Source: an uncultured Acidimicrobiales bacterium (GTDB lineage Bacteria > Actinomycetota > Acidimicrobiia > Acidimicrobiales > SHLQ01). Taken from it: 64,000 nt of DNA. Within the stretch, counting starts at the first letter, position 1. The number at the start of each line of letters is the position of its first letter. The notes under the pieces were generated by a model, which saw only the letters and a program-made list of their open reading frames with translations, was not told the origin of the DNA and ran no database searches. The position numbers and the translations under genes are program-made. Below, one piece after another: positions 1 to 64,000 of the stretch. The stretch lies in assembly GCA_938041035.1 (NCBI GenBank), contig CALHYX010000024.1:1-64000 (forward strand), read 5' to 3'.

Positions 1-1691
1 GGGAGCTTGTCCTGGAGGTCGTCGACGCCTTTGCGGTCGAGTTTGGCGATTTGGGCGAAGGTGGTGATGCCTTGTTTGTTGAGCATCTTTTCGAGCTGGG
101 GTCCCACGCCGGAGATCAGCTTGAGGTCGTCCTTCTTCGCCTTCACACGAGCCGGTTGTGCCGGCTTGGCGACCGCTGAGGGTTTCGCCGGTGCGGTGGC
201 TCGAGGCTGAGCCTTCAGAGCTGCGAGCTGGGATTCGAGCTCGCTGATGCGCTTTTCGCGAGCGGCCAGGTCGGCCCGGCTCTGGGCGCTCAGCTGGCCG
301 GTCCGATCCTCGGCGGCGCCGAGTTTGCCTTCGAGCTCGGCGATGCGGGCGTTCCGGGAAGCGAGGTCCTTTTGCAACTGACCTTCGAGTTCGGCGATGC
401 GGGCGTTCCGGTCGGCCAGTTCCTTCTTGAGCTGCGCCTCGAGTTCGGCGATGCGGGCATCGCGCTCGGACACCCGGCTCTCGACCTCTCCTTCGAGCTG
501 CACGACCCGATTGTTGGACTGACCCAGCCGGCGCTCGAGATTGGACATCAGCTCCGCTCGGTTGGCGAGCTCGGCTTCGGCTTCGCTGACCCGGGTGCTG
601 GCCTGGCCGAGCTGGGCTTCGAGTTCGGTGGCGCGGGTGGTGGCGGCGTCGTTGGCCGATTGGAGGTTGGCGTAGTCGCCCTGGAGGCTGGAGAACTGGG
701 CGGCCTGGCCCTGGGCGGAGCCGAGTTGGCCTTCGAGCTCGGTGGCTCGGGTGTTGGCCTGGCCGAGTTGGCCTTCGAGTTCGGTGGCTCGGGTGGTGGC
801 CTGACCGAGTTGGCCTTCGAGTTCGCCGACCCGGGTGGTGGCCTGGCCGAGTTGGCCTTCGAGCTCGTCGACCCGGGTGGTGGCCTGGCCGAGCTGGCCT
901 TCGAGATCCTCGGCCCGGTTGGTCGCGGTACCGAGCTTGGATTCGAGATCGCCCACATGTTCGTAGGCGCCGGCCAACTTGGCTTCGCTCTCCGCCGCCC
1001 GATTGGTCGCCAAGCCCAGCTGGCTTTCGAGTTCGGTGGCGCGGGTGGTGGCGGCGTCGTTGGCCGATTGCAGGTTGGCGTAGTCGCCCTGGAGGCTGGA
1101 GAACTGGGCGGCCTGGCCCTGGGCGGAGCCGAGTTCACCCTCGAGTTCGCCGACCCGGGCGTTGGCCTGGCCGAGTTGGCCTTCGAGCTCGCCGACCCGA
1201 CCGTTGACCCGGCCCAGCTCTGCCTCGAGTTCGGTGGCGCGCTTGGCGGATGTGTCGGCCTGGCGCCGGAGCACCCCATGGGCCTCTTCGGCGGTCGTCA
1301 GGTCGGCCTTCGCCGTCGAAAGGTCCGAGGACAGCGTCGCCAGTTGGGATCGGTAACCCTGCACTTCGCCCGAGAGGGAACCGACCTTGTCCTCGGCACT
1401 CGTCGATGCCGACCGGGCGGTCTCCACCTCGCCCTGCATCCGGGTCAGCTGCGCTGACAGCCGCGAGGTCTCGCCCTCGAGTTCGGTGCGGCGGGCCTCG
1501 AGGTCACCGGTGTGGCTCGTGAGCCGCTGAATCTCGGCTTCGCTGGTCGACTTGTGCTGCGTGAGGGTGTCCCACTCGGTCGAGGTGACCTTGCGGCGTC
1601 GCCACCGCCAGGTGAGCCATCCGAGCACCAACCAGCCAAAGAGCATGGAGGCCAGGAGGGGGAGCCATAGTTCCGCGAGTACGTATCGCAT
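1..1691 (-). CDS. Membrane-anchored coiled-coil protein with C-terminal helix-hairpin-helix (partial)
   Basis: Reading the minus strand from ATG at 1691 gives an open frame of 563 codons that runs off the left edge, so the C-terminus is missing. A GAAAGGA ribosome site lies about 9 nt upstream. Residues 4-26 form one membrane helix followed by WRWRRR. The next ~450 residues are a long heptad-type coiled coil built from repeated T-R-(A/V)-x-E-L-E-G-Q-L-G-Q-A units. An Ala/Pro-rich hinge then leads to DDLKLISGVGPQLEKML near residue 520, a helix-hairpin-helix fold of the kind found at the C-terminus of many 'helix-hairpin-helix domain-containing' membrane proteins. It starts 27 nt after the OmpA-like gene and is probably co-transcribed. 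Function is unknown; a scaffold linking membrane to DNA or nucleoid is an inference. Confidence 0.85.
   Translation of the reverse strand, partial: MRYVLAELWLPLLASMLFGWLVLGWLTWRWRRRKVTSTEWDTLTQHKSTSEAEIQRLTSHTGDLEARRTELEGETSRLSAQLTRMQGEVETARSASTSAEDKVGSLSGEVQGYRSQLATLSSDLSTAKADLTTAEEAHGVLRRQADTSAKRATELEAELGRVNGRVGELEGQLGQANARVGELEGELGSAQGQAAQFSSLQGDYANLQSANDAATTRATELESQLGLATNRAAESEAKLAGAYEHVGDLESKLGTATNRAEDLEGQLGQATTRVDELEGQLGQATTRVGELEGQLGQATTRATELEGQLGQANTRATELEGQLGSAQGQAAQFSSLQGDYANLQSANDAATTRATELEAQLGQASTRVSEAEAELANRAELMSNLERRLGQSNNRVVQLEGEVESRVSERDARIAELEAQLKKELADRNARIAELEGQLQKDLASRNARIAELEGKLGAAEDRTGQLSAQSRADLAAREKRISELESQLAALKAQPRATAPAKPSAVAKPAQPARVKAKKDDLKLISGVGPQLEKMLNKQGITTFAQIAKLDRKGVDDLQDKL
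618..727. repeat. 110-bp direct repeat, copy 1 (partner at 1026-1135)
   Basis: Positions 618-727 and 1026-1135 are nearly identical; I see a single G/C difference. The copies are exactly 408 bp (136 codons) apart, so both encode the same coiled-coil segment, including GSAQGQAAQFSSLQGDYANL, in the same frame. This looks like recent duplication or gene conversion inside the coiled-coil gene. Confidence 0.9.
1026..1135. repeat. 110-bp direct repeat, copy 2 (partner at 618-727)
   Basis: Second copy of the in-frame direct repeat inside the coiled-coil gene. Recombination between the copies would delete or add 136 residues without breaking the frame, so the length of the coiled coil may vary between strains. 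Confidence 0.9.
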
Positions 1692-1718
1692 GGTGTCTGT
1701 ATCCTTTCGGGGCCGGGC

Positions 1719-3017
1719 TTAGAACGTGGGTCGGGCAGTGAACTGCACCCGACGGTTCTGTTGGCGGCCGTCTTCGGTTTCGTTGTCGGCGACTGGTCGG
1801 TCCTCGCCGTACCCGTTCGATTGCAGCCGGGACAGGTCGATGCCCTGGCTTTCGAGGTACTCCCGCACCGAGTCGGAACGGAGCTGGCTGAGGTTCTGGT
1901 TGTAGGCGTCGTCGCCCTGGCTGTCGGTGTGACCCTCAACCTCGACGACGGGGAGCTGGTACCTCTGCATGGCGGCGACGACCTTGTCGAGGGTTGCTTT
2001 GGCCTCATCGGTGAGGGTTGCGTCAGCGCTGGCGAAGACCACGGTCTCGCTGATCTCCTGCTGGAGGGCGTCGAGTTCGCTCTGGAGCGCCTCGACCTCC
2101 TCGTCGAGGGTCAGCTCGGCCGGTTCGGCCGGCGCGACGGTGGTTTCGGGCGGTGCCGGTGCGGTGATCGTTCCGCTCACGTTGGCGACGTCGTCGACGC
2201 TCGCCAGGATGGCATCGAGGCCGTCTTTCGCGGCGTCGTCGGCCACCTCGGCGTTGACGTTGAGGTCTTCACCGGAGAGCGTTGCGGTACCCGAGATGAT
2301 GCCGGGACCCATGGCCGACAGCGCGCCGGCGAGGCCGGCGACCCGGTCGTCGGATCCGGTGATGCCCTCGGCGAGTCCGCTGACCGTCAGCTCATCGACC
2401 ACGTTGTCGGCTCCGACTGCGTCGGCGGCCGCGTCGACCAGCGTCGTGCGTTGGGCATCGTCGAGCACCTCGCCGGTGAGGGTGATGGTCTCACCGTCGG
2501 AGGTGGCGACGACGTCGACGATGCCCGTCTCGGGCGCAGGCGCTTCGGTGACCGGCGGGGGAGGTGGGGGAGGAGGTGCGGGCGCAGGTGCTTCGGTCAG
2601 GCCCGATACGTCGACGTCTCGTACCCCCCATTTGTCCTCGAGGGCGGCCACGGCATCGGCCGGCGTCTTGCCGGGCGGAAGTTCGCCGGTCAGGTCGGCA
2701 CCGCGCCAATCAAAATCGACGTCGACGTCGGTGATGCCCGCCTCGGCGAGGTGCCGAACCGCTTCCGCGGTGCGGTGGTCCTCGACATGAGGAATACCCC
2801 AGGCCATCGTGCCGGCGCCGAACAGGGCGAGGGCGGGAAGGCCGGCGAGGGCCGCCACCTTGGGCCAACCCCAGGGCATCTTGCCGTCGGTGGTGCCGTC
2901 GATCCAACGGGTTGTCGTGGTCGCCCGCTGGGTGGTGGTCGTCTGGGTGGTGCTGGTGGTACCGGCGGCTTTTTGGCGCGTCGAATCAGCACCGCGCTGA
3001 GGCGGCGTGGAAGCCAT
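1719..3017 (-). CDS. BON/OmpA-family envelope protein (ArfA-like)
   Basis: 432 residues from ATG at 3017. The order is a Thr-rich cytoplasmic tail (20-37), one membrane helix (about 53-74), a first BON-like segment (about 85-135), a poly-Pro spacer (about 143-155), two more BON-like repeats (about 162-280), and a C-terminal OmpA domain (about 320-432). The OmpA part has the peptidoglycan-binding pattern VEGHTDSQGDDAYN...LSQLRSDSV...NRRVQF, with the Asp and Arg expected to bind diaminopimelate. The architecture resembles mycobacterial ArfA (Rv0899), although the sequence match is only to the family. It probably tethers the membrane to the cell wall. The coiled-coil/HhH gene follows after 27 nt, suggesting a two-gene envelope operon. 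Confidence 0.85.
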   Translation of the reverse strand: MASTPPQRGADSTRQKAAGTTSTTQTTTTQRATTTTRWIDGTTDGKMPWGWPKVAALAGLPALALFGAGTMAWGIPHVEDHRTAEAVRHLAEAGITDVDVDFDWRGADLTGELPPGKTPADAVAALEDKWGVRDVDVSGLTEAPAPAPPPPPPPPVTEAPAPETGIVDVVATSDGETITLTGEVLDDAQRTTLVDAAADAVGADNVVDELTVSGLAEGITGSDDRVAGLAGALSAMGPGIISGTATLSGEDLNVNAEVADDAAKDGLDAILASVDDVANVSGTITAPAPPETTVAPAEPAELTLDEEVEALQSELDALQQEISETVVFASADATLTDEAKATLDKVVAAMQRYQLPVVEVEGHTDSQGDDAYNQNLSQLRSDSVREYLESQGIDLSRLQSNGYGEDRPVADNETEDGRQQNRRVQFTARPTF

Positions 3018-3335
3018 GAAGCGTCCCTTTCGTGTGCATCGTGATGCCGGGACTTCTCGGTGGCCAGGGAATGCAGGCCGCTACGGAGGCTCGGCGAAGA
3101 ATGGTCCGGCGTGGGTAACCGGGTTCAGGTACTGGACGTCCGGCGACCGCGTTTTGTCGCGAGATTCCGCCCTACTGGCCGCGGTTCCTCGATGCAAACC
3201 CGTGGATGTCGACGTAGCGTGACCGGGTCGGCGCGCTCTGTCGACCTTTCGTCGGATCGGCTCGACTTTCCGACGTTCTCGTCATCCGGGCACGTCGTCC
3301 GGGACTCGGCCTTTTGTCTCGTCCTCGTCGGCTGG
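3018..3335. other. Intergenic region without a supportable gene
   Basis: 318 bp separate the ATG of the OmpA/BON gene from the stop of the nitronate monooxygenase-like gene; both neighbours are on the minus strand. The open frames crossing it lack ribosome sites and recognisable sequence. It presumably holds the promoter of the OmpA/BON operon, but I could not pick convincing -10/-35 boxes. Confidence 0.6.
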
Positions 3336-4469
3336 TCAGTCGGCGAGGCGCTGACCAAGATCCTCGGTGGCGTCGATGAACTCCTCGACCATCTCGAGCA
3401 CGACCTGGCCGGCCGGCTTCACGTTGTTCATGGTGCCGACCACCTGGCCGACGAAGTAGTTGGCCAGCTTGCCGGCTCCGCTCTCGGTGTCCTTGGCCGC
3501 TCGATCGATGCGCCGCTGGGCGGCGGCCGTCAGGATGGGTTGGAGCGGCATACCGAGCGGGTCCGGCGTGTCCTCGCGCTGCCACTCGTCGGTCCATGCC
3601 GACTTGAGCTGCCGAGCCGGCTTGCCGGTCAGCGAGCGCGACCGGATGGTGTCGGCCGAGGTCGCGGTCAACATCTTCTCCTTCACCACCGGGTGGGTTT
3701 CGGCTTCCTCGGTGGTGAGCCAGACCGATCCACACCACACGCCTTCGGCGCCGAGTGCCATCGACGCGGCCATCTGGCGGCCGCGGCCGATCCCTCCGGC
3801 TCCGAGCACCGGAACCGGGGCGACGGCGTCGACGATCTCGGGGATCAGCACCATCGAACCGATCTCGCCGGTGTGTCCGCCCGCCTCATACCCCTGGGCG
3901 ACGATCAGGTCGACGCCGGCCTGCACGTGCCGCTCGGCGTGAACGGCCTTGCCCGCCAACGCCGCCACTTTGACCCCGGCTTCATGGGCCGCCTCGATCA
4001 GGTAGGCCGGCGGTGGTCCTAGGGCGTTGGCGATCAGCGCCGGGCGGTGAGCCAGGCTGATTTCGATCTGGGGTTCGGCCGCGTTGGCCGAGAACGGTGC
4101 TTCCTGGGTACCGCCCCAACGGCCGCTCTCGTCGTCGGGCATCTCGGGCACGTCGTACCGGTCGAGCAGTTCCGCGAGAAACTCGCGGTGTTCGTCGGGG
4201 ATCATCGCGGTGATGTCGTCCATGGAAATTCCGCCGTCGTCCTGACCGGCGTATTTGGCCGGGATGATGAGGTCCACGCCGTAGGGGCGATCGCCGATCT
4301 CGGCCTCGATCCAGGCCAGGTCGATCTCCAGCTGTTCGGGGGAGTGGGCGACCGCGCCGAGCACACCCAGCCCGCCGGCCCGCGACACGGCGGCCACCAC
4401 ATCGCGACAGTGACTGAACGCGAGGATGGGAAACTCGATGTCGAACATCTCACATACTGCGCTTCGCAT
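3336..4469 (-). CDS. Nitronate monooxygenase-type flavoprotein
   Basis: 377 residues from ATG at 4469. The N-terminus FDIEFPILAFSHCRDVVAAVSRAGGLGVLG is the FMN-binding TIM-barrel start of the nitronate monooxygenase/2-nitropropane dioxygenase family. Further family blocks are AGVKVAALAGKAVHAERHV, DLIVAQGYEAGGHTGEIGSM and VPVLGAGGIGRGRQM, the last two forming the FMN phosphate region. Family members oxidise alkyl nitronates, but many homologues act in lipid or polyketide metabolism, so the substrate is open. The lipoprotein hydrolase gene lies 60 nt upstream on the same strand. Confidence 0.85.
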   Translation of the reverse strand: MRSAVCEMFDIEFPILAFSHCRDVVAAVSRAGGLGVLGAVAHSPEQLEIDLAWIEAEIGDRPYGVDLIIPAKYAGQDDGGISMDDITAMIPDEHREFLAELLDRYDVPEMPDDESGRWGGTQEAPFSANAAEPQIEISLAHRPALIANALGPPPAYLIEAAHEAGVKVAALAGKAVHAERHVQAGVDLIVAQGYEAGGHTGEIGSMVLIPEIVDAVAPVPVLGAGGIGRGRQMAASMALGAEGVWCGSVWLTTEEAETHPVVKEKMLTATSADTIRSRSLTGKPARQLKSAWTDEWQREDTPDPLGMPLQPILTAAAQRRIDRAAKDTESGAGKLANYFVGQVVGTMNNVKPAGQVVLEMVEEFIDATEDLGQRLAD

Positions 4470-4490
4470 ACGTTCTCCGTACTGGTGGGT

Positions 4491-4520
4491 GGGTATCGCG
4501 TTGATGGGTATCGCGTTGGT
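4491..4520. repeat. 15-bp tandem repeat, two units
   Basis: The unit GGGTATCGCGTTGRT occurs twice in a row between the nitronate monooxygenase-like and hydrolase genes, just upstream of the former's start on the minus strand. The 15-bp period matches several other short tandem repeats in this window. Confidence 0.7.
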
Positions 4521-4529
4521 GAAATCGCG

Positions 4530-5867
4530 CTACCCGATGTCGTAGCGTTCGATAAGTCCGGGAAACGAATCCACGATCTCGGGGGCGAGGGCGGCGGTGG
4601 CATCCTGGATGCCGAACACGTCGAACAGGTGGGCGACCGAGAGGTGGTTCAACACCCGTTGAAACTCCCGCGGGTCGGTGAAGCCGGCATCGGGCAGGCA
4701 GCCATCCTCGGCGAGGGCGAGCAATCGCTCGGGAAGGCCGAGTGCCTCGGCCACATCGCTGAGCCCACCCCGGTCAAAGATGGGGCCACAGGCATCGGTG
4801 AAGGAGTTGTGGCCCGCGTTGTCGAGTACGACGAACCGCTTCCGGTTGGTGAGCAGGTCATAGAACGCCTCGGAGTCCACGGGGTCGATCGCGATGTCAC
4901 CGTCGGCGACAACGAACAGTGACGGCACTCGGGGCAACAGCTCTGCGTCGACCGAACCACCGCTCGCCCAACTCATAAACGTGTCGAAGCGCGGGTCGAG
5001 CGTGACGACGTTGGCGGCGGCGAACCCGCCCGCCGAATGGCCCATCACCGCGGTCTGGTTCGAGTCGACCGAGTTCCACAGCGCCCCGTCACCGTTGTCG
5101 CTCTGGTCGATCAGGGCGTCGAGGGTGTTGGACAGGTCCCGTTCGTCGGCCTCGGGGTCGTCGGGAAGGTCGAGGAACCCGTTCGCGGCGAGGATGCCGC
5201 GTTCGAGGTGATCGGTGGATGCGACCACGAACCCCCAGGAGGCGAGATGCACGGTATGGAAGGCAGACACCTTGCGGTATCCGCCCGCTCCGTGGCTGTA
5301 GAGCACGACCGGGAAGGGGCCCTGGTCGCTCGCCGCGGGCACGTTGCGGTAGGCGTCGGTCACGATCTCGGTGTCGATGTCGGCCAGCAACTCCCGAATG
5401 TTCTCCGGGAGCGGTTCCAGGCTGGTGTAGCGGTCCTTGTCCAGTCCGGCGACCTTGCCGGGGTCGACCGGATACCAGACCTCGCTGGTGCGGTCGCCGA
5501 GCGAAATACTCGTCACCCCGACCGCGAACGGCCCCGGTTCGTCAAACAGCGTTACCGGGCCGCCGGTGCTGGATGGGTCGGTGCTGGATGGGTTGGTGCT
5601 GGATGGGTCAGTGCTGGACGAAGCCGTGCTGGCTGAACCCGTGGTGGAGGAGTCTGTGGTGGATGGAGCGGTGGCGGATGAGGTGGTGGTCGCTGGATCG
5701 GCGGTGGACGAGGCGGCGGTCGGGGCCGGTCCCGTCGTCGAGGAAACGGTCGCGATTGGAGATGAGGTCGTGCTCGGCGACGCGTCCGGATCACTGGAGC
5801 AGGCCGCGGCGATCATCGCGGCGACGACGACGGCGACGAACCATCGACCGGTGAAGGGATGCCACAT
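4530..5867 (-). CDS. Secreted lipoprotein alpha/beta hydrolase with Ser/Thr linker
   Basis: 445 residues from ATG at 5867. The signal peptide ends in a lipobox (AAAC, Cys23), so the mature protein should be a cell-surface lipoprotein. Residues 24-103 are a Ser/Thr/Asp/Pro linker made of short repeats. The hydrolase domain shows the oxyanion strand LYSHGAGG (about 190-196), the nucleophile elbow GHSAGG (Ser278), an acidic residue in VVADGDIAI and the catalytic His in AGHNSFTD. This matches the PAF-acetylhydrolase/dienelactone-hydrolase-like group; substrate unknown. It lies 41 nt downstream of cobS on the same strand, so read-through from the B12 operon is possible, but nothing in the protein points to cobalamin. 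Confidence 0.85.
   Translation of the reverse strand: MWHPFTGRWFVAVVVAAMIAAACSSDPDASPSTTSSPIATVSSTTGPAPTAASSTADPATTTSSATAPSTTDSSTTGSASTASSSTDPSSTNPSSTDPSSTGGPVTLFDEPGPFAVGVTSISLGDRTSEVWYPVDPGKVAGLDKDRYTSLEPLPENIRELLADIDTEIVTDAYRNVPAASDQGPFPVVLYSHGAGGYRKVSAFHTVHLASWGFVVASTDHLERGILAANGFLDLPDDPEADERDLSNTLDALIDQSDNGDGALWNSVDSNQTAVMGHSAGGFAAANVVTLDPRFDTFMSWASGGSVDAELLPRVPSLFVVADGDIAIDPVDSEAFYDLLTNRKRFVVLDNAGHNSFTDACGPIFDRGGLSDVAEALGLPERLLALAEDGCLPDAGFTDPREFQRVLNHLSVAHLFDVFGIQDATAALAPEIVDSFPGLIERYDIG
5566..5640. repeat. 15-bp tandem repeat in the hydrolase linker
   Basis: Five consecutive 15-bp units, three almost identical (GTGCTGGATGGGTYR) and two diverged, encode SST(D/N)P-type repeats on the minus strand. 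The period is exactly five codons, so expansion or loss changes linker length without a frameshift. Confidence 0.85.
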
Positions 5868-5908
5868 CGGAACTGTCTACTCGGTGTCTCTTCCCGGTGT
5901 CTCGTCTT

Positions 5909-6658
5909 CTAGAGGGCGGTGCTGCTCGCCGCAACGAGCACCAGCACCTCACCCACGGTCGCGGTGGCGCCCAGAACGTCGCCGACGATGCCTCCGAACG
6001 CCCGGTGGGCGATCCGGTGGGCGAGGGCTGCGGTGACGACGGCGAGCAGAACGGCGATCGTTCCGACCACGATGCCGAGCAGGGCAACCGCGATCGCGGC
6101 CCCGCAGCATCCGCCGGCAATGACGGCGCCCAGGCGGAGGTCATCGAGGTAATCGACGCCCAGCCCGGTCGACCGCGCGGGCCGACCGAACCCGATGACC
6201 GTTGTCCCCATCAGCGCAACGGCGGCGGCCCGGCCAAGGCTGTGAGCCGCCGTGAGGGCGAGGAAGCCGGCCCGGGGGCCCAAGGTGGCGACCGCCCCGA
6301 CCTGGGCCACGATCGTCAGGGTCACCGCCGCGGTGCCATAGGTGCCCAGCCGGGAGTCGCGCAGAATCTCCAACCGTCGTTCGACCGACATGGCGCCGGG
6401 CACCGCGTCGGCGGTGTCGGCCAGGCCGTCGAGGTGGAACGCTCCGGTGATCACGTGGGCGAAGGCGACCGCCCCGACCGCGGCGACCACGGGGGGAACG
6501 GCGTGAAACAACCCGGCGTAGACCCCGCCCGTGGCCGCGCCGATCACGGCCCCCACGATGGGAAACCAGCCGACGGCGGCGGCGGGCCGGGGTTCGCCGC
6601 TCCCGATGCCCACGGGAACGCGGGTGAGAAAGACGATCGCAGTCCGCAGGGCGGTCAC
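5909..6658 (-). CDS. cobS: Adenosylcobinamide-GDP ribazoletransferase (cobalamin synthase)
   Basis: 249 residues from GTG at 6658, which overlaps the cobT stop as GTGA; a longer upstream reading would bury cobT and is rejected. It is a polytopic membrane protein with the CobS metal-binding block HLDGLADTADAV followed by RLEILRDSRLGTYG, and FLTRVPVG at the N-terminus. The enzyme joins adenosylcobinamide-GDP to alpha-ribazole (phosphate) in the membrane, the last assembly step of cobalamin. Normal length for the family. It is the last biosynthetic gene of the riboswitch-controlled operon. Confidence 0.93.
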   Translation of the reverse strand: MTALRTAIVFLTRVPVGIGSGEPRPAAAVGWFPIVGAVIGAATGGVYAGLFHAVPPVVAAVGAVAFAHVITGAFHLDGLADTADAVPGAMSVERRLEILRDSRLGTYGTAAVTLTIVAQVGAVATLGPRAGFLALTAAHSLGRAAAVALMGTTVIGFGRPARSTGLGVDYLDDLRLGAVIAGGCCGAAIAVALLGIVVGTIAVLLAVVTAALAHRIAHRAFGGIVGDVLGATATVGEVLVLVAASSTAL

Positions 6659-7665
6659 TGCGGCCCGAACCACTCGGTGAACGTCGCGACCTCGCTGACC
6701 GCGGCGCAGGCCATTGCGACCAGCGGCAGGGCCGCGAGCGCGCCGGAACCCTCGCCGAGGCGGAGATCGAGATCGAGGATGGGCTGGAGACCGAGGTGGT
6801 CGAGCAGGCGCCGATGACCGGGCTCGGCCGACCGGTGGCCCGACCGGCAGTGATCGAGAGCGGCCGGTTGCAGGGCGTGCAGCGGCGCCACCGCGCTGGT
6901 GACGATGAAGCCGTCGAGAAGTACCGGCACGCCGAGTTGGCGGGCGGCGACCGTGGCCCCGGCGATGGCGGCCATTTCGGCGCCGCCGACCTCGGCGAGG
7001 CATCGCAACGGGTCCAGATCGGCCGGCAATCGGTCGAGGGCGTCCTGCACGACGGTCGCCTTGTGCGCGAGACCACCGTCGTCGAGCCCGGTTCCCCGGC
7101 CGACCCAGTCGGTGGCGCGGCCACCGACGACCGCACCGCACACCGCGGCGGCCGCAGTGGTGTTTCCGATCCCCATCTCGCCGAAGATCAACAGGTCGGC
7201 CGCACCGTCGCCGACCGCCCGGCTCACCGCTTCCATGCCGCGGGCGATCGCGGCGTCGAATCGATCCTGATGCATCGCTGGCTCGACGCGAAGGTTGGCC
7301 GTCGGGTTCCCGACGCCGACGTCGACCACCTCAACGCCGCTGCCCGCCACCGCCGCGAGGGCGTTGACGGTGGCCCGGCCCTGATCGCAGGCCGCAACCA
7401 TGGCGGCGGTGACGTCGGCCGGGTAGGCGCTCACCCCTTCGCCGGCCACACCGTGATCGGCGGCGAAGAGGATCGTGTGGGGCCGCTGGATCGCGGGTCG
7501 GGCTCGGCCCTGCCACCGGCTGACCCACACAGCGAGGTCGTCGAGGCGGGCGAGGGCGCCCGCCGGCCGGAGGATGTCGGCGACCCGTTCGCGGGCCGCG
7601 GCGGCGGCCTGCTCGTCGCCGAGGCGCAGGCGGGTGAGCTCCTCGCGGAGCTTTGCACTGCTCAC
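6655..7665 (-). CDS. cobT: Nicotinate-nucleotide:dimethylbenzimidazole phosphoribosyltransferase
   Basis: 336 residues from GTG at 7665, overlapping the cobU stop by four bases. Family blocks include FAADHGVAGEGVSAYP, GEMGIGNTTAAAA and the C-terminal RLGEGSGALAALPLV, which carries the catalytic Glu. It activates the lower-ligand base as alpha-ribazole phosphate for CobS. Length is typical. Gene order cobU-cobT-cobS with translational overlaps points to one transcript. Confidence 0.94.
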   Translation of the reverse strand: MSSAKLREELTRLRLGDEQAAAAARERVADILRPAGALARLDDLAVWVSRWQGRARPAIQRPHTILFAADHGVAGEGVSAYPADVTAAMVAACDQGRATVNALAAVAGSGVEVVDVGVGNPTANLRVEPAMHQDRFDAAIARGMEAVSRAVGDGAADLLIFGEMGIGNTTAAAAVCGAVVGGRATDWVGRGTGLDDGGLAHKATVVQDALDRLPADLDPLRCLAEVGGAEMAAIAGATVAARQLGVPVLLDGFIVTSAVAPLHALQPAALDHCRSGHRSAEPGHRRLLDHLGLQPILDLDLRLGEGSGALAALPLVAMACAAVSEVATFTEWFGPQ

Positions 7666-8249
7666 GGCTGGTCGCTCTCGTCGGGGCGCAGATCGCCGAT
7701 CGCGAGATCGGCGGTTGGATCGAGCCGAAGGGTGCGCCCGGCGACCAGCAGCCGGGTCTCGTCCAGGTGGCGGGCCATGACCTGGTTCACTCGCCCCAAC
7801 CGATCCCGGTAGCTGCGGCCCAGTTCGGTCGGGGGAACGACCCCCAGCCCAACCTCATTGCTGATCACGATGGTGGGTCCGGTGCGATCCGCGATCGCTG
7901 AGCCCGCGGCGGTGGCCCGGGTCAGCAGTTCGGATTCGGGGATCTCGCCCAGGTTGGCCGTCCACATGGTCAGGCAGTCGACGATCACGAGGTCGGCCGT
8001 CGGTGCGGCTTTCAGGGCGACGACGAGTTGGGTGGGCTCCTCGATGGTGGCCCAGGCCGTCGGTCGCTCGCCTCGGTGGCGATCGATCCGGCGGGCCATA
8101 TCGTCGTCGCCCGCGGTAGCGGTGGCGACAAAGGTCACCGCTCGCGACGACGCCGACCGCTGCCACCGCTCGGCGAGGTCGATCGCCAGGGTGCTCTTGC
8201 CGCTGCGAGCCCCGCCCAGGAGCAACATCGATCGCGGGGCCGGCGTCAT
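7662..8249 (-). CDS. cobU: Adenosylcobinamide kinase/guanylyltransferase
   Basis: 195 residues from ATG at 8249, overlapping the ABC ATPase stop as ATGA; the open frame continues upstream but that part is only an antisense or alternate-frame shadow of the ATPase gene. The P-loop is LLLGGARSGKST (about 9-20). The guanylylation motif RHRGERPTAWATIE contains the His that carries GMP, and VDCLTMW and ISNEVGLGVVP complete the family pattern. It phosphorylates adenosylcobinamide and activates it to the GDP form for CobS. Confidence 0.93.
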   Translation of the reverse strand: MTPAPRSMLLLGGARSGKSTLAIDLAERWQRSASSRAVTFVATATAGDDDMARRIDRHRGERPTAWATIEEPTQLVVALKAAPTADLVIVDCLTMWTANLGEIPESELLTRATAAGSAIADRTGPTIVISNEVGLGVVPPTELGRSYRDRLGRVNQVMARHLDETRLLVAGRTLRLDPTADLAIGDLRPDESDQP

Positions 8250-9019
8250 CGTTCGCTCCGGCGGGGGAGGACCACCATGCGGCCTTCGTGTTCGATCACA
8301 TCGACCGCGGTGCCGAACGTGGCCCCGAGCACGGCCGGGTCGAGCACCGTCTCGGGGCTGCCCGTCGCCTCCACCCGGCCGTCGGCGAGCAGCACCAGTC
8401 GGTCGGCAAAGTCGCCCGCAAGATTGAGGTCGTGCATGGTGGAGATGATGGTGAGGCCGTGCTCGTGGCGGAGCGACTCGATGAGCTCCAGCACGTCTTG
8501 TTGATGGCCGAGATCGAGCGCGCTCGTGGGCTCGTCGAGAAACAACAGCTGCACCTGTTGGACCAGCGCCCGGCCGATCACCGCCCGCTGGCGCTCCCCG
8601 CCGGAGATCTGGGCCAGCGGTCGATCGGCGAGCTGCTCCAGGTCGAGCTGGGCGAGGACGTCGCCCACGATCGCCAAATCCTCGGCGCTTTCCACGCCGA
8701 GCATGCCGAGGTGGGGGGTGCGGCCGAGGAGCAGATAGTCGGTAACCCGCATGGCGGGCGGCATCTCGGGGATCTGGGGTACGAGGGCCATGAGTCGGGC
8801 TCGCTCGCGTCCGTCGATCTCGGCCAGGTTGCGTCCGGCTACTTCGCGATGGCCCGAAGCGCCGACCAGATCGAGAAGCGCTCGCAACAGCGTCGTCTTG
8901 CCGGCGCCGTTCGGGCCGATGATGGTGACCCACGACCCGGCTTCGACCTCGAGATCGACCCCGCGGACGACCTCCCGGTCACCCAGGCGCACCCGAAGGT
9001 CGACACACCGCAACATCAT
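8246..9019 (-). CDS. btuD: Cobalamin ABC transporter ATPase
   Basis: 257 residues from ATG at 9019, overlapping the permease stop as TGATG; a second ATG follows immediately at 9016. It has Walker A GPNGAGKTT, signature ISGGERQR, Walker [13 protein letters not shown] and switch His in STMHDLNLA. This is the FecE/BtuD-type siderophore-B12 ATPase. Its position between btuC and cobU, under a B12 riboswitch, identifies the substrate as a corrinoid. Confidence 0.9.
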   Translation of the reverse strand: MMLRCVDLRVRLGDREVVRGVDLEVEAGSWVTIIGPNGAGKTTLLRALLDLVGASGHREVAGRNLAEIDGRERARLMALVPQIPEMPPAMRVTDYLLLGRTPHLGMLGVESAEDLAIVGDVLAQLDLEQLADRPLAQISGGERQRAVIGRALVQQVQLLFLDEPTSALDLGHQQDVLELIESLRHEHGLTIISTMHDLNLAGDFADRLVLLADGRVEATGSPETVLDPAVLGATFGTAVDVIEHEGRMVVLPRRSER

Positions 9020-10059
9020 CAGGCCACCAACCGACGACTCGTGCGCAACACCATGATGAAGAACGGCGCGCCGATCGCCGCGGTGAGCACGCCGATCGGG
9101 ACCTCGGCCGGGGTGGCGATCGAGCGGGCCAGCAGGTCCACGCCGGCGAGAAAGGCGCCACCCACGATGAACGACAGCGGCAACACGACGCGGTTGCTGG
9201 TTCCGGCGACCAGCCGGACGGTGTGGGGCACGATGAGTCCGACGAACGCGATCAATCCGCCGACCGCCACCGCGGCCGCGGTGCCGAGCGTGGCGGCGAC
9301 CACGACGACGGCTCGCACCCGGGCCGGCCGTAGCCCGAGCGTCGTCGCCTCGGCATCGCCCACGGACATGACGTCGAGGCGCCGACGATGCACCAGGATG
9401 ACCGCGGTCATCACGAGGACGTACGGAAGCGCGAGGTAGACCTCGTTCCAGCTCGAGTTGGCGAGCGAGCCGAGGATCCACGAGTACACCTGGCGGATGG
9501 TGTCGACGTTGCGCTGTTGAATGAACGTCTGGATGGCCGTCAAGAACGCGGTGACCGCAACGCCGGCCAGCAGCAGCGACGCGATCGATCGGACGCCGCC
9601 GGCCGCATTGCTGAGGACCCACGTCGCGCCGACCGCCCCGATGGCACCGACGAAGGCGAGCAGGGGAAGGGCGTCGAAGAAGCCGGCACCGTCGCCCCAG
9701 CCGTTGACGATCGCGATCGTGGCCCCCAGCCCGCCGCCGGCCGCCGCCCCCAGCTGGTACGGGCTGGCGAGCGGGTTGCGGAACACGGCCTGGTACGACG
9801 CTCCGGCGATCGAGAGCATGGCGCCCACGAGGATGCCGAGGACCAACCGGGGGGCCCGGAGTTTCCAGACGATCGCCGCGTTGGTCTCGGACAACCCGGA
9901 GTCGACGTTCACGCCGGGGACGTGATCGAGCACCTCGCCGAGCGCGGCGCGCACGCCGATGTCGGCCGGCCCGATCACCAGACTCGCGACGACGACACCG
10001 AACAGCACGCCCAAACTGGCGATGAGCCAGCTTGGGCGCAGCCGCTCGGCCTGAATCAT
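9019..10059 (-). CDS. btuC: Cobalamin ABC transporter permease
   Basis: 346 residues from ATG at 10059. It is a FecCD/BtuC-type permease with about ten membrane helices. Typical blocks are WKLRAPRLVLGILVGAML, the ASYQAVFRNPLASPYQLG loop, and GLIAFVGLIVPHTVRLVAG, which contacts the ATPase. It transports corrinoids delivered by the upstream binding protein. The gap to btuF is 41 nt and the overlap with btuD is one base. Confidence 0.92.
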   Translation of the reverse strand: MIQAERLRPSWLIASLGVLFGVVVASLVIGPADIGVRAALGEVLDHVPGVNVDSGLSETNAAIVWKLRAPRLVLGILVGAMLSIAGASYQAVFRNPLASPYQLGAAAGGGLGATIAIVNGWGDGAGFFDALPLLAFVGAIGAVGATWVLSNAAGGVRSIASLLLAGVAVTAFLTAIQTFIQQRNVDTIRQVYSWILGSLANSSWNEVYLALPYVLVMTAVILVHRRRLDVMSVGDAEATTLGLRPARVRAVVVVAATLGTAAAVAVGGLIAFVGLIVPHTVRLVAGTSNRVVLPLSFIVGGAFLAGVDLLARSIATPAEVPIGVLTAAIGAPFFIMVLRTSRRLVA

Positions 10060-10100
10060 CGAACGCCGATCATCAGGAGGCGATCACGGGTGGCGGGCCA

Positions 10101-11009
10101 TCAGGCGTTGACGGGGATGGCCTGCACGGCGGCGACGACGGCTTCGACCAGCTCCACGATGCGCGGCCCCCACCGGGAGGCGACGTCGTCGTTCAGTTCG
10201 ACCACGTTGCCGTTCTGGACCGCGGTCAGGCCGTCCCAGCCCGGCCGAGCTGCGACGGTCTCGGCGGTCTGTTCACAACAGACGGTGTCGGCCAGGAAGA
10301 TGATGTCGGGGTTGGCCTGCACCAGGTATTCCTCGGACAGCTGCGGGTAACCGAACGCCGAACCGTCGGCGTCGGCCGCGTCGGCCGCGTTTTCGAGCCC
10401 GGCGAGCTTGTAGACCTCGCCGATGAAGGTCGACGACGTGATGCTGAACAGCGTGTTGTCGAGCTCGTGGTAGTAGGTCAATGCGGTCTCGCGCTCGGGT
10501 AGATCGCCGAGGGCGGCGTCGATGTCGGTCTGCATCTGGAGCACGACCTCAGCGGCTTCGCCGATGTGGCCGGTGGCCGCGCCGAGCTGTTCGATCTGGG
10601 TGTACGCCTCGGCGATGGTCGTGGGCGCCACGAGCACGAGGCTCTCGATGCCCAGCTCGGTGAGCTGTTCTTCGATGGTGTCGTCGGACAACACGACGAG
10701 GTCGGGTTCGAGGGCTGCGATCGCTTCGACGTTGGGTTCAAAGGCCGACAGGTCGGCCACGACCGGAGCCTCGGGTGGGTAGTAGCTGAAGTTGTCGACG
10801 GCGATTACCTGGTCGCCGGCCCCGATGGCGAAAAGCGACTCGGTGGCGCTCGGATTCATCGACACGATGGCCACCGGAGCGTCGGCCGGCAAGGTGGTCT
10901 CCGGCTCGCCGCCGGTGGTCGAGATGCCATCGGGCCCGTCGCTACCGCAGGCGGTAGCCAACAACGCGAAGGCGCCGATCAGCAGGAGGATCTTGACACG
11001 TATCTTCAT
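10101..11009 (-). CDS. btuF: Cobalamin-binding ABC transporter lipoprotein
   Basis: 302 residues from ATG at 11009 with a GGAG site upstream. The signal peptide ends in the lipobox LATAC (Cys21). The mature part is a class III (BtuF/FepB-like) binding protein with VSMNPSATESLFAIGAGDQV and ALEPDLVVLSDD. It would capture corrinoids outside the membrane for BtuCD. It is the first gene behind the cobalamin riboswitch. Confidence 0.9.
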   Translation of the reverse strand: MKIRVKILLLIGAFALLATACGSDGPDGISTTGGEPETTLPADAPVAIVSMNPSATESLFAIGAGDQVIAVDNFSYYPPEAPVVADLSAFEPNVEAIAALEPDLVVLSDDTIEEQLTELGIESLVLVAPTTIAEAYTQIEQLGAATGHIGEAAEVVLQMQTDIDAALGDLPERETALTYYHELDNTLFSITSSTFIGEVYKLAGLENAADAADADGSAFGYPQLSEEYLVQANPDIIFLADTVCCEQTAETVAARPGWDGLTAVQNGNVVELNDDVASRWGPRIVELVEAVVAAVQAIPVNA

Positions 11010-11024
11010 GGGGGTGCTCCGTTC

Positions 11025-11225
11025 GCCGAGTGCGGGTCAGCACGACAAGGAGGCCCTGTCGCACCCACGCCCTTCCTCGAGGGTTTGGTGTGCCCAACCC
11101 CTCCAGGCGACCGGACTCATCGCGACACCTTCCCGGCCGGGGGCCGGGTTGGGTCTCGCGCTTCACCGTTGCGGGACAGTGCCGGGTTCAAACCGGCTTC
11201 GCTGAAAGGGTTGGTTGAGTTGAAT
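11025..11225 (-). ncRNA. Cobalamin (AdoCbl) riboswitch
   Basis: On the minus strand, the leader of btuF contains the riboswitch core ACTGTCCCGCAACGGTGA (11163-11180) preceded by GAAGCCGGTTTGAACCCGGC. Further downstream is a B12 box, AGTCCGGTCGCCTGGA (11102-11117). These are the two best conserved parts of the cobalamin riboswitch family in the right order and spacing. A C-rich and G-rich region between the B12 box and the btuF ribosome site could form the switching structure. Family knowledge predicts repression by adenosylcobalamin. The outer boundaries given are approximate. Confidence 0.9.
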
Positions 11226-11230
11226 CGCCA

Positions 11231-11236
11231 AGTGTA
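11231..11236 (-). promoter_or_regulatory. Probable -10 box of the cobalamin operon
   Basis: TACACT on the minus strand lies a few bases before the predicted riboswitch 5' end. The upstream spacer is G+C-rich and TTCTCC about 18 bp away is the best -35 candidate. This is positional inference only. Confidence 0.45.
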
Positions 11237-11272
11237 GCGAGCGGCGGGTCGCCCGGAGAATCGGGGTCTCGC

Positions 11273-12130
11273 TCAGTCGTCGAGCGCCGCCGCGACCGCC
11301 AGCGTGCGCCGGGCGTTCTCGACGTGCAGGTTCTCGATCATCCGGCCGTCGACGGTGACGACACCGCGACCGTCGGCCTCGGCTTCGTCGAAGGCGGCGA
11401 TCACGCGGGTGGCGTGCTCGACCTCCTCGGCGGTCGGGGCCCACACGTCGTTGGCCGGTTCGAGTTGGCGCGGATGGATCAACGTCTTGCCGTCGAATCC
11501 CATCTCGAAACCCTGGCGGCACTCGGCCACGAACCCGTCGGCATCGGCGATGTCGTTGAACACGCCGTCGAGGGCGACGATTCCAGCCTCCCGGGCCGCG
11601 AGCAGTGCCGTCGCCAGATGGGGGACGAGGGCGTGGCGCCCCGGGGTTTGGGTCGCCCGGAGTTCCTTGGCGAGGTCGTTGGTACCCATGACGATGGTCG
11701 AGACCCGGTCGAAGCCGGAGATTTCGCGAGCCGCGAAGATCGCGGCCGGGGTTTCGACCATCGCCCAGATCGTGGTGTGGTCCGGCGCGTCGGCGGCTTC
11801 GAGCGAGTCGGCGATCATCGCCAGGTGGGCGGCGTTGGCCACCTTGGGGATCACGATGGCCGCCGGGCCGACCTCGGCGATGGCCCGGATATCGTCGGCG
11901 CCCCACGGGGTGTCGAGACCGTTGGCCCGGATCGTCAGCTCGCGTTTGCCGTACTCGCCCGACGCAGCGGCGGCACACGCCTGGGCCCGGGCGGATTCCT
12001 TGGCGTCGGGGGCGACGGCATCCTCGAGGTCGAAGATGATCGCGTCGGCGGGCAGGCTCTTGGCCTTCTCGAGGGCCCGTTCGTTGGCCGCGGGCATGTA
12101 GAGAACGCTTCGGCGGGGTCGGAGGCTCAT
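11273..12130 (-). CDS. CitE/HpcH-family CoA-ester lyase or malyl-CoA thioesterase
   Basis: 285 residues from ATG at 12130, overlapping the preceding stop as ATGA; the longer open frame upstream is not used. The N-terminus [18 protein letters not shown], the acidic block IIFDLEDAV, the Mg-binding Glu in [10 protein letters not shown] and the [11 protein letters not shown] loop place it in the CitE-like TIM-barrel family. It sits next to an L-malyl/beta-methylmalyl-CoA lyase-like gene and a MaoC hydratase. That context suggests either a second lyase or an (S)-malyl-CoA thioesterase (Mcl2-like); sequence alone does not decide. Confidence 0.85.
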
Positions 12131-13188
12131 GCGTTGAACCCGTAGGCGCCGGCGAGTTCGGGGTCGCGGGCGGCGAGACTGCGGGCGAGTTCGACGACCA
12201 CGCGGCACTGCTTCACCGAGGCGTCGTCCTCCATCTTGCCGTCGAGCATGATGGCGCCGGTGCCATCGCCCATCGCGTCGATCACCCGCTGGGCCTGGGC
12301 CACCGCGTCGGGATGCGGCGAGAACACCCGCTTGGCGATGTCGATCTGGGCGGGATGAAGGCTCCAGGCGCCGACACAACCCAGCAGGTAGGCGTTGCGG
12401 AACTGGTCCTCACACGCCTCGCCGTCGGAGATGTCGCCGAACGGTCCGTAGTAGGGCAGGATCCCGTGCATCACGCACGCGTCGACCATGCGGGCGATCG
12501 TGTAGTGCCACAGGTCCTGCTGATAGGTGGCCCGCGGGGCCGACTCGTCGTCGGGGTTGGGGTCGTCTCGCACCACGTAGTCCGGGTGGCCGCCGCCCAC
12601 CCGGGTGGTTTTCATCCGCCGGTTTGCGGCCAGGTCGGCGGGGCCGAGCGAGAGGCCCTGCATCCGGGGGCTGGCCCCGCATATCGCCTCGACGTTGGCC
12701 ACGCCTCGGGCCGTTTCGAGAATGGCGTGGATGAGAATGGGCGTGGTGAGCCCGGCCTTGGCCTCGAGCTGGGCCAGGAGACGATCGACGTAGTGGATGT
12801 CCTCGGGGCCCTCGACCTTCGGGATCATGATGACATCGAGCGCCGCCCCGATCTCGGTGACCGAAGCCACCAGGTCGTCGAGCCCCCAGGGCGAGTCCAG
12901 GCTGTTGACCCGGGTCCAGAACTGGGTGGTGCCGAAGTCGACCGAACGGCCGACGTCGAGCAGGCCGGCCCGAGCGGCTTCTTTGTCGTCGGCGGGCACG
13001 CCGTCCTCAAGGTTGGCCAACAACACATCGACCTTGGTGGCCATGTCGGGCACCTTCGAACGCATCTTGGCGTTGTGGGCCGGGAAGAAGTGAATCATCC
13101 GCGAGGGCCCCATCGGTATCTCGGTCACCGGCGCCGGCGCGCCGACGGCGAGCGGCTTGAAGAAGTCCTTCGGGCTCTTGGTGCTCAT
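12127..13188 (-). CDS. L-malyl-CoA/beta-methylmalyl-CoA lyase
   Basis: 353 residues from ATG at 13188. The long N-terminus before the CitE barrel, the acidic motif [16 protein letters not shown], the metal-binding [14 protein letters not shown] and the [21 protein letters not shown] block are typical of the longer malyl-CoA lyase (Mcl1) branch rather than citrate lyase beta chain. The enzyme cleaves beta-methylmalyl-CoA to glyoxylate and propionyl-CoA, and malyl-CoA to glyoxylate and acetyl-CoA. It overlaps both neighbours by four bases, so all three genes form one operon. Confidence 0.87.
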
Positions 13189-13715
13189 GACGCGCCTTCG
13201 TCGTCAGCCCAGATGTCGTCGCCGTACGGGCGTTGGCGGGCGGGTCCGGCATCTTTGGCCCACACGAGGACCTTGCGCTTGAAGTAACAGACCTCTTCCC
13301 CCCGCTGATTGATGCCCTTGGTCTCGACGGCCACGATGCCGCGATCGGGCTTGGACTTCGAGGGGCGAACGTCGAGCACCCGGGTCTCGGCGTAGATGGT
13401 GTCGCCGTGAAACGTGGGTTTCGCGTGCTTGAGGGTCTCGATCTCGAGGTTGGCGATCGCAGCACCGCTGACATCGGGGACCGACATGCCGAGGACCAAC
13501 GAGTACACGAGATTGCCGACGACGACGTTCTTGCCGTGAACGGTCTCGTTCTCGGCGAACCACTCGTTGGTGTGCAACGGGTGGTGGTTCATCGTCAGCA
13601 TGCAGAAGAGGTGGTCGTCGTACTCGGTGATGGTCTTGCCGGGCCAGTGCCGGTAGACGTCGCCGGGGACGAAGTCTTCGAGATAGCGCCCAAAGGGCCG
13701 TTCGTGTGCGGTCAT
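13185..13715 (-). CDS. MaoC-family hydratase, likely mesaconyl-CoA/beta-methylmalyl-CoA
   Basis: 176 residues from ATG at 13715 ([15 protein letters not shown]). An in-frame alternative at 13754 would leave only 30 bp to the divergent gene. The hot-dog fold is shown by [20 protein letters not shown] and the catalytic region [17 protein letters not shown]. Short MaoC proteins of this size are paired with malyl-CoA lyase in actinobacterial ethylmalonyl-CoA clusters, where they hydrate mesaconyl-CoA to beta-methylmalyl-CoA. It is the first gene of the three-gene operon, so the specific assignment rests on context. Confidence 0.8.
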
Positions 13716-13784
13716 GGCCCCAAACCCTACGATGTCGTCGCCGACGGGTCCCACCCCGACGGTTCCGATCGACGAAGCGAGCCG

Positions 13785-15005
13785 ATGATGTCCGCCACCC
13801 CTTCATCACCCATCTCTCCATCACCCGCCGCCGATTCGGGTGGTGAACCGTTGGAGCTGGCCCACCGATTTCCCGGAGTGCGCGATGGGTGGGCGCGCTT
13901 CGACGGCCCGGCCGGTACCCAGCCCGTCGATGTTTCCATCGACGCCACCGCGGAGTTTCAACGCAGCGGTTTGATCGCCAACGGCCACGGCCCGTTTCCG
14001 ATGGCCGATGCCTGCGATGCGCTCGAGGAACGCGTACGAGCCGCCGTGGGTCAACTGCTCGGCGCCGACCCGGACGGGGTGTCGGTCGGTCCGAGTTCGA
14101 CAGCGATGGCGATGCGAGTCGCCACCGCTCTCGCTCGCGAGTTGGTAGAGGGGGATGAGCTGGTGGTGACCGAACTCGATCACGACTCGAACATCACGCC
14201 GTGGACCCTGGCCGCAGCCGACGCCGGGGCGACGGTGCGGATGGCGGGCCTGGACCCGGCGACCGGGCGCCTGCCCGTCGAGGCCGTGCTCGACCAGATC
14301 AACGACCGCACCCGCTGGGTGGCGATCACCGGCGCATCGAATGCGCTCGGCACCATGCCCGACCTGAGCCCGGTGATCGAGGCGGCCCACGCCGTAGGCG
14401 CCCACGTACACGTCGACGGGGTGCATCGGACTCCGCACCGGTCGGTCGACCTCGCCGACCTCGGGTGCGACAGCTACGTGACCTCGGCGTACAAGTGGTA
14501 TGGCCCCCACGCCGGGATTCTGTGGATGCGACCCGAACGGCTGCAAGCACTCGCGGTATCCAAAGTGCGTCCCGCTCCCGATGAAGGGCCCGGTCGGATC
14601 GAGCTGGGGACGCCGTCGTTCGCCGGGTTGGCCGGCATCGAAGCCGCCGTCACCTTTCTGCTCGAGGTCGGCCTTGATCGCATCGAAGCGCACGAACGGA
14701 CGTGCTTCGCCCGCCTGCTCGACGGTCTGCTCGCCATCGATTCGGTCACGGTGTACGGGCCGCACGACCTGGTCGAACGGGCGCCGACGCTCGCGTTCAA
14801 CGTGGCCGGGCGCTCCCCCCATGAGGTGGGGATCGCCCTCGCGGCGGAGAAGATCGCCGTTTGGGACGGCCACTACTACGCCCTCGAGGTGATGAAGGCG
14901 CTCGGGTTGGATGACTCCGGGGGTGCCGTGCGCGCCGGCATGGCCATCTATCTCGGGCTCGCCGAGGTCGAGCGGCTCATCGTCGCGGTCGATTCGCTGA
15001 GCTGA
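13785..15005 (+). CDS. Cysteine-desulfurase-like class V aminotransferase
   Basis: 406 residues from ATG at 13785 (a second ATG follows directly). It is a fold-type I PLP enzyme: SVGPSSTAMAMRVATAL binds the cofactor phosphate, ELDHDSNITPW and HVHVDGVHRTPHRSVDL give the Asp/His pair, and SAYKWYGPHAGIL has the Schiff-base Lys. The pattern matches the cysteine-desulfurase-like subfamily, not housekeeping IscS; I see no obvious active-site Cys loop of IscS type. Substrate unknown. It is divergent from the MaoC operon. Confidence 0.85.
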   Translation: MMSATPSSPISPSPAADSGGEPLELAHRFPGVRDGWARFDGPAGTQPVDVSIDATAEFQRSGLIANGHGPFPMADACDALEERVRAAVGQLLGADPDGVSVGPSSTAMAMRVATALARELVEGDELVVTELDHDSNITPWTLAAADAGATVRMAGLDPATGRLPVEAVLDQINDRTRWVAITGASNALGTMPDLSPVIEAAHAVGAHVHVDGVHRTPHRSVDLADLGCDSYVTSAYKWYGPHAGILWMRPERLQALAVSKVRPAPDEGPGRIELGTPSFAGLAGIEAAVTFLLEVGLDRIEAHERTCFARLLDGLLAIDSVTVYGPHDLVERAPTLAFNVAGRSPHEVGIALAAEKIAVWDGHYYALEVMKALGLDDSGGAVRAGMAIYLGLAEVERLIVAVDSLS

Positions 15006-15037
15006 GCGGGCCCGAGCCCGAGCCCGGCAAACGGGGA

Positions 15038-16510
15038 TCAGGCCGCGCGGGGCAGCGCCAGTTCGAACGTCGCGCCGGCCGCCGAATCGGGCACCAGTTG
15101 CAGTCGCCCGCCGTGGCCCTGCGCCACCCGCCGGGCGATGGCGAGGCCGAGGCCGGCCCCACCGGTGCCGTTGCGCACCCGCGACTCGTCGACCCGCACG
15201 AACCGCTCGAAGATCCTCTCTGCGTACTCCGGCGGTACGCCCGGCCCGTCGTCGTGCACCCGGACGAATGCTTCTCGACCCCGGACGCCGACTGCGATGC
15301 GGACGGAGGTGTCGGCGTGGGCGGCTGCGTTTTCCACCAGATTGCGGATCGCCCGGGTGAGCGTTGACACGTTGCCGATGACTCGCGCCGGCTCGATGAC
15401 CCGCACCGAGACCTCGACCGGGTGCGGACGGTCGGCCTCCACCAAACAGATCTCCTCGAGATCAACGGCGGATTCGTAGCTCGTGGCGTTCGAGCCGGCG
15501 TCCTCGTCCATGCGGGCGAGGAGCAGGAGATCGTCGACCAGACTGGCGAGCCGGGTGTTCTCCTCGTCGACGACGGCGGCCACGTGTTCCCAGTCAGCAT
15601 CGTCGGGGCGGGCCCGAGCCACGTCGAGAGTGGCGCCGGTGGCTGTTATTGGACTGCGCAGTTCGTGCGACGCGTCGGAGATGAACTGGCGCTGCCGATC
15701 GCTTGCCCCCTGCAGGCGATCGAGCATCCGGTTCATCGTCGTCGCCAGACGTTTGAGCTCATCGTCGGCTGCGGGAACGGCGATGCGTTGATCCAGGCTG
15801 TCGGCACCGATGCGGTCGACCTGATCGATCATCGTTCCCACCGGACCGAGGGCCCGCCCCAACGAAAACCAGGTAATCGCACCGAGCCCGAGGAGCAACA
15901 GCGGCAGGCCGAAGATGGCGATATCGTCGATGCCGCTCGTGATGTCCGTGTCGCTGCCGACCATGGAATCGGCTTCGTAACGAACGAGGACCTCGCGCCC
16001 CGCCGGGTCTCGGACCACAAAGCCGTGAACGACGGCGATCGGGCCTTCCTCCTCCGAAGCGATCTCGGCTCGCTGCTCGACCGCTCGTCGGGCCCACGCC
16101 GCGAGCTCAGGTCGTGTGTCGTCGGACCCACAGTCGATCCGGCCGGGGGCGGCCCGGCACGCAAACGTCCGGGAGATGTCGACGCGGCCCGTCGCCTCCA
16201 GGCTGGCGGCTTGACCCCGCTGGTCGAGGACCATCACGTTGGACGGCGAGAGACCGATTGGCCAGTCGGCAAAGACGGAACCACCGTTTGATCCGGCCCA
16301 CCGCTCGATTCGGACTCTGAGATCCTCGCCGTACTCGGTGAGAACGCCGTCGGTCGCGTTCACAGCCTCAGCGGCGGACTCGAGGGAGTCCTCGGTAAGG
16401 CTGCTGTCAAAGTCCTCCAGCCCGCCGGCCGCGATGACGATCGCGACCATCAGCGCGGTGACCACCATCACCAGCAGCGTGATCCTCGCCCGGAGTGGAA
16501 TCGACCTCAT
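15038..16510 (-). CDS. Two-component sensor histidine kinase
   Basis: 490 residues from ATG at 16510, overlapping the response-regulator stop as ATGA. The order is membrane helix 1 (about 9-29), an extracytoplasmic sensor domain (30-194) with two cysteines (118 and 127) likely to form a disulfide, membrane helix 2 (about 195-216), a HAMP linker, the H-box SDASHELRSP (His282), the N-box LVENAAAH, and G-boxes DDGPGVP and GGAGLGLAIA. It should phosphorylate the partner regulator in response to an envelope signal. Confidence 0.93.
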   Translation of the reverse strand: MRSIPLRARITLLVMVVTALMVAIVIAAGGLEDFDSSLTEDSLESAAEAVNATDGVLTEYGEDLRVRIERWAGSNGGSVFADWPIGLSPSNVMVLDQRGQAASLEATGRVDISRTFACRAAPGRIDCGSDDTRPELAAWARRAVEQRAEIASEEEGPIAVVHGFVVRDPAGREVLVRYEADSMVGSDTDITSGIDDIAIFGLPLLLLGLGAITWFSLGRALGPVGTMIDQVDRIGADSLDQRIAVPAADDELKRLATTMNRMLDRLQGASDRQRQFISDASHELRSPITATGATLDVARARPDDADWEHVAAVVDEENTRLASLVDDLLLLARMDEDAGSNATSYESAVDLEEICLVEADRPHPVEVSVRVIEPARVIGNVSTLTRAIRNLVENAAAHADTSVRIAVGVRGREAFVRVHDDGPGVPPEYAERIFERFVRVDESRVRNGTGGAGLGLAIARRVAQGHGGRLQLVPDSAAGATFELALPRAA

Positions 16511-17181
16511 GGCGCCAACCGGTAGCCGTGGCCGTGGACGGTCTCGATGCGCGCCGGATGCTCGCCGGCGTCGACCTTGCGGCGCAGGTAGCCGATATAG
16601 ACCTCGACCACGTTGGTCCCGCCGTCGAAGTCGGGCCCCCACACTTGGGCCAACAGGTGATCTTTGCTGAACACCTGCCCGGGGTTCGTCACCAACACCT
16701 CGAGGAGGTCGAACTCCCGTTTGGTGAGATCGACGCGCTCGTCGCCGCGCCGGCAGCTTCGGGTCGTGCGATCGAGTTCGATGTCTCCTGCCGCGACGAC
16801 ATCCGATCCGTCCTGATCGCCGGTCGATCGGCGCAGCAGGGCTCGGACGTGGGCGAGGAGCACTACGAACGAGAACGGCTTCACGAGGTAGTCGTCGGCA
16901 CCGGTGTCGAGGCCCTCGGCCTGATCGTATTCGCCGTCCTTTGCCGTGAGCATGAGGATCGGGGTCTGGTTCTTCGCCGCCCGAAGATCGCGACACACCT
17001 GGTACCCGTTGCGCCCCGGCAGCATCACGTCGAGAATGATCAGCCGGTAGTCGTGCTCGGTGGCCATCCAGTACCCGGTGTCGCCATCGGTGGCGACGTC
17101 GACATTGAAGCCCTCGGCGATGAGCCCGCTCTCGAGGGCGGCGGCAACGTTGTGTTCGTCTTCGACGACGAGAAGTCGCAT
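16507..17181 (-). CDS. OmpR/PhoB-family response regulator
   Basis: 224 residues from ATG at 17181; the upstream in-frame ATG at 17232 would add 17 residues not in the family. The receiver domain has VVEDE and phospho-acceptor Asp51 in ILDVMLPG, plus LTAKD and the conserved Lys in YLVKPFS. The winged-helix DNA-binding half includes LTKREFDLLEVL and RRKVDAGEHPARIETV. Such proteins bind direct repeats with a period near 11 bp, and TCTCAG repeats with that spacing lie just upstream. Confidence 0.94.
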   Translation of the reverse strand: MRLLVVEDEHNVAAALESGLIAEGFNVDVATDGDTGYWMATEHDYRLIILDVMLPGRNGYQVCRDLRAAKNQTPILMLTAKDGEYDQAEGLDTGADDYLVKPFSFVVLLAHVRALLRRSTGDQDGSDVVAAGDIELDRTTRSCRRGDERVDLTKREFDLLEVLVTNPGQVFSKDHLLAQVWGPDFDGGTNVVEVYIGYLRRKVDAGEHPARIETVHGHGYRLAP

Positions 17182-17204
17182 GGCGCTCAGTCTCGCACCC
17201 GGAG

Positions 17205-17289
17205 CTGAGAAAGATCTGAGAAGCCACATCACCGATCGAGTTGTCCAGAACGCCTGAGCGGCTCTCAGCTTCTCTCAGGTTGTTCTCAG
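17205..17289. promoter_or_regulatory. TCTCAG repeat array, probable response-regulator operator
   Basis: CTGAGA occurs at 17205-17210 and 17216-17221 (spacing 11). Its complement TCTCAG occurs at 17263-17268, 17273-17278 and 17284-17289 (spacings 10 and 11). The two groups face each other in the gap between the divergent regulator gene (17181) and lipoprotein gene (17373). Direct repeats with one-turn spacing are the usual OmpR-family binding pattern, so autoregulation and control of the export operon are likely. Confidence 0.7.
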
Positions 17290-17372
17290 CTCCGACGCGC
17301 ACCATGACGCCAGACCGAGACCGGCGTAACAGAAGCGCCGGTTCGACATCCACGAAATGTTCAGGAGATCAC

Positions 17373-17903
17373 ATGAGAGTAACGATGTTTCGACCGGTAC
17401 GAACGGCGGCCGTGGCGCTCGCCGGAGCCGCGCTGCTTGCGAGCTGCGGCTCCGGTGCCGGGGCCGGGGCGGCCGGCCTCAGCGAGGCCGACAAGACCCG
17501 CGTCGCCGAGGATTTCCGCGACTGCCTGGCCGAGAACGGCCTCGAGGGCGGGGTCAATTTCGAGGAGAACGGGATCAGCATCGACATCGGCGGTGACACC
17601 GATATGGAGCCCGAAGAGCTTCAAGCCATCGAGCAGGAGTGCGAGAAGCTCCTCGAAGCCTTGGACTCCGGAGAGGAGATGGACCCCGAAGACGAGGCCC
17701 GCATGATCGATGCCGGCCCGGCGCTGCAGAAGTGTCTCCAGGACAAGGGCTTCGACGTGGAGGTCGACGCCCAGGGCGGAATCAGCTCGGAGACCAACGA
17801 CGGTGACGAACCTATTGACGAAGGCGAATTCGCCATCGCCGAGGACGACTGCATCAAAGAGCTCCTTCCGGACCTGTGGGAAAAGTACGGAGAGGGCAAC
17901 TGA
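17373..17903 (+). CDS. Small acidic lipoprotein with duplicated Cys module
   Basis: 176 residues from ATG at 17373 with AGGAGA just upstream; longer in-frame starts lack a ribosome site and place coding sequence over the operator region. The signal peptide ends LLASC (Cys25). The mature part is very acidic and contains two similar modules. Each starts with DCLAENG or KCLQDKG, continues into a beta-like stretch, and ends with a Cys followed by hydrophobic residues (ECEKLL and DCIKELLP). Four mature cysteines suggest two disulfides. I do not recognise the family. It is first in the operon with the adaptor and MacB-like genes, so an accessory or sensor role for that system is inferred. Confidence 0.8.
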   Translation: MRVTMFRPVRTAAVALAGAALLASCGSGAGAGAAGLSEADKTRVAEDFRDCLAENGLEGGVNFEENGISIDIGGDTDMEPEELQAIEQECEKLLEALDSGEEMDPEDEARMIDAGPALQKCLQDKGFDVEVDAQGGISSETNDGDEPIDEGEFAIAEDDCIKELLPDLWEKYGEGN

Positions 17904-18985
17904 TGGTTCGCCGAAAGCCGCCGATTCCAACGCTCATCGCGGTGACCGCACTCACCGCGATGTCCGTGTTCGCCACCGGGTGCAGCCCGGGTGGTGAAAA
18001 CCCGGCAGAGGCGGCCGAACCCGAGTCGGCCGCCGACACCGAGCTTGCGTCGGTGATCCGCCAGGACGTCGTCGAAACGGAGAAGACCAACGCCGAGGTG
18101 GGGTTCGGGACGAGCATCACCCTGCCGATCGAGGCCGAAGGTCTCGTGACGTGGGCCCTGCCCATCGGTTCGGTGCTGACCAGCGGCGATGTGGTGGTCA
18201 AGGTGTCGGGCCGGCCCGTCGTCCTGGTGGTGGGCGAGAGCCCGCTGTACCGACCGCTCCGGCTCGTGGGCCGATTCGAGGTCGACGAAGCCCGCACCCG
18301 GCTCGGACAGCAGTCCGGCCCCGACGTCGCCCAGCTCCAGAACTATCTGCTCGATCTGGGATTCGACGACAAGGGTCGGCTGAAGGCCGATGGCGTCTTT
18401 GGGTTGTCGACCCAACGGGCGGTGAAGACCTGGCAGACCTTCTTCGGTCACCCGGCGACCGGTGTAGTCGATTCATCCCAACTCGTCTTCATGACGAGCG
18501 AGGTGCTCTTGCGCACCGAGCTCACGGTGGGCCAGGAGTTCGCGCCGATCGATGTCACCGGTAGCGACACCGTGTTGACGGTGCGGGGTTCGACGAGCCT
18601 GCGCGACTTCTTCGAAGTGGGCGGCACCGTCCAGGTCAACACCGAGCCACCGACGACGGGCACCGTCACCCGGTCGACTCGGGTCAGCGGGGGCGATGAT
18701 GGCGTACGCCAGCTCATCGAGATCTCGATCGAGGGCGCGGACCCCGACGACCTCGGCCAGACGGTTGAGGTGGTCGGTTCGCTCACCCGAGCCTCCGATG
18801 TGCTCACCATTCCGGTACGGGCCCTGATCGCCAAAACCGACGGCACGTGGCGGGTGGAGGTTGATTCCGGCGCCGGTGATGGAGTCGGTGTCGACCGGGT
18901 CAGCGTCGAGCTGGTCGACGTACACGGGACGACGGCGGTCGTCGATGGACTGTCCGAGGGCGACCAGGTGGTGATTCCGCTATGA
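17903..18985 (+). CDS. Peptidoglycan-binding efflux adaptor (MacA-like lipoprotein)
   Basis: 360 residues from ATG at 17903 (TGATG overlap with the lipoprotein stop). Signal peptide with lipobox FATGC (Cys27). The central part is a PG_binding_1 domain, DVAQLQNYLLDLGFDDKGRL followed by DGVFGLSTQRAVKTWQ (about residues 140-180). Flanking beta-barrel/lipoyl-like segments (ALPIGSVLTSGDVVVKVSGR; LTIPVRALI) are typical of membrane-fusion adaptors. Adaptors with an inserted peptidoglycan-binding domain pair with MacB-type ABC exporters in Gram-positive actinobacteria. Overlaps the next gene by four bases. Confidence 0.87.
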   Translation: MVRRKPPIPTLIAVTALTAMSVFATGCSPGGENPAEAAEPESAADTELASVIRQDVVETEKTNAEVGFGTSITLPIEAEGLVTWALPIGSVLTSGDVVVKVSGRPVVLVVGESPLYRPLRLVGRFEVDEARTRLGQQSGPDVAQLQNYLLDLGFDDKGRLKADGVFGLSTQRAVKTWQTFFGHPATGVVDSSQLVFMTSEVLLRTELTVGQEFAPIDVTGSDTVLTVRGSTSLRDFFEVGGTVQVNTEPPTTGTVTRSTRVSGGDDGVRQLIEISIEGADPDDLGQTVEVVGSLTRASDVLTIPVRALIAKTDGTWRVEVDSGAGDGVGVDRVSVELVDVHGTTAVVDGLSEGDQVVIPL

Positions 18986-19740
18986 GCACCGCAACGGAGT
19001 CTTCGCTCTCATCCGTCCCACCGAATCCCGGCGCTGCGGTCCTCGAGCTCCAGGACGTCCATCGGACCTATCCGGGCTCCCCGCCGGTCGAGGCGCTCGT
19101 CGGGGTCGACCTGCGGGTCGAGGCCGGAGAGATGCTCGCCGTCGTCGGTCCGTCGGGTTCGGGCAAATCGACGCTCCTCAACATCATGGGCACGCTCGAC
19201 CGACCCACCCGGGGGACCCTGCTGATCGAGGGCACCGACACGTCAAAGTTGAACGATCGGCGACTATCAGGCTTGCGATCGGCCCGGCTGGGCTTCGTGT
19301 TCCAGAGCTTTCACCTCATCGAGACCCTCAGCGCGCTCGACAACGTCGCCACCGGGTTGCTGTACCGCGGCGCGACGGGGAGGACCCGTCGGAAGATGGC
19401 CGAGGTGGCGCTCGAAAGAGTCGGGCTCGGCGACCGCCTGCACGCCCGACCGACGAAGTTGTCCGGCGGCCAGCGGCAGCGGGTGGCCATCGCGCGAGCC
19501 ATCGTCGCCGAACCGTCGCTCATCCTCGCCGACGAGCCGACCGGCAACCTGGACACCGCGACCGGTGAAGGGATCGTCGAGCTGTTGCAGCGGCTCAACG
19601 CGGATGGTTCGACGATCGTCGTGATCACCCACGACCCCGATCTTGCCGAGCGGCTGCCCCGCCGGGTCGAAGTCCGCGACGGCGCAGTTCTCGATGGCAC
19701 AGTTTTCGATGGCACAGTTCTCGGTGGAGGTGTCCGATGA
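18982..19740 (+). CDS. MacB/LolD-type ABC exporter ATPase
   Basis: 252 residues from ATG at 18982. Walker [11 protein letters not shown]-loop FQSFHLIETLSALDN, signature LSGGQRQR, Walker B LILADEPTGNLD and switch VITHD are all present, with the LolD-type sequence after the signature. The C-terminal tail is built from a 15-bp repeat (LDGTVFDGTVLGGG). It drives the MacB-like permease encoded next; likely cargo is a peptide, lipoprotein or antibiotic. Confidence 0.92.
   Translation: MSTATESSLSSVPPNPGAAVLELQDVHRTYPGSPPVEALVGVDLRVEAGEMLAVVGPSGSGKSTLLNIMGTLDRPTRGTLLIEGTDTSKLNDRRLSGLRSARLGFVFQSFHLIETLSALDNVATGLLYRGATGRTRRKMAEVALERVGLGDRLHARPTKLSGGQRQRVAIARAIVAEPSLILADEPTGNLDTATGEGIVELLQRLNADGSTIVVITHDPDLAERLPRRVEVRDGAVLDGTVFDGTVLGGGVR
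19685..19729. repeat. 15-bp tandem repeat at the ATPase C-terminus
   Basis: Three consecutive 15-bp units of the form CAGTTYTCGRTGGMR encode the end of the ABC ATPase (V-L/F-D-G-T). The repeat is in frame and ends 8 bp before the next start codon. Confidence 0.85.
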
Positions 19741-20924
19741 AGGATCGATCAAAGCTCCGCGGCCGCGACGTGGTTGCGACGAGTGTCGTCGGTCTGCGAA
19801 GTCGTCGAGGTCGAACGGTGCTCACCGCACTGGGTATCGCCATCGGCATAGCGTCGATGGTCGCCGTCGTCGGCATCTCCTCGTCGTCGAAGGCGGCGCT
19901 CCTCGCGCAGCTCGACAGCCTGGGGACCAACCTGCTTCAGGTCGAGGCCGCGACCGGCGGCTTGAGCATCGAGCCGCTTCCCATAGATGCCGAACCGATG
20001 ATTCGCCGCATCGACACCGTGCAGGACGCGAGCGCGGTGATCGACACCGGCTTCGAGGTGCGCCGCAATGCCTACGACGACACGCTGGTCGGGATCAACG
20101 CGCTCGGGGTCACGCCCGAGTTTTTCGAAACCCTCCAGGTGACGACCACCGCCGGCCGACCGCTCGAAGAAGGGATGCGCTCGCTGCCGGTCGTGGTGCT
20201 CGGCGAGGTCGCGGCCGTTCGGCTCGGCATCCACGACCTGGAGGGCGGCCCGACCATCAACGTGGAGGGCCACAATTTCGCGGTCATCGGCATCCTCGAT
20301 GCGTTGCCCCTCAACCCCGACCTTTCGCGCAAGGTTCTCATCGGCGACGAGGCCGCGGTGGCGATGCTCGCCGTTGCGCCCAATCCGACGTCGGTCTACG
20401 TCCGCATCGACCCCGACCTGGTGGCCGAGACCCGGCCGTTGCTGGCGCCGACGGCAAACCCGGGTCGGCCGGCCAAGGTAAAGGTGTCGCGTCCGTCCGA
20501 CCTACTCGAGGCAAGAGCCGAGGTCGATCAGAATCTGCAGAACCTGCTGCTCGCGCTCGGCGGCGTTGCCCTCCTCGTCGGCGGGGTGGGGATCGCCAAC
20601 GTCATGGTCATCTCGGTGCTCGAGCGGCGAGGGGAGATCGGTCTCCGTCGAGCCCTCGGCGCGACCCGCGGCCATATTCGGTCGCAGTTCGTCCTGGAGG
20701 CCGCCCTGCTGTCGGGCCTGGGCGGCGTGCTCGGCGTTCTGCTCGGCTCGGGAATCACGACCGTATACGCCAGACGACAGGACTGGGTCGTCGATCTACC
20801 GCCCACCGCCCTTCTCGCCGGCGTCGGGGCGGCGCTGGCGATCGGCATGTTCGCCGGTCTCTACCCGGCCGCCAAGGCGGCCCGCCTCGACCCGGCGCTC
20901 GCCGTGAGCGGGGGCACGGGCTGA
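19737..20924 (+). CDS. MacB/FtsX-family ABC permease
   Basis: 395 residues from ATG at 19737, overlapping the ATPase stop by four bases. The N-terminal membrane helix follows GLRSRRGRTVLTALGIAIGIASMVAVVG, then a large extracytoplasmic MacB-PCD domain, then three C-terminal helices including GGVGIANVMVISVLERRGEIGLRRALGA, the conserved coupling loop. This is the standard MacB/FtsX topology. It completes a lipoprotein-adaptor-ATPase-permease operon. Confidence 0.92.
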   Translation: MKDRSKLRGRDVVATSVVGLRSRRGRTVLTALGIAIGIASMVAVVGISSSSKAALLAQLDSLGTNLLQVEAATGGLSIEPLPIDAEPMIRRIDTVQDASAVIDTGFEVRRNAYDDTLVGINALGVTPEFFETLQVTTTAGRPLEEGMRSLPVVVLGEVAAVRLGIHDLEGGPTINVEGHNFAVIGILDALPLNPDLSRKVLIGDEAAVAMLAVAPNPTSVYVRIDPDLVAETRPLLAPTANPGRPAKVKVSRPSDLLEARAEVDQNLQNLLLALGGVALLVGGVGIANVMVISVLERRGEIGLRRALGATRGHIRSQFVLEAALLSGLGGVLGVLLGSGITTVYARRQDWVVDLPPTALLAGVGAALAIGMFAGLYPAAKAARLDPALAVSGGTG

Positions 20925-20963
20925 ACGGCCCCGGCTCGGGGGACGCCGGCCAGTTCTAGGGCC

Positions 20964-21773
20964 CTAGGTGTCGAGGTTGTCGATGACGACGGTCATGTCG
21001 TAGATGGCGCCATCGCCGGAGAAGCGGATGGTGTCGGTGCGCCCATCGCCGTTGCCGGCGTTGAGCGTGCCGCCGACGTTGCCCGGCGGCAGCGCGCTCG
21101 ACAGGGCCGACTCCAGGAACAACGCCAGGTTGCCGGCCGCGGCGGCGTAGATCGTGAACGCGGTGCCGATCAGATCGTCCGGATTGCCGAGCGAGCCGAG
21201 GAACAACAGGATCGAGTCGAGGATCCCTGGCGTGGCCGCCGCTTCGACGGCGGCCGCCGCGGCGGCGAGGTCATCGCTCACCGCGGAGATGTCGGTGAGG
21301 TCGGCGAGGGTGAGCGGTTCGATCACGTTGGCCAACTCGACCTCGAGGGCGTCGCGAACGTCTTCCATGATGTTGTCGATCGAGCTGAACGATGTCAGGT
21401 CGTGTTCGAACATCACGATGAGGGTTCCGACCAGCTCCGGCAACTGGCCGTTCAGTACCTCCGGGAAGCCGATGAAGTCGATGTCGTCGAAGAACGCCTC
21501 GCCCATCGATAGGGGAACGGTCACCGTATCGCCGTCATCGAGTCCGCTCGCGAACTCCTGGAGGTTGCCGAGGTACTGCACCGATGTCGATCCGGCCACA
21601 CCGGGCGTGGATCGCCAGGCGACGACCGCGGGATATGGCTCGTCGCCGTTTTGGAGGAAGCCGTCCTCTTGAGCCTGAACGACGGTGAGCTGATCGTTGG
21701 TCACCGTGTACTGACACGCGGTGGCGATCATGGCAATCGCGGCAACGAAGAGTCCAAGGCGGTGGTAGCGCAT
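20964..21773 (-). CDS. Lipoprotein of unknown function
   Basis: 269 residues from ATG at 21773. The N-terminus is a lipoprotein signal peptide with IATAC (Cys20). The mature part contains an Ala-rich helical stretch (DDLAAAAAAVEAAATPG) and a hydrophobic segment, and ends in a beta-rich region with GNGDGRTDTIRFSGDGAIYD. That end recalls secreted calcium-type D-G-D-G loops but is too short to assign. I do not recognise a family. The stop lies within a CTAGGGCCCTAG palindrome (20956-20967). It is convergent with the MacB-like operon. Confidence 0.75.
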   Translation of the reverse strand: MRYHRLGLFVAAIAMIATACQYTVTNDQLTVVQAQEDGFLQNGDEPYPAVVAWRSTPGVAGSTSVQYLGNLQEFASGLDDGDTVTVPLSMGEAFFDDIDFIGFPEVLNGQLPELVGTLIVMFEHDLTSFSSIDNIMEDVRDALEVELANVIEPLTLADLTDISAVSDDLAAAAAAVEAAATPGILDSILLFLGSLGNPDDLIGTAFTIYAAAAGNLALFLESALSSALPPGNVGGTLNAGNGDGRTDTIRFSGDGAIYDMTVVIDNLDT

Positions 21774-21873
21774 ACGGGGTCCCCCAAATTTCGATGTTAC
21801 CGGCGAGTCTTGCAGCGATTCCGAGCCCGTGCCACCGAAGTACGCCGCAATCCCGCAAGATCGACCAAAATTT

Positions 21874-21916
21874 CGCCGCGAACCATCTGGTGCCTGGCAC
21901 CAGATGGTTCGCGGCG
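21874..21916. repeat. 43-bp palindrome, copy 1 (core CTGGTGCCTGGCACCAG)
   Basis: A perfect inverted repeat with 21-bp arms (21874-21894 and 21896-21916) around a single central T. The inner 17 bp, CTGGTGCCTGGCACCAG, recur in another palindrome at 46358-46388 whose outer arms differ but still pair. It lies between the histidine phosphatase and lipoprotein genes, both on the minus strand. Folded as RNA or cruciform it would be a very stable hairpin. Confidence 0.85.
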
Positions 21917-21937
21917 CGAAGAACACGGTTTATTATC

Positions 21938-21973
21938 GGCGGCTGGCGAGGGATCGGCGGCTGGGGAGGGATC
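21938..21973. repeat. 18-bp tandem repeat, two units
   Basis: CGGCGGCTGGSGAGGGAT occurs twice in a row, with one differing base, between the palindrome and the end of the histidine phosphatase gene. It just reaches the stop codon of that gene. Confidence 0.65.
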
Positions 21974-22625
21974 AGCGGCCGATTTCGCCCCCCGGCATCG
22001 AACCGGCGTTCATCACGCCGCGCACGGTGCGGTGCTCGACGTCGAAGTGAGCGGTCTCGTTGATGCTGAACACCGACGCGCCACCTGCCTCGTTGACCTC
22101 CACCCGGCTGATCGAGGCGTAGTCGCTCACGAATCCGCCGGCGCCCGACAACCCCGCCACGTGGGCGAGGATGAAGCGAATGGTCCCTCCGTGGGCGGCG
22201 AGCACGACCCGTTGACCCGGTCGCCGTTCGACCAGGTCGACGAAGGCGGCGGTCACCCGGGTGGCGAACTCCTCGGGGCTGTCCCAGCCAATGTCGGCCC
22301 AGCGTTGCTCGACCACGGCCTGCCAGTAGTCGCCGCCATCGCTGATGAGCCGCTCGGTGGGCAGGTACACGCTGGCCCCGCGGTCGATCTCGTCGAAGCC
22401 GGGATCGATCTCGGGTTCGAGGCCGAGGCGGGTGAAGAGCGGCTCGACCGTTTCGATCGCTCGCCGCTTCGGGCTGCAGATCATGGTGTCGATCGGTTCG
22501 TGGGCCAGCCAGTTGGAGACCCGTTCGGCCTGCCATCGTCCGAGCTCGTCGAGGCCCGGGTCGGCGATGGTGTCGCGATTTCGTTCTTCAAACGGGTGAC
22601 CGTGCCGGACGAGGATGAGGTGCAG
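21972..22625 (-). CDS. Histidine phosphatase (phosphoglycerate mutase-like) family protein
   Basis: About 217 residues. The catalytic RHGHP lies near the N-terminus (codons around 22594-22607), followed by DELGRWQAERVSNWL, CSPKRRAIETVEPL and the second catalytic His in VLAAHGGTIRFIL. The frame is open from 22670 but has no ATG, GTG or TTG before the RHG motif. The first ATG at 22484 falls after the catalytic His and would destroy the enzyme. I placed the start at a CTG (22625) directly before HLILVRHG; another rare start or a sequencing error is possible. Substrate unknown. Confidence 0.75.
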   Translation of the reverse strand: MHLILVRHGHPFEERNRDTIADPGLDELGRWQAERVSNWLAHEPIDTMICSPKRRAIETVEPLFTRLGLEPEIDPGFDEIDRGASVYLPTERLISDGGDYWQAVVEQRWADIGWDSPEEFATRVTAAFVDLVERRPGQRVVLAAHGGTIRFILAHVAGLSGAGGFVSDYASISRVEVNEAGGASVFSINETAHFDVEHRTVRGVMNAGSMPGGEIGR

Positions 22626-22722
22626 GGTGCGCTCGCTTTGCCGTCGATTCCCGATGAACCGTTCACGGGACTACGGCCGAAGCGTACCCGAGGAGATTCG
22701 CGCCGGGTCCGGCTCGGCACGG

Positions 22723-23157
22723 TTAGCGCGGCGCCGCTGCCGGGTCGCCTTCGATACGGCCCGACAACACGATTAAGCCGATCGGCAGGGCGGCGAAGAA
22801 GGCGAGCCCACCGACGCTCGCAACGATGTCGCCGGTCTCGAGTCCGTCGGTGTTGGCGATGTGGTAGATCACATGCGGCACGCCCCAGGCGAGCGCCGAC
22901 AGGGCTGCGGTGATCACCAACGGTCGGGACAAAGAGACCGCCGCGCTCACCAGCAGCACGACCAACGCCAGATTCAGGGCGCCGACGTCGCGGATCAGGT
23001 GTTCGTTGTAGGGGCCGTCGATCGAGATCCAGGTTCGGCCGAGGCCCGGGAAGTTGTCGTAGAACGAGCGCGGGGCGACGAGAGCCCACACCCCGATCTG
23101 GGCCGAGGACAGGGCGAGGTAGCCGAGGGCGATACGGATGAGGCGGCGATAGGTCAT
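22723..23157 (-). CDS. Small integral membrane protein, unknown function
   Basis: 144 residues from ATG at 23157. Four hydrophobic segments are visible: LIRIALGYLALSSAQIGVWAL, ALNLALVVLLVSAAVSL, VITAALSALAWGVPHVIYHI and SVGGLAFFAALPIGLIVL, with conserved-looking charged residues in the loop YNEHLIRDVGALN. This resembles small DUF-type four-helix proteins often found beside TetR genes, but I cannot name the family. It is divergent from a TetR regulator 107 bp away, a likely repressor-target pair. Confidence 0.75.
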   Translation of the reverse strand: MTYRRLIRIALGYLALSSAQIGVWALVAPRSFYDNFPGLGRTWISIDGPYNEHLIRDVGALNLALVVLLVSAAVSLSRPLVITAALSALAWGVPHVIYHIANTDGLETGDIVASVGGLAFFAALPIGLIVLSGRIEGDPAAAPR

Positions 23158-23264
23158 CGTGGTCTCCGAGGTCGAGGTGTTTCCTCATGGTAGCGGAAAC
23201 GGCACAGAGTGCAAAGGTGGCACGGTGTGTAATCCGCGGAGATCTGTGGTTACCATGGGGTCCG

Positions 23265-23861
23265 ATGAGCAGCCTCCGGCGTCGGCGCGAAGCCCAGACC
23301 AAAGTCGACATCTTCGACGCGGCGATCGGGCTGTTCCTCGAGCGGGGTTTCGATGCCACCACGATGGCCGAGGTGGCCGAAGCCGCCGACGTTTCGCGCC
23401 GCACCGTGTACCGCTACTTCGCCACCAAGGAGGACCTGGCGTTTCTCCCCAGCGATCGCTGGATGGAGCGCCTCGATGAGCTGATCGCCTCGCGCGAGCC
23501 GGGGGAGTCGACCCGCGACTTGTGTCGTCGTGCCGTGCTCGGTGTCGCCGAGTTCATCGCCGCCGACCGCGACTCGATACTGCGAGCCCTCGAAATGCTC
23601 GCCGCCACGCCGAGCCTGCTCGACCGACACTCGCGGTCGAACGCGGAGTGGCGCGACGCCTACGTCGCGCTGATCACGGCCGACCTTCCGCCGGACGATC
23701 CGCAGTCGTTGGTCGCAGCCACGACGCTCGGTGGAGCGATCGTTGGCGGCACCGATGCCGCGACCGTCGTGTGGGCCCTCCACCCCGACCTCGACCTGGT
23801 CGACATCACCGCCGGTGTGCTGCGCGACGTCGAACCTCTCTGGCCCGACGCCTGCCGATAG
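23265..23861 (+). CDS. TetR-family transcriptional regulator
   Basis: 198 residues from ATG at 23265 (MSSLRRRREAQTK); an earlier in-frame ATG at 23187 would add 26 residues without family similarity. The helix-turn-helix is FDATTMAEVAEAADVSRRTVYRYFATKEDL (residues about 29-58), as in TetR proteins. The C-terminal ligand domain is all-helical. An imperfect inverted repeat, CACAGAGTGC...GCACGGTGTG, in the divergent gap could be the operator. Probable target is the membrane protein gene at 22723-23157. Confidence 0.88.
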   Translation: MSSLRRRREAQTKVDIFDAAIGLFLERGFDATTMAEVAEAADVSRRTVYRYFATKEDLAFLPSDRWMERLDELIASREPGESTRDLCRRAVLGVAEFIAADRDSILRALEMLAATPSLLDRHSRSNAEWRDAYVALITADLPPDDPQSLVAATTLGGAIVGGTDAATVVWALHPDLDLVDITAGVLRDVEPLWPDACR

Positions 23862-23901
23862 CGACGCCGCGGCCCGGTCGCCAGATTCACCGCGGAGGCT
23901 T

Positions 23902-24717
23902 CTAGCGGGCGAGTTCGATCTCGTCGGCGGGCTGGGCGGGCGCGGCCATCGAGACGACCACGGCCGAATCACCGAGGTCGAGCGGTCGGTCGGTCAGCAA
24001 CGACTCGATCCGGTCGAGCTGCGCCCGCAGGTCGGCCACCTCGGTCTCGTCGTCCTGGGTGACGAAGAGCGCCGCCACGCTCGCCGTTAGTACGGAGAGC
24101 GCGCTGATGCCGACGATCATCAAGGTCACCGCCACCACCTGACCGCCGGCGGTAACCGGAAAATGGTCGCCGTATCCGACGGTCGTGCAGGTGACCACCG
24201 ACCACCAGATGGCATCGCCAAAGTTCTGGATCGACGCCCCGGGTTGTTCGTGTTCGAACGCCAGGGCGAAACCGGCGCCGACGACCACGATACCGACGAC
24301 GCTGGCGAAGAACGGGAGGAACCCGGGCCGACCGCCGATGCGCCGGAACGCGGCAACGGCCCGGCCAACGCCGGTGGCCGCGGTGGCGAGGCGCACGATG
24401 CGCAGAAATCGGAGTGGCCGGAGAAACGGCACGAGGACAACGATGAGGTCGAGCTTGTGGGTGCGCACCATCTCCCGCCGGTCCGGCGCGAGGTACAGCA
24501 GCCAGAAGTACTCGATGGCGAACGCGCCCCAGATGAGCCAGCCGCACAACTCCATCGCCCAGATCGCCTCGGCGGACAACTCGGCCAGGGTCGGGCCCAG
24601 CAGCACCGGCACGAACAGCAGGCCCAGCACGAACATCGGCGGTTCGAGCGTGCGCTCGACGAGTCGGTAGCTCGCCCCCTCGGCGTCTCGTTTCAGGTAG
24701 CTGCGGATCCGGCTCAC
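23902..24717 (-). CDS. Voltage-gated potassium-type channel
   Basis: 271 residues from ATG at 24717. Six-helix topology with an S4-like segment PLRFLRIVRL (about 101-110) carrying spaced arginines, a pore helix and the K+ selectivity filter TVGYGD (179-184). A C-terminal helix, DDETEVADLRAQLDRIESLL, is a probable cytoplasmic coiled coil for tetramer assembly. No RCK/TrkA-N domain follows. It should conduct potassium across the cytoplasmic membrane. Confidence 0.9.
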   Translation of the reverse strand: MSRIRSYLKRDAEGASYRLVERTLEPPMFVLGLLFVPVLLGPTLAELSAEAIWAMELCGWLIWGAFAIEYFWLLYLAPDRREMVRTHKLDLIVVLVPFLRPLRFLRIVRLATAATGVGRAVAAFRRIGGRPGFLPFFASVVGIVVVGAGFALAFEHEQPGASIQNFGDAIWWSVVTCTTVGYGDHFPVTAGGQVVAVTLMIVGISALSVLTASVAALFVTQDDETEVADLRAQLDRIESLLTDRPLDLGDSAVVVSMAAPAQPADEIELAR

Positions 24718-24834
24718 CCATCAACCGTAGAGACCCGGGCGTCGGCCGACCGCTCGGCTCGACACGCGGAAACCGTGCGCTGCGTTACGCAGCGCACGGT
24801 CCGTCAACCATCTCTGGTGATGGCGGAGTATGGG

Positions 24835-25998
24835 TTACAGACGGCGGGCGCCTTCCTGAAAGTGGGTGGCCACGACGGTCGTGCCGCCGTCGTCCCAAAG
24901 GTCGGCCTGAACCTTCAGTGCCCGCCAGCCCGAGTCGCCGGCGTCGACGATCGGGACGGCGATCGTCTCGGTGCCGCTGCACAGCCATGGGTGCGAGACC
25001 CGCTCGGTGATCACGTCTCGGCCGACCCGCTCGGTGACCGTTACGTGGAAGGTGATAATGGTGAGTCGGCTCGGGCAGGCGACGGTCACCGCCAGGGCAC
25101 CGTCGGTCACCGTGCCGATCCGCACCGGGGACGTGGGGTCGGGGTTCACCTGCAGGGCGACCGGCCGGATGCGTTCGGTGAGACGAACGGTTCCCGTGTA
25201 GGCGGCGTTCGACGGGCGGGCACCGGCCTGAGCGGCGCCGACCCACACGGTGGCTGGTCCGGGCCGCAGGATCTGAGAAGCGTGCAGCTCGACCGGAACG
25301 TTGGTCGGGCCGTCGCAGGAGACCGCTTCGTCCACGATGTGGTCCGAACCGAGGGGGACATTGTTGGCGGAGAACGCCTGGCCCACGCCGAACTGGTCGA
25401 GCTGCACGGTCAGGTGCAACCGAGCGGTGTCCGGGCCGTCGCAGACGATCGCGACCGTGGCGACCGAACCGTCGACCGTTACCCCGGTCACCTCGACCCC
25501 TCCAGTCGGCCAGGAGGCCGGCGTACGCCGATGAGCGTCGCGAACCGTGTCGAGCTCGCCGGTGGCGAAGGTGAAGCCGGACGAGTCGCCGTCACCCTCG
25601 GGAAGGACGTGCGCGCTGACCGAGTAGGTCGCCGTGCCCCGGTGGATTCGACCGTCGCGATGCGAGAGCGGCAACTCGACGGTTGCCGAACCGTCGCAGT
25701 GCACGTCGCGCAAACCGCTCGCCGCGCTCGCTCGAGCCTGGCTGATCCAGCCCGAGGTTCCGATTCGCACGACCTCGTCGCACGTGAACTCGACGGCCAG
25801 CGCCCGGTTGTCGAGGTTCTCGACCGACGTGATCGTGATCGGGCTGTCGGGGTCGAAGACGGGGTCGTGTTCCTGGGCGCCTGCCGGGCCGATGACCAGG
25901 CCGAGAACAGTGGCGAACACGGCCACGATCGTCGTCAGCACCCAGTGGACTGGCCGGGTGGGGCTCGGGGTGATCTCGGTGTGCGGGTTCTTGTGCAT
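24835..25998 (-). CDS. Secreted protein with three Cys-paired beta domains
   Basis: 387 residues from ATG at 25998, with GGAGG a few bases upstream; an earlier ATG at 26052 lacks this. A signal peptide (VLTTIVAVFATVLGLVIGPAGAQ) is followed by three repeats of about 100-110 residues. Each repeat has a Cys in a strand of the form (V/A)-x-(F/I/V)-x-C and a second Cys about 30-60 residues later followed by a beta stretch (HCDGSATVELPL; SCDGPTNVPVELH; LCSGTETIAVPI). Ig-like or fibronectin-like folds are plausible. I do not recognise the family; an exported adhesin-like or enzyme-associated role is speculative. Confidence 0.78.
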   Translation of the reverse strand: MHKNPHTEITPSPTRPVHWVLTTIVAVFATVLGLVIGPAGAQEHDPVFDPDSPITITSVENLDNRALAVEFTCDEVVRIGTSGWISQARASAASGLRDVHCDGSATVELPLSHRDGRIHRGTATYSVSAHVLPEGDGDSSGFTFATGELDTVRDAHRRTPASWPTGGVEVTGVTVDGSVATVAIVCDGPDTARLHLTVQLDQFGVGQAFSANNVPLGSDHIVDEAVSCDGPTNVPVELHASQILRPGPATVWVGAAQAGARPSNAAYTGTVRLTERIRPVALQVNPDPTSPVRIGTVTDGALAVTVACPSRLTIITFHVTVTERVGRDVITERVSHPWLCSGTETIAVPIVDAGDSGWRALKVQADLWDDGGTTVVATHFQEGARRL

Positions 25999-26110
25999 CT
26001 TTGCCTCCAGGGGTACTCGGCGAGGTCGCCGTGTGCGGTTGACATCTCCCACACGTCTGGGACCGCGGCCATGTCCATGACGGTTCGGTTACGACGCGAA
26101 ACCGGTCGGC

Positions 26111-26932
26111 TCAGGTGAACTCTGGTGGCCGCTTTTCGATGAACGCCTGGACGCCCTCCCGGTAGTCGGGGTGGCGCATGTGGTCGTCCATGAGGTCGAC
26201 CGACTCGGAGACTGACTCCGCCGCCGACCGGTGCAGGTCGCGGTAGATCTGGGTCCGGGTGGCCCGGAGCGACTCGCCGGAGACGGTGCGGATCAGATCG
26301 TCGAGGTACGCGACCGTCTCGTCCACCAGGTCAGGCGCCGGGACGACCCGGTTCACCAGCCCGGCCGTCAACGCCTCCTCGGCCAGCATGACCCGCGAGG
26401 TCAACAACACATCCATCGCCCGGCCGGTGCCCATCAGGCGCGGCAGTATCCACGACAACCCGTATTCGGCCGGCAGTCCGAGCTTGCCGTGGGCGGTGGT
26501 GAACTTGGCCCCGATGCTGGCGAAGCGAAGGTCACAGAAGGCGGCGAGAGCCATGCCGATGCCGGCGGCCGCACCGTTCACCGCGGCGACGATGGGTTTG
26601 GAAAGCCCGAAGTGACACGCGAACGGGGCATCGAACTCCTCGGCGACGCCATAGCCGGGCTCGGCGGCATCGTCGGCGAGGCCCCGGTCGTAGCCGCCCT
26701 TGGTGACATGCCCGCTGAGGGCCTCGCTGTCGCCGCCGACACAGAACCGTTCGCCGACACCGGTGACGACGATGCCGCGCACGGAGTCGTCGGCATCGGC
26801 GGCCGCGAGCAGCGCCCGGTACTCGGTGTCCATCCGACCGGTCCACGCGTTGGCCCGATGGGGGCGGTTGAGCCAGATGATGCCCACGGCGCCTCGCTGC
26901 TCCCATGCGGTTGCTTTGTGTTCGCTGTTCAT
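26111..26932 (-). CDS. Enoyl-CoA hydratase/isomerase family protein (atypical active site)
   Basis: 273 residues from ATG at 26932. The crotonase fold is clear from IWLNRPHRANAW, GERFCVGGD (oxyanion hole), NGAAAGIGMALAAFCDLRFA and the C-terminal EGVQAFIEKRPPEF. In the catalytic region the sequence reads AHGKLGLPAEYGLSW and later GRAMDVLLTSR. The two Glu residues of classical hydratases therefore appear as His or Gly and Asp. The reaction is therefore uncertain. It starts 4 nt after the LysR gene stop and is probably co-transcribed with it. Confidence 0.85.
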   Translation of the reverse strand: MNSEHKATAWEQRGAVGIIWLNRPHRANAWTGRMDTEYRALLAAADADDSVRGIVVTGVGERFCVGGDSEALSGHVTKGGYDRGLADDAAEPGYGVAEEFDAPFACHFGLSKPIVAAVNGAAAGIGMALAAFCDLRFASIGAKFTTAHGKLGLPAEYGLSWILPRLMGTGRAMDVLLTSRVMLAEEALTAGLVNRVVPAPDLVDETVAYLDDLIRTVSGESLRATRTQIYRDLHRSAAESVSESVDLMDDHMRHPDYREGVQAFIEKRPPEFT

Positions 26933-26935
26933 CGA

Positions 26936-27952
26936 CTAGCTCCAGAGGGTGACGTGCACGGCCGGGCGGAAGTGGCCCAGGTTGGCTCCCGACCCGGACA
27001 ACATGGCCTGGGTGGCGCGCGGGGTGGTGATGAATCGAGTGAGCTCGAGCGCGACCGCGCTGGCCTGTCGGGCGCCGAGCGAGCTTGCGGTCCAGATGCC
27101 ACCGGCCGCCCCGCCGCCGACATCGACGCGACACAGCGTCCCGTTGGCGATGGCCTCGGCCGCACGGAACTCCGGCACGACGCCGATTCCACCACCGCTG
27201 TGGGCCTCGGACAGCGCGGCGGCGTGGCTCTGGAAGATGCGCTGATGATGTTCGGGAACCTGGAATCGACGCAGCAGCGCGGCGGTGGCGCCGCTCACCT
27301 CGATCGCCGACGGGCCGAGCAGCCAGGGATAGGTGGCGAGCGTCGAGCGTTCGATTCGATCGCGAGCGAGCCGGTGCCCCCGACCCACGACGAGGATCAA
27401 CTGGTACTTCAGGAAGTCGTGGTGCCGCAGCTCCGTATCGGGTCGGTTTCGGTTCGGTCCGGTCGGATTGGGTCCGGTTCGATTGGGTCCCGTTCGATTG
27501 GGTCCGGTTCGATTGGGTCGGATGGCCACATCGGCCTGGCGCGACGCCAGCAGGTCGTCGAACCGGTCGCTCGGATGCACGCTCATCTCGACCTGGAGGT
27601 CGTCGGCTCGAGTGGAGAAGAGCTCGATCAACCCCGGTGCCGCGTACTCGGCGAACAAGCTGGTCGTCGCCAGCCGCAGCACCCGGCGACCCTGACCGGC
27701 CGCGAGGACCTCCTGGCGGGTCTGGTCCTGGAGGCCGAGTAGTTCGACCGCCCGAGTGGCGAGGCGAAGGCCGCCGGGCGTGAAGGCCAGACCGTTACCG
27801 GAGCGCCGATACAGGGCGTCGTCCAACTCTTTGCGCAGCGCCGAGGTGTGCGACGAAATTGCGGCCTCGCTGACCCCGAGCTCCTGGGCCGCGGCCTTCG
27901 CCGAGCCCAGCCGCACGATGGCGCTGAACGCCGTCAGTTGCGCGGGTGTCAT
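26936..27952 (-). CDS. LysR-family regulator with repeat-expanded effector domain
   Basis: 338 residues from ATG at 27952. The winged HTH MTPAQLTAFSAIVRLGSAKAAAQELGVSEAAISSH is standard LysR. In the effector domain, after QADVAIRPN, there is an insertion of about 25 residues made of PNRTG repeats before the normal strand YQLILVVGRGHRLA. LysR effector domains usually have only a few residues at this turn. It is divergent from the cox genes, the usual arrangement for a regulator of a CO dehydrogenase operon, and is followed by the crotonase gene. The inducer is unknown. Confidence 0.88.
   Translation of the reverse strand: MTPAQLTAFSAIVRLGSAKAAAQELGVSEAAISSHTSALRKELDDALYRRSGNGLAFTPGGLRLATRAVELLGLQDQTRQEVLAAGQGRRVLRLATTSLFAEYAAPGLIELFSTRADDLQVEMSVHPSDRFDDLLASRQADVAIRPNRTGPNRTGPNRTGPNPTGPNRNRPDTELRHHDFLKYQLILVVGRGHRLARDRIERSTLATYPWLLGPSAIEVSGATAALLRRFQVPEHHQRIFQSHAAALSEAHSGGGIGVVPEFRAAEAIANGTLCRVDVGGGAAGGIWTASSLGARQASAVALELTRFITTPRATQAMLSGSGANLGHFRPAVHVTLWS
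27469..27513. repeat. 15-bp tandem repeat in the LysR effector domain
   Basis: Three consecutive units of GGGTCCGGTTCGATT (the middle one with one change), flanked by degenerate copies from about 27454 to 27520, encode PNRTG/PNPTG on the minus strand. Slippage would add or remove five codons in frame. Confidence 0.9.
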
Positions 27953-28148
27953 GGTCGCGGGGCGAGCGTCATCGTCCGAGGTTTGCCGATAACGGCACGG
28001 GCGGCAAGGCGACTTAAGGGATCACTTAAGTCACCGTTGACGCTGTGACCAGGGTCACGTAGACAACGAAGTCACGTAGACAACGGATACGAAATGCGGT
28101 GGCCGCCGGTGCGGCGCGCCGTGAGGTTCGGTCGATCCAGGGGGAAAC
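27953..28148. promoter_or_regulatory. Divergent LysR-cox control region
   Basis: The gap holds a perfect inverted repeat GACTTAAG-N6-CTTAAGTC (28011-28018 and 28025-28032), of the size bound by LysR dimers. A 15-bp direct repeat, GTCACGTAGACAACG, follows at 28054-28068 and again at 28071-28085. The inverted repeat lies about 60 bp from the LysR start and 115 bp from coxM. The direct repeat is close to where the cox transcript should start. Roles are inferred from position. Confidence 0.65.
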
Positions 28149-29024
28149 ATGCAGGTACCCGCACCGTTCGAGTACGAACGGGCCAACAATGTTGCCGAGG
28201 CCATCGCGCTTCGCGAACGGCTGGGCCCGGAAGCCAGATTCATCGCGGGGGGTCACAGCCTTTTGCCGATGATGAAGCTGCGACTCGCCAACCCCGAATA
28301 TCTCATCGACATCAACGACTGCGAAGAGCTCTTCTACATCTCCGAAGATGGCGGTGAGATCCGCATCGGTGCCATGACCCGGCACCGCGAACTGTTGGAG
28401 TCCGAACTGCTCGCCGAGCACTTCCCGATCTTCCGAGATGCCGAGGAGGTCATCGCCGATCCGGTGGTTCGGAATCGGGGCACGCTCGGCGGGTCGTTGT
28501 GTCAGGCCGACCCCTCCGAGGATCTCTCGGCCGTGTGCACCACCCTCGACGCCAGCTGCGTGATCAAGAGCACGAGCGGCGAACGGGTGGTATCGATGCA
28601 CGACTTCCACGTCGGGCCCTACGAGACCGCGGTGGGCGATGCCGAGATGCTCACCGAGATCCGCATACCGCTGAAAGCCAACGGCGGAAGCGCCTACGAG
28701 AAGGTCGAACGTCGAGCCGGCGACTGGGCCGTCGTCTCGTCGGGAGCTGCGGTCTGGTTCGACGGCGACACCATCGCCGAAGGGCGCGTCGGCCTCGCGG
28801 CGGTGGGACCGAACACCACGTCCATCGACCCGGTGTCAGAGGCGCTGCGAGGCGCCACCCCCTCCGAGGACCTCTATCAGCAGGTTGGCGAAATCGCCGC
28901 CGCCAACTGTTCGCCTCAGGACGACCAACGCGGCAGTGCCGCCTACAAAACCCATCTCGCCATGGAGCTCACCAAGCGGGCGTTGCGCCGCGCGGTGGCC
29001 CGAGCCAACGGACAGGAGGCCTGA
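28149..29024 (+). CDS. coxM: Carbon monoxide dehydrogenase medium (FAD) subunit
   Basis: 291 residues from ATG at 28149. The FAD-binding signatures are AGGHSLLPMMKLRLANPEYL (about 32-51) and NRGTLGGSLCQADPSED (about 108-124). These are the two flavin motifs of CoxM/xanthine-dehydrogenase medium subunits. The subunit accepts electrons from the CoxS iron-sulfur clusters and passes them to the respiratory chain. First gene of a coxM-S-L operon, the order of form I CO dehydrogenases. CoxS starts two bases after its stop. Confidence 0.94.
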   Translation: MQVPAPFEYERANNVAEAIALRERLGPEARFIAGGHSLLPMMKLRLANPEYLIDINDCEELFYISEDGGEIRIGAMTRHRELLESELLAEHFPIFRDAEEVIADPVVRNRGTLGGSLCQADPSEDLSAVCTTLDASCVIKSTSGERVVSMHDFHVGPYETAVGDAEMLTEIRIPLKANGGSAYEKVERRAGDWAVVSSGAAVWFDGDTIAEGRVGLAAVGPNTTSIDPVSEALRGATPSEDLYQQVGEIAAANCSPQDDQRGSAAYKTHLAMELTKRALRRAVARANGQEA

Positions 29025-29025
29025 C

Positions 29026-29519
29026 ATGCAGGTTGACATGACGGTGAACGGACAAGAGGTGAGCGAGGAGATCGAACCCCGCCACCTGCTCGTCCACTTC
29101 ATTCGGGACCAGCTCGGTCTCACCGGCACCCACTGGGGTTGCGACACCAGCAACTGCGGCACCTGTGTCGTGCTTATCGACGGCGAGCCGGTGAAGTCGT
29201 GCACCACGCTGGCGGCCATGGCCGGCGGCCACGACGTGCAGACGGTCGAGGGCATGGAGGTCGACGGCGAACTCGACCCGGTGCAGGAAGGCTTCATGCA
29301 GTGCCATGGGCTCCAGTGCGGGTTCTGCACGCCGGGCATGATGCTCACCGCCCGAGCGCTGTTGAACAATGACCCGAACCCCACCGAAGAGGTCATTCGC
29401 GAGGCGATTTCAGGCCAGATCTGCCGGTGCACCGGCTACTCGACCATCGTGCGATCCATCCAATGGGCTGCCGCCCACGAATCGGCCGTCACGGTCGGAA
29501 CCAGCAACGGGAGTGCGTC

Positions 29520-29523
<4 letters not shown>
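29026..29523 (+). CDS. coxS: Carbon monoxide dehydrogenase small (2Fe-2S) subunit
   Basis: 165 residues from ATG at 29026; longer in-frame starts overlap coxM. The plant-type [2Fe-2S] cluster is ligated by Cys39, 44, 47 and 59 (CDTSNCGTC...SC). The second by Cys98, 101, 133 and 135 (CGFCTPG...ICRCTGY). Length and motifs are standard for CoxS. It shuttles electrons from the molybdenum-copper site of CoxL to the flavin of CoxM. The stop overlaps the coxL start. Confidence 0.95.
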
Positions 29524-31898
<2,375 letters not shown>

Positions 31899-31944
31899 AG
31901 GGCGGTCGAACCCGGCCGCCGAGCGTTCCAGGAGGCACCGACCG

Positions 31945-32841
31945 GTGCAACGTACCCATGCGGCTCGTGTCGCCGATCTGATCAGCCGGGGAATCCCCTT
32001 TGTCCAGGCCACGGTCGTTCGCGCCCAGTGTCCAACGTCGGCCCGGCCGGGCGACGCCGCCGTCGTGCTCGGCGACGGCGCGGTCGAGGGGTTCGTGGGT
32101 GGCCAGTGTGCGGAGGGGTCGGTGCGGCTCGCTGCGGTCCCGCTCCTTGAAACCGGCGAACCGCTACTCCTGCGGATCCTGCCCGAGGGCGGCGCCGACT
32201 TTCCCGAGAGCGACGGCGCCCAGACGGTGGTGAACCCCTGTTTGTCGGGCGGAGCGATCGAGGTGTTCCTCGAACCGAAGCTGCCAGCACCCCTTCTGGC
32301 GCTGGTCGGAGCGACGCCGATCGCCGATGCCCTTGCTCGCTTCGCCGAGCCGCTCGGGTTTTCGTTGCAGCACGCCTCCGGGGAGGTACCGGCGGTCGCC
32401 GGGGCCACCGCGGTCCTCGTGTCGAGCCACGGTCGTCATGAGCCGGAGACGATTCGGGCGGCTCTCGACGCCGGTGTGGAATTCATCGGGCTGGTGGCTT
32501 CGGCCAAGCGGGGAGCTGCGGTGATCGCGGAACTCGGGCTCACCGATGCCGAGGCGGCCCGGGTACATTCTCCGGTCGGCATCGACATCGGGGCCCGCAC
32601 CGCGGAAGAGATCGCCGTGTCGATCCTCGCCGAGGTCGTGCGGGCGATTCGGGTCGACGGTCTTCGCGCCGCCCCGGGGGCAGCCCCGGCGCTGCCAGCG
32701 TCGGCGGTCGACCCGGTATGCGGCATGGAGGTGCTGGTCGGGTCCGATACCGCGCATCTCCACGTCGACGGCGTCGATCACTGGTTCTGCAATCCGGGCT
32801 GCCGGACCCGCTACGCCGAAGAGGTGGGGGCGGCGCTATGA
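31945..32841 (+). CDS. XdhC/CoxI-family maturation factor fused to a YHS domain
   Basis: 298 residues from GTG at 31945, with AGGAGG about 9 nt upstream. The N-terminal XdhC_CoxI domain contains GDGAVEGFVGGQCAEGS and VVNPCLSGGAIEVFLEP. A Rossmann-like XdhC C-domain follows (LVGATPIADALARFAEPLG; VLVSSHGRHEPETI; GLVASAKRGAAVI). Residues from about 252 are a YHS domain, DPVCGMEVLVGSD...HWFCNPGC, a small Cys metal-binding module usually seen with heavy-metal ATPases. XdhC proteins load sulfurated molybdenum cofactor. The extra YHS module could handle copper for the Mo-Cu site, which is inference. Confidence 0.85.
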   Translation: MQRTHAARVADLISRGIPFVQATVVRAQCPTSARPGDAAVVLGDGAVEGFVGGQCAEGSVRLAAVPLLETGEPLLLRILPEGGADFPESDGAQTVVNPCLSGGAIEVFLEPKLPAPLLALVGATPIADALARFAEPLGFSLQHASGEVPAVAGATAVLVSSHGRHEPETIRAALDAGVEFIGLVASAKRGAAVIAELGLTDAEAARVHSPVGIDIGARTAEEIAVSILAEVVRAIRVDGLRAAPGAAPALPASAVDPVCGMEVLVGSDTAHLHVDGVDHWFCNPGCRTRYAEEVGAAL

Positions 32842-32854
32842 ACGCGCCCGCTCG

Positions 32855-33445
32855 ATGACCCGGGTCGCCGGACTCGTGCTCGCCGCCGGTGCGTCGCGCC
32901 GGCTCGGCCAGCCGAAACAACTGCTCGAGTACCGGGGTCGGCCGCTGCTGCAGACCGCCGTCGACACGGCGAACGGGGCCGGTTTCGCCCAGGTCGTGGT
33001 CGCGATCGGCGGGGCGGCACCGGAGGTGCGCACCGGCGTTGACTTCTCCGACGCAGCCGTCGTGGAGAACGTCGCGTTCACCAGCGGTTGCTCCTCCTCG
33101 ATCGTCGCCGCCCTCGACACGATCGATACCCGAGCCGATGGCCTGGTGCTGCTGCTGGGCGATCAACCCGGCGTCGGTCGCGACACCATCACCCGGTTGG
33201 TCGAGGCAGCAGCCGGCCACCCGATGGCCGTGTGCCGCTACGCCGACGGTCGGGGCCACCCCTTCTGGTTCGGGCGAGAGACGTTCACCGACCTCCGATC
33301 ACTCCAAGGCGACAAAGCCGTGTGGAAGCTGCTCGAATCCGGAAAGCACGAGGTGACCGAAGTGCCGATTGCCGGGAACGTCCCCCTCGACGTCGACACC
33401 TGGGATGACTACGAACGACTGCTCGCCGAGGATGACCGCCCATGA
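32855..33445 (+). CDS. MobA-like molybdenum cofactor nucleotidyltransferase
   Basis: 196 residues from ATG at 32855; the open frame extends further upstream but only over the XdhC gene. The NTP-transferase motif LAAGASRRLGQPKQLLEY and the later LLLGDQPGV and AVCRYADGRGHPFWF place it with MocA/CoxI-type molybdopterin cytidylyltransferases. CoxL needs the cytosine dinucleotide form of the cofactor, so this would make it. It ends within the start of coxD (four-base overlap). Confidence 0.88.
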   Translation: MTRVAGLVLAAGASRRLGQPKQLLEYRGRPLLQTAVDTANGAGFAQVVVAIGGAAPEVRTGVDFSDAAVVENVAFTSGCSSSIVAALDTIDTRADGLVLLLGDQPGVGRDTITRLVEAAAGHPMAVCRYADGRGHPFWFGRETFTDLRSLQGDKAVWKLLESGKHEVTEVPIAGNVPLDVDTWDDYERLLAEDDRP

Positions 33446-34326
33446 ACTTCAGCACTCGCATCGAGCTCGACGCGGCCCTCGATGTCGCCGACTACCTGGT
33501 GGACGAAGGGTTGTCGACGGCGCTGTTCCTCGCCTGGTCGATCCGCCAACCGTTGCTGCTGGAGGGCGAACCCGGAGTGGGCAAGACCACGGCGGCCAAG
33601 GCCATGGCGGCAGTGCTCGGCGGACCGTTTCTCCGGTTGCAGTGTTACGAGGGCATCAGCGCGTCCGAAGCGCTGTATGAGTGGAACTACTCGCGGCAAC
33701 TACTGGAGATCCGCCTGGCCGAGACCGCCGACGCGGCGATCGAGGCGACGGACCTGTTCACCGAGGACTTTCTGCTCGGCCGACCCCTGCTCGACGCGGT
33801 GCGCCATCCGGGCCCTGCCCCGGCCGTGCTGTTGATCGATGAAATCGATCGCGCCGACGACGACTTCGAGGCAATGCTGTTCGAGTTCCTCGGCGAACGT
33901 TCGGTCACCGTCCCCGAGCTCGGCACGTTCGAGGCGATCGAACCGCCGGTTGTCGTCCTGACGTCGAATCGCAGCCGGGAACTGCACGACGCCCTGAAGC
34001 GGCGTTGCCTGTACCACTGGATCGAATTCCCGGATGTCGCCCGCATCGCCCAGATCGTTCGCCGGAACGTGGCCGAGGGGGCGGAGCCGCTCGTCGATGC
34101 CGCCTCGGCCTTTGTCCGTCGGGCCCGCGAGCTCGGTCTCGACAAACCGCCGGGGGTCGCCGAAGCGATCGACTGGGTCGGAGCCCTGCATGCGCTGGGG
34201 GTCACCAACCTCGATGACGCCGAGGCCCGCCGGACCCTCACCGCGGTGGTCAAGACACCCGATGACCTGCGCACCGCCCACGCTGCGATCGACACCGGTG
34301 AGTTGTCCGTCGGGGCCGACGGCTAG
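33442..34326 (+). CDS. coxD: CoxD, MoxR-type AAA+ ATPase for CO dehydrogenase maturation
   Basis: 294 residues from ATG at 33442. Walker A is GEPGVGKT (42-49), Walker B LLIDEIDRAD (about 132-141), with sensor 1 VVLTSNRSREL and the MoxR-type arginine region ALKRRCLYHW. In model carboxidotrophs, CoxD assembles the copper-sulfur part of the Mo-Cu site with CoxE. It lies directly after the MobA-like gene and two bases before coxE. Confidence 0.92.
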   Translation: MNFSTRIELDAALDVADYLVDEGLSTALFLAWSIRQPLLLEGEPGVGKTTAAKAMAAVLGGPFLRLQCYEGISASEALYEWNYSRQLLEIRLAETADAAIEATDLFTEDFLLGRPLLDAVRHPGPAPAVLLIDEIDRADDDFEAMLFEFLGERSVTVPELGTFEAIEPPVVVLTSNRSRELHDALKRRCLYHWIEFPDVARIAQIVRRNVAEGAEPLVDAASAFVRRARELGLDKPPGVAEAIDWVGALHALGVTNLDDAEARRTLTAVVKTPDDLRTAHAAIDTGELSVGADG

Positions 34327-34328
34327 GG

Positions 34329-35540
34329 GTGGCCGGTAGCGGGGTGCTCTTTCGCACGGTCGACCGGGCGGTGTTCGCAGCGGCCCTCGTGGATCGGCTT
34401 CGCGACGCGGGGGTTGCCATAGGGTTGTCGGCCACCAACCGGTTCGTTGAGTGTCTGCGGGTCGGGCGTCCCGCCGATGTCACGAGCCTGTACTGGGTGG
34501 CCCGCACGTCCCTCGTGAGCGACCGGCGCGACTACGCCACCTTCGACGCGGTTTTCGACGCGCTGTTTCGCGACGAGAGCCTGGCGGTCGGCGCCGGCCG
34601 CCACAATGCGGCGCGAGCGACCGTGCGATCCGAAGGTTCGCTGGTGCATCGCTCCGCGCCCGTCGACGGGTTTGCCCTGATGGCCGGACGAGCCTCGGTT
34701 GGTCAGGCACCGGAGTTTCTGGATCCCGACCCCGATGCCGAAGATGGGTCGGACGATGCACTGGAGGTGCCCGAACTGCTCCCGTCCGCGCTCACCGGCC
34801 GGGTCGACACCCCGTTCGACCGGCTGAGCGCCGACGAACTCGCCCTTTTCGGCGGATGGATCCAGGCCCATCTCGCCGACTTTCCGAGCCGGCGAGGGCG
34901 GCGTCAGCGGCCGTCGCCCAGCGGAGGGCTCATCGATGTTCGGCGCACCATCGCCGAGGCTCGCCGAACCGCGGGCGAGCCCGTCGCGCTCGCTCGACGG
35001 CGACCGCGACGCCGCCCCCGCGGCGTGGTCGTGCTCGCCGATGTCAGCGGGTCGATGGAGTCGTTCACCCGGGTGTACCTGCACCTGATGCGCGCCCTGG
35101 TAACCCACGGACAGGCCGAGGTCTTCACGTTCGCGACCGAGCTACGGCGGGTCACGGTGGCGCTCCGCGACGGCGACGCCGACACGGCCATCGATCGGGT
35201 GTCCGATGAGGTCGCGGATCGGTTCGGCGGTACCCGGCTCGGCGACAGCCTGGGCCTGCTCACCGCCAGCCCGGTGTGGTCGAATTCGGTGCGGGGCGCG
35301 ATCGTGGTTATCGCCTCCGACGGCTGGGATGCCGGCGACCCGCTGACCTGCGAACGCAACATGGCCCGGCTCGCCCGAATGGCCCACCGCGTGATCTGGG
35401 TGAACCCGCGGGTGGCGGCCGAGGAGTTTGCGCCGCTGGTCGGGGCCATGTCGGCGGCGTTGCCCCACATCGATGTACTCCTCAGCGGGCACACGATCCG
35501 CTCGTTGTTCGCCGTGCTCGATGCGGTGATCGACAGCTGA
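34329..35540 (+). CDS. coxE: CoxE, von Willebrand factor A-domain partner of CoxD
   Basis: 403 residues from GTG at 34329, two bases after the coxD stop. The N-terminal half is the CoxE-like helical domain. The C-terminal VWA domain has the metal-ion adhesion motif DVSGSMES (from about residue 238), followed by FATELRRVT and the conserved GGTRLGDSLG and VIASDGWDAGDP. CoxE works with the CoxD ATPase in active-site assembly. No coxF- or coxG-like gene follows. Confidence 0.92.
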   Translation: MAGSGVLFRTVDRAVFAAALVDRLRDAGVAIGLSATNRFVECLRVGRPADVTSLYWVARTSLVSDRRDYATFDAVFDALFRDESLAVGAGRHNAARATVRSEGSLVHRSAPVDGFALMAGRASVGQAPEFLDPDPDAEDGSDDALEVPELLPSALTGRVDTPFDRLSADELALFGGWIQAHLADFPSRRGRRQRPSPSGGLIDVRRTIAEARRTAGEPVALARRRPRRRPRGVVVLADVSGSMESFTRVYLHLMRALVTHGQAEVFTFATELRRVTVALRDGDADTAIDRVSDEVADRFGGTRLGDSLGLLTASPVWSNSVRGAIVVIASDGWDAGDPLTCERNMARLARMAHRVIWVNPRVAAEEFAPLVGAMSAALPHIDVLLSGHTIRSLFAVLDAVIDS

Positions 35541-35558
35541 ATACGGACGCCGGGGCCG

Positions 35559-35580
35559 AGCCGAAATTCCGGCTTCTTTG
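35559..35580 (+). terminator. Weak candidate terminator after coxE
   Basis: Short hairpin AGCCG-N6-CGGCT followed by TCTTTG, 19 bp after the coxE stop. The stem is only five pairs, so this is a weak candidate. Confidence 0.3.
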
Positions 35581-35606
35581 CCCCCCGGTGGTCCTAGGCT
35601 GACCCG

Positions 35607-36827
35607 ATGGCTGGACTACCACCGCTGCTTCGGCCGCAACCGATCTGGGTGTTTGCCGCCCTGTCGGCGTGTATGGCCGCCGGGTACGGCGTGGTGTTCA
35701 CGATCGTTGGCGACTACCGCGACGCCTACGGGATCACCGAGACCGAAATCGGCTTCGTGATCGGCGCCGGTTTCCTGTCGGCGTTCGTGGCCCAGGTTCT
35801 TCTCGCCCCGGTCGCCGACCGGGGCCGGGCCCGCCAGATGGTGATCTTTGGTGTGGTGGTGAACGTCGTGGGGCTGTTGATGATGGCGTTCGGCACCGCA
35901 CTCGCGCCCATTTTGTTCGGACGCATCGTGTCGGGCGTCGGCATCGGCGCGGCGGGGCCGGCGATCCGCCGCATCGTCGTGCTGTCGGATCAGGAGAACC
36001 TCGGTCGAAACCTGGGCGCAATGGTCTCGGCCGATGTGTTCGGTTTCGCGATGGGACCGGCGATTTCGGCGGTGCTCGTCGGCCCGTTCGGGCTCGCCTC
36101 ACCGTTTCTCGTCGTGTGTGCCGCCACGGTCTTCCTCGTCGTCGGAGCGCTCGGGGTGAAGGTGCACGAGACGGACGAAGCCGTCGCCACTCGGCAAAAG
36201 CGGCTGGCGCTCGACCTACTCAACGACCGGGTGGTCGCCGGGGCGGTCGTTCTCGCCGGCGCGGCCTTTTTGATGATCGGCGCATTCGACGCCCTGTGGG
36301 ATGTGGTCCACGAAGACCTGGGGACCCGGCCCTGGATGGCGAACCTGGGCATCACCTTGTTCGCCCTCCCCCTGATCGTCCTCGGACCGATCGGCGGCAA
36401 GTTGGCGCAACGAATCGGCCCGTTCTTCCTCGCCGGGGGAGGCCTGGCCGGCGGAGCGGCGTTTCTCACCGCCTACGGATTTCTGCCGACCGGTTCGTGG
36501 ATCTTCGGAGTGGCGATGTTCCACGCGATCGTCGACGGCGCGACGATCGCCGCATCGGGAATCGCCGTGAGCATGAGCGTTCCCGAACATCGCCAGGCCG
36601 GCGCGCAGGGCGTCATCGGCGCGGCCCAGGCGCTGAGCGGCGGCCTGGCCGCGATCGTGATCGGCGCGACGTACGAAGGGTTCGGTCGGGCGGCGGCGTA
36701 CTCCACCGCGGCGGTGGGGATGCTCATCCTGCTCGTCGCCGGGATGCTCCTGGCCAAGCCGGGATGGCGCCGCCGAGCCGACGATCCAACCGCGACCGCC
36801 CGCGTTCCCCTCGGCGCCGGCTCCTGA
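35607..36827 (+). CDS. Major facilitator superfamily transporter
   Basis: 406 residues from ATG at 35607 with about twelve hydrophobic helices. The MFS motif between helices 2 and 3 reads APVADRGRARQMVIFG, and the duplicated copy in the second half is PIGGKLAQRIG. The substrate cannot be inferred. It follows coxE by 66 bp on the same strand but is separated by a possible terminator, so a link to CO metabolism is unproven. Confidence 0.88.
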   Translation: MAGLPPLLRPQPIWVFAALSACMAAGYGVVFTIVGDYRDAYGITETEIGFVIGAGFLSAFVAQVLLAPVADRGRARQMVIFGVVVNVVGLLMMAFGTALAPILFGRIVSGVGIGAAGPAIRRIVVLSDQENLGRNLGAMVSADVFGFAMGPAISAVLVGPFGLASPFLVVCAATVFLVVGALGVKVHETDEAVATRQKRLALDLLNDRVVAGAVVLAGAAFLMIGAFDALWDVVHEDLGTRPWMANLGITLFALPLIVLGPIGGKLAQRIGPFFLAGGGLAGGAAFLTAYGFLPTGSWIFGVAMFHAIVDGATIAASGIAVSMSVPEHRQAGAQGVIGAAQALSGGLAAIVIGATYEGFGRAAAYSTAAVGMLILLVAGMLLAKPGWRRRADDPTATARVPLGAGS

Positions 36828-36853
36828 TCGAGCGGGCGGGCCAGCCCGACAGA

Positions 36854-37996
36854 TCAGCTTGTCTTGACTCCCCAGATCAACGACTGGCCCTCGTCGACCA
36901 GCAGGCCCGAAAGGGCCGCGCTGTCGGTTACCTGAAGGTTGGAGATGAGCACGGCATTCATGCCGTTGCGCGCCAGATATCGGCCATCGGGCGATAGCCA
37001 TACGTCTTCGATCTGGCGGGTGAGCCCGGTGCGTAGGGGAGCACCGGAGGCGAGATCGATCACTTTGATGATCGGGCCGGGCGGGTTGATCGTGGTGTTG
37101 ATGCCGTCAAACGTCTCCGCGATCAGCACGGTGTCGTCACCGAAGAAGTGGCCGACGCCAAAATCTCCGCTCAGCGGGGTCGCATCGGTGACGGCGAACG
37201 ACTCGCGATCGAGCCACCGGTTCTCGCAGCTGAGGGTGGCGTCGCACACGGTGATGAGGATCCGGGTCCTGCCCACCGCCACCAGCCCGCCCTCGGCGAC
37301 CACCTGTCGATAGCTGTCGTCGGACTGGAGTTCGAAGATCCCGCCCGAGCGGGAACCGACCACCTCGGGTCCGCTGAGTGGCCGGCCGTCGCTCCCTTCG
37401 GGGATGAGCGCATCGTCGGGCGTGCGGAGGCGGCGCAGTACCTCCCCGGTCTCGATCTCGATCAATGCCCACGTCATCCCGCCGTCGGGGCCGAACTTGC
37501 TGAACCACAGTCGGGTCGGATCGGTCGCCGTCGCGGTTTGGTCGGCCACCACCGAATCGAAGAAGTCGTGGCGTCCGGTGATCTGCTCGGCCGTGCGCTC
37601 CGGCGATGCCATGTCGACCCGGAACCACTCGCCGAGGCGTTGCTTGACGATCAACTGCCCGTCGACGGCCAGCCACGGTTGCCCCTTGATGGCGAGGTTC
37701 TCGAAGTCACCGCTGTCGAGATCGACGACCTGGACGGTTTCGGTTCGACTGCCGATCGCAACGAACATGTTGGTGGGGCTGCCCATGATCGGCCCGTCGA
37801 ACGTCGGGTCGCCGATGTCCTCGAGGGGTGGGGGCGGTTGACGGACCGGCAGCGTTGAGCTCGGTACGGTGGTCGTCGGTGCTCCCGCGGGAGCCGGACT
37901 CTCCTCGCTCAGCGCCACGAAGGTCAGTGCACCCAGGGCGATAACGGCCAACGCCGCGACCGGGGCGAGCCACGACCGGGCGCCGCGATCGACCAT
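36854..37996 (-). CDS. Membrane-anchored beta-rich protein, unknown function
   Basis: 380 residues from ATG at 37996. One membrane helix (WLAPVAALAVIALGALTFVAL) near the N-terminus is followed by a Pro/Thr linker and a beta-rich exterior domain. Repeated blade-like stretches are MFVAIGSRTETVQVVDLDSGD, GPIIKVIDLASG and DVWLSPDGRYLARNG, suggesting a beta-propeller. The frame stays open to 38278, but a start there would leave only 14 bp to the divergent msrA. N-terminal extension of this protein by up to 94 residues is the alternative. No family recognised. Confidence 0.7.
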   Translation of the reverse strand: MVDRGARSWLAPVAALAVIALGALTFVALSEESPAPAGAPTTTVPSSTLPVRQPPPPLEDIGDPTFDGPIMGSPTNMFVAIGSRTETVQVVDLDSGDFENLAIKGQPWLAVDGQLIVKQRLGEWFRVDMASPERTAEQITGRHDFFDSVVADQTATATDPTRLWFSKFGPDGGMTWALIEIETGEVLRRLRTPDDALIPEGSDGRPLSGPEVVGSRSGGIFELQSDDSYRQVVAEGGLVAVGRTRILITVCDATLSCENRWLDRESFAVTDATPLSGDFGVGHFFGDDTVLIAETFDGINTTINPPGPIIKVIDLASGAPLRTGLTRQIEDVWLSPDGRYLARNGMNAVLISNLQVTDSAALSGLLVDEGQSLIWGVKTS

Positions 37997-38292
37997 GGTC
38001 GGGCCCGCGTTGGACGCATCGTCGGCCACCCAACGAAGATCGTTTCCGGGTTCGGTGTCGCCTCGGCGTAACCCCACTCTCGCAAGCGTGGCACACCCCG
38101 CGCCCCTTTGTGACGGCGGATCCGCGGTCGCCAGGAGGTCTTCGGCCCAACCGGCGTGGTCGTGATGGCCATCGCTGATGGCCGCACCCGTCGGCGTTTG
38201 CGGTGGGCAACCCGGTTGGCCCGCGGTGGGAACGGATCGGCCGTCGGTGGGGTTGGTACGGTAAGACCCGGAAACCACCGAAGGGAACCACC

Positions 38293-38937
38293 ATGTTGTT
38301 TGGTCGCAAAGCTGCCGTGATGCCCGACCCTGCCGACGCGCTGCCCGGCCGGTCCGAGACGATGCCGGTCGCCGCTTCGCACCTGGTGCTCGGTAACCCG
38401 ATGACCGAACCGTTCCCCGACGGATTCGGCTCGCTCATCGTCGGCATGGGCTGTTTTTGGGGTGCCGAACGAAAGTTCTGGGAAGCTCCGGGTGTCTACA
38501 CGACCGCCGTGGGTTACGCGGCCGGCTTCACCCCGAACGCCACCTACGAAGAGGTCTGTTCCGGTCGCACCGGCCACAACGAGGTCGTACTCGTTGTCTG
38601 GGACCCCGCCGTCACCAGCCTCGACGCGATGTTGACGGTGTTCTGGGAGAGCCATGACCCGACCCAGGGCATGCGCCAGGGGAACGACGTCGGTACCCAG
38701 TACCGGTCGGGTATTTACCTCTCGGACCCGGCCCAGCGCGCCGCGGTCGAGGCGAGCCGGGATCGCTTTGGCGCGGCCCTCGCCGCCGCCGGCCTGGGTG
38801 AGATCACCACCGAGATCCTCGACGCCGGTCCGTTCTACTACGCCGAGGATTACCACCAGCAGTATCTGGCCAAGAACCCCAACGGGTACTGCGGCCTCGG
38901 CGGTACCGGCGTGAGCTGCCCCACCGGCGTTCTGTAG
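38293..38937 (+). CDS. msrA: Peptide methionine sulfoxide reductase A
   Basis: 214 residues from ATG at 38293. The catalytic motif is [10 protein letters not shown], with GYAAG, the substrate-binding [14 protein letters not shown], and [21 protein letters not shown] typical of MsrA. C-terminal [12 protein letters not shown] supplies the recycling cysteines. The enzyme reduces methionine-S-sulfoxide. A likely terminator hairpin follows 70 bp downstream. Confidence 0.95.
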
Positions 38938-39007
38938 CCAGCGCCTCGCCGGCCGTTTCACCAATCCTCGCCGGCGTCGCGACGACGGTGGGGGTGTCGC
39001 GTCCAGC

Positions 39008-39029
39008 CCCCACCGGTGGGGTATCTTTT
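39008..39029 (+). terminator. Probable Rho-independent terminator after msrA
   Basis: CCCCACCGGTGGGG (39008-39021) can fold as a 5-bp stem with a CCGG loop and is followed by TATCTTTT. It lies between msrA and the amidase gene. Confidence 0.5.
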
Positions 39030-39096
39030 GGGGACCCCCTGGCGCGTTCTTCGCTTGTTGCGCGCGCCCGACGGCCCCTCGACGCGACTGGTGATC

Positions 39097-40665
39097 ATGC
39101 GCAAGCTTTCTTTGCTCCTGGCAATGCTCCTTCTCGCGGCCACGACCTCGATCGTTGGCCCGGTGACGGAACCGGCCGAGGCCCAGGGAGCCAACTCGCC
39201 GATCGGCCGCATCGATCAATGGGGAGTGGGGGGCGGCAAGGTCGTGGCGCACGGCTGGACGCTCGACCCCGACACGCGGGCTTCGATCGTGGTCCACATG
39301 TATGTCGATGGGCAGTTCACCGCCTCGACCCGCGCCGACGTCAATCGACCCGACGTCGATCGAGTCCACGGCAAGGGCGCGGCGCACGGGTTCGCGATCG
39401 AGGCCCCCATCGGCGCCGGCTCGCACAACGTCTGCCTCTACGGCATCAACGCCGGCCCGGGGCCCAACACCCGGCTCGGGTGCCGGTCGGTGCGCGGTCG
39501 CGGTCGGGCCGATGCGACAGGTGGGTTGACACCGATCGGCCAGATCGAATCGATCAGCGTCGACGGCAACACCGCCACCCTGTCGGGTTGGGCCCTCGAC
39601 GGCGACACGAACCGACCCATCAACATTCACGTCTACGTCGACAAGGAGTTCCACTCCGGCAAGAAGGCGCGGGGCAAGCGGGCCGATCTCGCCCAGATCT
39701 ACGGTCGAGGCGCTCGGCACGGCTGGGGGGTGCCGCTCAACCTGAGCGACGGCACCCACACGGTGTGCGTGTACGCCATCGACGACGCCAAGATTCGCGG
39801 CAACAACAAGCGGCTCGGCTGCCGGTCCATTTCGGTCGGGGTGGACAACCGGGGCGGGCCGGGCGTGGTCATCACCCCGACCGGCATCGTCACGCCCGTT
39901 ATCGAGGCCGGCGTCGGCGGCTCCTATCGGGTCCTCACGCCGTGCCTCAACGAGGCCACGGTCACCGGTACGTTCGTGCCCGGAACCCAGGTGGTTGTCG
40001 ATCCCGGTCACGGTGGCCGCGAGTCGGGCGCCGTCGGCCCGAACGGGCTGGTCGAAAAAGAGGTCAACCTGTCGATTGCGCGGCGGGTGAAGGCCATCCT
40101 CGAAGCGCGCGGCTACTCCGTGGTGATCACCCGCACCACCGATGTCCGGCTCCCACTGCTGTATCGAGCTGAAATCGCCAATGCGCTCAAGCCCGATGTC
40201 TTCGTGTCGCTGCACCACAACGGTGGGGCGGTGCGACCGCAACAAGACCCGGGGACCGAGACCTTCTATCAGCACGACTCACCGGAGTCGCGTCGGCTCG
40301 CGGGCATCTTGTACGAGGAGATCTCGGCCGCCATGGACCGGTTCGGGTCCAACTTCGTCGGTACCGTTCGCAACGGCGCCAACACCCGGTTGCGCGAGGA
40401 CGGTTCCGATCTGTACGGCATTCACCGCTTCACCCCCGATGTCGTGTCGGTGATCACCGAGGCGCTGTACCTCAGCCACCGGCCCGAAGCCGAAATGCTG
40501 GCCCGCGCCGATGTTCGCGACGCGCAGGCCGTCGCCATCGTCGACGGCATCATCCGGTTCCTCACCACGGCCGACGAGGGCAGCGGCTACAACGGTTCGT
40601 TCACCGACCCCACCAGCACGGGCACCGGTGGCACCGACAACTGCACCGACCCCCGCCTCCAGTAG
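39097..40665 (+). CDS. N-acetylmuramoyl-L-alanine amidase with two N-terminal repeats
   Basis: 522 residues from ATG at 39097 (a GTG two codons earlier is possible). A signal peptide ([25 protein letters not shown]) is followed by two similar modules of about 110 residues, starting [22 protein letters not shown] and [22 protein letters not shown] and each ending N-x-RLGCRS(V/I). The C-terminal part is Amidase_3: zinc ligands in [13 protein letters not shown], the Glu of EKEVNL, HHNGG, and catalytic Glu in [10 protein letters not shown]. It should cleave peptide stems from peptidoglycan outside the membrane. The N-terminal modules are probably cell-wall-targeting Ig-like units. Confidence 0.9.
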
Positions 40666-40736
40666 GCTCGACCTGCACGCCCCCCTCGAGGTCCGTTTCC
40701 GCCGGTGATAGCGCCGCTTTTCCTGTCCATCGCTCC

Positions 40737-41906
40737 ATGATGCCAATGTCGCGGCTCGGCGGAAGTGGTCTGTCGTTCGGCGTTTTCGGGTTTCCGGTAC
40801 GGGTCGAGTGGTCGTTCTTTCTCATCGCCTTCTTCTTCTCCGCCTTCGACATTCGGCGCGCCCTGTTGTGGATCGTCGTGCTCCTGCCGTCGATCCTCGT
40901 GCACGAACTCGGCCATGCGTTCGCCGCCCGCTCGCTCGGCGCCCAGCCCGAGATCGCCATCCACGGGTTCGGTGGCCTGACCGCATGGTCGCCGGCGCGC
41001 GAGCCCAGCCGGCTGCAGTCGATCGGTGTGAGTCTCGCCGGCCCCGGGGCCGGCTTCGTGCTCGGGGTGCTCCTGCTGGTCGCCGCCATCTTTGCCGGCT
41101 ATGAGATCACCACATCGGGTTTCGGCGGCGCGGAACGACTGCGCACCGCGCTCCTGCTCGGGATCTGGATCAACCTCGGGTGGGGCGCACTGAACCTGTT
41201 GCCGATCCTGCCGCTCGACGGTGGCCACATCATGGTCGAGATGATGCCGGGTCCGCCGCGGACCCGAAGGCTCTGGGCCGCCGGTGTCTCGGTTCTCGTC
41301 GCGGTCGTGTCGGGGTTGGTCCTGTGGCGGATCGGGCTCGTGTTCGGCGCGCTGCTCATCGGCTACTTCGGCTTCCAGAGCGGAGCGATCCTGGTGTCGA
41401 CGTGGCGGCGCGAACGGGCCGAAGCCGGTGGCCGAATCGTCGAGCAGGCGATGGCCCGGCTACGGGCCGGCGACCTGGCGGCCATCGATGACCTCGAGGC
41501 CGAAGCCCGCCGCACCAAAAATGCCACCGCCCAGGGCCGACTGAAAACGGTGGTGGTCGAGGTGCTGGCTTCGATCGGACGCACGGCCGATGCCCGGGAC
41601 CGGTTGGCGAGCATCCCGGGTCAGGTGTCGCCATCGCTCTATGCCCTGGTCGCCTTGCACGAGGGCGACCCGACCGCCTTTGCTCAGCTGGCCGAGATCG
41701 CCCAGACCCAGCCCAGTGCCGAAGCCGGGCGCCTGCTCGGCCTCGGCGGGGTGCGAGCCGGCCGCACCGGCGAGCTTCCGGGCATCGTCGCCGCGATCGA
41801 TCCGGCCGCCCGACCCGTCGTCGCCGCCGAGGTCGCGGCCAGTGTCGGTACCCACGGCGGGGCGGCCGGCCAGCTCGTGGTCGACCAGCTCAATCGGCTC
41901 GCGTGA
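40737..41906 (+). CDS. Site-2 protease (M50) with C-terminal repeat region
   Basis: 389 residues from ATG at 40737. Zinc motif ILVHELGHAFAARSLG and the second-ligand block LNLLPILPLDGGH, within about six membrane helices, define an M50 intramembrane protease of the short, PDZ-less group. From about residue 225 a soluble alpha-helical region (IDDLEAEARRTKNATAQGRL onward) resembles TPR-like hairpins. The last 17 bases overlap the convergent racemase gene. Function: regulated proteolysis of a membrane or lipid-associated substrate, unspecified. Confidence 0.88.
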   Translation: MMPMSRLGGSGLSFGVFGFPVRVEWSFFLIAFFFSAFDIRRALLWIVVLLPSILVHELGHAFAARSLGAQPEIAIHGFGGLTAWSPAREPSRLQSIGVSLAGPGAGFVLGVLLLVAAIFAGYEITTSGFGGAERLRTALLLGIWINLGWGALNLLPILPLDGGHIMVEMMPGPPRTRRLWAAGVSVLVAVVSGLVLWRIGLVFGALLIGYFGFQSGAILVSTWRRERAEAGGRIVEQAMARLRAGDLAAIDDLEAEARRTKNATAQGRLKTVVVEVLASIGRTADARDRLASIPGQVSPSLYALVALHEGDPTAFAQLAEIAQTQPSAEAGRLLGLGGVRAGRTGELPGIVAAIDPAARPVVAAEVAASVGTHGGAAGQLVVDQLNRLA

Positions 41907-42603
41907 TCTCGTCCCGGTAGGCGCGCACCAGGGCATCGGCGAGCGCAACGGTGACATCGATGGTCGCCACGTCGGGACCCAGCTCGAGGAGCGGCAGCTC
42001 CGTACAGGCGAGCAGCACCACGTCGGCGGCCAGCGGGGCGACGATCGCATCGAACCGAGCGACCAGCTCGGCGTCGGAGCCGCCGCGTTGTTTGATGTCG
42101 TAGATGAGCTCGTGCAAGGGGTCGGGATCTTCAGGGGTGACGAGGTCGAACTCCTCGACCAGGCCTCGGTAGGCGGACTCGGCACCCAGTTGCACGACCG
42201 GGGCGGCGCCGAGAAGGGCGACCCGACGGGCGCCCATAGCCCGCGCCCGGTCCGCCGCCACCTCGGGCATCGAGGCGATGGTGCACGCCGGGAAGCGGGT
42301 GCGCAGCTCGGGGACGAACACGTTCAGGGTGTTGCAGGCGATGCCGACCACGGACATGTTGCCCCCCGCGAGTTGTCCGACCGCCTCGACGAGGGCGGCC
42401 CGCACGCCTGCGTGGTGGGTGGCCAGCTCCATCGAGTGGCCGAGCTCGGGCTCCGAGACCAGGTGGACCCGCGGCGCGTCGATGTCGCCACGGTAGGCCG
42501 GCCCCACCGCCTGTCGATGAGCGGCGAACACCTTGGTGAGCAGGTCGGCGCCGGCTTCGGGGCCGGAACCGCCGACGATGCCGATACCCGACCGAGTCGG
42601 CAC
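41890..42603 (-). CDS. Aspartate/glutamate racemase family protein
   Basis: 237 residues from GTG at 42603. Racemase family motifs GIVGGSGPEAGADLL, ACNTLN and VLLACTELPLL supply the two catalytic cysteines. It sits directly downstream of the amino-acid ABC transporter genes (4 bp after aapP), so it may interconvert or activate the transported amino acid. Exact specificity (Asp, Glu or hydantoin-type substrates) is open. Overlaps the convergent M50 gene at its 3' end. Confidence 0.85.
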   Translation of the reverse strand: MPTRSGIGIVGGSGPEAGADLLTKVFAAHRQAVGPAYRGDIDAPRVHLVSEPELGHSMELATHHAGVRAALVEAVGQLAGGNMSVVGIACNTLNVFVPELRTRFPACTIASMPEVAADRARAMGARRVALLGAAPVVQLGAESAYRGLVEEFDLVTPEDPDPLHELIYDIKQRGGSDAELVARFDAIVAPLAADVVLLACTELPLLELGPDVATIDVTVALADALVRAYRDEITRAD

Positions 42604-42606
42604 CCG

Positions 42607-43386
42607 CTAGAGAATCTGCGAAAGGAAGAGCTTTGTGCGCTCTTCCTGCGGGTTGGTGAAGAAATGCTCGGGGTCGCCGACCTCGACGATTTCGCCATCG
42701 GCCATGAACACGACCCGATCGGCGACCTCGCGGGCGAAGCCCATTTCGTGGGTGACGCAGATCATCGTCATCCCTTCGTCGGCCAGGTCCTTCATGGTGT
42801 CGAGGACCTCCTTGATCATCTCGGGGTCCAGAGCCGAGGTCGGCTCGTCGAACAACATGACCTTCGGGCTCATGGCCAACGAACGAGCGATGGCGACGCG
42901 CTGCTGCTGGCCGCCGGAGAGCTGGCCGGGGAACTTCTGGGCCTGTTCGGGAATCTTCACCCGTTCGAGCAACTCCATGGCCGTCGCCTCGGCGTCGGCC
43001 TTGGGCACCTTGCGGACCTGGCGAGGCGCGAGCGTGACGTTGTCCATCACCGTGAGATGCGGGAACAGGTTGAACGACTGGAAGACCATGCCGGTCTCGC
43101 GGCGGATCTCCTGGATGTTGCGGATGTCGTCGCTGAGCTCAACGCCGTCGACGGTGATCTCGCCGCGATCGTGTTTCTCCAGCCGGTTGATACATCGGAT
43201 GAGCGTCGACTTGCCCGACCCGGACGGGCCGATAACGACGACGACCTCCTGTTTGCCCACCAACATGTTGATGTCGCTTAGGGCCTGGAAGCTGCCGAAG
43301 AACTTGTCGACGCTCGTGAGTTCGATCATCACGTCGCGCCCGCCGATATCGGTGGCGTCGGTATTGACGGCGATGGGTTCGGTCAT
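42607..43386 (-). CDS. aapP: General L-amino-acid ABC transporter ATPase
   Basis: 259 residues from ATG at 43386. Walker [11 protein letters not shown]-loop [17 protein letters not shown], signature LSGGQQQR, Walker [16 protein letters not shown] and switch CVTHEMGF are the pattern of GlnQ/AapP-type polar-amino-acid importers. It works with AapQ and AapM. The upstream permease gene ends 50 nt away on the same strand. Confidence 0.92.
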
Positions 43387-43435
43387 CGAAGTACTCCCGT
43401 GCGGGTGGGTTGGATGTTTGGGCAGGTTTGGTGCA

Positions 43436-44986
43436 TCAGTGCTGCCCCACGTTCAGTCGGCGCTCCAGGCGCTGGCTCTCGCGCGAACTGGTGAAGGCGA
43501 GGGCCCAGAAACCGAAAGCGACAAAGGTCAGGGTTTCGCCGATACCGAAGCCGCGGAACGCCTCCTGGCCGTGCACGATGCCGCGCACGTCGAGGAATTC
43601 GGAGATACCGATGATGGTGAACAGCGTGGTGTCCTTGAACAGCGAGATGAACTGGCCAACCATCGCGGGAATGACGGCCCGCAACGCCTGGGGCATGACG
43701 ATGAGGCGCATGATCTTTGCCTGGGACAAGCCTCCGGCCTGTCCGGCTTCGATCTGGCCCTGCGGGACGGCCTGGAGGCCGCCGCGGACGATTTCGGCGA
43801 TGTAGGCCGCCGAGAACAACGTGATGGCGGCGATGGCGCGCGTGATCAGCGACATCGGGGTGTCGGTATCGAGGAAGAACCCGATGAAGAACTGCGCGGA
43901 CAACAGGAACGTGATGAGCGGAGCGCCCCGGAAGAACTCGATGTAGGCGACCGACATGACCTTGATCGCGGGCAGTGATGATCTACGACCGAGCGCCAGA
44001 AGTACGCCCAAGGGGAAGGCGAGAAGCGTCGCCACCGCGGTAGCGACGAGGTTGAGGTGGAAGCCGCCCCATTCGGCCCAGTCGACCCCCTCGAGCCCGA
44101 TCGCCTGGAGCGCGTAGTACGCGAGCACACCGATGATCATCACCGCGGCCACCCGAGCCGCATCGATGCGGTCACCCTGGAGGGCGAGGAACAGGGCGTA
44201 GATGCCGGCGAGGAGCGCGAACACGGCCCAGAAATCCCGGCGGATCACGAGGGTGGCCACGCCGATCGCCAGCGCGGCGGTGGCCATGATGAGCCCGGCG
44301 TTCGCTGGGAGTCCGCGAAACAGCCGCCCGATCTCGTCGTTGGCAAGGGGGATGAGTGCGATGGTGATGTAGAACCACGCCCAACCACCGGTGCCGGTGA
44401 GGAACTGCAACTCGACGACCGCGGCCACCGCGGCGAGCGTCCAGCCCAGGGTGCGGAGGCGGCGGGGCAAGTAGGCGGTAACCGTGCGGCCGATGATCGC
44501 CGCGATGATGGTGGCGCCGGCCAGCAGCCATGGCCCGGGCGTGCGGACGAAGACGACCAGGACCACGAGCACGAATACGACGACCGCCCAGTAGCTGGAG
44601 ACGTAGGTCCGCCAGTTCTCCGGCGTGTATTCGAGGCCGTTCTCCATGGCCCGGTCGCGGGCGCTCGCCCGCATCGAACCCAGCGCGAATCCGACGGCGC
44701 CGCCGAGGGTGATGAGCTGGGCGATGAGGCGCCAGCGCTCTTCGCGGGGGTAGAGGCCCACCATGAACAGCTCGAGGTTGTCATGCACCGGCTCCCACCG
44801 GCCGGTGACAAAGATGAATCGGGCAAACCGGTAGAAGAGGTACAGCGCGAGGGCGCCGAAGACGACCGAGAGAATGGCGTTGAGCGGCGACGAGAAGAGG
44901 TTCTTCTTCAACCACGCGCCGGGCGTGAGTCGCTCGCTGGGGGGTAGGGAATTCGGAGGGATCGGCACGTGATCGATGGATTCCAT
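43436..44986 (-). CDS. aapM: General L-amino-acid ABC transporter permease (expanded)
   Basis: 516 residues from ATG at 44986, overlapping aapQ's stop as TGATG. The C-terminal third is a standard HisM-type permease domain ([37 protein letters not shown] with the EAA loop). Before it lies a long hydrophobic segment with about five extra helices ([17 protein letters not shown] through [16 protein letters not shown]), so the protein is roughly 130 residues longer than usual AapM. Composition is even, so a fusion artefact is unlikely. Forms the translocation pore with AapQ. Confidence 0.87.
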
Positions 44987-46251
44987 CAGGTCCTCCCCAC
45001 GAGCTGGAAGTTCTTGTTCACGAAGTTCAGCACGGTCGAGATCACAATCGAGAAGAACAAATACACCGCCATCAACACGAACAACGACTGCACGGCCGGG
45101 CGCCCGTTACCGATCGAGGACTTGGTCAACGACGTGATCTCCGGGAACGCCACGGCGATGCCGAGCGAGGTGTTTTTCACCAGGTTTAGGAACTGGTTGA
45201 TCGTCGGCGGGATGGCGATACGCATCGCCTGGGGCAAGATGACGTAGCGGTACCGCTGGAAGCCCGAGAGCGCCAGTGCGTTCGAGGCCTCGGATTGACC
45301 CTTGTGCACCGCCAGGATGGACCCGCGAATGATCTCGGCGATGTGACTGGCCGTGTACAGGCCGAGGGCGATCGTGAGCGAGATGTAGCCGGCGTTGGTG
45401 GCGAAGCCGCCGACAATCCTGCGACCGCTCTCCGACACCGCCGGCCAGGACCAGCTGTACGGGCCGCCGAGGGCGACAAAGGAGATGACGGCGATGGCCG
45501 CGAGTGCACCGAAGGAGAACAGCACCCGGCGGTGGGGCGCCCCGGTCCTGATGTTGACCTGGGTGCGCCAGATCCAGACACCGACGGCGACGAGCGCCCC
45601 GAGGCCCACGATGATCCACCACACGGCCGCGTTGGACTCGGCGATGAACGACGGGATGCCCCAACGGTCCTTGCTCAGAATCAGGTAGTTGGTGTCGCTG
45701 CCCGGCAGCTTGTACTGCCACGGCGGGTTGTTCGGGTTGAAGATCGGGAACGGCCCGTTGGTGAAGATGGCGTCGCCGAACAAAATGATGATGATCAACG
45801 CAGGCGTGTTGCGGAATGCCTCGACGTACACGGCCGCGAGCTTCGACACGACCCAGTTGGACGAGAGTCGGGCGATGCCGATCAAGATGCCGAGGACCAC
45901 GGCCATGACGATGCCCACGCTCGCCGACAGCAACGTGTTCTTGATGCCGACGACCACCATCTTCCAGACCGGCTGGCGGGCGTCGAACCCGGCGTCGCGG
46001 ATCTCGAAGTTGGTCGGCTGGTTGAGGAAGCCGAAATCCTTGACGTCGATGCCGGTTTCTTCGAGGCCGGGGATGAGGTTGACGATGAAGAGCCAGTAGA
46101 GCAGCGCGCCGACGCCGGCGACCGCGAGGAGCTGGACCACGACCCGCAGCACGCGAATGTCGCGCCACGGTGGCGGTTTCGCCCCGGTGGACGGGGACGC
46201 AGGCAGCGTCGGCGTCGCAGTGTTGTTGTTCATGTCCCCCACGGACCCCAT
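44986..46251 (-). CDS. aapQ: General L-amino-acid ABC transporter permease
   Basis: 421 residues from ATG at 46251. The long N-terminal helix region and periplasmic loop (about 70-200) are typical of AapQ. HisM-type blocks include VVSKLAAVYVEAFRNTPALIIIILFGD and the EAA loop SHIAEIIRGSILAVHKGQSEASNAL. It pairs with AapM. The gap to the binding-protein gene upstream (212 bp) holds a run of four hairpins. Confidence 0.9.
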   Translation of the reverse strand: MGSVGDMNNNTATPTLPASPSTGAKPPPWRDIRVLRVVVQLLAVAGVGALLYWLFIVNLIPGLEETGIDVKDFGFLNQPTNFEIRDAGFDARQPVWKMVVVGIKNTLLSASVGIVMAVVLGILIGIARLSSNWVVSKLAAVYVEAFRNTPALIIIILFGDAIFTNGPFPIFNPNNPPWQYKLPGSDTNYLILSKDRWGIPSFIAESNAAVWWIIVGLGALVAVGVWIWRTQVNIRTGAPHRRVLFSFGALAAIAVISFVALGGPYSWSWPAVSESGRRIVGGFATNAGYISLTIALGLYTASHIAEIIRGSILAVHKGQSEASNALALSGFQRYRYVILPQAMRIAIPPTINQFLNLVKNTSLGIAVAFPEITSLTKSSIGNGRPAVQSLFVLMAVYLFFSIVISTVLNFVNKNFQLVGRT

Positions 46252-46463
46252 CGTGTCTGTACTTGCTCGGGCCCCGGAGAAGCGGAGCCCGCGGGCGGGT
46301 CGGTAGACCGACCCGCCCGCTGACGAGCGGCGCGCGACCGACCGTTGGTCGGCCAGAGGTGCACCTGGTGCCTGGCACCAGATGCACCACCGGGCGCACC
46401 TACATCAGGAGTGCACTAGATCACTAGTTTCTAGTGCTCTAGTGCACGCAGTATTCGTGGTGA
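46252..46463. promoter_or_regulatory. aapJ-aapQ intercistronic region with four hairpins
   Basis: In mRNA (minus-strand) order: C, 46411-46447, 17-bp arms with one mismatch and a 3-nt loop; B, 46358-46388, 15-bp arms around one T, sharing core CTGGTGCCTGGCACCAG with 21874-21916; D, 46338-46352, 6-bp arms; A, 46291-46320, perfect 13-bp arms around TAGA. All sit between the binding-protein and permease genes. Such structures typically stabilise the upstream mRNA and lower downstream expression. Confidence 0.8.
46358..46388. repeat. 31-bp palindrome, copy 2 (core CTGGTGCCTGGCACCAG)
   Basis: 15-bp arms (46358-46372 and 46374-46388) around one central T, with one mismatch. Its inner 17 bp equal those of the palindrome at 21874-21916. 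The outer arms differ in sequence between the copies but are internally complementary in each. Confidence 0.85.
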
Positions 46464-47660
46464 CTAGCGGTACGGCGGCACGTACATGAGGCCGCCGTCG
46501 GTCCACAGCGCGTTCGGCGAGCCGTCGAGCTGGAGCCCGATCGGCACGATGTTCGCGTTGTAGATCTCTTCGTAGTTGCCCACCGAGGACACGATGTTCA
46601 CGGCGAAGGCCGGATCCAGGCCGAGGCCCGGGTCAAAGCCGTCGGCGCCGACGAAGTTCAAGATGTTCGGGTCGTCGCCGCTGTAGCTGCCGATATTGGA
46701 GCTGTCGAGGCCGAATTCCCAGGCCTGCACGGTCGCCATGACCGACCAGTTGACCGCCTGGGCCCAGGCGGTGTCGCCGTCGGCGACCACGGGGCCAAGG
46801 GGCTCCTTGGAGATGATCTCGGCCATGATGGACTGCTCTTCGCCACCCTCGCCCTCGATGGTCGCCTTGAAGGCGGCCAGCTGGGAAGCGTCGGAGGTCC
46901 AGGCTTCGCACTGACCCTCTTCGTAGGCGGGGCGCAGCTGGGTGTTGTCTTCGAACACGACCGGGTTGAACGGAATGCCGCGGGCGTTGAACACCGCGGT
47001 GAGGTTCAGCTCGGTGGTGGTGCCGGAGAGCACGCAGATGCTGGCGTCGGCGAGATCCTCGAGGCTGCTGAAGCCGGTGGATGACGGAACCATCATGCCC
47101 TGACCGTCGTAGAAGGTCGTGAACAAGAAGTTGGCGCCTTCCTGGCCGTCACGGGTGGCGGTCCAGGTGGTGTTGCGGATCAGCACGTCGACCTCACCGG
47201 ACTGCAGCGCGGTGAAGCGCTGCTCGGCGGTGAGCGGGATGAACTGGACGGCGTCGGCGTCGCCGAGCACGCCGGCGGCGACCACGCGGCAGTAATCGAT
47301 GTCGAAGCCGGAGAAGTTGCCGCCGTCATCGACGATGCCGAACCCGGGCAAGGTGTCGTTGCCGCCGCAGATCAGCTCGCCGCGATCGCGGACCGCGTCG
47401 AGCACGCTGCCGCCCTGGGTGACGTCGACCGAGTCCGAGCCGTCATCACCGTCGTCGCCGGAGCTGTCGTCGCCGTCATCACCGTCGTCGCCTGAGCCGT
47501 CGTCGCCGGAGCCGTCGTCGCCGTCATCGCCCGAGCCGTCGTCGCTCGAGTCGCTGGAATCGTCGCTCGCCGCGTCGTCGCTGTCGCCGCTGCCACACGC
47601 AGCCACGATCAAAGCGAACGAGAAAAGTAGCGCGAGCATGCGCAACCATCGTTTGGTCAT
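46464..47660 (-). CDS. aapJ: Amino-acid ABC transporter binding lipoprotein
   Basis: 398 residues from ATG at 47660, chosen because GGAGGG lies about 9 nt upstream; an ATG at 47675 overlaps that site. Lipobox IVAAC (Cys22). Residues about 26-75 are an extremely acidic Ser/Gly/Asp linker of short repeats. The mature binding domain has DAVRDRGELICGGNDTLPGFG, GFDIDYCRVVAAGVLG and the substrate-contact region RNTTWTATRDGQEGANF, matching AapJ/glutamate-type receptors. It delivers amino acids to AapQM. Confidence 0.9.
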   Translation of the reverse strand: MTKRWLRMLALLFSFALIVAACGSGDSDDAASDDSSDSSDDGSGDDGDDGSGDDGSGDDGDDGDDSSGDDGDDGSDSVDVTQGGSVLDAVRDRGELICGGNDTLPGFGIVDDGGNFSGFDIDYCRVVAAGVLGDADAVQFIPLTAEQRFTALQSGEVDVLIRNTTWTATRDGQEGANFLFTTFYDGQGMMVPSSTGFSSLEDLADASICVLSGTTTELNLTAVFNARGIPFNPVVFEDNTQLRPAYEEGQCEAWTSDASQLAAFKATIEGEGGEEQSIMAEIISKEPLGPVVADGDTAWAQAVNWSVMATVQAWEFGLDSSNIGSYSGDDPNILNFVGADGFDPGLGLDPAFAVNIVSSVGNYEEIYNANIVPIGLQLDGSPNALWTDGGLMYVPPYR

Positions 47661-47810
47661 GTAGGAACCCTCCATAGGTACGCCACCGCCCGACCTACGT
47701 TGGTGCGGGACTCCTCGCGGCGATTGGCGAACCCTAGTGGGCGGGGAAGGACCGTGCATGCGCGAAGTCACAAACCGCAAAACGAACCGGAAAACGAGAG
47801 GACCTGAATC

Positions 47811-48641
47811 ATGGCGAGCGGCGAGGGCGAGGGTTCGACCGCAGCGACCGAGCCGGCGGAATCGATTCACGACGAATTCGTCACGATCGAAGCGTCGGTC
47901 TCGGGCCGGGTCGGGCGGTTGTGGCTCAACCGGCCCGACAAGTTGAACCCGCTCGGCCCCGACACACTGCTCGAGCTCGAACAGGCGGCGCGGTGGTTCG
48001 ATACCCACGCAGCCGTCAAGGTTGTGGTCGTCGGTGGCCGAGGGCGGGTGTTCTCCGCCGGTGCCGACCTCTCGGCGTTCGCGCTCGGCGCGAAAGCGGT
48101 CGACCCTCGCGAGGCCGGCGACCGGGGCCGACGGATGGCCGATGCGCTCGAGGCCATGCGCGCGGTCGCGATCGCCCGAATTCAGGGCTGGTGCGTGGGC
48201 GGCGGCCTCGTTCTCGCCGCCGCCTGCGACCTCCGGGTGGCCGAGGCCGGGGCCCGCTTTTCGATTCCGGAGGTCGATATCGGTATTCCGCTCGCGTGGG
48301 GTGGGATACCCCGACTCGTTCGCGAGATTGGGCCCACCCTCACCAAGGAGCTGGTGATGACTTGTCGCCCCTTCGACGCGGCCGAGGCGAAGGACGCGGG
48401 GTTCCTCAACCGCGTCGTCGCCGGGACCGAGGCGCTGGATGCCGAGGTCGAAACCCTGGTCGAACAGCTGGTGGCCAAGCCATCGCTCGCCCTGCTGTCG
48501 ACCAAGGCCCACACCAACGCGGTCACCCGCTCGATGACCGGCCTGAGCGGGAGCTGGGCCGACGCCGATGGTCTGCTCGCCGGACTGCGCGACCCGGAAG
48601 GTCAAGCCGCCGCGGCCGCGTACCTCGAACAGCGACGCTGA
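47811..48641 (+). CDS. Enoyl-CoA hydratase/isomerase family protein
   Basis: 276 residues from ATG at 47811. Crotonase features are LWLNRPDKLNPL, GRVFSAGADLSAFA (oxyanion hole), IQGWCVGGGLVLAAACDLR, and IPEVDIGIPLAWGG with the first catalytic Glu, followed by KELVMTCRPF with the second. Unlike the crotonase at 26111, both hydratase Glu residues appear present. It is on the same strand as, and 96 bp upstream of, a class III CoA transferase, a common pairing in degradation of unusual acids. Confidence 0.88.
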   Translation: MASGEGEGSTAATEPAESIHDEFVTIEASVSGRVGRLWLNRPDKLNPLGPDTLLELEQAARWFDTHAAVKVVVVGGRGRVFSAGADLSAFALGAKAVDPREAGDRGRRMADALEAMRAVAIARIQGWCVGGGLVLAAACDLRVAEAGARFSIPEVDIGIPLAWGGIPRLVREIGPTLTKELVMTCRPFDAAEAKDAGFLNRVVAGTEALDAEVETLVEQLVAKPSLALLSTKAHTNAVTRSMTGLSGSWADADGLLAGLRDPEGQAAAAAYLEQRR

Positions 48642-48737
48642 ACAGGTCTCGACGCGCCGGGAGCTGGCGCGGGTTTCGGCGGCTGGGCCAAAGTGGCACC
48701 GGCATCGCCACAGGAGCGGTGTCGAGGGAGGAACGTT

Positions 48738-51146
48738 GTGAGCAGTGCCCAGCCACTCGAAGGGTTGCGGGTCGTCGACCTCGCCGACGGACGCGGCGAC
48801 CTGTGTGGCCGGCTGCTCGCCGACCTCGGTGCTGAGGTCATCCGGGTCGAACACCCCGACGGCGCCCGCGGTCGCACGGCACCACCGGTGCACGGCGGCG
48901 TCAGCCTGTGGTTTGCCTACCGCAATGCCGGGAAACGGAGCGTCGCGCTCGACGTCGCGGCGGCGGACGATCGGGAGCGACTGCACGAGCTGCTCGCCAC
49001 CGCCGATGTGTGGATCGACGACGCGCCCACCGGCTCGCTCGATGATCTCGGGCTGGGTCCGCAGGCGCTCATCGAACGACACCCGCACCTGGTGGCGCTG
49101 TCCATGACCGACTTTGGCCACACCGGTCCCTCGGCGGGCTACATCGGTACCGACGCCGTGGTCGCCGCCGTTGGCGGCATGGTCTTCAAGGCGGGCCTGC
49201 CCGACCGCGAGCCGTTGCTACCTCCCGGGACCCTCGCCTACGACAGCGCCAGCATCACCGCAGCCTTCGCGGTGCTGACCGCGCTGTGGCAGGGCCGCGA
49301 GAGCGGGGCCGGGCAACACATCGACCTCTCGTTCATCGAGGCGACCGCGCAACTCGCCGACTGGTCGATGTCCAACGCCAGCGTCCAGGTCGAACAGGGC
49401 ATCGTTCCGAACGAGGTACGCGCCGGTTCGGGCCCGGTGTACACGATTCTGGCGTGCGCCGATGGCTACGTTCGCCTGGTCGTGCTCAGCACCCGGCAGT
49501 GGCATGCCATGCGGTCCTGGTTGGGCGAGCCCGAGTACCTACAGGACCCCGAACTCGATGGTTTCATGGGGCGGTTCGGCATCGCCGACGCCGTATTGAA
49601 CCCCCTGTACGAAGAGTTGTTCTCGACGATGCCGATGGCCGAGGTCGCCGCCGAAGCGCAACGCCGGGGCATCGTCTGCACGCCCCTGCTCACCCCGGCC
49701 GAGGTACTCACCAACGGGCACTTCGCCAGCCGGGGCACGTTTGTCGACCTCGAGGTGGCCCCCGGTGTCACCGGCCCGGTGGCCTCGGGCCTCGCCGAGC
49801 TCGACGGGGTTCGGCACGGTCCGGCCACGGGTGCCCCCGGGATCGGCGCCGACACCGACGCCGTGTTCGCTGACCTCGGCCCCGCCCGAGCGGCACCGGC
49901 GGCGGTGCCCGAGCCCGCGCTGCCCCTCGCCGACCTCCGGGTCATGGACTTCGGTCACGGCGGCGTCGGTGTCGAGTGCGCCCGCATGCTCGCCAACTAC
50001 GGCGCCGACGTCCTGAAGATCGAGAGCCGGTCGTACTTCGATTTCATCCGCACCGTGCTCGGTGGGGAGATGTCGCCGTCGTTCGCGTCGTCGAATCAGT
50101 CGAAGAAAGGCCTCGGGATCAACGCCAAGACCGATCGCGGTCGCGAACTGCTGCTCGAACTCGCAGCGATCTCCGATGTGGCCATCGAGAACAACTCCAC
50201 CGGCACGATGGACGGCCTCGGGCTCGCGTTCTCCGACCTCGCCGCCGTGAACCCGGGCATCGTGATGATGTCGAGCCAACTGCTCGGTTCGCGCGGCGAG
50301 TGGGCTCACTGGAAGGGGTATGGGCCGAACACCCAGCCCGTCGGTGGGCTCGTTCGACTCTGGGATTACCCCGGCGGTGGCCGTCCGGCGGGTTCCCAGT
50401 CGATCTACCCGGACCACCTCGCGGGTCGGATCGGCGCCGTGGTGACGATGGCCGGGCTGCTCGCCCGGCATCGCCGCGGCGCAGGGGTGCACGCGGAGGT
50501 CGCCCAGGTCGAAGCCATCACCGCGATGCTCGGCGACCTGTTGCTGCTGGAAGCGCTCGATCCCGGCTCGGTCGTCGCCAAGGGCAACCGGAGCGACCGG
50601 GGCGCGCCCTGGGGTATGTACCCGTGCGCCGGCGAGCAGAAGTGGGTGGCAATTTCGGTCGAAACCGACGAGCAGTGGGGCGGACTTATCGCTGCTCTCG
50701 GCAACCCGGACTGGGCCGCAGCCGAGGACCTGGCGACCGCCCCGGGCCGCCACGCCCGGGCTGCCGAACTCGACGAACGACTGGGAGAGTGGACGGTTGC
50801 ACGCGACCGCTACGAAGTCGAACGCGAACTGCAGAGCCACGGTGTGCCCGCCGGCGTGATGCTCACCGGGTCGGATCAACTGGCCGACCCCCACCTGGTC
50901 GCACGCGGCTATCCGGTGCGGATCGAGCAGCCGCCGCTCGGCCATATCAGTCTCGAGGGGGCAGCCTTTCGGGCGACCGGTATGGCCGAGTCGATCATCG
51001 GTCCCGCTCCGGGCCTGGGCGAGCACACCCGCGAGCTGGTCGCGGAACTGTTCGGTTTGAGCGACGCCGAGATCGATGCGTTGTTCGAGGCCGGCGTGCT
51101 CGAGGGTCCGCTGCCGGTGCCGGAGGACCCTGTGCCGGGAAGCTGA
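48738..51146 (+). CDS. Double-domain class III CoA transferase (CaiB/BaiF)
   Basis: 802 residues from GTG at 48738 with GAGGGAGGAACG upstream. It contains two consecutive CaiB/BaiF-type domains: the first starts PLEGLRVVDLADGRGDL, the second (after about residue 395) LPLADLRVMDFGHGG. Each has the family core, LADLGAEVIRVEHPDG with YRNAGKRSVALDV, and LANYGADVLKIESRS with NQSKKGLGINAKT. Single-domain family members are about 400 residues, so this is a head-to-tail fusion. Class III enzymes move CoA between carboxylic acids; acceptor unknown. Probably functions with the upstream crotonase. Confidence 0.88.
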   Translation: MSSAQPLEGLRVVDLADGRGDLCGRLLADLGAEVIRVEHPDGARGRTAPPVHGGVSLWFAYRNAGKRSVALDVAAADDRERLHELLATADVWIDDAPTGSLDDLGLGPQALIERHPHLVALSMTDFGHTGPSAGYIGTDAVVAAVGGMVFKAGLPDREPLLPPGTLAYDSASITAAFAVLTALWQGRESGAGQHIDLSFIEATAQLADWSMSNASVQVEQGIVPNEVRAGSGPVYTILACADGYVRLVVLSTRQWHAMRSWLGEPEYLQDPELDGFMGRFGIADAVLNPLYEELFSTMPMAEVAAEAQRRGIVCTPLLTPAEVLTNGHFASRGTFVDLEVAPGVTGPVASGLAELDGVRHGPATGAPGIGADTDAVFADLGPARAAPAAVPEPALPLADLRVMDFGHGGVGVECARMLANYGADVLKIESRSYFDFIRTVLGGEMSPSFASSNQSKKGLGINAKTDRGRELLLELAAISDVAIENNSTGTMDGLGLAFSDLAAVNPGIVMMSSQLLGSRGEWAHWKGYGPNTQPVGGLVRLWDYPGGGRPAGSQSIYPDHLAGRIGAVVTMAGLLARHRRGAGVHAEVAQVEAITAMLGDLLLLEALDPGSVVAKGNRSDRGAPWGMYPCAGEQKWVAISVETDEQWGGLIAALGNPDWAAAEDLATAPGRHARAAELDERLGEWTVARDRYEVERELQSHGVPAGVMLTGSDQLADPHLVARGYPVRIEQPPLGHISLEGAAFRATGMAESIIGPAPGLGEHTRELVAELFGLSDAEIDALFEAGVLEGPLPVPEDPVPGS

Positions 51147-51155
51147 CCGAACGGG

Positions 51156-52373
51156 TCAGCGGCGAGCGCTCACCTCGTCGAGAAAGCGATCGGCGACACC
51201 GTCCCAGTCGAGGAACGACGCGAGCGCGGCCGTCGCATCGGTGCACCGGGCGCGCGTGTGCGAATCCGCCATCTGCAAGAGCACATCGGCCACCGCCTCG
51301 GGGTCGTCGGGATGATCGGCGACGAGCCCGGCGCCGGTGGAGCGCACCTCGGCGTCGAAGTTGGTTTCGGGGCTCACGATCACCGGCGTGCCGAGGGCGA
51401 CCGATTCGCGAATCGCTCGGGGCGACCCGTCCCAGGGCGACAGCAGAACCGACGCGTCGGCATCGCGCAGGGGCGACAGGTCGCCGGGCGTGTAGGTGCC
51501 GGGCAGAGCGAGTACGACGTCGTTGCTCAGACCGGCCAGTTCGATGTGATTGCGGATGGCCTTGGAGCTGCCCTTGTAGTCCGGTCCGGCGAGCACCGTA
51601 CGGAAGGGCAGGCGGCCCCGCGACTTGGCGACCCGGATGCCCTCGAGCAAGCGGTCGATGCCCTTGGCCCAGTAGTCGAGGCGGGCCCACACGACATAGT
51701 CGAGTCGGTCGTCCTCGCCGAGTTCGGTCCCGAAGAAATCGTTGTGGTCGTCGATGGGGGGCAGGTCGTCGATGCCCCACTGGAAGGTGATGAAGTCGCC
51801 ATTGGGTCGGGCGTGGATCTGCTGATACTGCTTGCGTTCGGCCGCGCCGAGGACGGCGACGAAGTGGGCGTCGCGGTTGAGCTTGCGGCCCACGGTCGAG
51901 GCATAGCTGCGCTTCTTCAACGGGCTGATCTGCGAGCGGGCCTGCTGGAGCCGGGTGGCTGCGGCGTTGGCGCGGGTCTCCTCGATGGAACGGACGTCCC
52001 ACCCCTGGGCGAACATCGATGTGGCGAACACGTGAGGCGACGCCTGAGCGAGCGGCTGAAGGATCACCGTCGAACCGGCTCGCCGGGCGGCGCCGGCGAC
52101 GGCGACGTTGGTCGCGAGAAAGTAGCCCACGGCGATGGTGAGATCGGGGCGCAGGCGCCGCACGAGCGCCGGAGCCTCCTGCACGAGCGCGGTGCGCGAA
52201 CCAAAGCGGTGTTCCTCGACGGGATCACCGATGGACTCGGGTCCCTGCAGGCCGGCCACGTGCACTTCACTTGAACGGGCGAGCGCCCGGGCGAAGTTGC
52301 GGATGCCCACGGGCGCACCGCCCGGCAAGAAGCCGGCCTGGTACGACAGCAGTATCCGGTGAGGGATGGGCAT
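51156..52373 (-). CDS. Glycosyltransferase, GT4 family
   Basis: 405 residues from ATG at 52373. Two Rossmann-like halves: the acceptor side (ILLSYQAGFLPGGAPVGIRNFARAL; TIAVGYFLATNVAVA) and the donor side with DGSPRAIRESVALGTPVIVS, the E-x7-E nucleotide-sugar motif of GT4 enzymes. Sugar and acceptor unknown. It is divergent from the sugar-nucleotide operon starting at 52586 and probably uses a product of that pathway, an inference from position. Confidence 0.85.
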   Translation of the reverse strand: MPIPHRILLSYQAGFLPGGAPVGIRNFARALARSSEVHVAGLQGPESIGDPVEEHRFGSRTALVQEAPALVRRLRPDLTIAVGYFLATNVAVAGAARRAGSTVILQPLAQASPHVFATSMFAQGWDVRSIEETRANAAATRLQQARSQISPLKKRSYASTVGRKLNRDAHFVAVLGAAERKQYQQIHARPNGDFITFQWGIDDLPPIDDHNDFFGTELGEDDRLDYVVWARLDYWAKGIDRLLEGIRVAKSRGRLPFRTVLAGPDYKGSSKAIRNHIELAGLSNDVVLALPGTYTPGDLSPLRDADASVLLSPWDGSPRAIRESVALGTPVIVSPETNFDAEVRSTGAGLVADHPDDPEAVADVLLQMADSHTRARCTDATAALASFLDWDGVADRFLDEVSARR

Positions 52374-52585
52374 ACCCCCAGTCTACGGAGCTGCGATCGT
52401 GGACCTTGCGCAGATACACCTGGCGAAATATCACTGTCCGTGACCGTTTGGCCCGCCGGGTGGCGCGTTGGGTGGCATAACCGGGCGCCCGTCCCCTACA
52501 CTGATGAGCGTTATCTGAATATCAGGAACGTTCTATTCGGGCGGTCCCGGTCCCCCCGCCGGGTAATCGAGGAGAGTCCCAAACC
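52374..52585. promoter_or_regulatory. Divergent promoter region, glycosyltransferase/sugar operon
   Basis: A TACACT at 52497-52502 could be the -10 of the sugar operon. GAACGTTC forms a short palindrome nearby (around 52527-52534). GAGGAG precedes the first gene. No stronger element is visible. Confidence 0.4.
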
Positions 52586-53377
52586 GTGAAGGTTGGCATC
52601 TTGGCCGGAGGCCTCGGCAGTCGTTTGTCCGAGGAGACGCAAAGCCGGCCCAAGGCACTCGTCGAAATCGGTGGCCGTCCCATCCTGTGGCATCTGATGC
52701 GCTACTACGCGTCGTTTGGCCACACCGACTTCTCCGTCGCGCTGGGCTACCGCGGCGAGGACATCAAGCGCTGGGTCATCGGCGAAGCGGTCGACGATTC
52801 CGATCTCACGGTGCAGACCGGCGGCGGTGTGGTGCGCGCCCATCAGGGCGACGACGAGCGCAATCTCGACGAGGACTGGCGGATATCGCTGCTCGACACC
52901 GGTCACCGCACCGAGACCTCGGGCCGCATTCGTCAGCTCATGCCGCATCTGGGGGACAGCACGTTCATGTTGACGTGGTGCGATGGGGTCACCGACGTCG
53001 ACCTCGACGCCCTGTTGGCCTTTCACCGGTCCCACGGGCGCATCGCCACCCTGACCGCAGTGCGCCCGCCGCCGCGCTATGGCCATCTCGAACTCGATGG
53101 CGACCAGATCGTCGAGTTCGTGGAAAAGCCCGACCACGGTGGTGGTGGCTGGATCAACGGCGCGTTCTTCGTCTTCGAACCCGAGCTGATCGACTACCTC
53201 GACGGATTCGATGACATGCCGTTCGAACGCGGACCGTTGCAGCGTCTCGTCGAACACGACCAACTGATGGCGTATCGCCACGATGGCTTCTGGCAATGTA
53301 TGGACAACGTCAACGACAAGTCTGTGCTGGAGGAACTGTGGCGCTCGGAAAAGCCGCCATGGAAGGCGTGGGACTGA
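52586..53377 (+). CDS. rfbF: Glucose-1-phosphate cytidylyltransferase
   Basis: 263 residues from GTG at 52586 with GAGGAG upstream. The nucleotidyltransferase motif is LAGGLGSRLSEETQSRPKALVEIGG and the family hallmarks TDFSVALGYRGEDIKRW and FMLTWCDGVTDVDL are those of RfbF, which makes CDP-glucose from CTP. VEFVEKPDHGGGGWINGAFFVFEP completes it. First gene of a tightly packed operon for modified sugars. The next gene overlaps its 3' end by 19 bases. Confidence 0.9.
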   Translation: MKVGILAGGLGSRLSEETQSRPKALVEIGGRPILWHLMRYYASFGHTDFSVALGYRGEDIKRWVIGEAVDDSDLTVQTGGGVVRAHQGDDERNLDEDWRISLLDTGHRTETSGRIRQLMPHLGDSTFMLTWCDGVTDVDLDALLAFHRSHGRIATLTAVRPPPRYGHLELDGDQIVEFVEKPDHGGGGWINGAFFVFEPELIDYLDGFDDMPFERGPLQRLVEHDQLMAYRHDGFWQCMDNVNDKSVLEELWRSEKPPWKAWD

Positions 53378-54426
53378 ACCCGCAGCGACTTCTGGTCACC
53401 GGGCACGACGGCTACATCGGTACCGTGCTCGTCCCGATGCTCCAGCGCCGTGGTCACACGGTGGTCGGTCTCGATTCCGGCCTCTTTCGCGCGTGCGCGT
53501 TCGGTGCCGAGCGCGGCTCGGCCGACGAGGTCATCACGGCCGACGTGCGCGACGTCGAACCGGCCCACCTCGACGGAATCGATGCCGTCCTACACCTCGC
53601 CGCCCTGTCGAACGACCCGCTCGGCAACCTCGACGCCGAGGTCACCGAGGAGATCAACCATCACGCCACCGTCGATCTTGCGATTGCCGCCAAGACGGCC
53701 GGCGTGAGCCGGTACCTGTATTCCTCGTCGTGCAGCCTCTACGGCATGCAGGGCGACGACGCGCTCGACGAGTCGGCGGCGTTCAACCCGATGACCCCGT
53801 ACGGCCGATCGAAACTCGATGGCGAGGTCAACCTTCGCGCTTTGGCCGACGACGAGTTCTCGCCGGCGTACCTGCGCAACGCCACCGCCTTCGGGCTTTC
53901 GCCCCGACTGCGCGGCGATCTGGTGGTGAACAATCTCACCGGCTGGGCGGTGGCCACCGGTCAGGTCTACCTGAAGAGCGACGGCACTTCGTGGCGCCCA
54001 CTCACCCACATCGAGGACATCTCCCGGGCATTCATCGCGCTGCTCGAGGCCGACCGCAATCTCATGCACGATGAGGCGTTCAACGTCGGGGCCACTGCGG
54101 AGAACTACCGCATTCGCGACGTGGCCGAGATCGTGGCCGAGGTGGTGCCCGACTCCGTGGTGACGCTGAGCGACACCGCCTTCGACGACCCCCGCAACTA
54201 CCGGGTGAACTGCGACAAGTTCGCCGACCGGTTTCCGGACTTCGCGCCCACCTGGACGGTGCGGGCCGGAGTTGAAGAGCTCTACCGCGCCATGGTCGAC
54301 AACGAGCTCAGCGTCGAAACGCTCGAAGGCCCGGCGCTGATGCGCGTCGACCACGTCAAGGCCCTCATCGCCGCCGGCGTCATCGACACCGACCTGCGGT
54401 TCCGGCACCGCAACGGCCGTGACTGA
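53359..54426 (+). CDS. NAD-dependent sugar epimerase/dehydratase
   Basis: 355 residues from ATG at 53359 (a GTG at 53368 is an alternative). Extended SDR: nucleotide-binding GHDGYIG (about 15-21), DVRDV, the Ser-x24-Tyr-x3-Lys active site in SSSCSLYG and YGRSK, and LTHIEDISRAFI. It would act on the nucleotide sugar made by the cytidylyltransferase. I cannot say if it is a 4,6-dehydratase or an epimerase; no separate CDP-glucose 4,6-dehydratase is present. Confidence 0.87.
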   Translation: MEGVGLNPQRLLVTGHDGYIGTVLVPMLQRRGHTVVGLDSGLFRACAFGAERGSADEVITADVRDVEPAHLDGIDAVLHLAALSNDPLGNLDAEVTEEINHHATVDLAIAAKTAGVSRYLYSSSCSLYGMQGDDALDESAAFNPMTPYGRSKLDGEVNLRALADDEFSPAYLRNATAFGLSPRLRGDLVVNNLTGWAVATGQVYLKSDGTSWRPLTHIEDISRAFIALLEADRNLMHDEAFNVGATAENYRIRDVAEIVAEVVPDSVVTLSDTAFDDPRNYRVNCDKFADRFPDFAPTWTVRAGVEELYRAMVDNELSVETLEGPALMRVDHVKALIAAGVIDTDLRFRHRNGRD

Positions 54427-55654
54427 GCCCGCGGGGGTGGTGTGTCGGTCGTGCGGGCGACCGGACCCGCAACCCTTTCTCGACCTCGGCCACACCCCGC
54501 TGGCCGATGCGCTGGTGAAGCCCGACGCGGTCGGCCGGCCCGAAGATCGGTTTCCGCTCGTCGTGGCGTACTGCCCCCGCTGTCACCTCGTGCAGATCAC
54601 CGAGGAGGTCCCGCAGGAGAGGTTGTTCGTCGACAACTACCTGTACTTCTCGTCGTTCAGCGACATCGTCACCAGCCATGGTCGCGCCCACGCCGACAAC
54701 CTCGTTGAGACACGGGGGCTGGGCGCCGACTCCCTCGTGGTCGAGTTGGCGAGCAACGACGGCTATCTGCTGCGCCGCTTCCTCGATGCAGGCGTGCCGG
54801 TACTCGGCATCGACCCGGCGCCGGACCAGGCCGCAGCAGCGATCGCCCAGGGTGTTCCGACGCTCACCGAATTCTTCGGCATCGCCATGGCCGAGCGGTT
54901 GCGATCCAACGGCACCGGCGCCGACGTGATCATCGCCAACAACGTGATGGCCCACGTGCCGGACCTCAACGGATTCGTCGCCGGTATGGCCCACCTGCTG
55001 AACGAGGACGGCCTCATCACGGTCGAGAATCCGACGGTCCAGGATCTCATCGATCACGGTGAATTCGACACCGTTTACCACGAGCACTTCTGCTACTACT
55101 CCTGTCTGTCGGTCGACGCCCTGGTACGGCGCCACGGGTTGTTTCTGAACGACGTCGAGTACTTCCCCGAGCTGCACGGCGGCACGTTGCGCTGGTACAT
55201 CGAGAAACGCGACGCGCCGACCGAACGCCTGGCGGAGCGACTCGCGCACGAGCGTCAGGCCGGCCTCGACGACTTCGCGTATTACGCGGACTTTGGCGAT
55301 CGGGTCGAGGGCATCAAAGCCGACCTGCTCGCGTTGCTGCGCGATCTCGCCGATCAGGGTCGGACCGTCGCGGGGTACGGCGCCGCGGCCAAGGGTGCGA
55401 CCCTGTTGAACTCGGTCGGGATTGGCACCGACCTGGTCGCCTGGGTCGTGGATCGCAACACCCATAAGCAGGGCCTGCACATGCCGGGCACCAACCAGGA
55501 GATTCGGGACCCCGCCGTCCTGCTCACCGACGCCCCCGACCACGTCTTGCTGCTCGCCTGGAACCACATCGCGGAGATCCGGGTGCAACAGGAGGAGTAC
55601 CTCGCCCGGGGCGGACGCTTCATCGTGCCGGTCCCGACGCCGAAGGTTCTGTAA
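54419..55654 (+). CDS. Sugar C-methyltransferase, zinc type (first of three)
   Basis: 411 residues from GTG at 54419. N-terminal zinc site of two CxxC pairs (VCRSCG and YCPRCH), a SAM-binding domain with VVELASNDGYLLRRF, and the TylCIII/TcaB9-type catalytic block VYHEHFCYYS with the Tyr and His residues proposed to act on the ketosugar. The C-terminal Methyltransf_14-like domain has GYGAAAKGATLL. This is the strongest candidate for an NDP-hexose C-3-methyltransferase making a branched sugar. Ends in TAATG overlap with the next gene. Confidence 0.87.
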   Translation: MTEPAGVVCRSCGRPDPQPFLDLGHTPLADALVKPDAVGRPEDRFPLVVAYCPRCHLVQITEEVPQERLFVDNYLYFSSFSDIVTSHGRAHADNLVETRGLGADSLVVELASNDGYLLRRFLDAGVPVLGIDPAPDQAAAAIAQGVPTLTEFFGIAMAERLRSNGTGADVIIANNVMAHVPDLNGFVAGMAHLLNEDGLITVENPTVQDLIDHGEFDTVYHEHFCYYSCLSVDALVRRHGLFLNDVEYFPELHGGTLRWYIEKRDAPTERLAERLAHERQAGLDDFAYYADFGDRVEGIKADLLALLRDLADQGRTVAGYGAAAKGATLLNSVGIGTDLVAWVVDRNTHKQGLHMPGTNQEIRDPAVLLTDAPDHVLLLAWNHIAEIRVQQEEYLARGGRFIVPVPTPKVL

Positions 55655-56862
55655 TGGCTGTATCTCCGGACGATCTCTCGCGCCCCGACACCCTGACCTG
55701 CCCCGCCTGCGGGGAGGCCAACGCCGCGGTCCTGCATACCGAGACGGCGATACCGGTGAACTCCTGTCTCCTCGTCGACACCGAAGCCGAGGCGATCGCT
55801 TTCGGCCGGGGCGACATGGCCTTTGCGCTGTGCGCCGACTGTGGTTTCGCCTTCAACGCCGCCTTCGACCAGAAGCTGGCCGAATACGACCAGCGTTACG
55901 AGGAGACCCAGCAGTTCTCCGGGCGCTTCGTGGAGTTCGCCACCGATCTCGCCCGCCGCTGGGTGGTCGACTACGACCTCGCCGGCAAGCGGGTCCTCGA
56001 AGTCGGCTGCGGGAAAGGCGAATTTCTGGTGATGATGGCCGACGCCGGAATCGGCTCGGGCATCGGCATCGACCCCGGGGTACACCCCGAACGGATCGAC
56101 AACGCCGGGCACGACCTGACCTGGATTCCCGACTTCTACTCCGCGGACTACACCCACCTCGAAGCCGACGCCATCGTGTGTCGCCACACCCTCGAACACA
56201 TCCCCGATGTGGCGGACTTCATGACCCGCATCCGGGCGGCCATCGGCGATCAGACCGACACCGTCGTCCTGTTCGAGCTGCCCGACGTACAACGGATCCT
56301 CGACGAGGTCGCGTTCTGGGACATCTACTACGAGCACTGCTCGTACTTCGGGGCCGGCTCGCTCGCCCGGCTGTTCCGGCGCACCGGCTTCGAGGTGCTC
56401 GACGTGCAACGCGAGTACGACGATCAGTACCTGGTGATCGCCGCCCGACCATCGACCACACCCGCCGGCGGGGCGCCGCTGCCGATCGAGGACGACCTGG
56501 AGGCGCTGCGGTCCGGCGCGGCCGGATTCGGCCCCGGTTACCGATCGTTGATCGACCGCTGGTCGACCCGACTGGCCGAGGCGGAAACGTCGGGTGAGCG
56601 CGTGGTGATCTGGGGCAGCGGCTCCAAGGGGGTGTCGTTTCTCAGCAACCTCGGCGGTGGCCGCCACGTCGATGCCGCGGTCGACATCAATCCGTTCAAG
56701 TGGGGCAAGTTCATGGCCGGTACCGGCCACCCCATCGTCGGCCCGGACGATCTTCCCGCTCAGCCACCCGATCTCGTGATCGTGATGAACCCGATCTACA
56801 CCGAGGAGATCACCGCCGAGCTGGCCTCCCGCGGGCTGCACCCCGTGGTCGAGGCGCTGTAG
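55654..56862 (+). CDS. Sugar-type methyltransferase homologue (second of three)
   Basis: 402 residues from ATG at 55654, overlapping the first by one base. Zinc pairs LTCPACG and LCADCGF, SAM motif VLEVGCGKGEFL and catalytic-region YYEHCSYF in place of YHEHFCYY. The C-terminal domain has IWGSGSKGVSFL. It keeps the full domain layout of the C-methyltransferase family, but the active-site block differs, so it may methylate a different position or act as a partner subunit. Confidence 0.83.
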   Translation: MAVSPDDLSRPDTLTCPACGEANAAVLHTETAIPVNSCLLVDTEAEAIAFGRGDMAFALCADCGFAFNAAFDQKLAEYDQRYEETQQFSGRFVEFATDLARRWVVDYDLAGKRVLEVGCGKGEFLVMMADAGIGSGIGIDPGVHPERIDNAGHDLTWIPDFYSADYTHLEADAIVCRHTLEHIPDVADFMTRIRAAIGDQTDTVVLFELPDVQRILDEVAFWDIYYEHCSYFGAGSLARLFRRTGFEVLDVQREYDDQYLVIAARPSTTPAGGAPLPIEDDLEALRSGAAGFGPGYRSLIDRWSTRLAEAETSGERVVIWGSGSKGVSFLSNLGGGRHVDAAVDINPFKWGKFMAGTGHPIVGPDDLPAQPPDLVIVMNPIYTEEITAELASRGLHPVVEAL

Positions 56863-56865
56863 CCG

Positions 56866-58047
56866 ATGGCGGTTCCGGTGTGCCCGGTGTGCCGCACCGA
56901 CGATGCGGTCGCCGTACTCGAACTCGGCGAGCTGCCCGTGCTGCCGAACTCACCGGCGGCAACACCTGCCCGGGCTGTCGCCGCCGCTCGAGGCGACCTC
57001 GAACTGGTGTGTTGCCGGACGTGCGCCCACCTGTGGAACCGTCGCTTCGACGAGTCGAAGCTCGTCTACGACACGGCGTATGAGAACACGTTGCACCACT
57101 CGCCGGTCTTTCGCGAATACGCCGAAGGCCTGGCCGACCGGTTGATTGCCGAGTTCGGGCTCGGCGGCGCGCTGATCGGGGAGTTCGGGGCCGGCTCCGG
57201 GCACTTTCTCGCGTTGTTGTGCGACCGGGCCGAGGCCCGCGGCGTGGGCTTCGACCCGGGTGCGGGCGCGGAACGAAGCGGTGACCTCGGTACCGACCGG
57301 GTCGAACTGCGGGCGAGCGCGTTTGTCGTCGATGGCTCCTTCAGGCCGGACTTCGTGTTTTCACAGCACGCCCTCGAACACCTGGTCGACCCCGCCGCTG
57401 TCGTCGCACCGATCGTCGCGGCCCTCGCGCCGGGCACGGGCGGCTACCACGAGGTCCCGAACGGGGCCTTCCTGCTCGAACACCGGGCCGTCTGGGATCT
57501 GATCTACGAACACGTCTCGGTGTTTACCCCACCGTCATTTCGGCGCCTGCTCACTCAGCTCGGCCTGGACGTACGCGCGGTCACGGCCGCCTTTGGCGAT
57601 CAGTATCTGGCGGCGGAGGTCGAGCGGGCGCCACCCGGAGGATCTCCCCTCGCCGAGGATGAGGCCACCTCGTCCGCGGTCGCCGCGGTGGTGGCCGAAG
57701 CTGTGCGATTCGGCGCAGACGTGGCGGCCGGTTTGGCCGACGCGGCCACGTCGTTCGGACGATGGCGGCGCGACGGACCCGTCGCCGTGTGGGGCGCCGG
57801 GTCGAAGGGTGTCAGCTACTGCAATCTCATCGCCGCGGCGGACCCCGGTGTGCTGGTGGTCGACATCAACCCTCGTAAGGAGGGGCTGTTCATCGCGGGC
57901 AGCGGGCACCGGATCGTCGCGCCCAGCGCGCTCGTCGAGCTACGGCCCGCCCATGTGGTGATCGCCAACCCGCTGTACCGCGACGAGATCACGGGTCAGC
58001 TGGCGGCGTTGGGCCTCGCGCCCGAGGTGCACGTCCTCTTCGCCTGA
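56866..58047 (+). CDS. Sugar-type methyltransferase homologue (third of three)
   Basis: 393 residues from ATG at 56866, 3 nt after the previous stop. Zinc pairs VCPVCR and CCRTCA, SAM motif IGEFGAGSGHFLALLC, and YEHVSVF at the catalytic block. The C-terminal domain has VWGAGSKGVSYC and VVDINPRKEG, close to the second homologue. The second and third proteins resemble each other more than the first. Last gene of the operon; the opposite-strand methyltransferase follows. Confidence 0.83.
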   Translation: MAVPVCPVCRTDDAVAVLELGELPVLPNSPAATPARAVAAARGDLELVCCRTCAHLWNRRFDESKLVYDTAYENTLHHSPVFREYAEGLADRLIAEFGLGGALIGEFGAGSGHFLALLCDRAEARGVGFDPGAGAERSGDLGTDRVELRASAFVVDGSFRPDFVFSQHALEHLVDPAAVVAPIVAALAPGTGGYHEVPNGAFLLEHRAVWDLIYEHVSVFTPPSFRRLLTQLGLDVRAVTAAFGDQYLAAEVERAPPGGSPLAEDEATSSAVAAVVAEAVRFGADVAAGLADAATSFGRWRRDGPVAVWGAGSKGVSYCNLIAAADPGVLVVDINPRKEGLFIAGSGHRIVAPSALVELRPAHVVIANPLYRDEITGQLAALGLAPEVHVLFA

Positions 58048-58068
58048 GCGGTACCGGTCCGCGGTTGG

Positions 58069-58896
58069 CTACAGCCGCTTCGCCGAATAGATGGCGGTGC
58101 GAAACGGTCGTTCGACCGCACCGCCGAAGTCGGCGTCGACCAGCTCCTCGATCGCCCGCAACAACTCGGTTCGCACGGCGGCGCCCAACGCCATCCAGTG
58201 CGAGATCGATCGCAGGAGGCCGACCACTGCGGCGGAGGTGTGCGTCGCGGTCCAGGACACGTTGGTGATCTCGACCGGGCCGAAGCGATCGATGGCGGCG
58301 AACTCATCGATGCGGGACTGGCGATCGAGCGCGTACGGATGGGCGCCGATGCCGGCACCGCCGTGTTCGGCGCTGTCGGCCAGGTGCGGTGCGTGTTCGT
58401 GCAGCAACGGTTGCACGGCCTCGCGAAACGGGTCGGGCCGGTCGGGATCTCCGTAGTGGTTCCACCACAACGCGATCGAGCCGCCGGGGCGAAGCGCATC
58501 GGCCGCCCGATGGAGACCCAACTCGGGCGGTACCCAGTGGAACGAGGTCGCCGCGGCGACGAGATCGAAGCTCGCGGGCTCGACATCGACCGTCTCGAAC
58601 GCGCCCTGGCGAACCTCGAATTTCCGGCCGGCGTGCCGGTCGCGCAACCCGGCGACGAACTCGGCACCGAGCTCGACGGCCACCACGCTGGCACCGGCGT
58701 CGAGCAGCGGTCCCGTGGCCTGCCCGGGACCGGGTCCGACCTCCAGCACGCGACAACCGGGCCCCAACCCGCACGATGCGCGCAGATGGTCGAACACCTC
58801 GGCCGGATACCCGGGTCGGCCGTCGAGATAGGCCTCGGCATCGGCGCTGAACAGTGCCCGCCGGATATCGTTGTCGAACTCTGATCGATCGGCCAC
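58069..58896 (-). CDS. Class I SAM-dependent methyltransferase
   Basis: 275 residues from GTG at 58896 (MADRSEFDND); a TTG at 58935 is an alternative. The SAM motif is VLEVGPGPGQATGPLL, followed by VAVELGAEF and AATSFHWVPPELGLHRAADAL, typical of methyltransferase type 11/25-like proteins. Substrate unknown. Convergent with the sugar operon, so not obviously part of it. Confidence 0.83.
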   Translation of the reverse strand: MADRSEFDNDIRRALFSADAEAYLDGRPGYPAEVFDHLRASCGLGPGCRVLEVGPGPGQATGPLLDAGASVVAVELGAEFVAGLRDRHAGRKFEVRQGAFETVDVEPASFDLVAAATSFHWVPPELGLHRAADALRPGGSIALWWNHYGDPDRPDPFREAVQPLLHEHAPHLADSAEHGGAGIGAHPYALDRQSRIDEFAAIDRFGPVEITNVSWTATHTSAAVVGLLRSISHWMALGAAVRTELLRAIEELVDADFGGAVERPFRTAIYSAKRL

Positions 58897-59037
58897 GAGG
58901 TCAGTAGAACATGGTGGCTGCCCGATGACCGACAAGTTCCGAACGTCTTCGGGCGGTTCGCCGGGTCGCTCGGCGCCCGTGGTAGCACGAGGGGAGCGGT
59001 ATCTCCCGCGAACTCGTCAACCCCAGGAGACGCGCCC

Positions 59038-59673
59038 ATGTCGGCCGGTGGCACACAGCTGTACGCCAACCTCGACCCGGCGACGGTGCCGGCCCCGGTG
59101 CAGGCCGCCGTCGCCGCGGCCGAGGCGTTGTCGTTCGAGCTGTGTGTGCATCCGGCGACCGGTCGGCTGCTTCAGTCGCTCGGAGCGGGCGTCGCCCCCG
59201 GTGCAACCGTGGCCGAGATCGGGACGGGTACCGGCGCCGGGCTCGGTTGGCTGACCAGCTTTGCGAGCCCCGAGGTGTCGTTCGTCAGCATCGAAATCGA
59301 CGAGAACCGGGCGAGGGCGGCCCGGGCGGTATTCGCCGACCGACCCAACGTGAGCGTGGCGCACGGCGACGCCGGCGAGCTGTACGAACGGGGACCCTTT
59401 GACCTGCTCGTCTTCGACGGTGGCTGGGGAACCGGTAAGACCGGGGGCCAACGGGTCGAGATCGCCGATGTGGTCAAGCCCTACGGCTCGTTCACCATCG
59501 ATGACTTCTCACCCATGCGGCAGTGGCCCCCCGAGTTCGACGGTCAACTCGACGCCGGGCGCCACTTCTGGCTCACCCATCCCGACGTGCTCGCCACCGA
59601 GGTGCAGGTGGCGCCGGACATGACGGTGCTGGTCGGACTGCACGTGCCGGATCGAGGTCAAACGCTCGCGTAG
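59038..59673 (+). CDS. O-methyltransferase-like class I SAM enzyme
   Basis: 211 residues from ATG at 59038 with AGGAGA upstream. SAM motif VAEIGTGTGAGLGWL, acidic SIEIDENRA, and the later DLLVFDGGWG. This resembles the short catechol-O-methyltransferase/caffeoyl-CoA methyltransferase type. Substrate unknown. Its last 16 bases overlap the convergent cyclase-family gene. Confidence 0.82.
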   Translation: MSAGGTQLYANLDPATVPAPVQAAVAAAEALSFELCVHPATGRLLQSLGAGVAPGATVAEIGTGTGAGLGWLTSFASPEVSFVSIEIDENRARAARAVFADRPNVSVAHGDAGELYERGPFDLLVFDGGWGTGKTGGQRVEIADVVKPYGSFTIDDFSPMRQWPPEFDGQLDAGRHFWLTHPDVLATEVQVAPDMTVLVGLHVPDRGQTLA

Positions 59674-60335
59674 GCGCGCACCGTGAACGTGCCGCACCCC
59701 TCGATCTTCGGAGGTACTGCGGTGAACGTGAACCCCGTCGCCGGCAGGTGGTCGAGGTTGGTCAGGTGCTCGATGATCGGGATGTCGCGGCGCAGCAATT
59801 CGGTGTGTACCGGGCGCTCGCCACCCTCGGTGGTGTCGATGTTCAGAGAATCGATGCCGACGCAGGCAACATCCGCGGCGACCAGGGCGTGGGCGGATGC
59901 TTCGGTGAGGAAGGGGTGGCGATCGAGGTAGGCATCGGTTCCCCAGTGGTGGGAATGGTCGGTACGGACCAGTACCGCGTGCCCGGCCAGGCCGACCAGG
60001 TCCGCCGGGTCCAGCTCGATGCCGGGCTCGTCGATGTCGGGGTTACGGTCGGCGGCATCGGGGGAGCGGTCGAGACACACGGCGGGCACCGCGGCGACCC
60101 GGTCGAGGTCGAGGCCGGTGAGATCGTGGCCGTCGTCGAAGCGGTGGAACGGCACGTCGAGGTAGGTGCCGGTGTTGGTGCAGAGGGTGACGAGTCCGAT
60201 GTGGAACCGGATGCCGGGGCCGTAAATCGTCTCGGCCGCCTCCCGGGTGAGGTGCGAGGCCACGATCGGGGTCGGCAGACCCGGGTAGGTGGTCATGCCG
60301 TCGGTGATGACGTGGCTGAGATCGATGTTGGCCAT
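59658..60335 (-). CDS. Cyclase-family (kynurenine formamidase-like) hydrolase, altered metal site
   Basis: 225 residues from ATG at 60335. The fold is that of PF04199 cyclases ([32 protein letters not shown]). The usual metal motif HxGTHxDxPxH appears as [11 protein letters not shown]. The first two His are therefore Asn and Tyr, while Asp and the last His remain. Metal binding and catalysis may differ from kynurenine formamidase. Substrate unknown. Convergent and overlapping with the previous gene. Confidence 0.8.
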
Positions 60336-60493
60336 ACCCCAGTCTGCCCGGTTTTCCTCGCAGGTCGATCCCCATCGACGGTCGGGATCACCACCGTTCG
60401 GGCCACGTGGTCCGCCGTCGTCTCCGGGCGCCAGAAGTGGCCCGCCGCACCGGCGTCGAGCAGACTGCCAGGCGAACCCAGCCGAGGAGAACC

Positions 60494-61480
60494 ATGTTCC
60501 GCGCCCTGTTGCTCGAACGCGACGAAAACAAGACCGTCAGCCACCGCTTCGCCGACCTCGACGAATCCGAGTTGCCCGAGGGTGAGGTCACCGTGGACGT
60601 GGAGTACTCGACCATCAATTACAAGGACGGACTCGCCGTCGCCGGCCGTCCCGGTGTGGTGCGGGCCTGGCCCATGGTTCCCGGTATCGACTTCGCCGGT
60701 ACCGTCGCGGCGAGCGATTCGGCCACCTACGCCGACGGCGACAAGGTTGTGCTCAACGGCTGGGGTGTGGGCGAGGGGCACTGGGGCGGACTGGCCACCA
60801 AGGCCCGGGTGCCCGCCGACTACCTGGTGCCGTTGCCGAGCGCGTTCAGCACCGAGCAGGCCATGGCGATCGGTACCGCCGGCTACACGGCCATGTTGTG
60901 CGTCCTGGCCCTCGAAGATCACGGGGTGAAACCGGACCAGGGGCCCGTGGTCGTCACCGGCGCCTCCGGCGGGGTCGGTAGCACCGCGGTGGCGCTCCTC
61001 GCCGCCAACGGTTTCGAGGTTGTCGCCAGCACGGGGCGTCCGGCCGAAGCCGACTACCTGCGCGAACTTGGCGCCGCCGACGTCATCGACCGCGAGGAGC
61101 TCTCCGGCGAGGGCCCACCGCTGGGCAAGGGGCGCTGGGCCGGGGCGATCGATTCCGTCGGCAGCACCACGCTCGCCACCGTCTTGTCGACCACCCTCGA
61201 CGAGGGCTGCGTCGCCGCCTGTGGCCTGGCCCAGGGCCCGGATCTGCCGGCCACGGTACTTCCGTTCATTCTGCGCGGCGTCACCCTTGCCGGGGTGAAC
61301 TCGGTGACCCAGCCCTTTGCCCGCCGCGTGCAGGCCTGGGACCGGCTGGCCCGCGACCTCGACCCGGCAAAGCTCGCTTCGATGACCACGGTCGAGCCGC
61401 TCGAAGCGGTGCCCGGTCTCGCCGACCGGATCCTCGATGGGCAGATCCGCGGGCGGGTCGTCATCGACGTGCGGGCCTGA
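60494..61480 (+). CDS. AcuI/YhdH-type NADPH-dependent oxidoreductase
   Basis: 328 residues from ATG at 60494 with GAGGAGA upstream; longer in-frame starts lack a site. Medium-chain reductase of the quinone-oxidoreductase branch: [32 protein letters not shown]-binding [17 protein letters not shown], and C-terminal [10 protein letters not shown]. The best family match is acrylyl-CoA reductase AcuI, which makes propionyl-CoA from acrylyl-CoA. That would connect with propionyl-CoA metabolism elsewhere in the window. A perfect palindrome CCCCGGATCCGGGG follows the stop (61487-61500). Confidence 0.85.
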
Positions 61481-61516
61481 GCCGCACCCCGGATCCGGGG
61501 CCCTAGACTGCCCGCC

Positions 61517-62458
61517 ATGGCCAACGACCCCTCCACCGTCGCCGACCCCGCTGCCGATCCGCTCGAGAGCCAAACCCCGCCTTCGTCAACGCAGCCCCAG
61601 ACAAAAATGGAGGGCGAGGCGCAGTACTTCTCCGACACGAACAACCGGGCGACCCGGCAGGTGGGGTGGAATCGCAAGGGGTTCTTTCGGCGTGAACTTC
61701 GCGAACGGCTCGAACTGGCGAGTGCGGCCAAGGACGCGCTGGGTGCACGCGACACGGTGCGCGCGCTGACGCTGGGCTGTGGCGACATGACCGGTGAGTG
61801 GGGCTTTCTGAACACGGTCGGGACCACCCAAATCGTTGCCTACGACGTCAGCGAGGGGCAACGCGACAAGTTCTTCGAACGGATCAAAGACACCGATTAC
61901 TCCGTTGAGATCGACTACCGCATCGGTGATGTCTCCCAGGTCGATCTCGGTACCGACGAGTTCGATCTCGTGCTGATCCAGCAGTCGTATCACCACTTCG
62001 AAGAGGTTGAGTTGATCGCGGCCGCCGTCCGGCGGGCGCTTCGACCCGACGGTGTGTTCGTCCTCCACGACTACGTCGGCGAACCATTCCTTCAGCGTGG
62101 CCCGAAGCAGCGTGATGTTGCCGAGCGGGTCTGGAAGAACCTGCCCGATCGGCTTCGCCTGGGAGCGAACGGCGAGGTGTTTTCGGACCTCCACGTTCCG
62201 CCCAAGGAAATGCTCTCGCCCAACGAAGCGATCCGATCGCTGGCGATCCTCCCCGCGATCCGAGAGAACTTCGACGTCATCGACGAGCACATCTACGGCG
62301 GCCTGGTGTTCGCCGTGCTGAACGGCTTCAGCCAGAACTACACCTCCGAGGAAGACGAAACCCTCATGCGCGTCCTGTGGGAGATGGATGATGTCCTGAC
62401 CCGCTCCGGGGGAATCGAGCCCAACTTCATCCGGGCGTTGTATCGACCGAAGCCGTAA
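61517..62458 (+). CDS. SAM-dependent methyltransferase-like protein
   Basis: 313 residues from ATG at 61517. SAM region ALTLGCGDMTGEWGFL, then VAYDVSEGQ and VLIQQSYHHFEEVELIA, a methyltransferase type 11/12 pattern with an unusual first Gly-loop (GCGDMTGE). The N-terminus (about 30 residues) is Pro/Ser-rich and disordered. Substrate unknown. Confidence 0.78.
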   Translation: MANDPSTVADPAADPLESQTPPSSTQPQTKMEGEAQYFSDTNNRATRQVGWNRKGFFRRELRERLELASAAKDALGARDTVRALTLGCGDMTGEWGFLNTVGTTQIVAYDVSEGQRDKFFERIKDTDYSVEIDYRIGDVSQVDLGTDEFDLVLIQQSYHHFEEVELIAAAVRRALRPDGVFVLHDYVGEPFLQRGPKQRDVAERVWKNLPDRLRLGANGEVFSDLHVPPKEMLSPNEAIRSLAILPAIRENFDVIDEHIYGGLVFAVLNGFSQNYTSEEDETLMRVLWEMDDVLTRSGGIEPNFIRALYRPKP

Positions 62459-62491
62459 CCGGTTCGACTCGGGCAACCCGCCCGGGACCGC

Positions 62492-64000
62492 TTAGCCGAG
62501 CTTGGCCAGCGCCCGAGCGCGCAGTTCGTATTTGAGTACCTTGCCGCTCGCATTGAGCGGGAACTCGGTGACGAACTCGACGTGGCGGGGCACCTTGTAG
62601 TTCGCCATCTGGTCGCGGCACCACGCGATGAGGGTTTCGGCGTCGAGGTCGCCGCCGTCGGGCGTGCGGACGACGAACGCGTAACCGACTTCACCGAGGC
62701 GTTGGTCGGGCACGCCGACGACCGCGACGGCACCGATAGCCGGGTGCGGGTGCATCAGGTTTTCGATCTCGGCGGGATAGGCGTTGAACCCGCCGTTGAT
62801 GAACATGTCCTTCTTGCGGTCGGTGATGTCGATGTAGCCGGCCGCGTCCATGACGCCGATGTCGCCGGTGTGCAGCCAGCCGTCGTCGTCGATCGCCTCG
62901 GCGGTCTGCTCCGGATCGTCGAGGTAGCCGGCCATGATGTTGTAGCCCCGCACGACGATCTCGCCCGGTTCGCCGCGAGGCACCTCGGCTCCTGCGTCGT
63001 CGACGACCAGCACCTCGACGTCGTCGATCGCCCGGCCCGACGTCGATGCGATCACCGCCGGGTCATCGTCGTGGCGACACATCGTGGCGATGCCCGACGA
63101 CTCGGTCAACCCGTAGCCGGTCACGACCTTCTCGAAGCCCAGCCGATCGCGCATCTGATGAATCATCTCCACTGGAATCGCGGCGGCGCCGGTGACCGCG
63201 AGGCGCAGCGTCGACATGTCGTACCGGTCGAGGTCGGGGTGATTGAGGATCGTCTGGTAGATCGCGGGGGGACCAGGGAGCATGGAGATCTGTTCCTCGG
63301 GTATGCGGTCCATCACCGACGGCACGTCAAAAACGGCGTGGGGCAAGATGGTCGCCCCGGTCATCAGGCAGGCGAGGATGCCGGCGTTCAGCCCGAAGGA
63401 ATGGAAGAAGGGGTTGATGATGAGGTACCGATCGCGGGCTTCGAGGCCGATCACCGAGGCCCAGGAGCGATAGGCCCGGCACACCTGTTCGTGGCCCAGC
63501 ATCGCCCCCTTGGGCAACCCGGTGGTGCCGGAGGTGAACATGATGTGGCAGAGATCGTCGGCCCCGATCGACGCGGCCCGAGCGGCCTGATCATCAGCAC
63601 CGATCGAGGCGCCGCGTTCGAGGTAGTCGGCAAACGCGACCGTGCCCTCGGGCACCGAGCCGCGCAGCACCACGATCTCGGGCCGCTCGCCGGCGGCGCC
63701 CCCGGCGTAGGCGGCGTCGAGCAGTTCGACGTAGTCGGTATCGAGGAAGTCGGTGACGGTAAAGAGGATTCTCGCGGAGGTCTTTTCGAGCAGATAGGCG
63801 GCCTCGGTGCCCTTCCAGCGGGTGTTGACCGGGACGAGGACACCACCGGCGGTGTGCACGCCGAGGGCGGCTACCACCCATTCCCAGGCATTCGGTGCCC
63901 ACACCGCGACCCGATCGCCGGGGGCGACACCCGACGCCATCGCCGCAGCCGCGGAACCGGCGATGCGATCGCGCAACTCGACGAAGGACAATCGCAGCTC
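62492..64000 (-). CDS. Long-chain acyl-CoA synthetase/AMP-dependent ligase (partial)
   Basis: The minus-strand frame ends at 62492 and remains open at the right edge, so the N-terminus is missing; visible sequence starts ELRLSFVELRDRI. AMP-binding motifs are MFTSGTTGLPKGAM, TGYGLTESSG and the adenylate Tyr/Asp region HTGDIGVMDAAGYI, followed by DRKKDMFINGGFNAYPAEIE and the C-terminal catalytic Lys in SGKVLKYELR. It activates a carboxylic acid with CoA. Convergent with the preceding methyltransferase gene. Confidence 0.92.
   Translation of the reverse strand, partial: ELRLSFVELRDRIAGSAAAAMASGVAPGDRVAVWAPNAWEWVVAALGVHTAGGVLVPVNTRWKGTEAAYLLEKTSARILFTVTDFLDTDYVELLDAAYAGGAAGERPEIVVLRGSVPEGTVAFADYLERGASIGADDQAARAASIGADDLCHIMFTSGTTGLPKGAMLGHEQVCRAYRSWASVIGLEARDRYLIINPFFHSFGLNAGILACLMTGATILPHAVFDVPSVMDRIPEEQISMLPGPPAIYQTILNHPDLDRYDMSTLRLAVTGAAAIPVEMIHQMRDRLGFEKVVTGYGLTESSGIATMCRHDDDPAVIASTSGRAIDDVEVLVVDDAGAEVPRGEPGEIVVRGYNIMAGYLDDPEQTAEAIDDDGWLHTGDIGVMDAAGYIDITDRKKDMFINGGFNAYPAEIENLMHPHPAIGAVAVVGVPDQRLGEVGYAFVVRTPDGGDLDAETLIAWCRDQMANYKVPRHVEFVTEFPLNASGKVLKYELRARALAKLG

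Follow-up and report, generated by a model that had tools for sequence, protein, structure and literature searches.

Pairing of an OmpA/BON gene with a membrane-anchored coiled-coil/HhH gene in an uncultured Acidimicrobiales bacterium and its recurrence in distant bacteria

What might an envelope protein with a peptidoglycan-binding domain have in common with a protein whose long coiled coil ends in a helical hairpin? The question is raised by two adjacent genes at the left end of the window, the 64,000-nucleotide stretch analysed here (positions 1–64000 of contig C24 of an uncultured Acidimicrobiales genome, position 1 being the contig end). The original prediction, made from the sequence alone, proposed that their products together link cell wall, membrane and nucleoid, and knew of no such pair as a described system. 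We examined the completeness and domain composition of both genes, the recurrence of their pairing and the explanations that might account for it.

Gene layout and the ArfA/OmpATb-like first protein

Both ORFs were found where they had been predicted, on the minus strand, as are all features of the window given below: the OmpA/BON gene (1719..3017, 432 aa) lies upstream and the partner gene (3..1691) downstream, separated by a 27-bp gap. Shine-Dalgarno-like motifs sharing AAAGG were read directly at both starts, namely AAAGGGA (3024..3030) for the OmpA/BON gene and AAAGGA (1702..1707, within the gap) for the partner, bearing out a layout suited to co-expression. The partner ORF, which codes for a membrane anchor, a coiled coil and the HhH hairpin, runs off the window edge with 563 of its 586 residues inside. 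Its remainder lies on contig C73, which shares an exact 93-bp overlap with the window and carries the stop codon (first base at 29391). Extension past the left edge thus rules out a different C-terminus: the 23 additional residues finish the HhH module and are followed by the stop. The neighbors of the pair code for nitronate monooxygenase-like, short-chain dehydrogenase and dihydrouridine synthase proteins.

The first protein begins with a predicted transmembrane helix (core residues 54–72, 2802..2858; hydropathy 1.75), for which the structural model predicts a helix at residues 51–92. Three predicted BON units follow. The first (residues 98–142, 2592..2726) is a putative unit named from its predicted strand-strand-helix-strand order. 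The second (residues 168–212, 2382..2516) scores 25.7 bits with Pfam BON, slightly below the 27-bit cut-off, but its assignment is strengthened by the AlphaFold model and by a profile search that matched the BON domain solved in Rv0899. The third (residues 222–285, 2163..2354) is likewise BON-like by the model and a block of conserved columns. The C-terminal OmpA-like peptidoglycan-binding domain (residues 328–422, 1752..2036) is unambiguous (PF00691, E = 1.8e-23, 83.2 bits vs. a cut-off of 27.2). Its D365 and R380, which we take from A. baumannii OmpA to be the wall-binding positions, are invariant in all 12 sequences aligned, and the Asp and Arg are retained in 26 of the 27 paired OmpA ORFs examined (two read by eye). 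The wall-binding outer domain foreseen for this protein is accordingly well founded.

The best PDB match of the modelled protein was Rv0899/ArfA (E = 1.1e-13), and in a profile search the BON region also matched the OsmY structure 8rjx. OsmY and other BON proteins share this domain with the first protein; to our knowledge, they possess neither an OmpA domain nor a rod partner. The order of one N-terminal membrane helix, BON region and C-terminal OmpA domain is that of ArfA/OmpATb (Rv0899), and by sequence and model the first protein is of the ArfA/OmpATb type with three predicted BON units. The locus as a whole departs from the Arf arrangement, in which Rv0899 is joined by the small membrane protein ArfB (Rv0900) and by ArfC (Rv0901). 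In the mycobacterial locus L057, the OmpATb gene is followed by a 50-aa ArfB and then by a gene for a membrane helix with a long linker, whereas the gene after OmpA/BON in the window codes for a partner ending in HhH after a coiled coil, and the first protein has its three predicted BON units. The possibility that this is an Arf operon complete with a genuine ArfB can be rejected, as the ArfB model NF051435 had no match in the window's genome at E 0.001; it was also absent among the best 25 of 48 families for the window's partner. The paralogous partner L053 scored 17.8 bits against NF051435 (curated cut-off 40), a faint hint in its sequence that its membrane anchor may be kin to ArfB.

A coiled-coil partner capped by a recurring HhH module

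The partner starts with a transmembrane helix (residues 8–26, 1614..1670) followed by TWRWRRRK, for which an N-out, C-in topology is predicted; the two proteins would therefore be anchored with opposite topologies. Behind it lies the coiled coil (residues 36–495, 207..1586), with a heptad power of 6.23 vs. a maximum of 1.60 among 500 shuffles and not a single proline across 460 residues, so that the anticipated long cytoplasmic coiled coil stands, its location resting on the predicted topology. Part of it is coded by 42-bp tandem repeats (720..953) corresponding to 14-aa units of two heptads. Across relatives, the membrane core is kept, while the cytoplasmic part can be as short as 71 aa and devoid of HhH (L051) or as long as 1075 aa with three HhH (L043). 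Membership in the crescentins (Rod_CreS, 73.1 vs. a cut-off of 100) or the SMC proteins (84.5 vs. 729.4) was rejected, the similarity being that of the coiled coil only, and no described counterpart of the partner was found. Of the pair for which the original prediction knew no described system, the first gene belongs to a known type.

Residues 518–563 (3..140), the leading two thirds of the HhH module, lie within the window; the module ends at residue 582 on C73. After the join it is complete (DDLK..GxGP..E..L...FxGRIxR..W..QA), and its score against our own profile is 99.5 bits. HHH_5 was absent among the best 25 of 72 families for the cut window protein; the relative L045 scored 36.9 bits against it (cut-off 27). 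The same module caps NuoE-like proteins, ribosomal proteins (L21/S2/L22) and protein-O of a photosynthetic complex. Protein-O (8yy9 chain O, from the Dinoroseobacter shibae RC-LH1) shares with the partner a membrane anchor, a flexible linker and a C-terminal copy of the module (PMC12079452). Unlike the partner, it has two membrane helices and is encoded between nuoE and nuoF, with no coiled coil described and no OmpA partner mentioned in section 2.3 of that source. In the window's genome, the only module matches at E 0.001 are in two genes, both OmpA-paired, and NuoE-like or ribosomal carriers in the same cell therefore cannot be the target on which the tip docks here.

Recurrence of the pairing in two phyla

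The first count took in 44 module genes from Actinomycetota and 68 from Alphaproteobacteria, the label 'Alphaproteobacteria' for the class of G347 being our own assignment, made partly on the placement of Rhizobium lusitanum (L246) among its modules. A repeat count dropped four and two of these, respectively, which were 5'-cut or had <400 bases upstream and showed no OmpA; the four actinobacterial ones are contig-end pieces, among them the window gene's own end (L115). L056 was folded into L055 and L040 into L041, as copies identical over their final 45 residues. Neither the window pair nor plasmid loci L246 and L247 entered the pairing counts; G034:C52 and rows of G583, G657:C20 and G404:C2:230315 were left out, and eight weak rows (E 1.1e-5 to 9.5e-4), seen as short loci only, went uncounted. 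For the scoring of pairs, ORFs were taken from stop to stop under a loose limit, an overlap of up to 1300 bases being allowed, although only L053 exceeded 400; L049 was scored as a pair despite its partial module (19.4 bits).

The gene-neighborhood survey showed that the pairing recurs in Actinomycetota and Alphaproteobacteria; the lack of conservation that would have undone the original prediction did not materialize. In Actinomycetota, OmpA adjoins 16 of the 40 usable further HhH genes, always ones with a membrane helix (16/36); only four usable genes lack the helix, and this contrast (p = 0.14) is no proof by itself. In Alphaproteobacteria, OmpA adjoins 10 of the 66 HhH genes, i.e., 10 of the 25 with a membrane helix vs. 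none of the 41 without (Fisher p = 1.5e-5, on related, non-independent rows). The NuoE and ribosomal fusions, which carry the partner's C-terminal module but no membrane helix, are accordingly without an OmpA neighbor in this sample. The called ORFs of the 14 pairs measured are −113 to 130 bp apart, and the pairing spans five families of the window's order (f1, f5, f7, f17 and f18) in addition to the Alphaproteobacteria, with different linkers in the two phyla. As the pair recurs in such distant bacteria, the two proteins probably work together.

The association is by no means obligatory. Twelve of the 28 single-helix actinobacterial HhH genes, including the close paralogues L097, L099, L100 and L108, have no OmpA neighbor, so the rod can exist without an OmpA partner. 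Conversely, L048, L051 and L052 have an OmpA/BON gene and no HhH partner; the first of these has a P-II gene nearby. BON was over the cut-off in three, weak in two and absent in four of nine alphaproteobacterial paired OmpA ORFs (some of them cut), and the ArfA likeness of the first protein thus does not extend to every pair beyond the window's order. On a module tree of 65 columns, which is weak, the paired label needs 13 changes and a single origin of the pairing was not recovered; the row nearest to the window's module is the unpaired L116 (71% identity). The OmpA/BON and HhH pair was not found in the literature searched; Marassi 2011, on the Rv0899 family in nitrogen-fixing bacteria, lies outside that literature and may mention neighbors.

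A candidate envelope-to-cytoplasm tether

Could the tip bind DNA and tie the chromosome to wall-anchored membrane sites, as the original prediction implied in speaking of a DNA-binding-type hairpin? The hairpin does belong to a recurring HhH module, while 'DNA-binding' goes beyond what can be read from the sequence. The modelled module resembles the HhH domains of DNA polymerase theta, RAD51 and Hel308, but at VIA Z scores of 6–8, and we took scores under 8 as not decisive; its fold also resembles a C-terminal stretch of NusA, and Foldseek returned no match at E 0.001 or better. The charge speaks for DNA in the window's own module, which is net +5, and in four close paralogues without an OmpA neighbor, whose modules are +1 to +3. 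However, a count across 22 paired loci gave 38 modules, of which 34 are net negative, down to −10, and nearly every aligned copy has a Glu after GIGPxx. Since the paired modules are mostly acidic and copies also sit on NuoE-like, ribosomal and photosynthetic-complex proteins, none of which gives any hint of DNA, the link to the nucleoid is left unsupported, and we regard it as quite improbable.

We hold it unlikely, though a little less so, that the pair has an Arf-like role in pH or ammonia adaptation, with the partner controlling the amount of the first protein or its assembly. The ArfA-like architecture would fit, as would the reported implication of OmpATb in ammonia secretion and acid growth (PMC3816664) and its reported post-transcriptional regulation by the small membrane protein Rv0900 (PMC3618439); further, a gene for the nitrogen regulator P-II (GlnK-like) lies within a few kb in L040, L041, L044, L045 and L048. 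Yet the window's own neighbors show no nitrogen or pH link, and a 460-residue rod with an HhH module is left unexplained. Least probable, to our minds very much so, is a neighborhood inherited with no joint function, in which common modular parts became adjacent by chance: OmpA domains are abundant (13 matches in the window's genome) and many HhH genes stand without OmpA, but the alphaproteobacterial adjacency is confined to membrane-anchored HhH proteins, on rows that are not independent, and the pairing is found in two phyla with different linkers.

The reading we prefer, and give an even chance, is an Arf-type envelope complex, encoded as an operon, to which the partner contributes a rod that reaches into the cytoplasm and ends in a docking tip. 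The first protein would be held in the membrane by its single helix, with the BON units at the outer membrane face and the OmpA domain gripping peptidoglycan. Beside it, in presumed physical contact and as part of a presumed oligomer, would sit the partner, with opposite topology and a membrane helix representing a shared ArfB-like core. Its coiled coil would form a rod of 460 residues, ~70 nm if fully extended, whose length may vary by gain and loss of repeats, and the C-terminal HhH module may dock on a cytoplasmic protein or nucleoprotein. With a wall-gripping OmpA domain at one end and a docking tip at the other, such a complex would fix how far a cytoplasmic component lies from a membrane site anchored to the wall.

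The function of OmpATb is disputed (PMC3816664), and the HhH module capping NuoE, ribosomal proteins and protein-O has no known role (PMC12079452). The recurring pairing joins the two, giving each a testable partner, and does so in lineages as far apart as Acidimicrobiales and Rhizobium. Somewhat more tentatively than for the window's own operon, we suggest that wall-anchored OmpA proteins and HhH-tipped membrane rods may constitute undescribed cross-phylum envelope-to-cytoplasm tethers, assembled more than once, with a fixed membrane core and an adjustable rod spacer. If the rod is indeed a spacer, it would let these bacteria set how far from the wall cytoplasmic parts are held.

Gene layout and the two proteins

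The two genes lie at the left edge of the window (G000:C24:1-64000 of the source genome), which is also the contig end. The gene for the 432-aa OmpA/BON protein occupies 1719-3017 on the minus strand, and its partner gene, coding for a membrane helix, a coiled coil and an HhH module, is found at 3-1691 on the minus strand (563 aa, open at the window edge). They are spaced by 27 bp, and each is preceded by a Shine-Dalgarno-like sequence. Another contig of this genome, C73, ends in an exact copy of the window's first 93 bases; across the overlap the full partner is 586 aa long, with its stop codon starting at C73:29391 and its C-terminus reading ...FPGRIRREEWVKQARRLAKNG, and the C73 sequence completes one HhH module. 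Beyond the partner lie a short-chain dehydrogenase gene in the opposite direction and then a dihydrouridine synthase gene, and a nitronate monooxygenase-like gene is found on the same strand 318 bp upstream of the OmpA/BON gene. Thus the operon probably consists of just these two genes.

In the first protein, the OmpA domain is detected with E 1.8e-23 and BON with 25.7 bits, slightly under the cut-off; searching with a profile of the BON region finds OsmY (E 1.3e-8) and, at E 1.7e-6 and 6.6e-6, structures of Rv0899. The AlphaFold model (pLDDT 76.7) predicts a membrane helix at 51-92 followed by three BON-like units, a further helix at 304-325 and an OmpA fold, in an arrangement that is unreliable given a pTM of 0.34. 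Its top PDB match in Foldseek is Rv0899 (E 1.1e-13), a match by domains since the whole-chain rmsd is 14.8, and lower-ranked matches include A. baumannii OmpA domains solved with glycine, diaminopimelate and peptide. D365 and R380, which we take to be peptidoglycan contacts, are invariant in all 12 aligned relatives. A script recovered the Asp/Arg pattern in 24 of 27 OmpA ORFs from paired loci, a list leaving out L010, L041, L056 and the window; both residues are present by eye in L040 and L109, and L096 lacks the Asp. OmpA proteins with an added fasciclin domain occur in another family's pairs (L111:6431-8056, L124:7816-9534).

The partner's membrane helix (residues 8-26) is directly followed by TWRWRRRK, and by the positive-inside rule the predicted topology is therefore N-out/C-in. 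Residues 36-495 show a heptad power of 6.23 versus a maximum of 1.60 over 500 shuffles, with no proline but 41 glycines; 42-bp tandem repeats, i.e., 14-aa units, encode part of this coil. Relatives differ in partner length and module number: 71 aa without HhH in L051, 193 aa with one HhH in L053 (the second copy of the pair in the source genome), and up to 1075 aa with three HhH in L043, the longest. A haloacid dehalogenase-like gene comes next in both L051 and L053, suggesting one locus type with or without the cytoplasmic part. An alphaproteobacterial partner (L299:3019-4986) has a very long acidic stretch from coil to HhH module.

Recurrence of the pair

The OmpA/BON gene and its partner form a real, recurring two-gene system. 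Of 59 relatives, 21 carry HhH modules; so do 19 of the phylum's 296 genomes and 40 of the 385 in the class of G347, which is taken as Alphaproteobacteria. The fetched neighbourhoods held 44 actinobacterial and 68 alphaproteobacterial module genes, from which 4 and 2 unjudgeable ones were dropped. In Alphaproteobacteria, OmpA is adjacent to 10 of 25 module genes with a membrane helix and to none of the 41 lacking one (Fisher p 1.5e-5, not a strict probability as the rows are related), the 10 pairs being spread over 9 genomes. In Actinomycetota, with the window pair excluded, the figures are 16/36 helix-bearing versus 0/4 helix-less genes (p 0.14, by itself no contrast). The OmpA gene lies upstream of the partner, with L109 (downstream) as the sole exception. 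Both module genes of the source genome have an OmpA partner, and the Rhizobium lusitanum pair resides on plasmid NZ_CP050307. A further pair, L010, is cut by a contig end, leaving its HhH part out of view. Among nine scanned alphaproteobacterial paired OmpA ORFs, BON is over the cut-off in three (L143, L246, L299), weak in two (L290, itself cut, and L292) and absent in four (L252, L274, L281, L282; L281 cut).

Against the recurrence of the pair stand these BON results and the following cases. Twelve of 28 single-helix actinobacterial module genes lack OmpA. Among them, L097, L099, L100 and L108 are close, unpaired paralogues of the rod type (membrane helix, coiled coil, HhH); a gene for a 136-aa cyclic-nucleotide-binding protein precedes L097 and L108. 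L095 has a BON protein in which no OmpA domain was found. In a tree of 94 modules aligned over 65 columns, 13 changes are required to explain the paired label, with starred branches alone requiring at least two in Actinomycetota and at least three in Alphaproteobacteria; the row nearest to the window module is the unpaired L116. The tree is weakly consistent with the pair having been assembled or lost repeatedly.

Around the OmpA genes of L040, L041, L044, L045 and L048, a P-II nitrogen regulator gene lies no more than a few kb away, in L044 beside an aquaporin gene and divergent from the OmpA genes. In Bradyrhizobium (L154:5272-7007), the gene next to an OmpA/BON gene codes downstream for a hydrophobic protein of 100 aa that lacks both a Pfam match and an HhH module.

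The HhH module and known systems

The original prediction described the partner's tip as a DNA-binding-type hairpin; a docking module is more likely. Its strong PDB matches are two chains, the photosynthetic-complex protein-O (E 3.7e-24) and a complex I subunit (E 1.2e-23), with a ribosomal protein third (E 0.002), and family models place the module on NuoE, L21 and S2. Section 2.3 of PMC12079452 describes the module in protein-O as not traceable in the map and leaves its role open. Across 22 paired loci, 34 of the 38 modules carry a negative net charge, as low as -10, the others being the window (+5), L096 (+2), one of L143 (+1) and L255 (0); modules of the four unpaired paralogues range from +1 to +3. 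With the modelled module (pLDDT 82.1, pTM 0.62), Foldseek gave no match at E 0.001, and VIA returned DNA polymerase theta, RAD51, Hel308 and a NusA C-terminal stretch (Z 6-8), which may reflect a common arrangement only.

Other carriers include a ribosomal L22 (Pfam E 8.5e-38) with the module in its C-terminal part (L110:3448-4389), inside an apparent ribosomal gene cluster of an Acidimicrobiales-order genome. Eight loci (L098, L101, L102, L104-L107, L112) code for a multi-helix membrane protein ending in one to three modules, none with OmpA beside it; that of L106 is assigned as an iron-sulphur protein from its Pfam matches (CCG, 4Fe-4S, nitrate reductase gamma-like).

The nearest known system is the mycobacterial Arf operon (L057), in which ArfA (329 aa) is followed by a 50-aa ArfB and a third protein with a membrane helix and a long linker. 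PMC3816664 ties OmpATb to ammonia secretion and growth in acid, and PMC3618439 ties Rv0900 to OmpATb expression. The window's first protein has the ArfA architecture, but the partner does not match the ArfB model, its paralogue in L053 scoring 17.8 bits against a cut-off of 40. On these grounds the pair may function in the manner of an Arf-type system that uses another accessory protein, and it is not classed as a member of the Arf operon type. As far as the literature searched shows, the partner protein is what is new in this system, for which a putative role as a tether is plausible.
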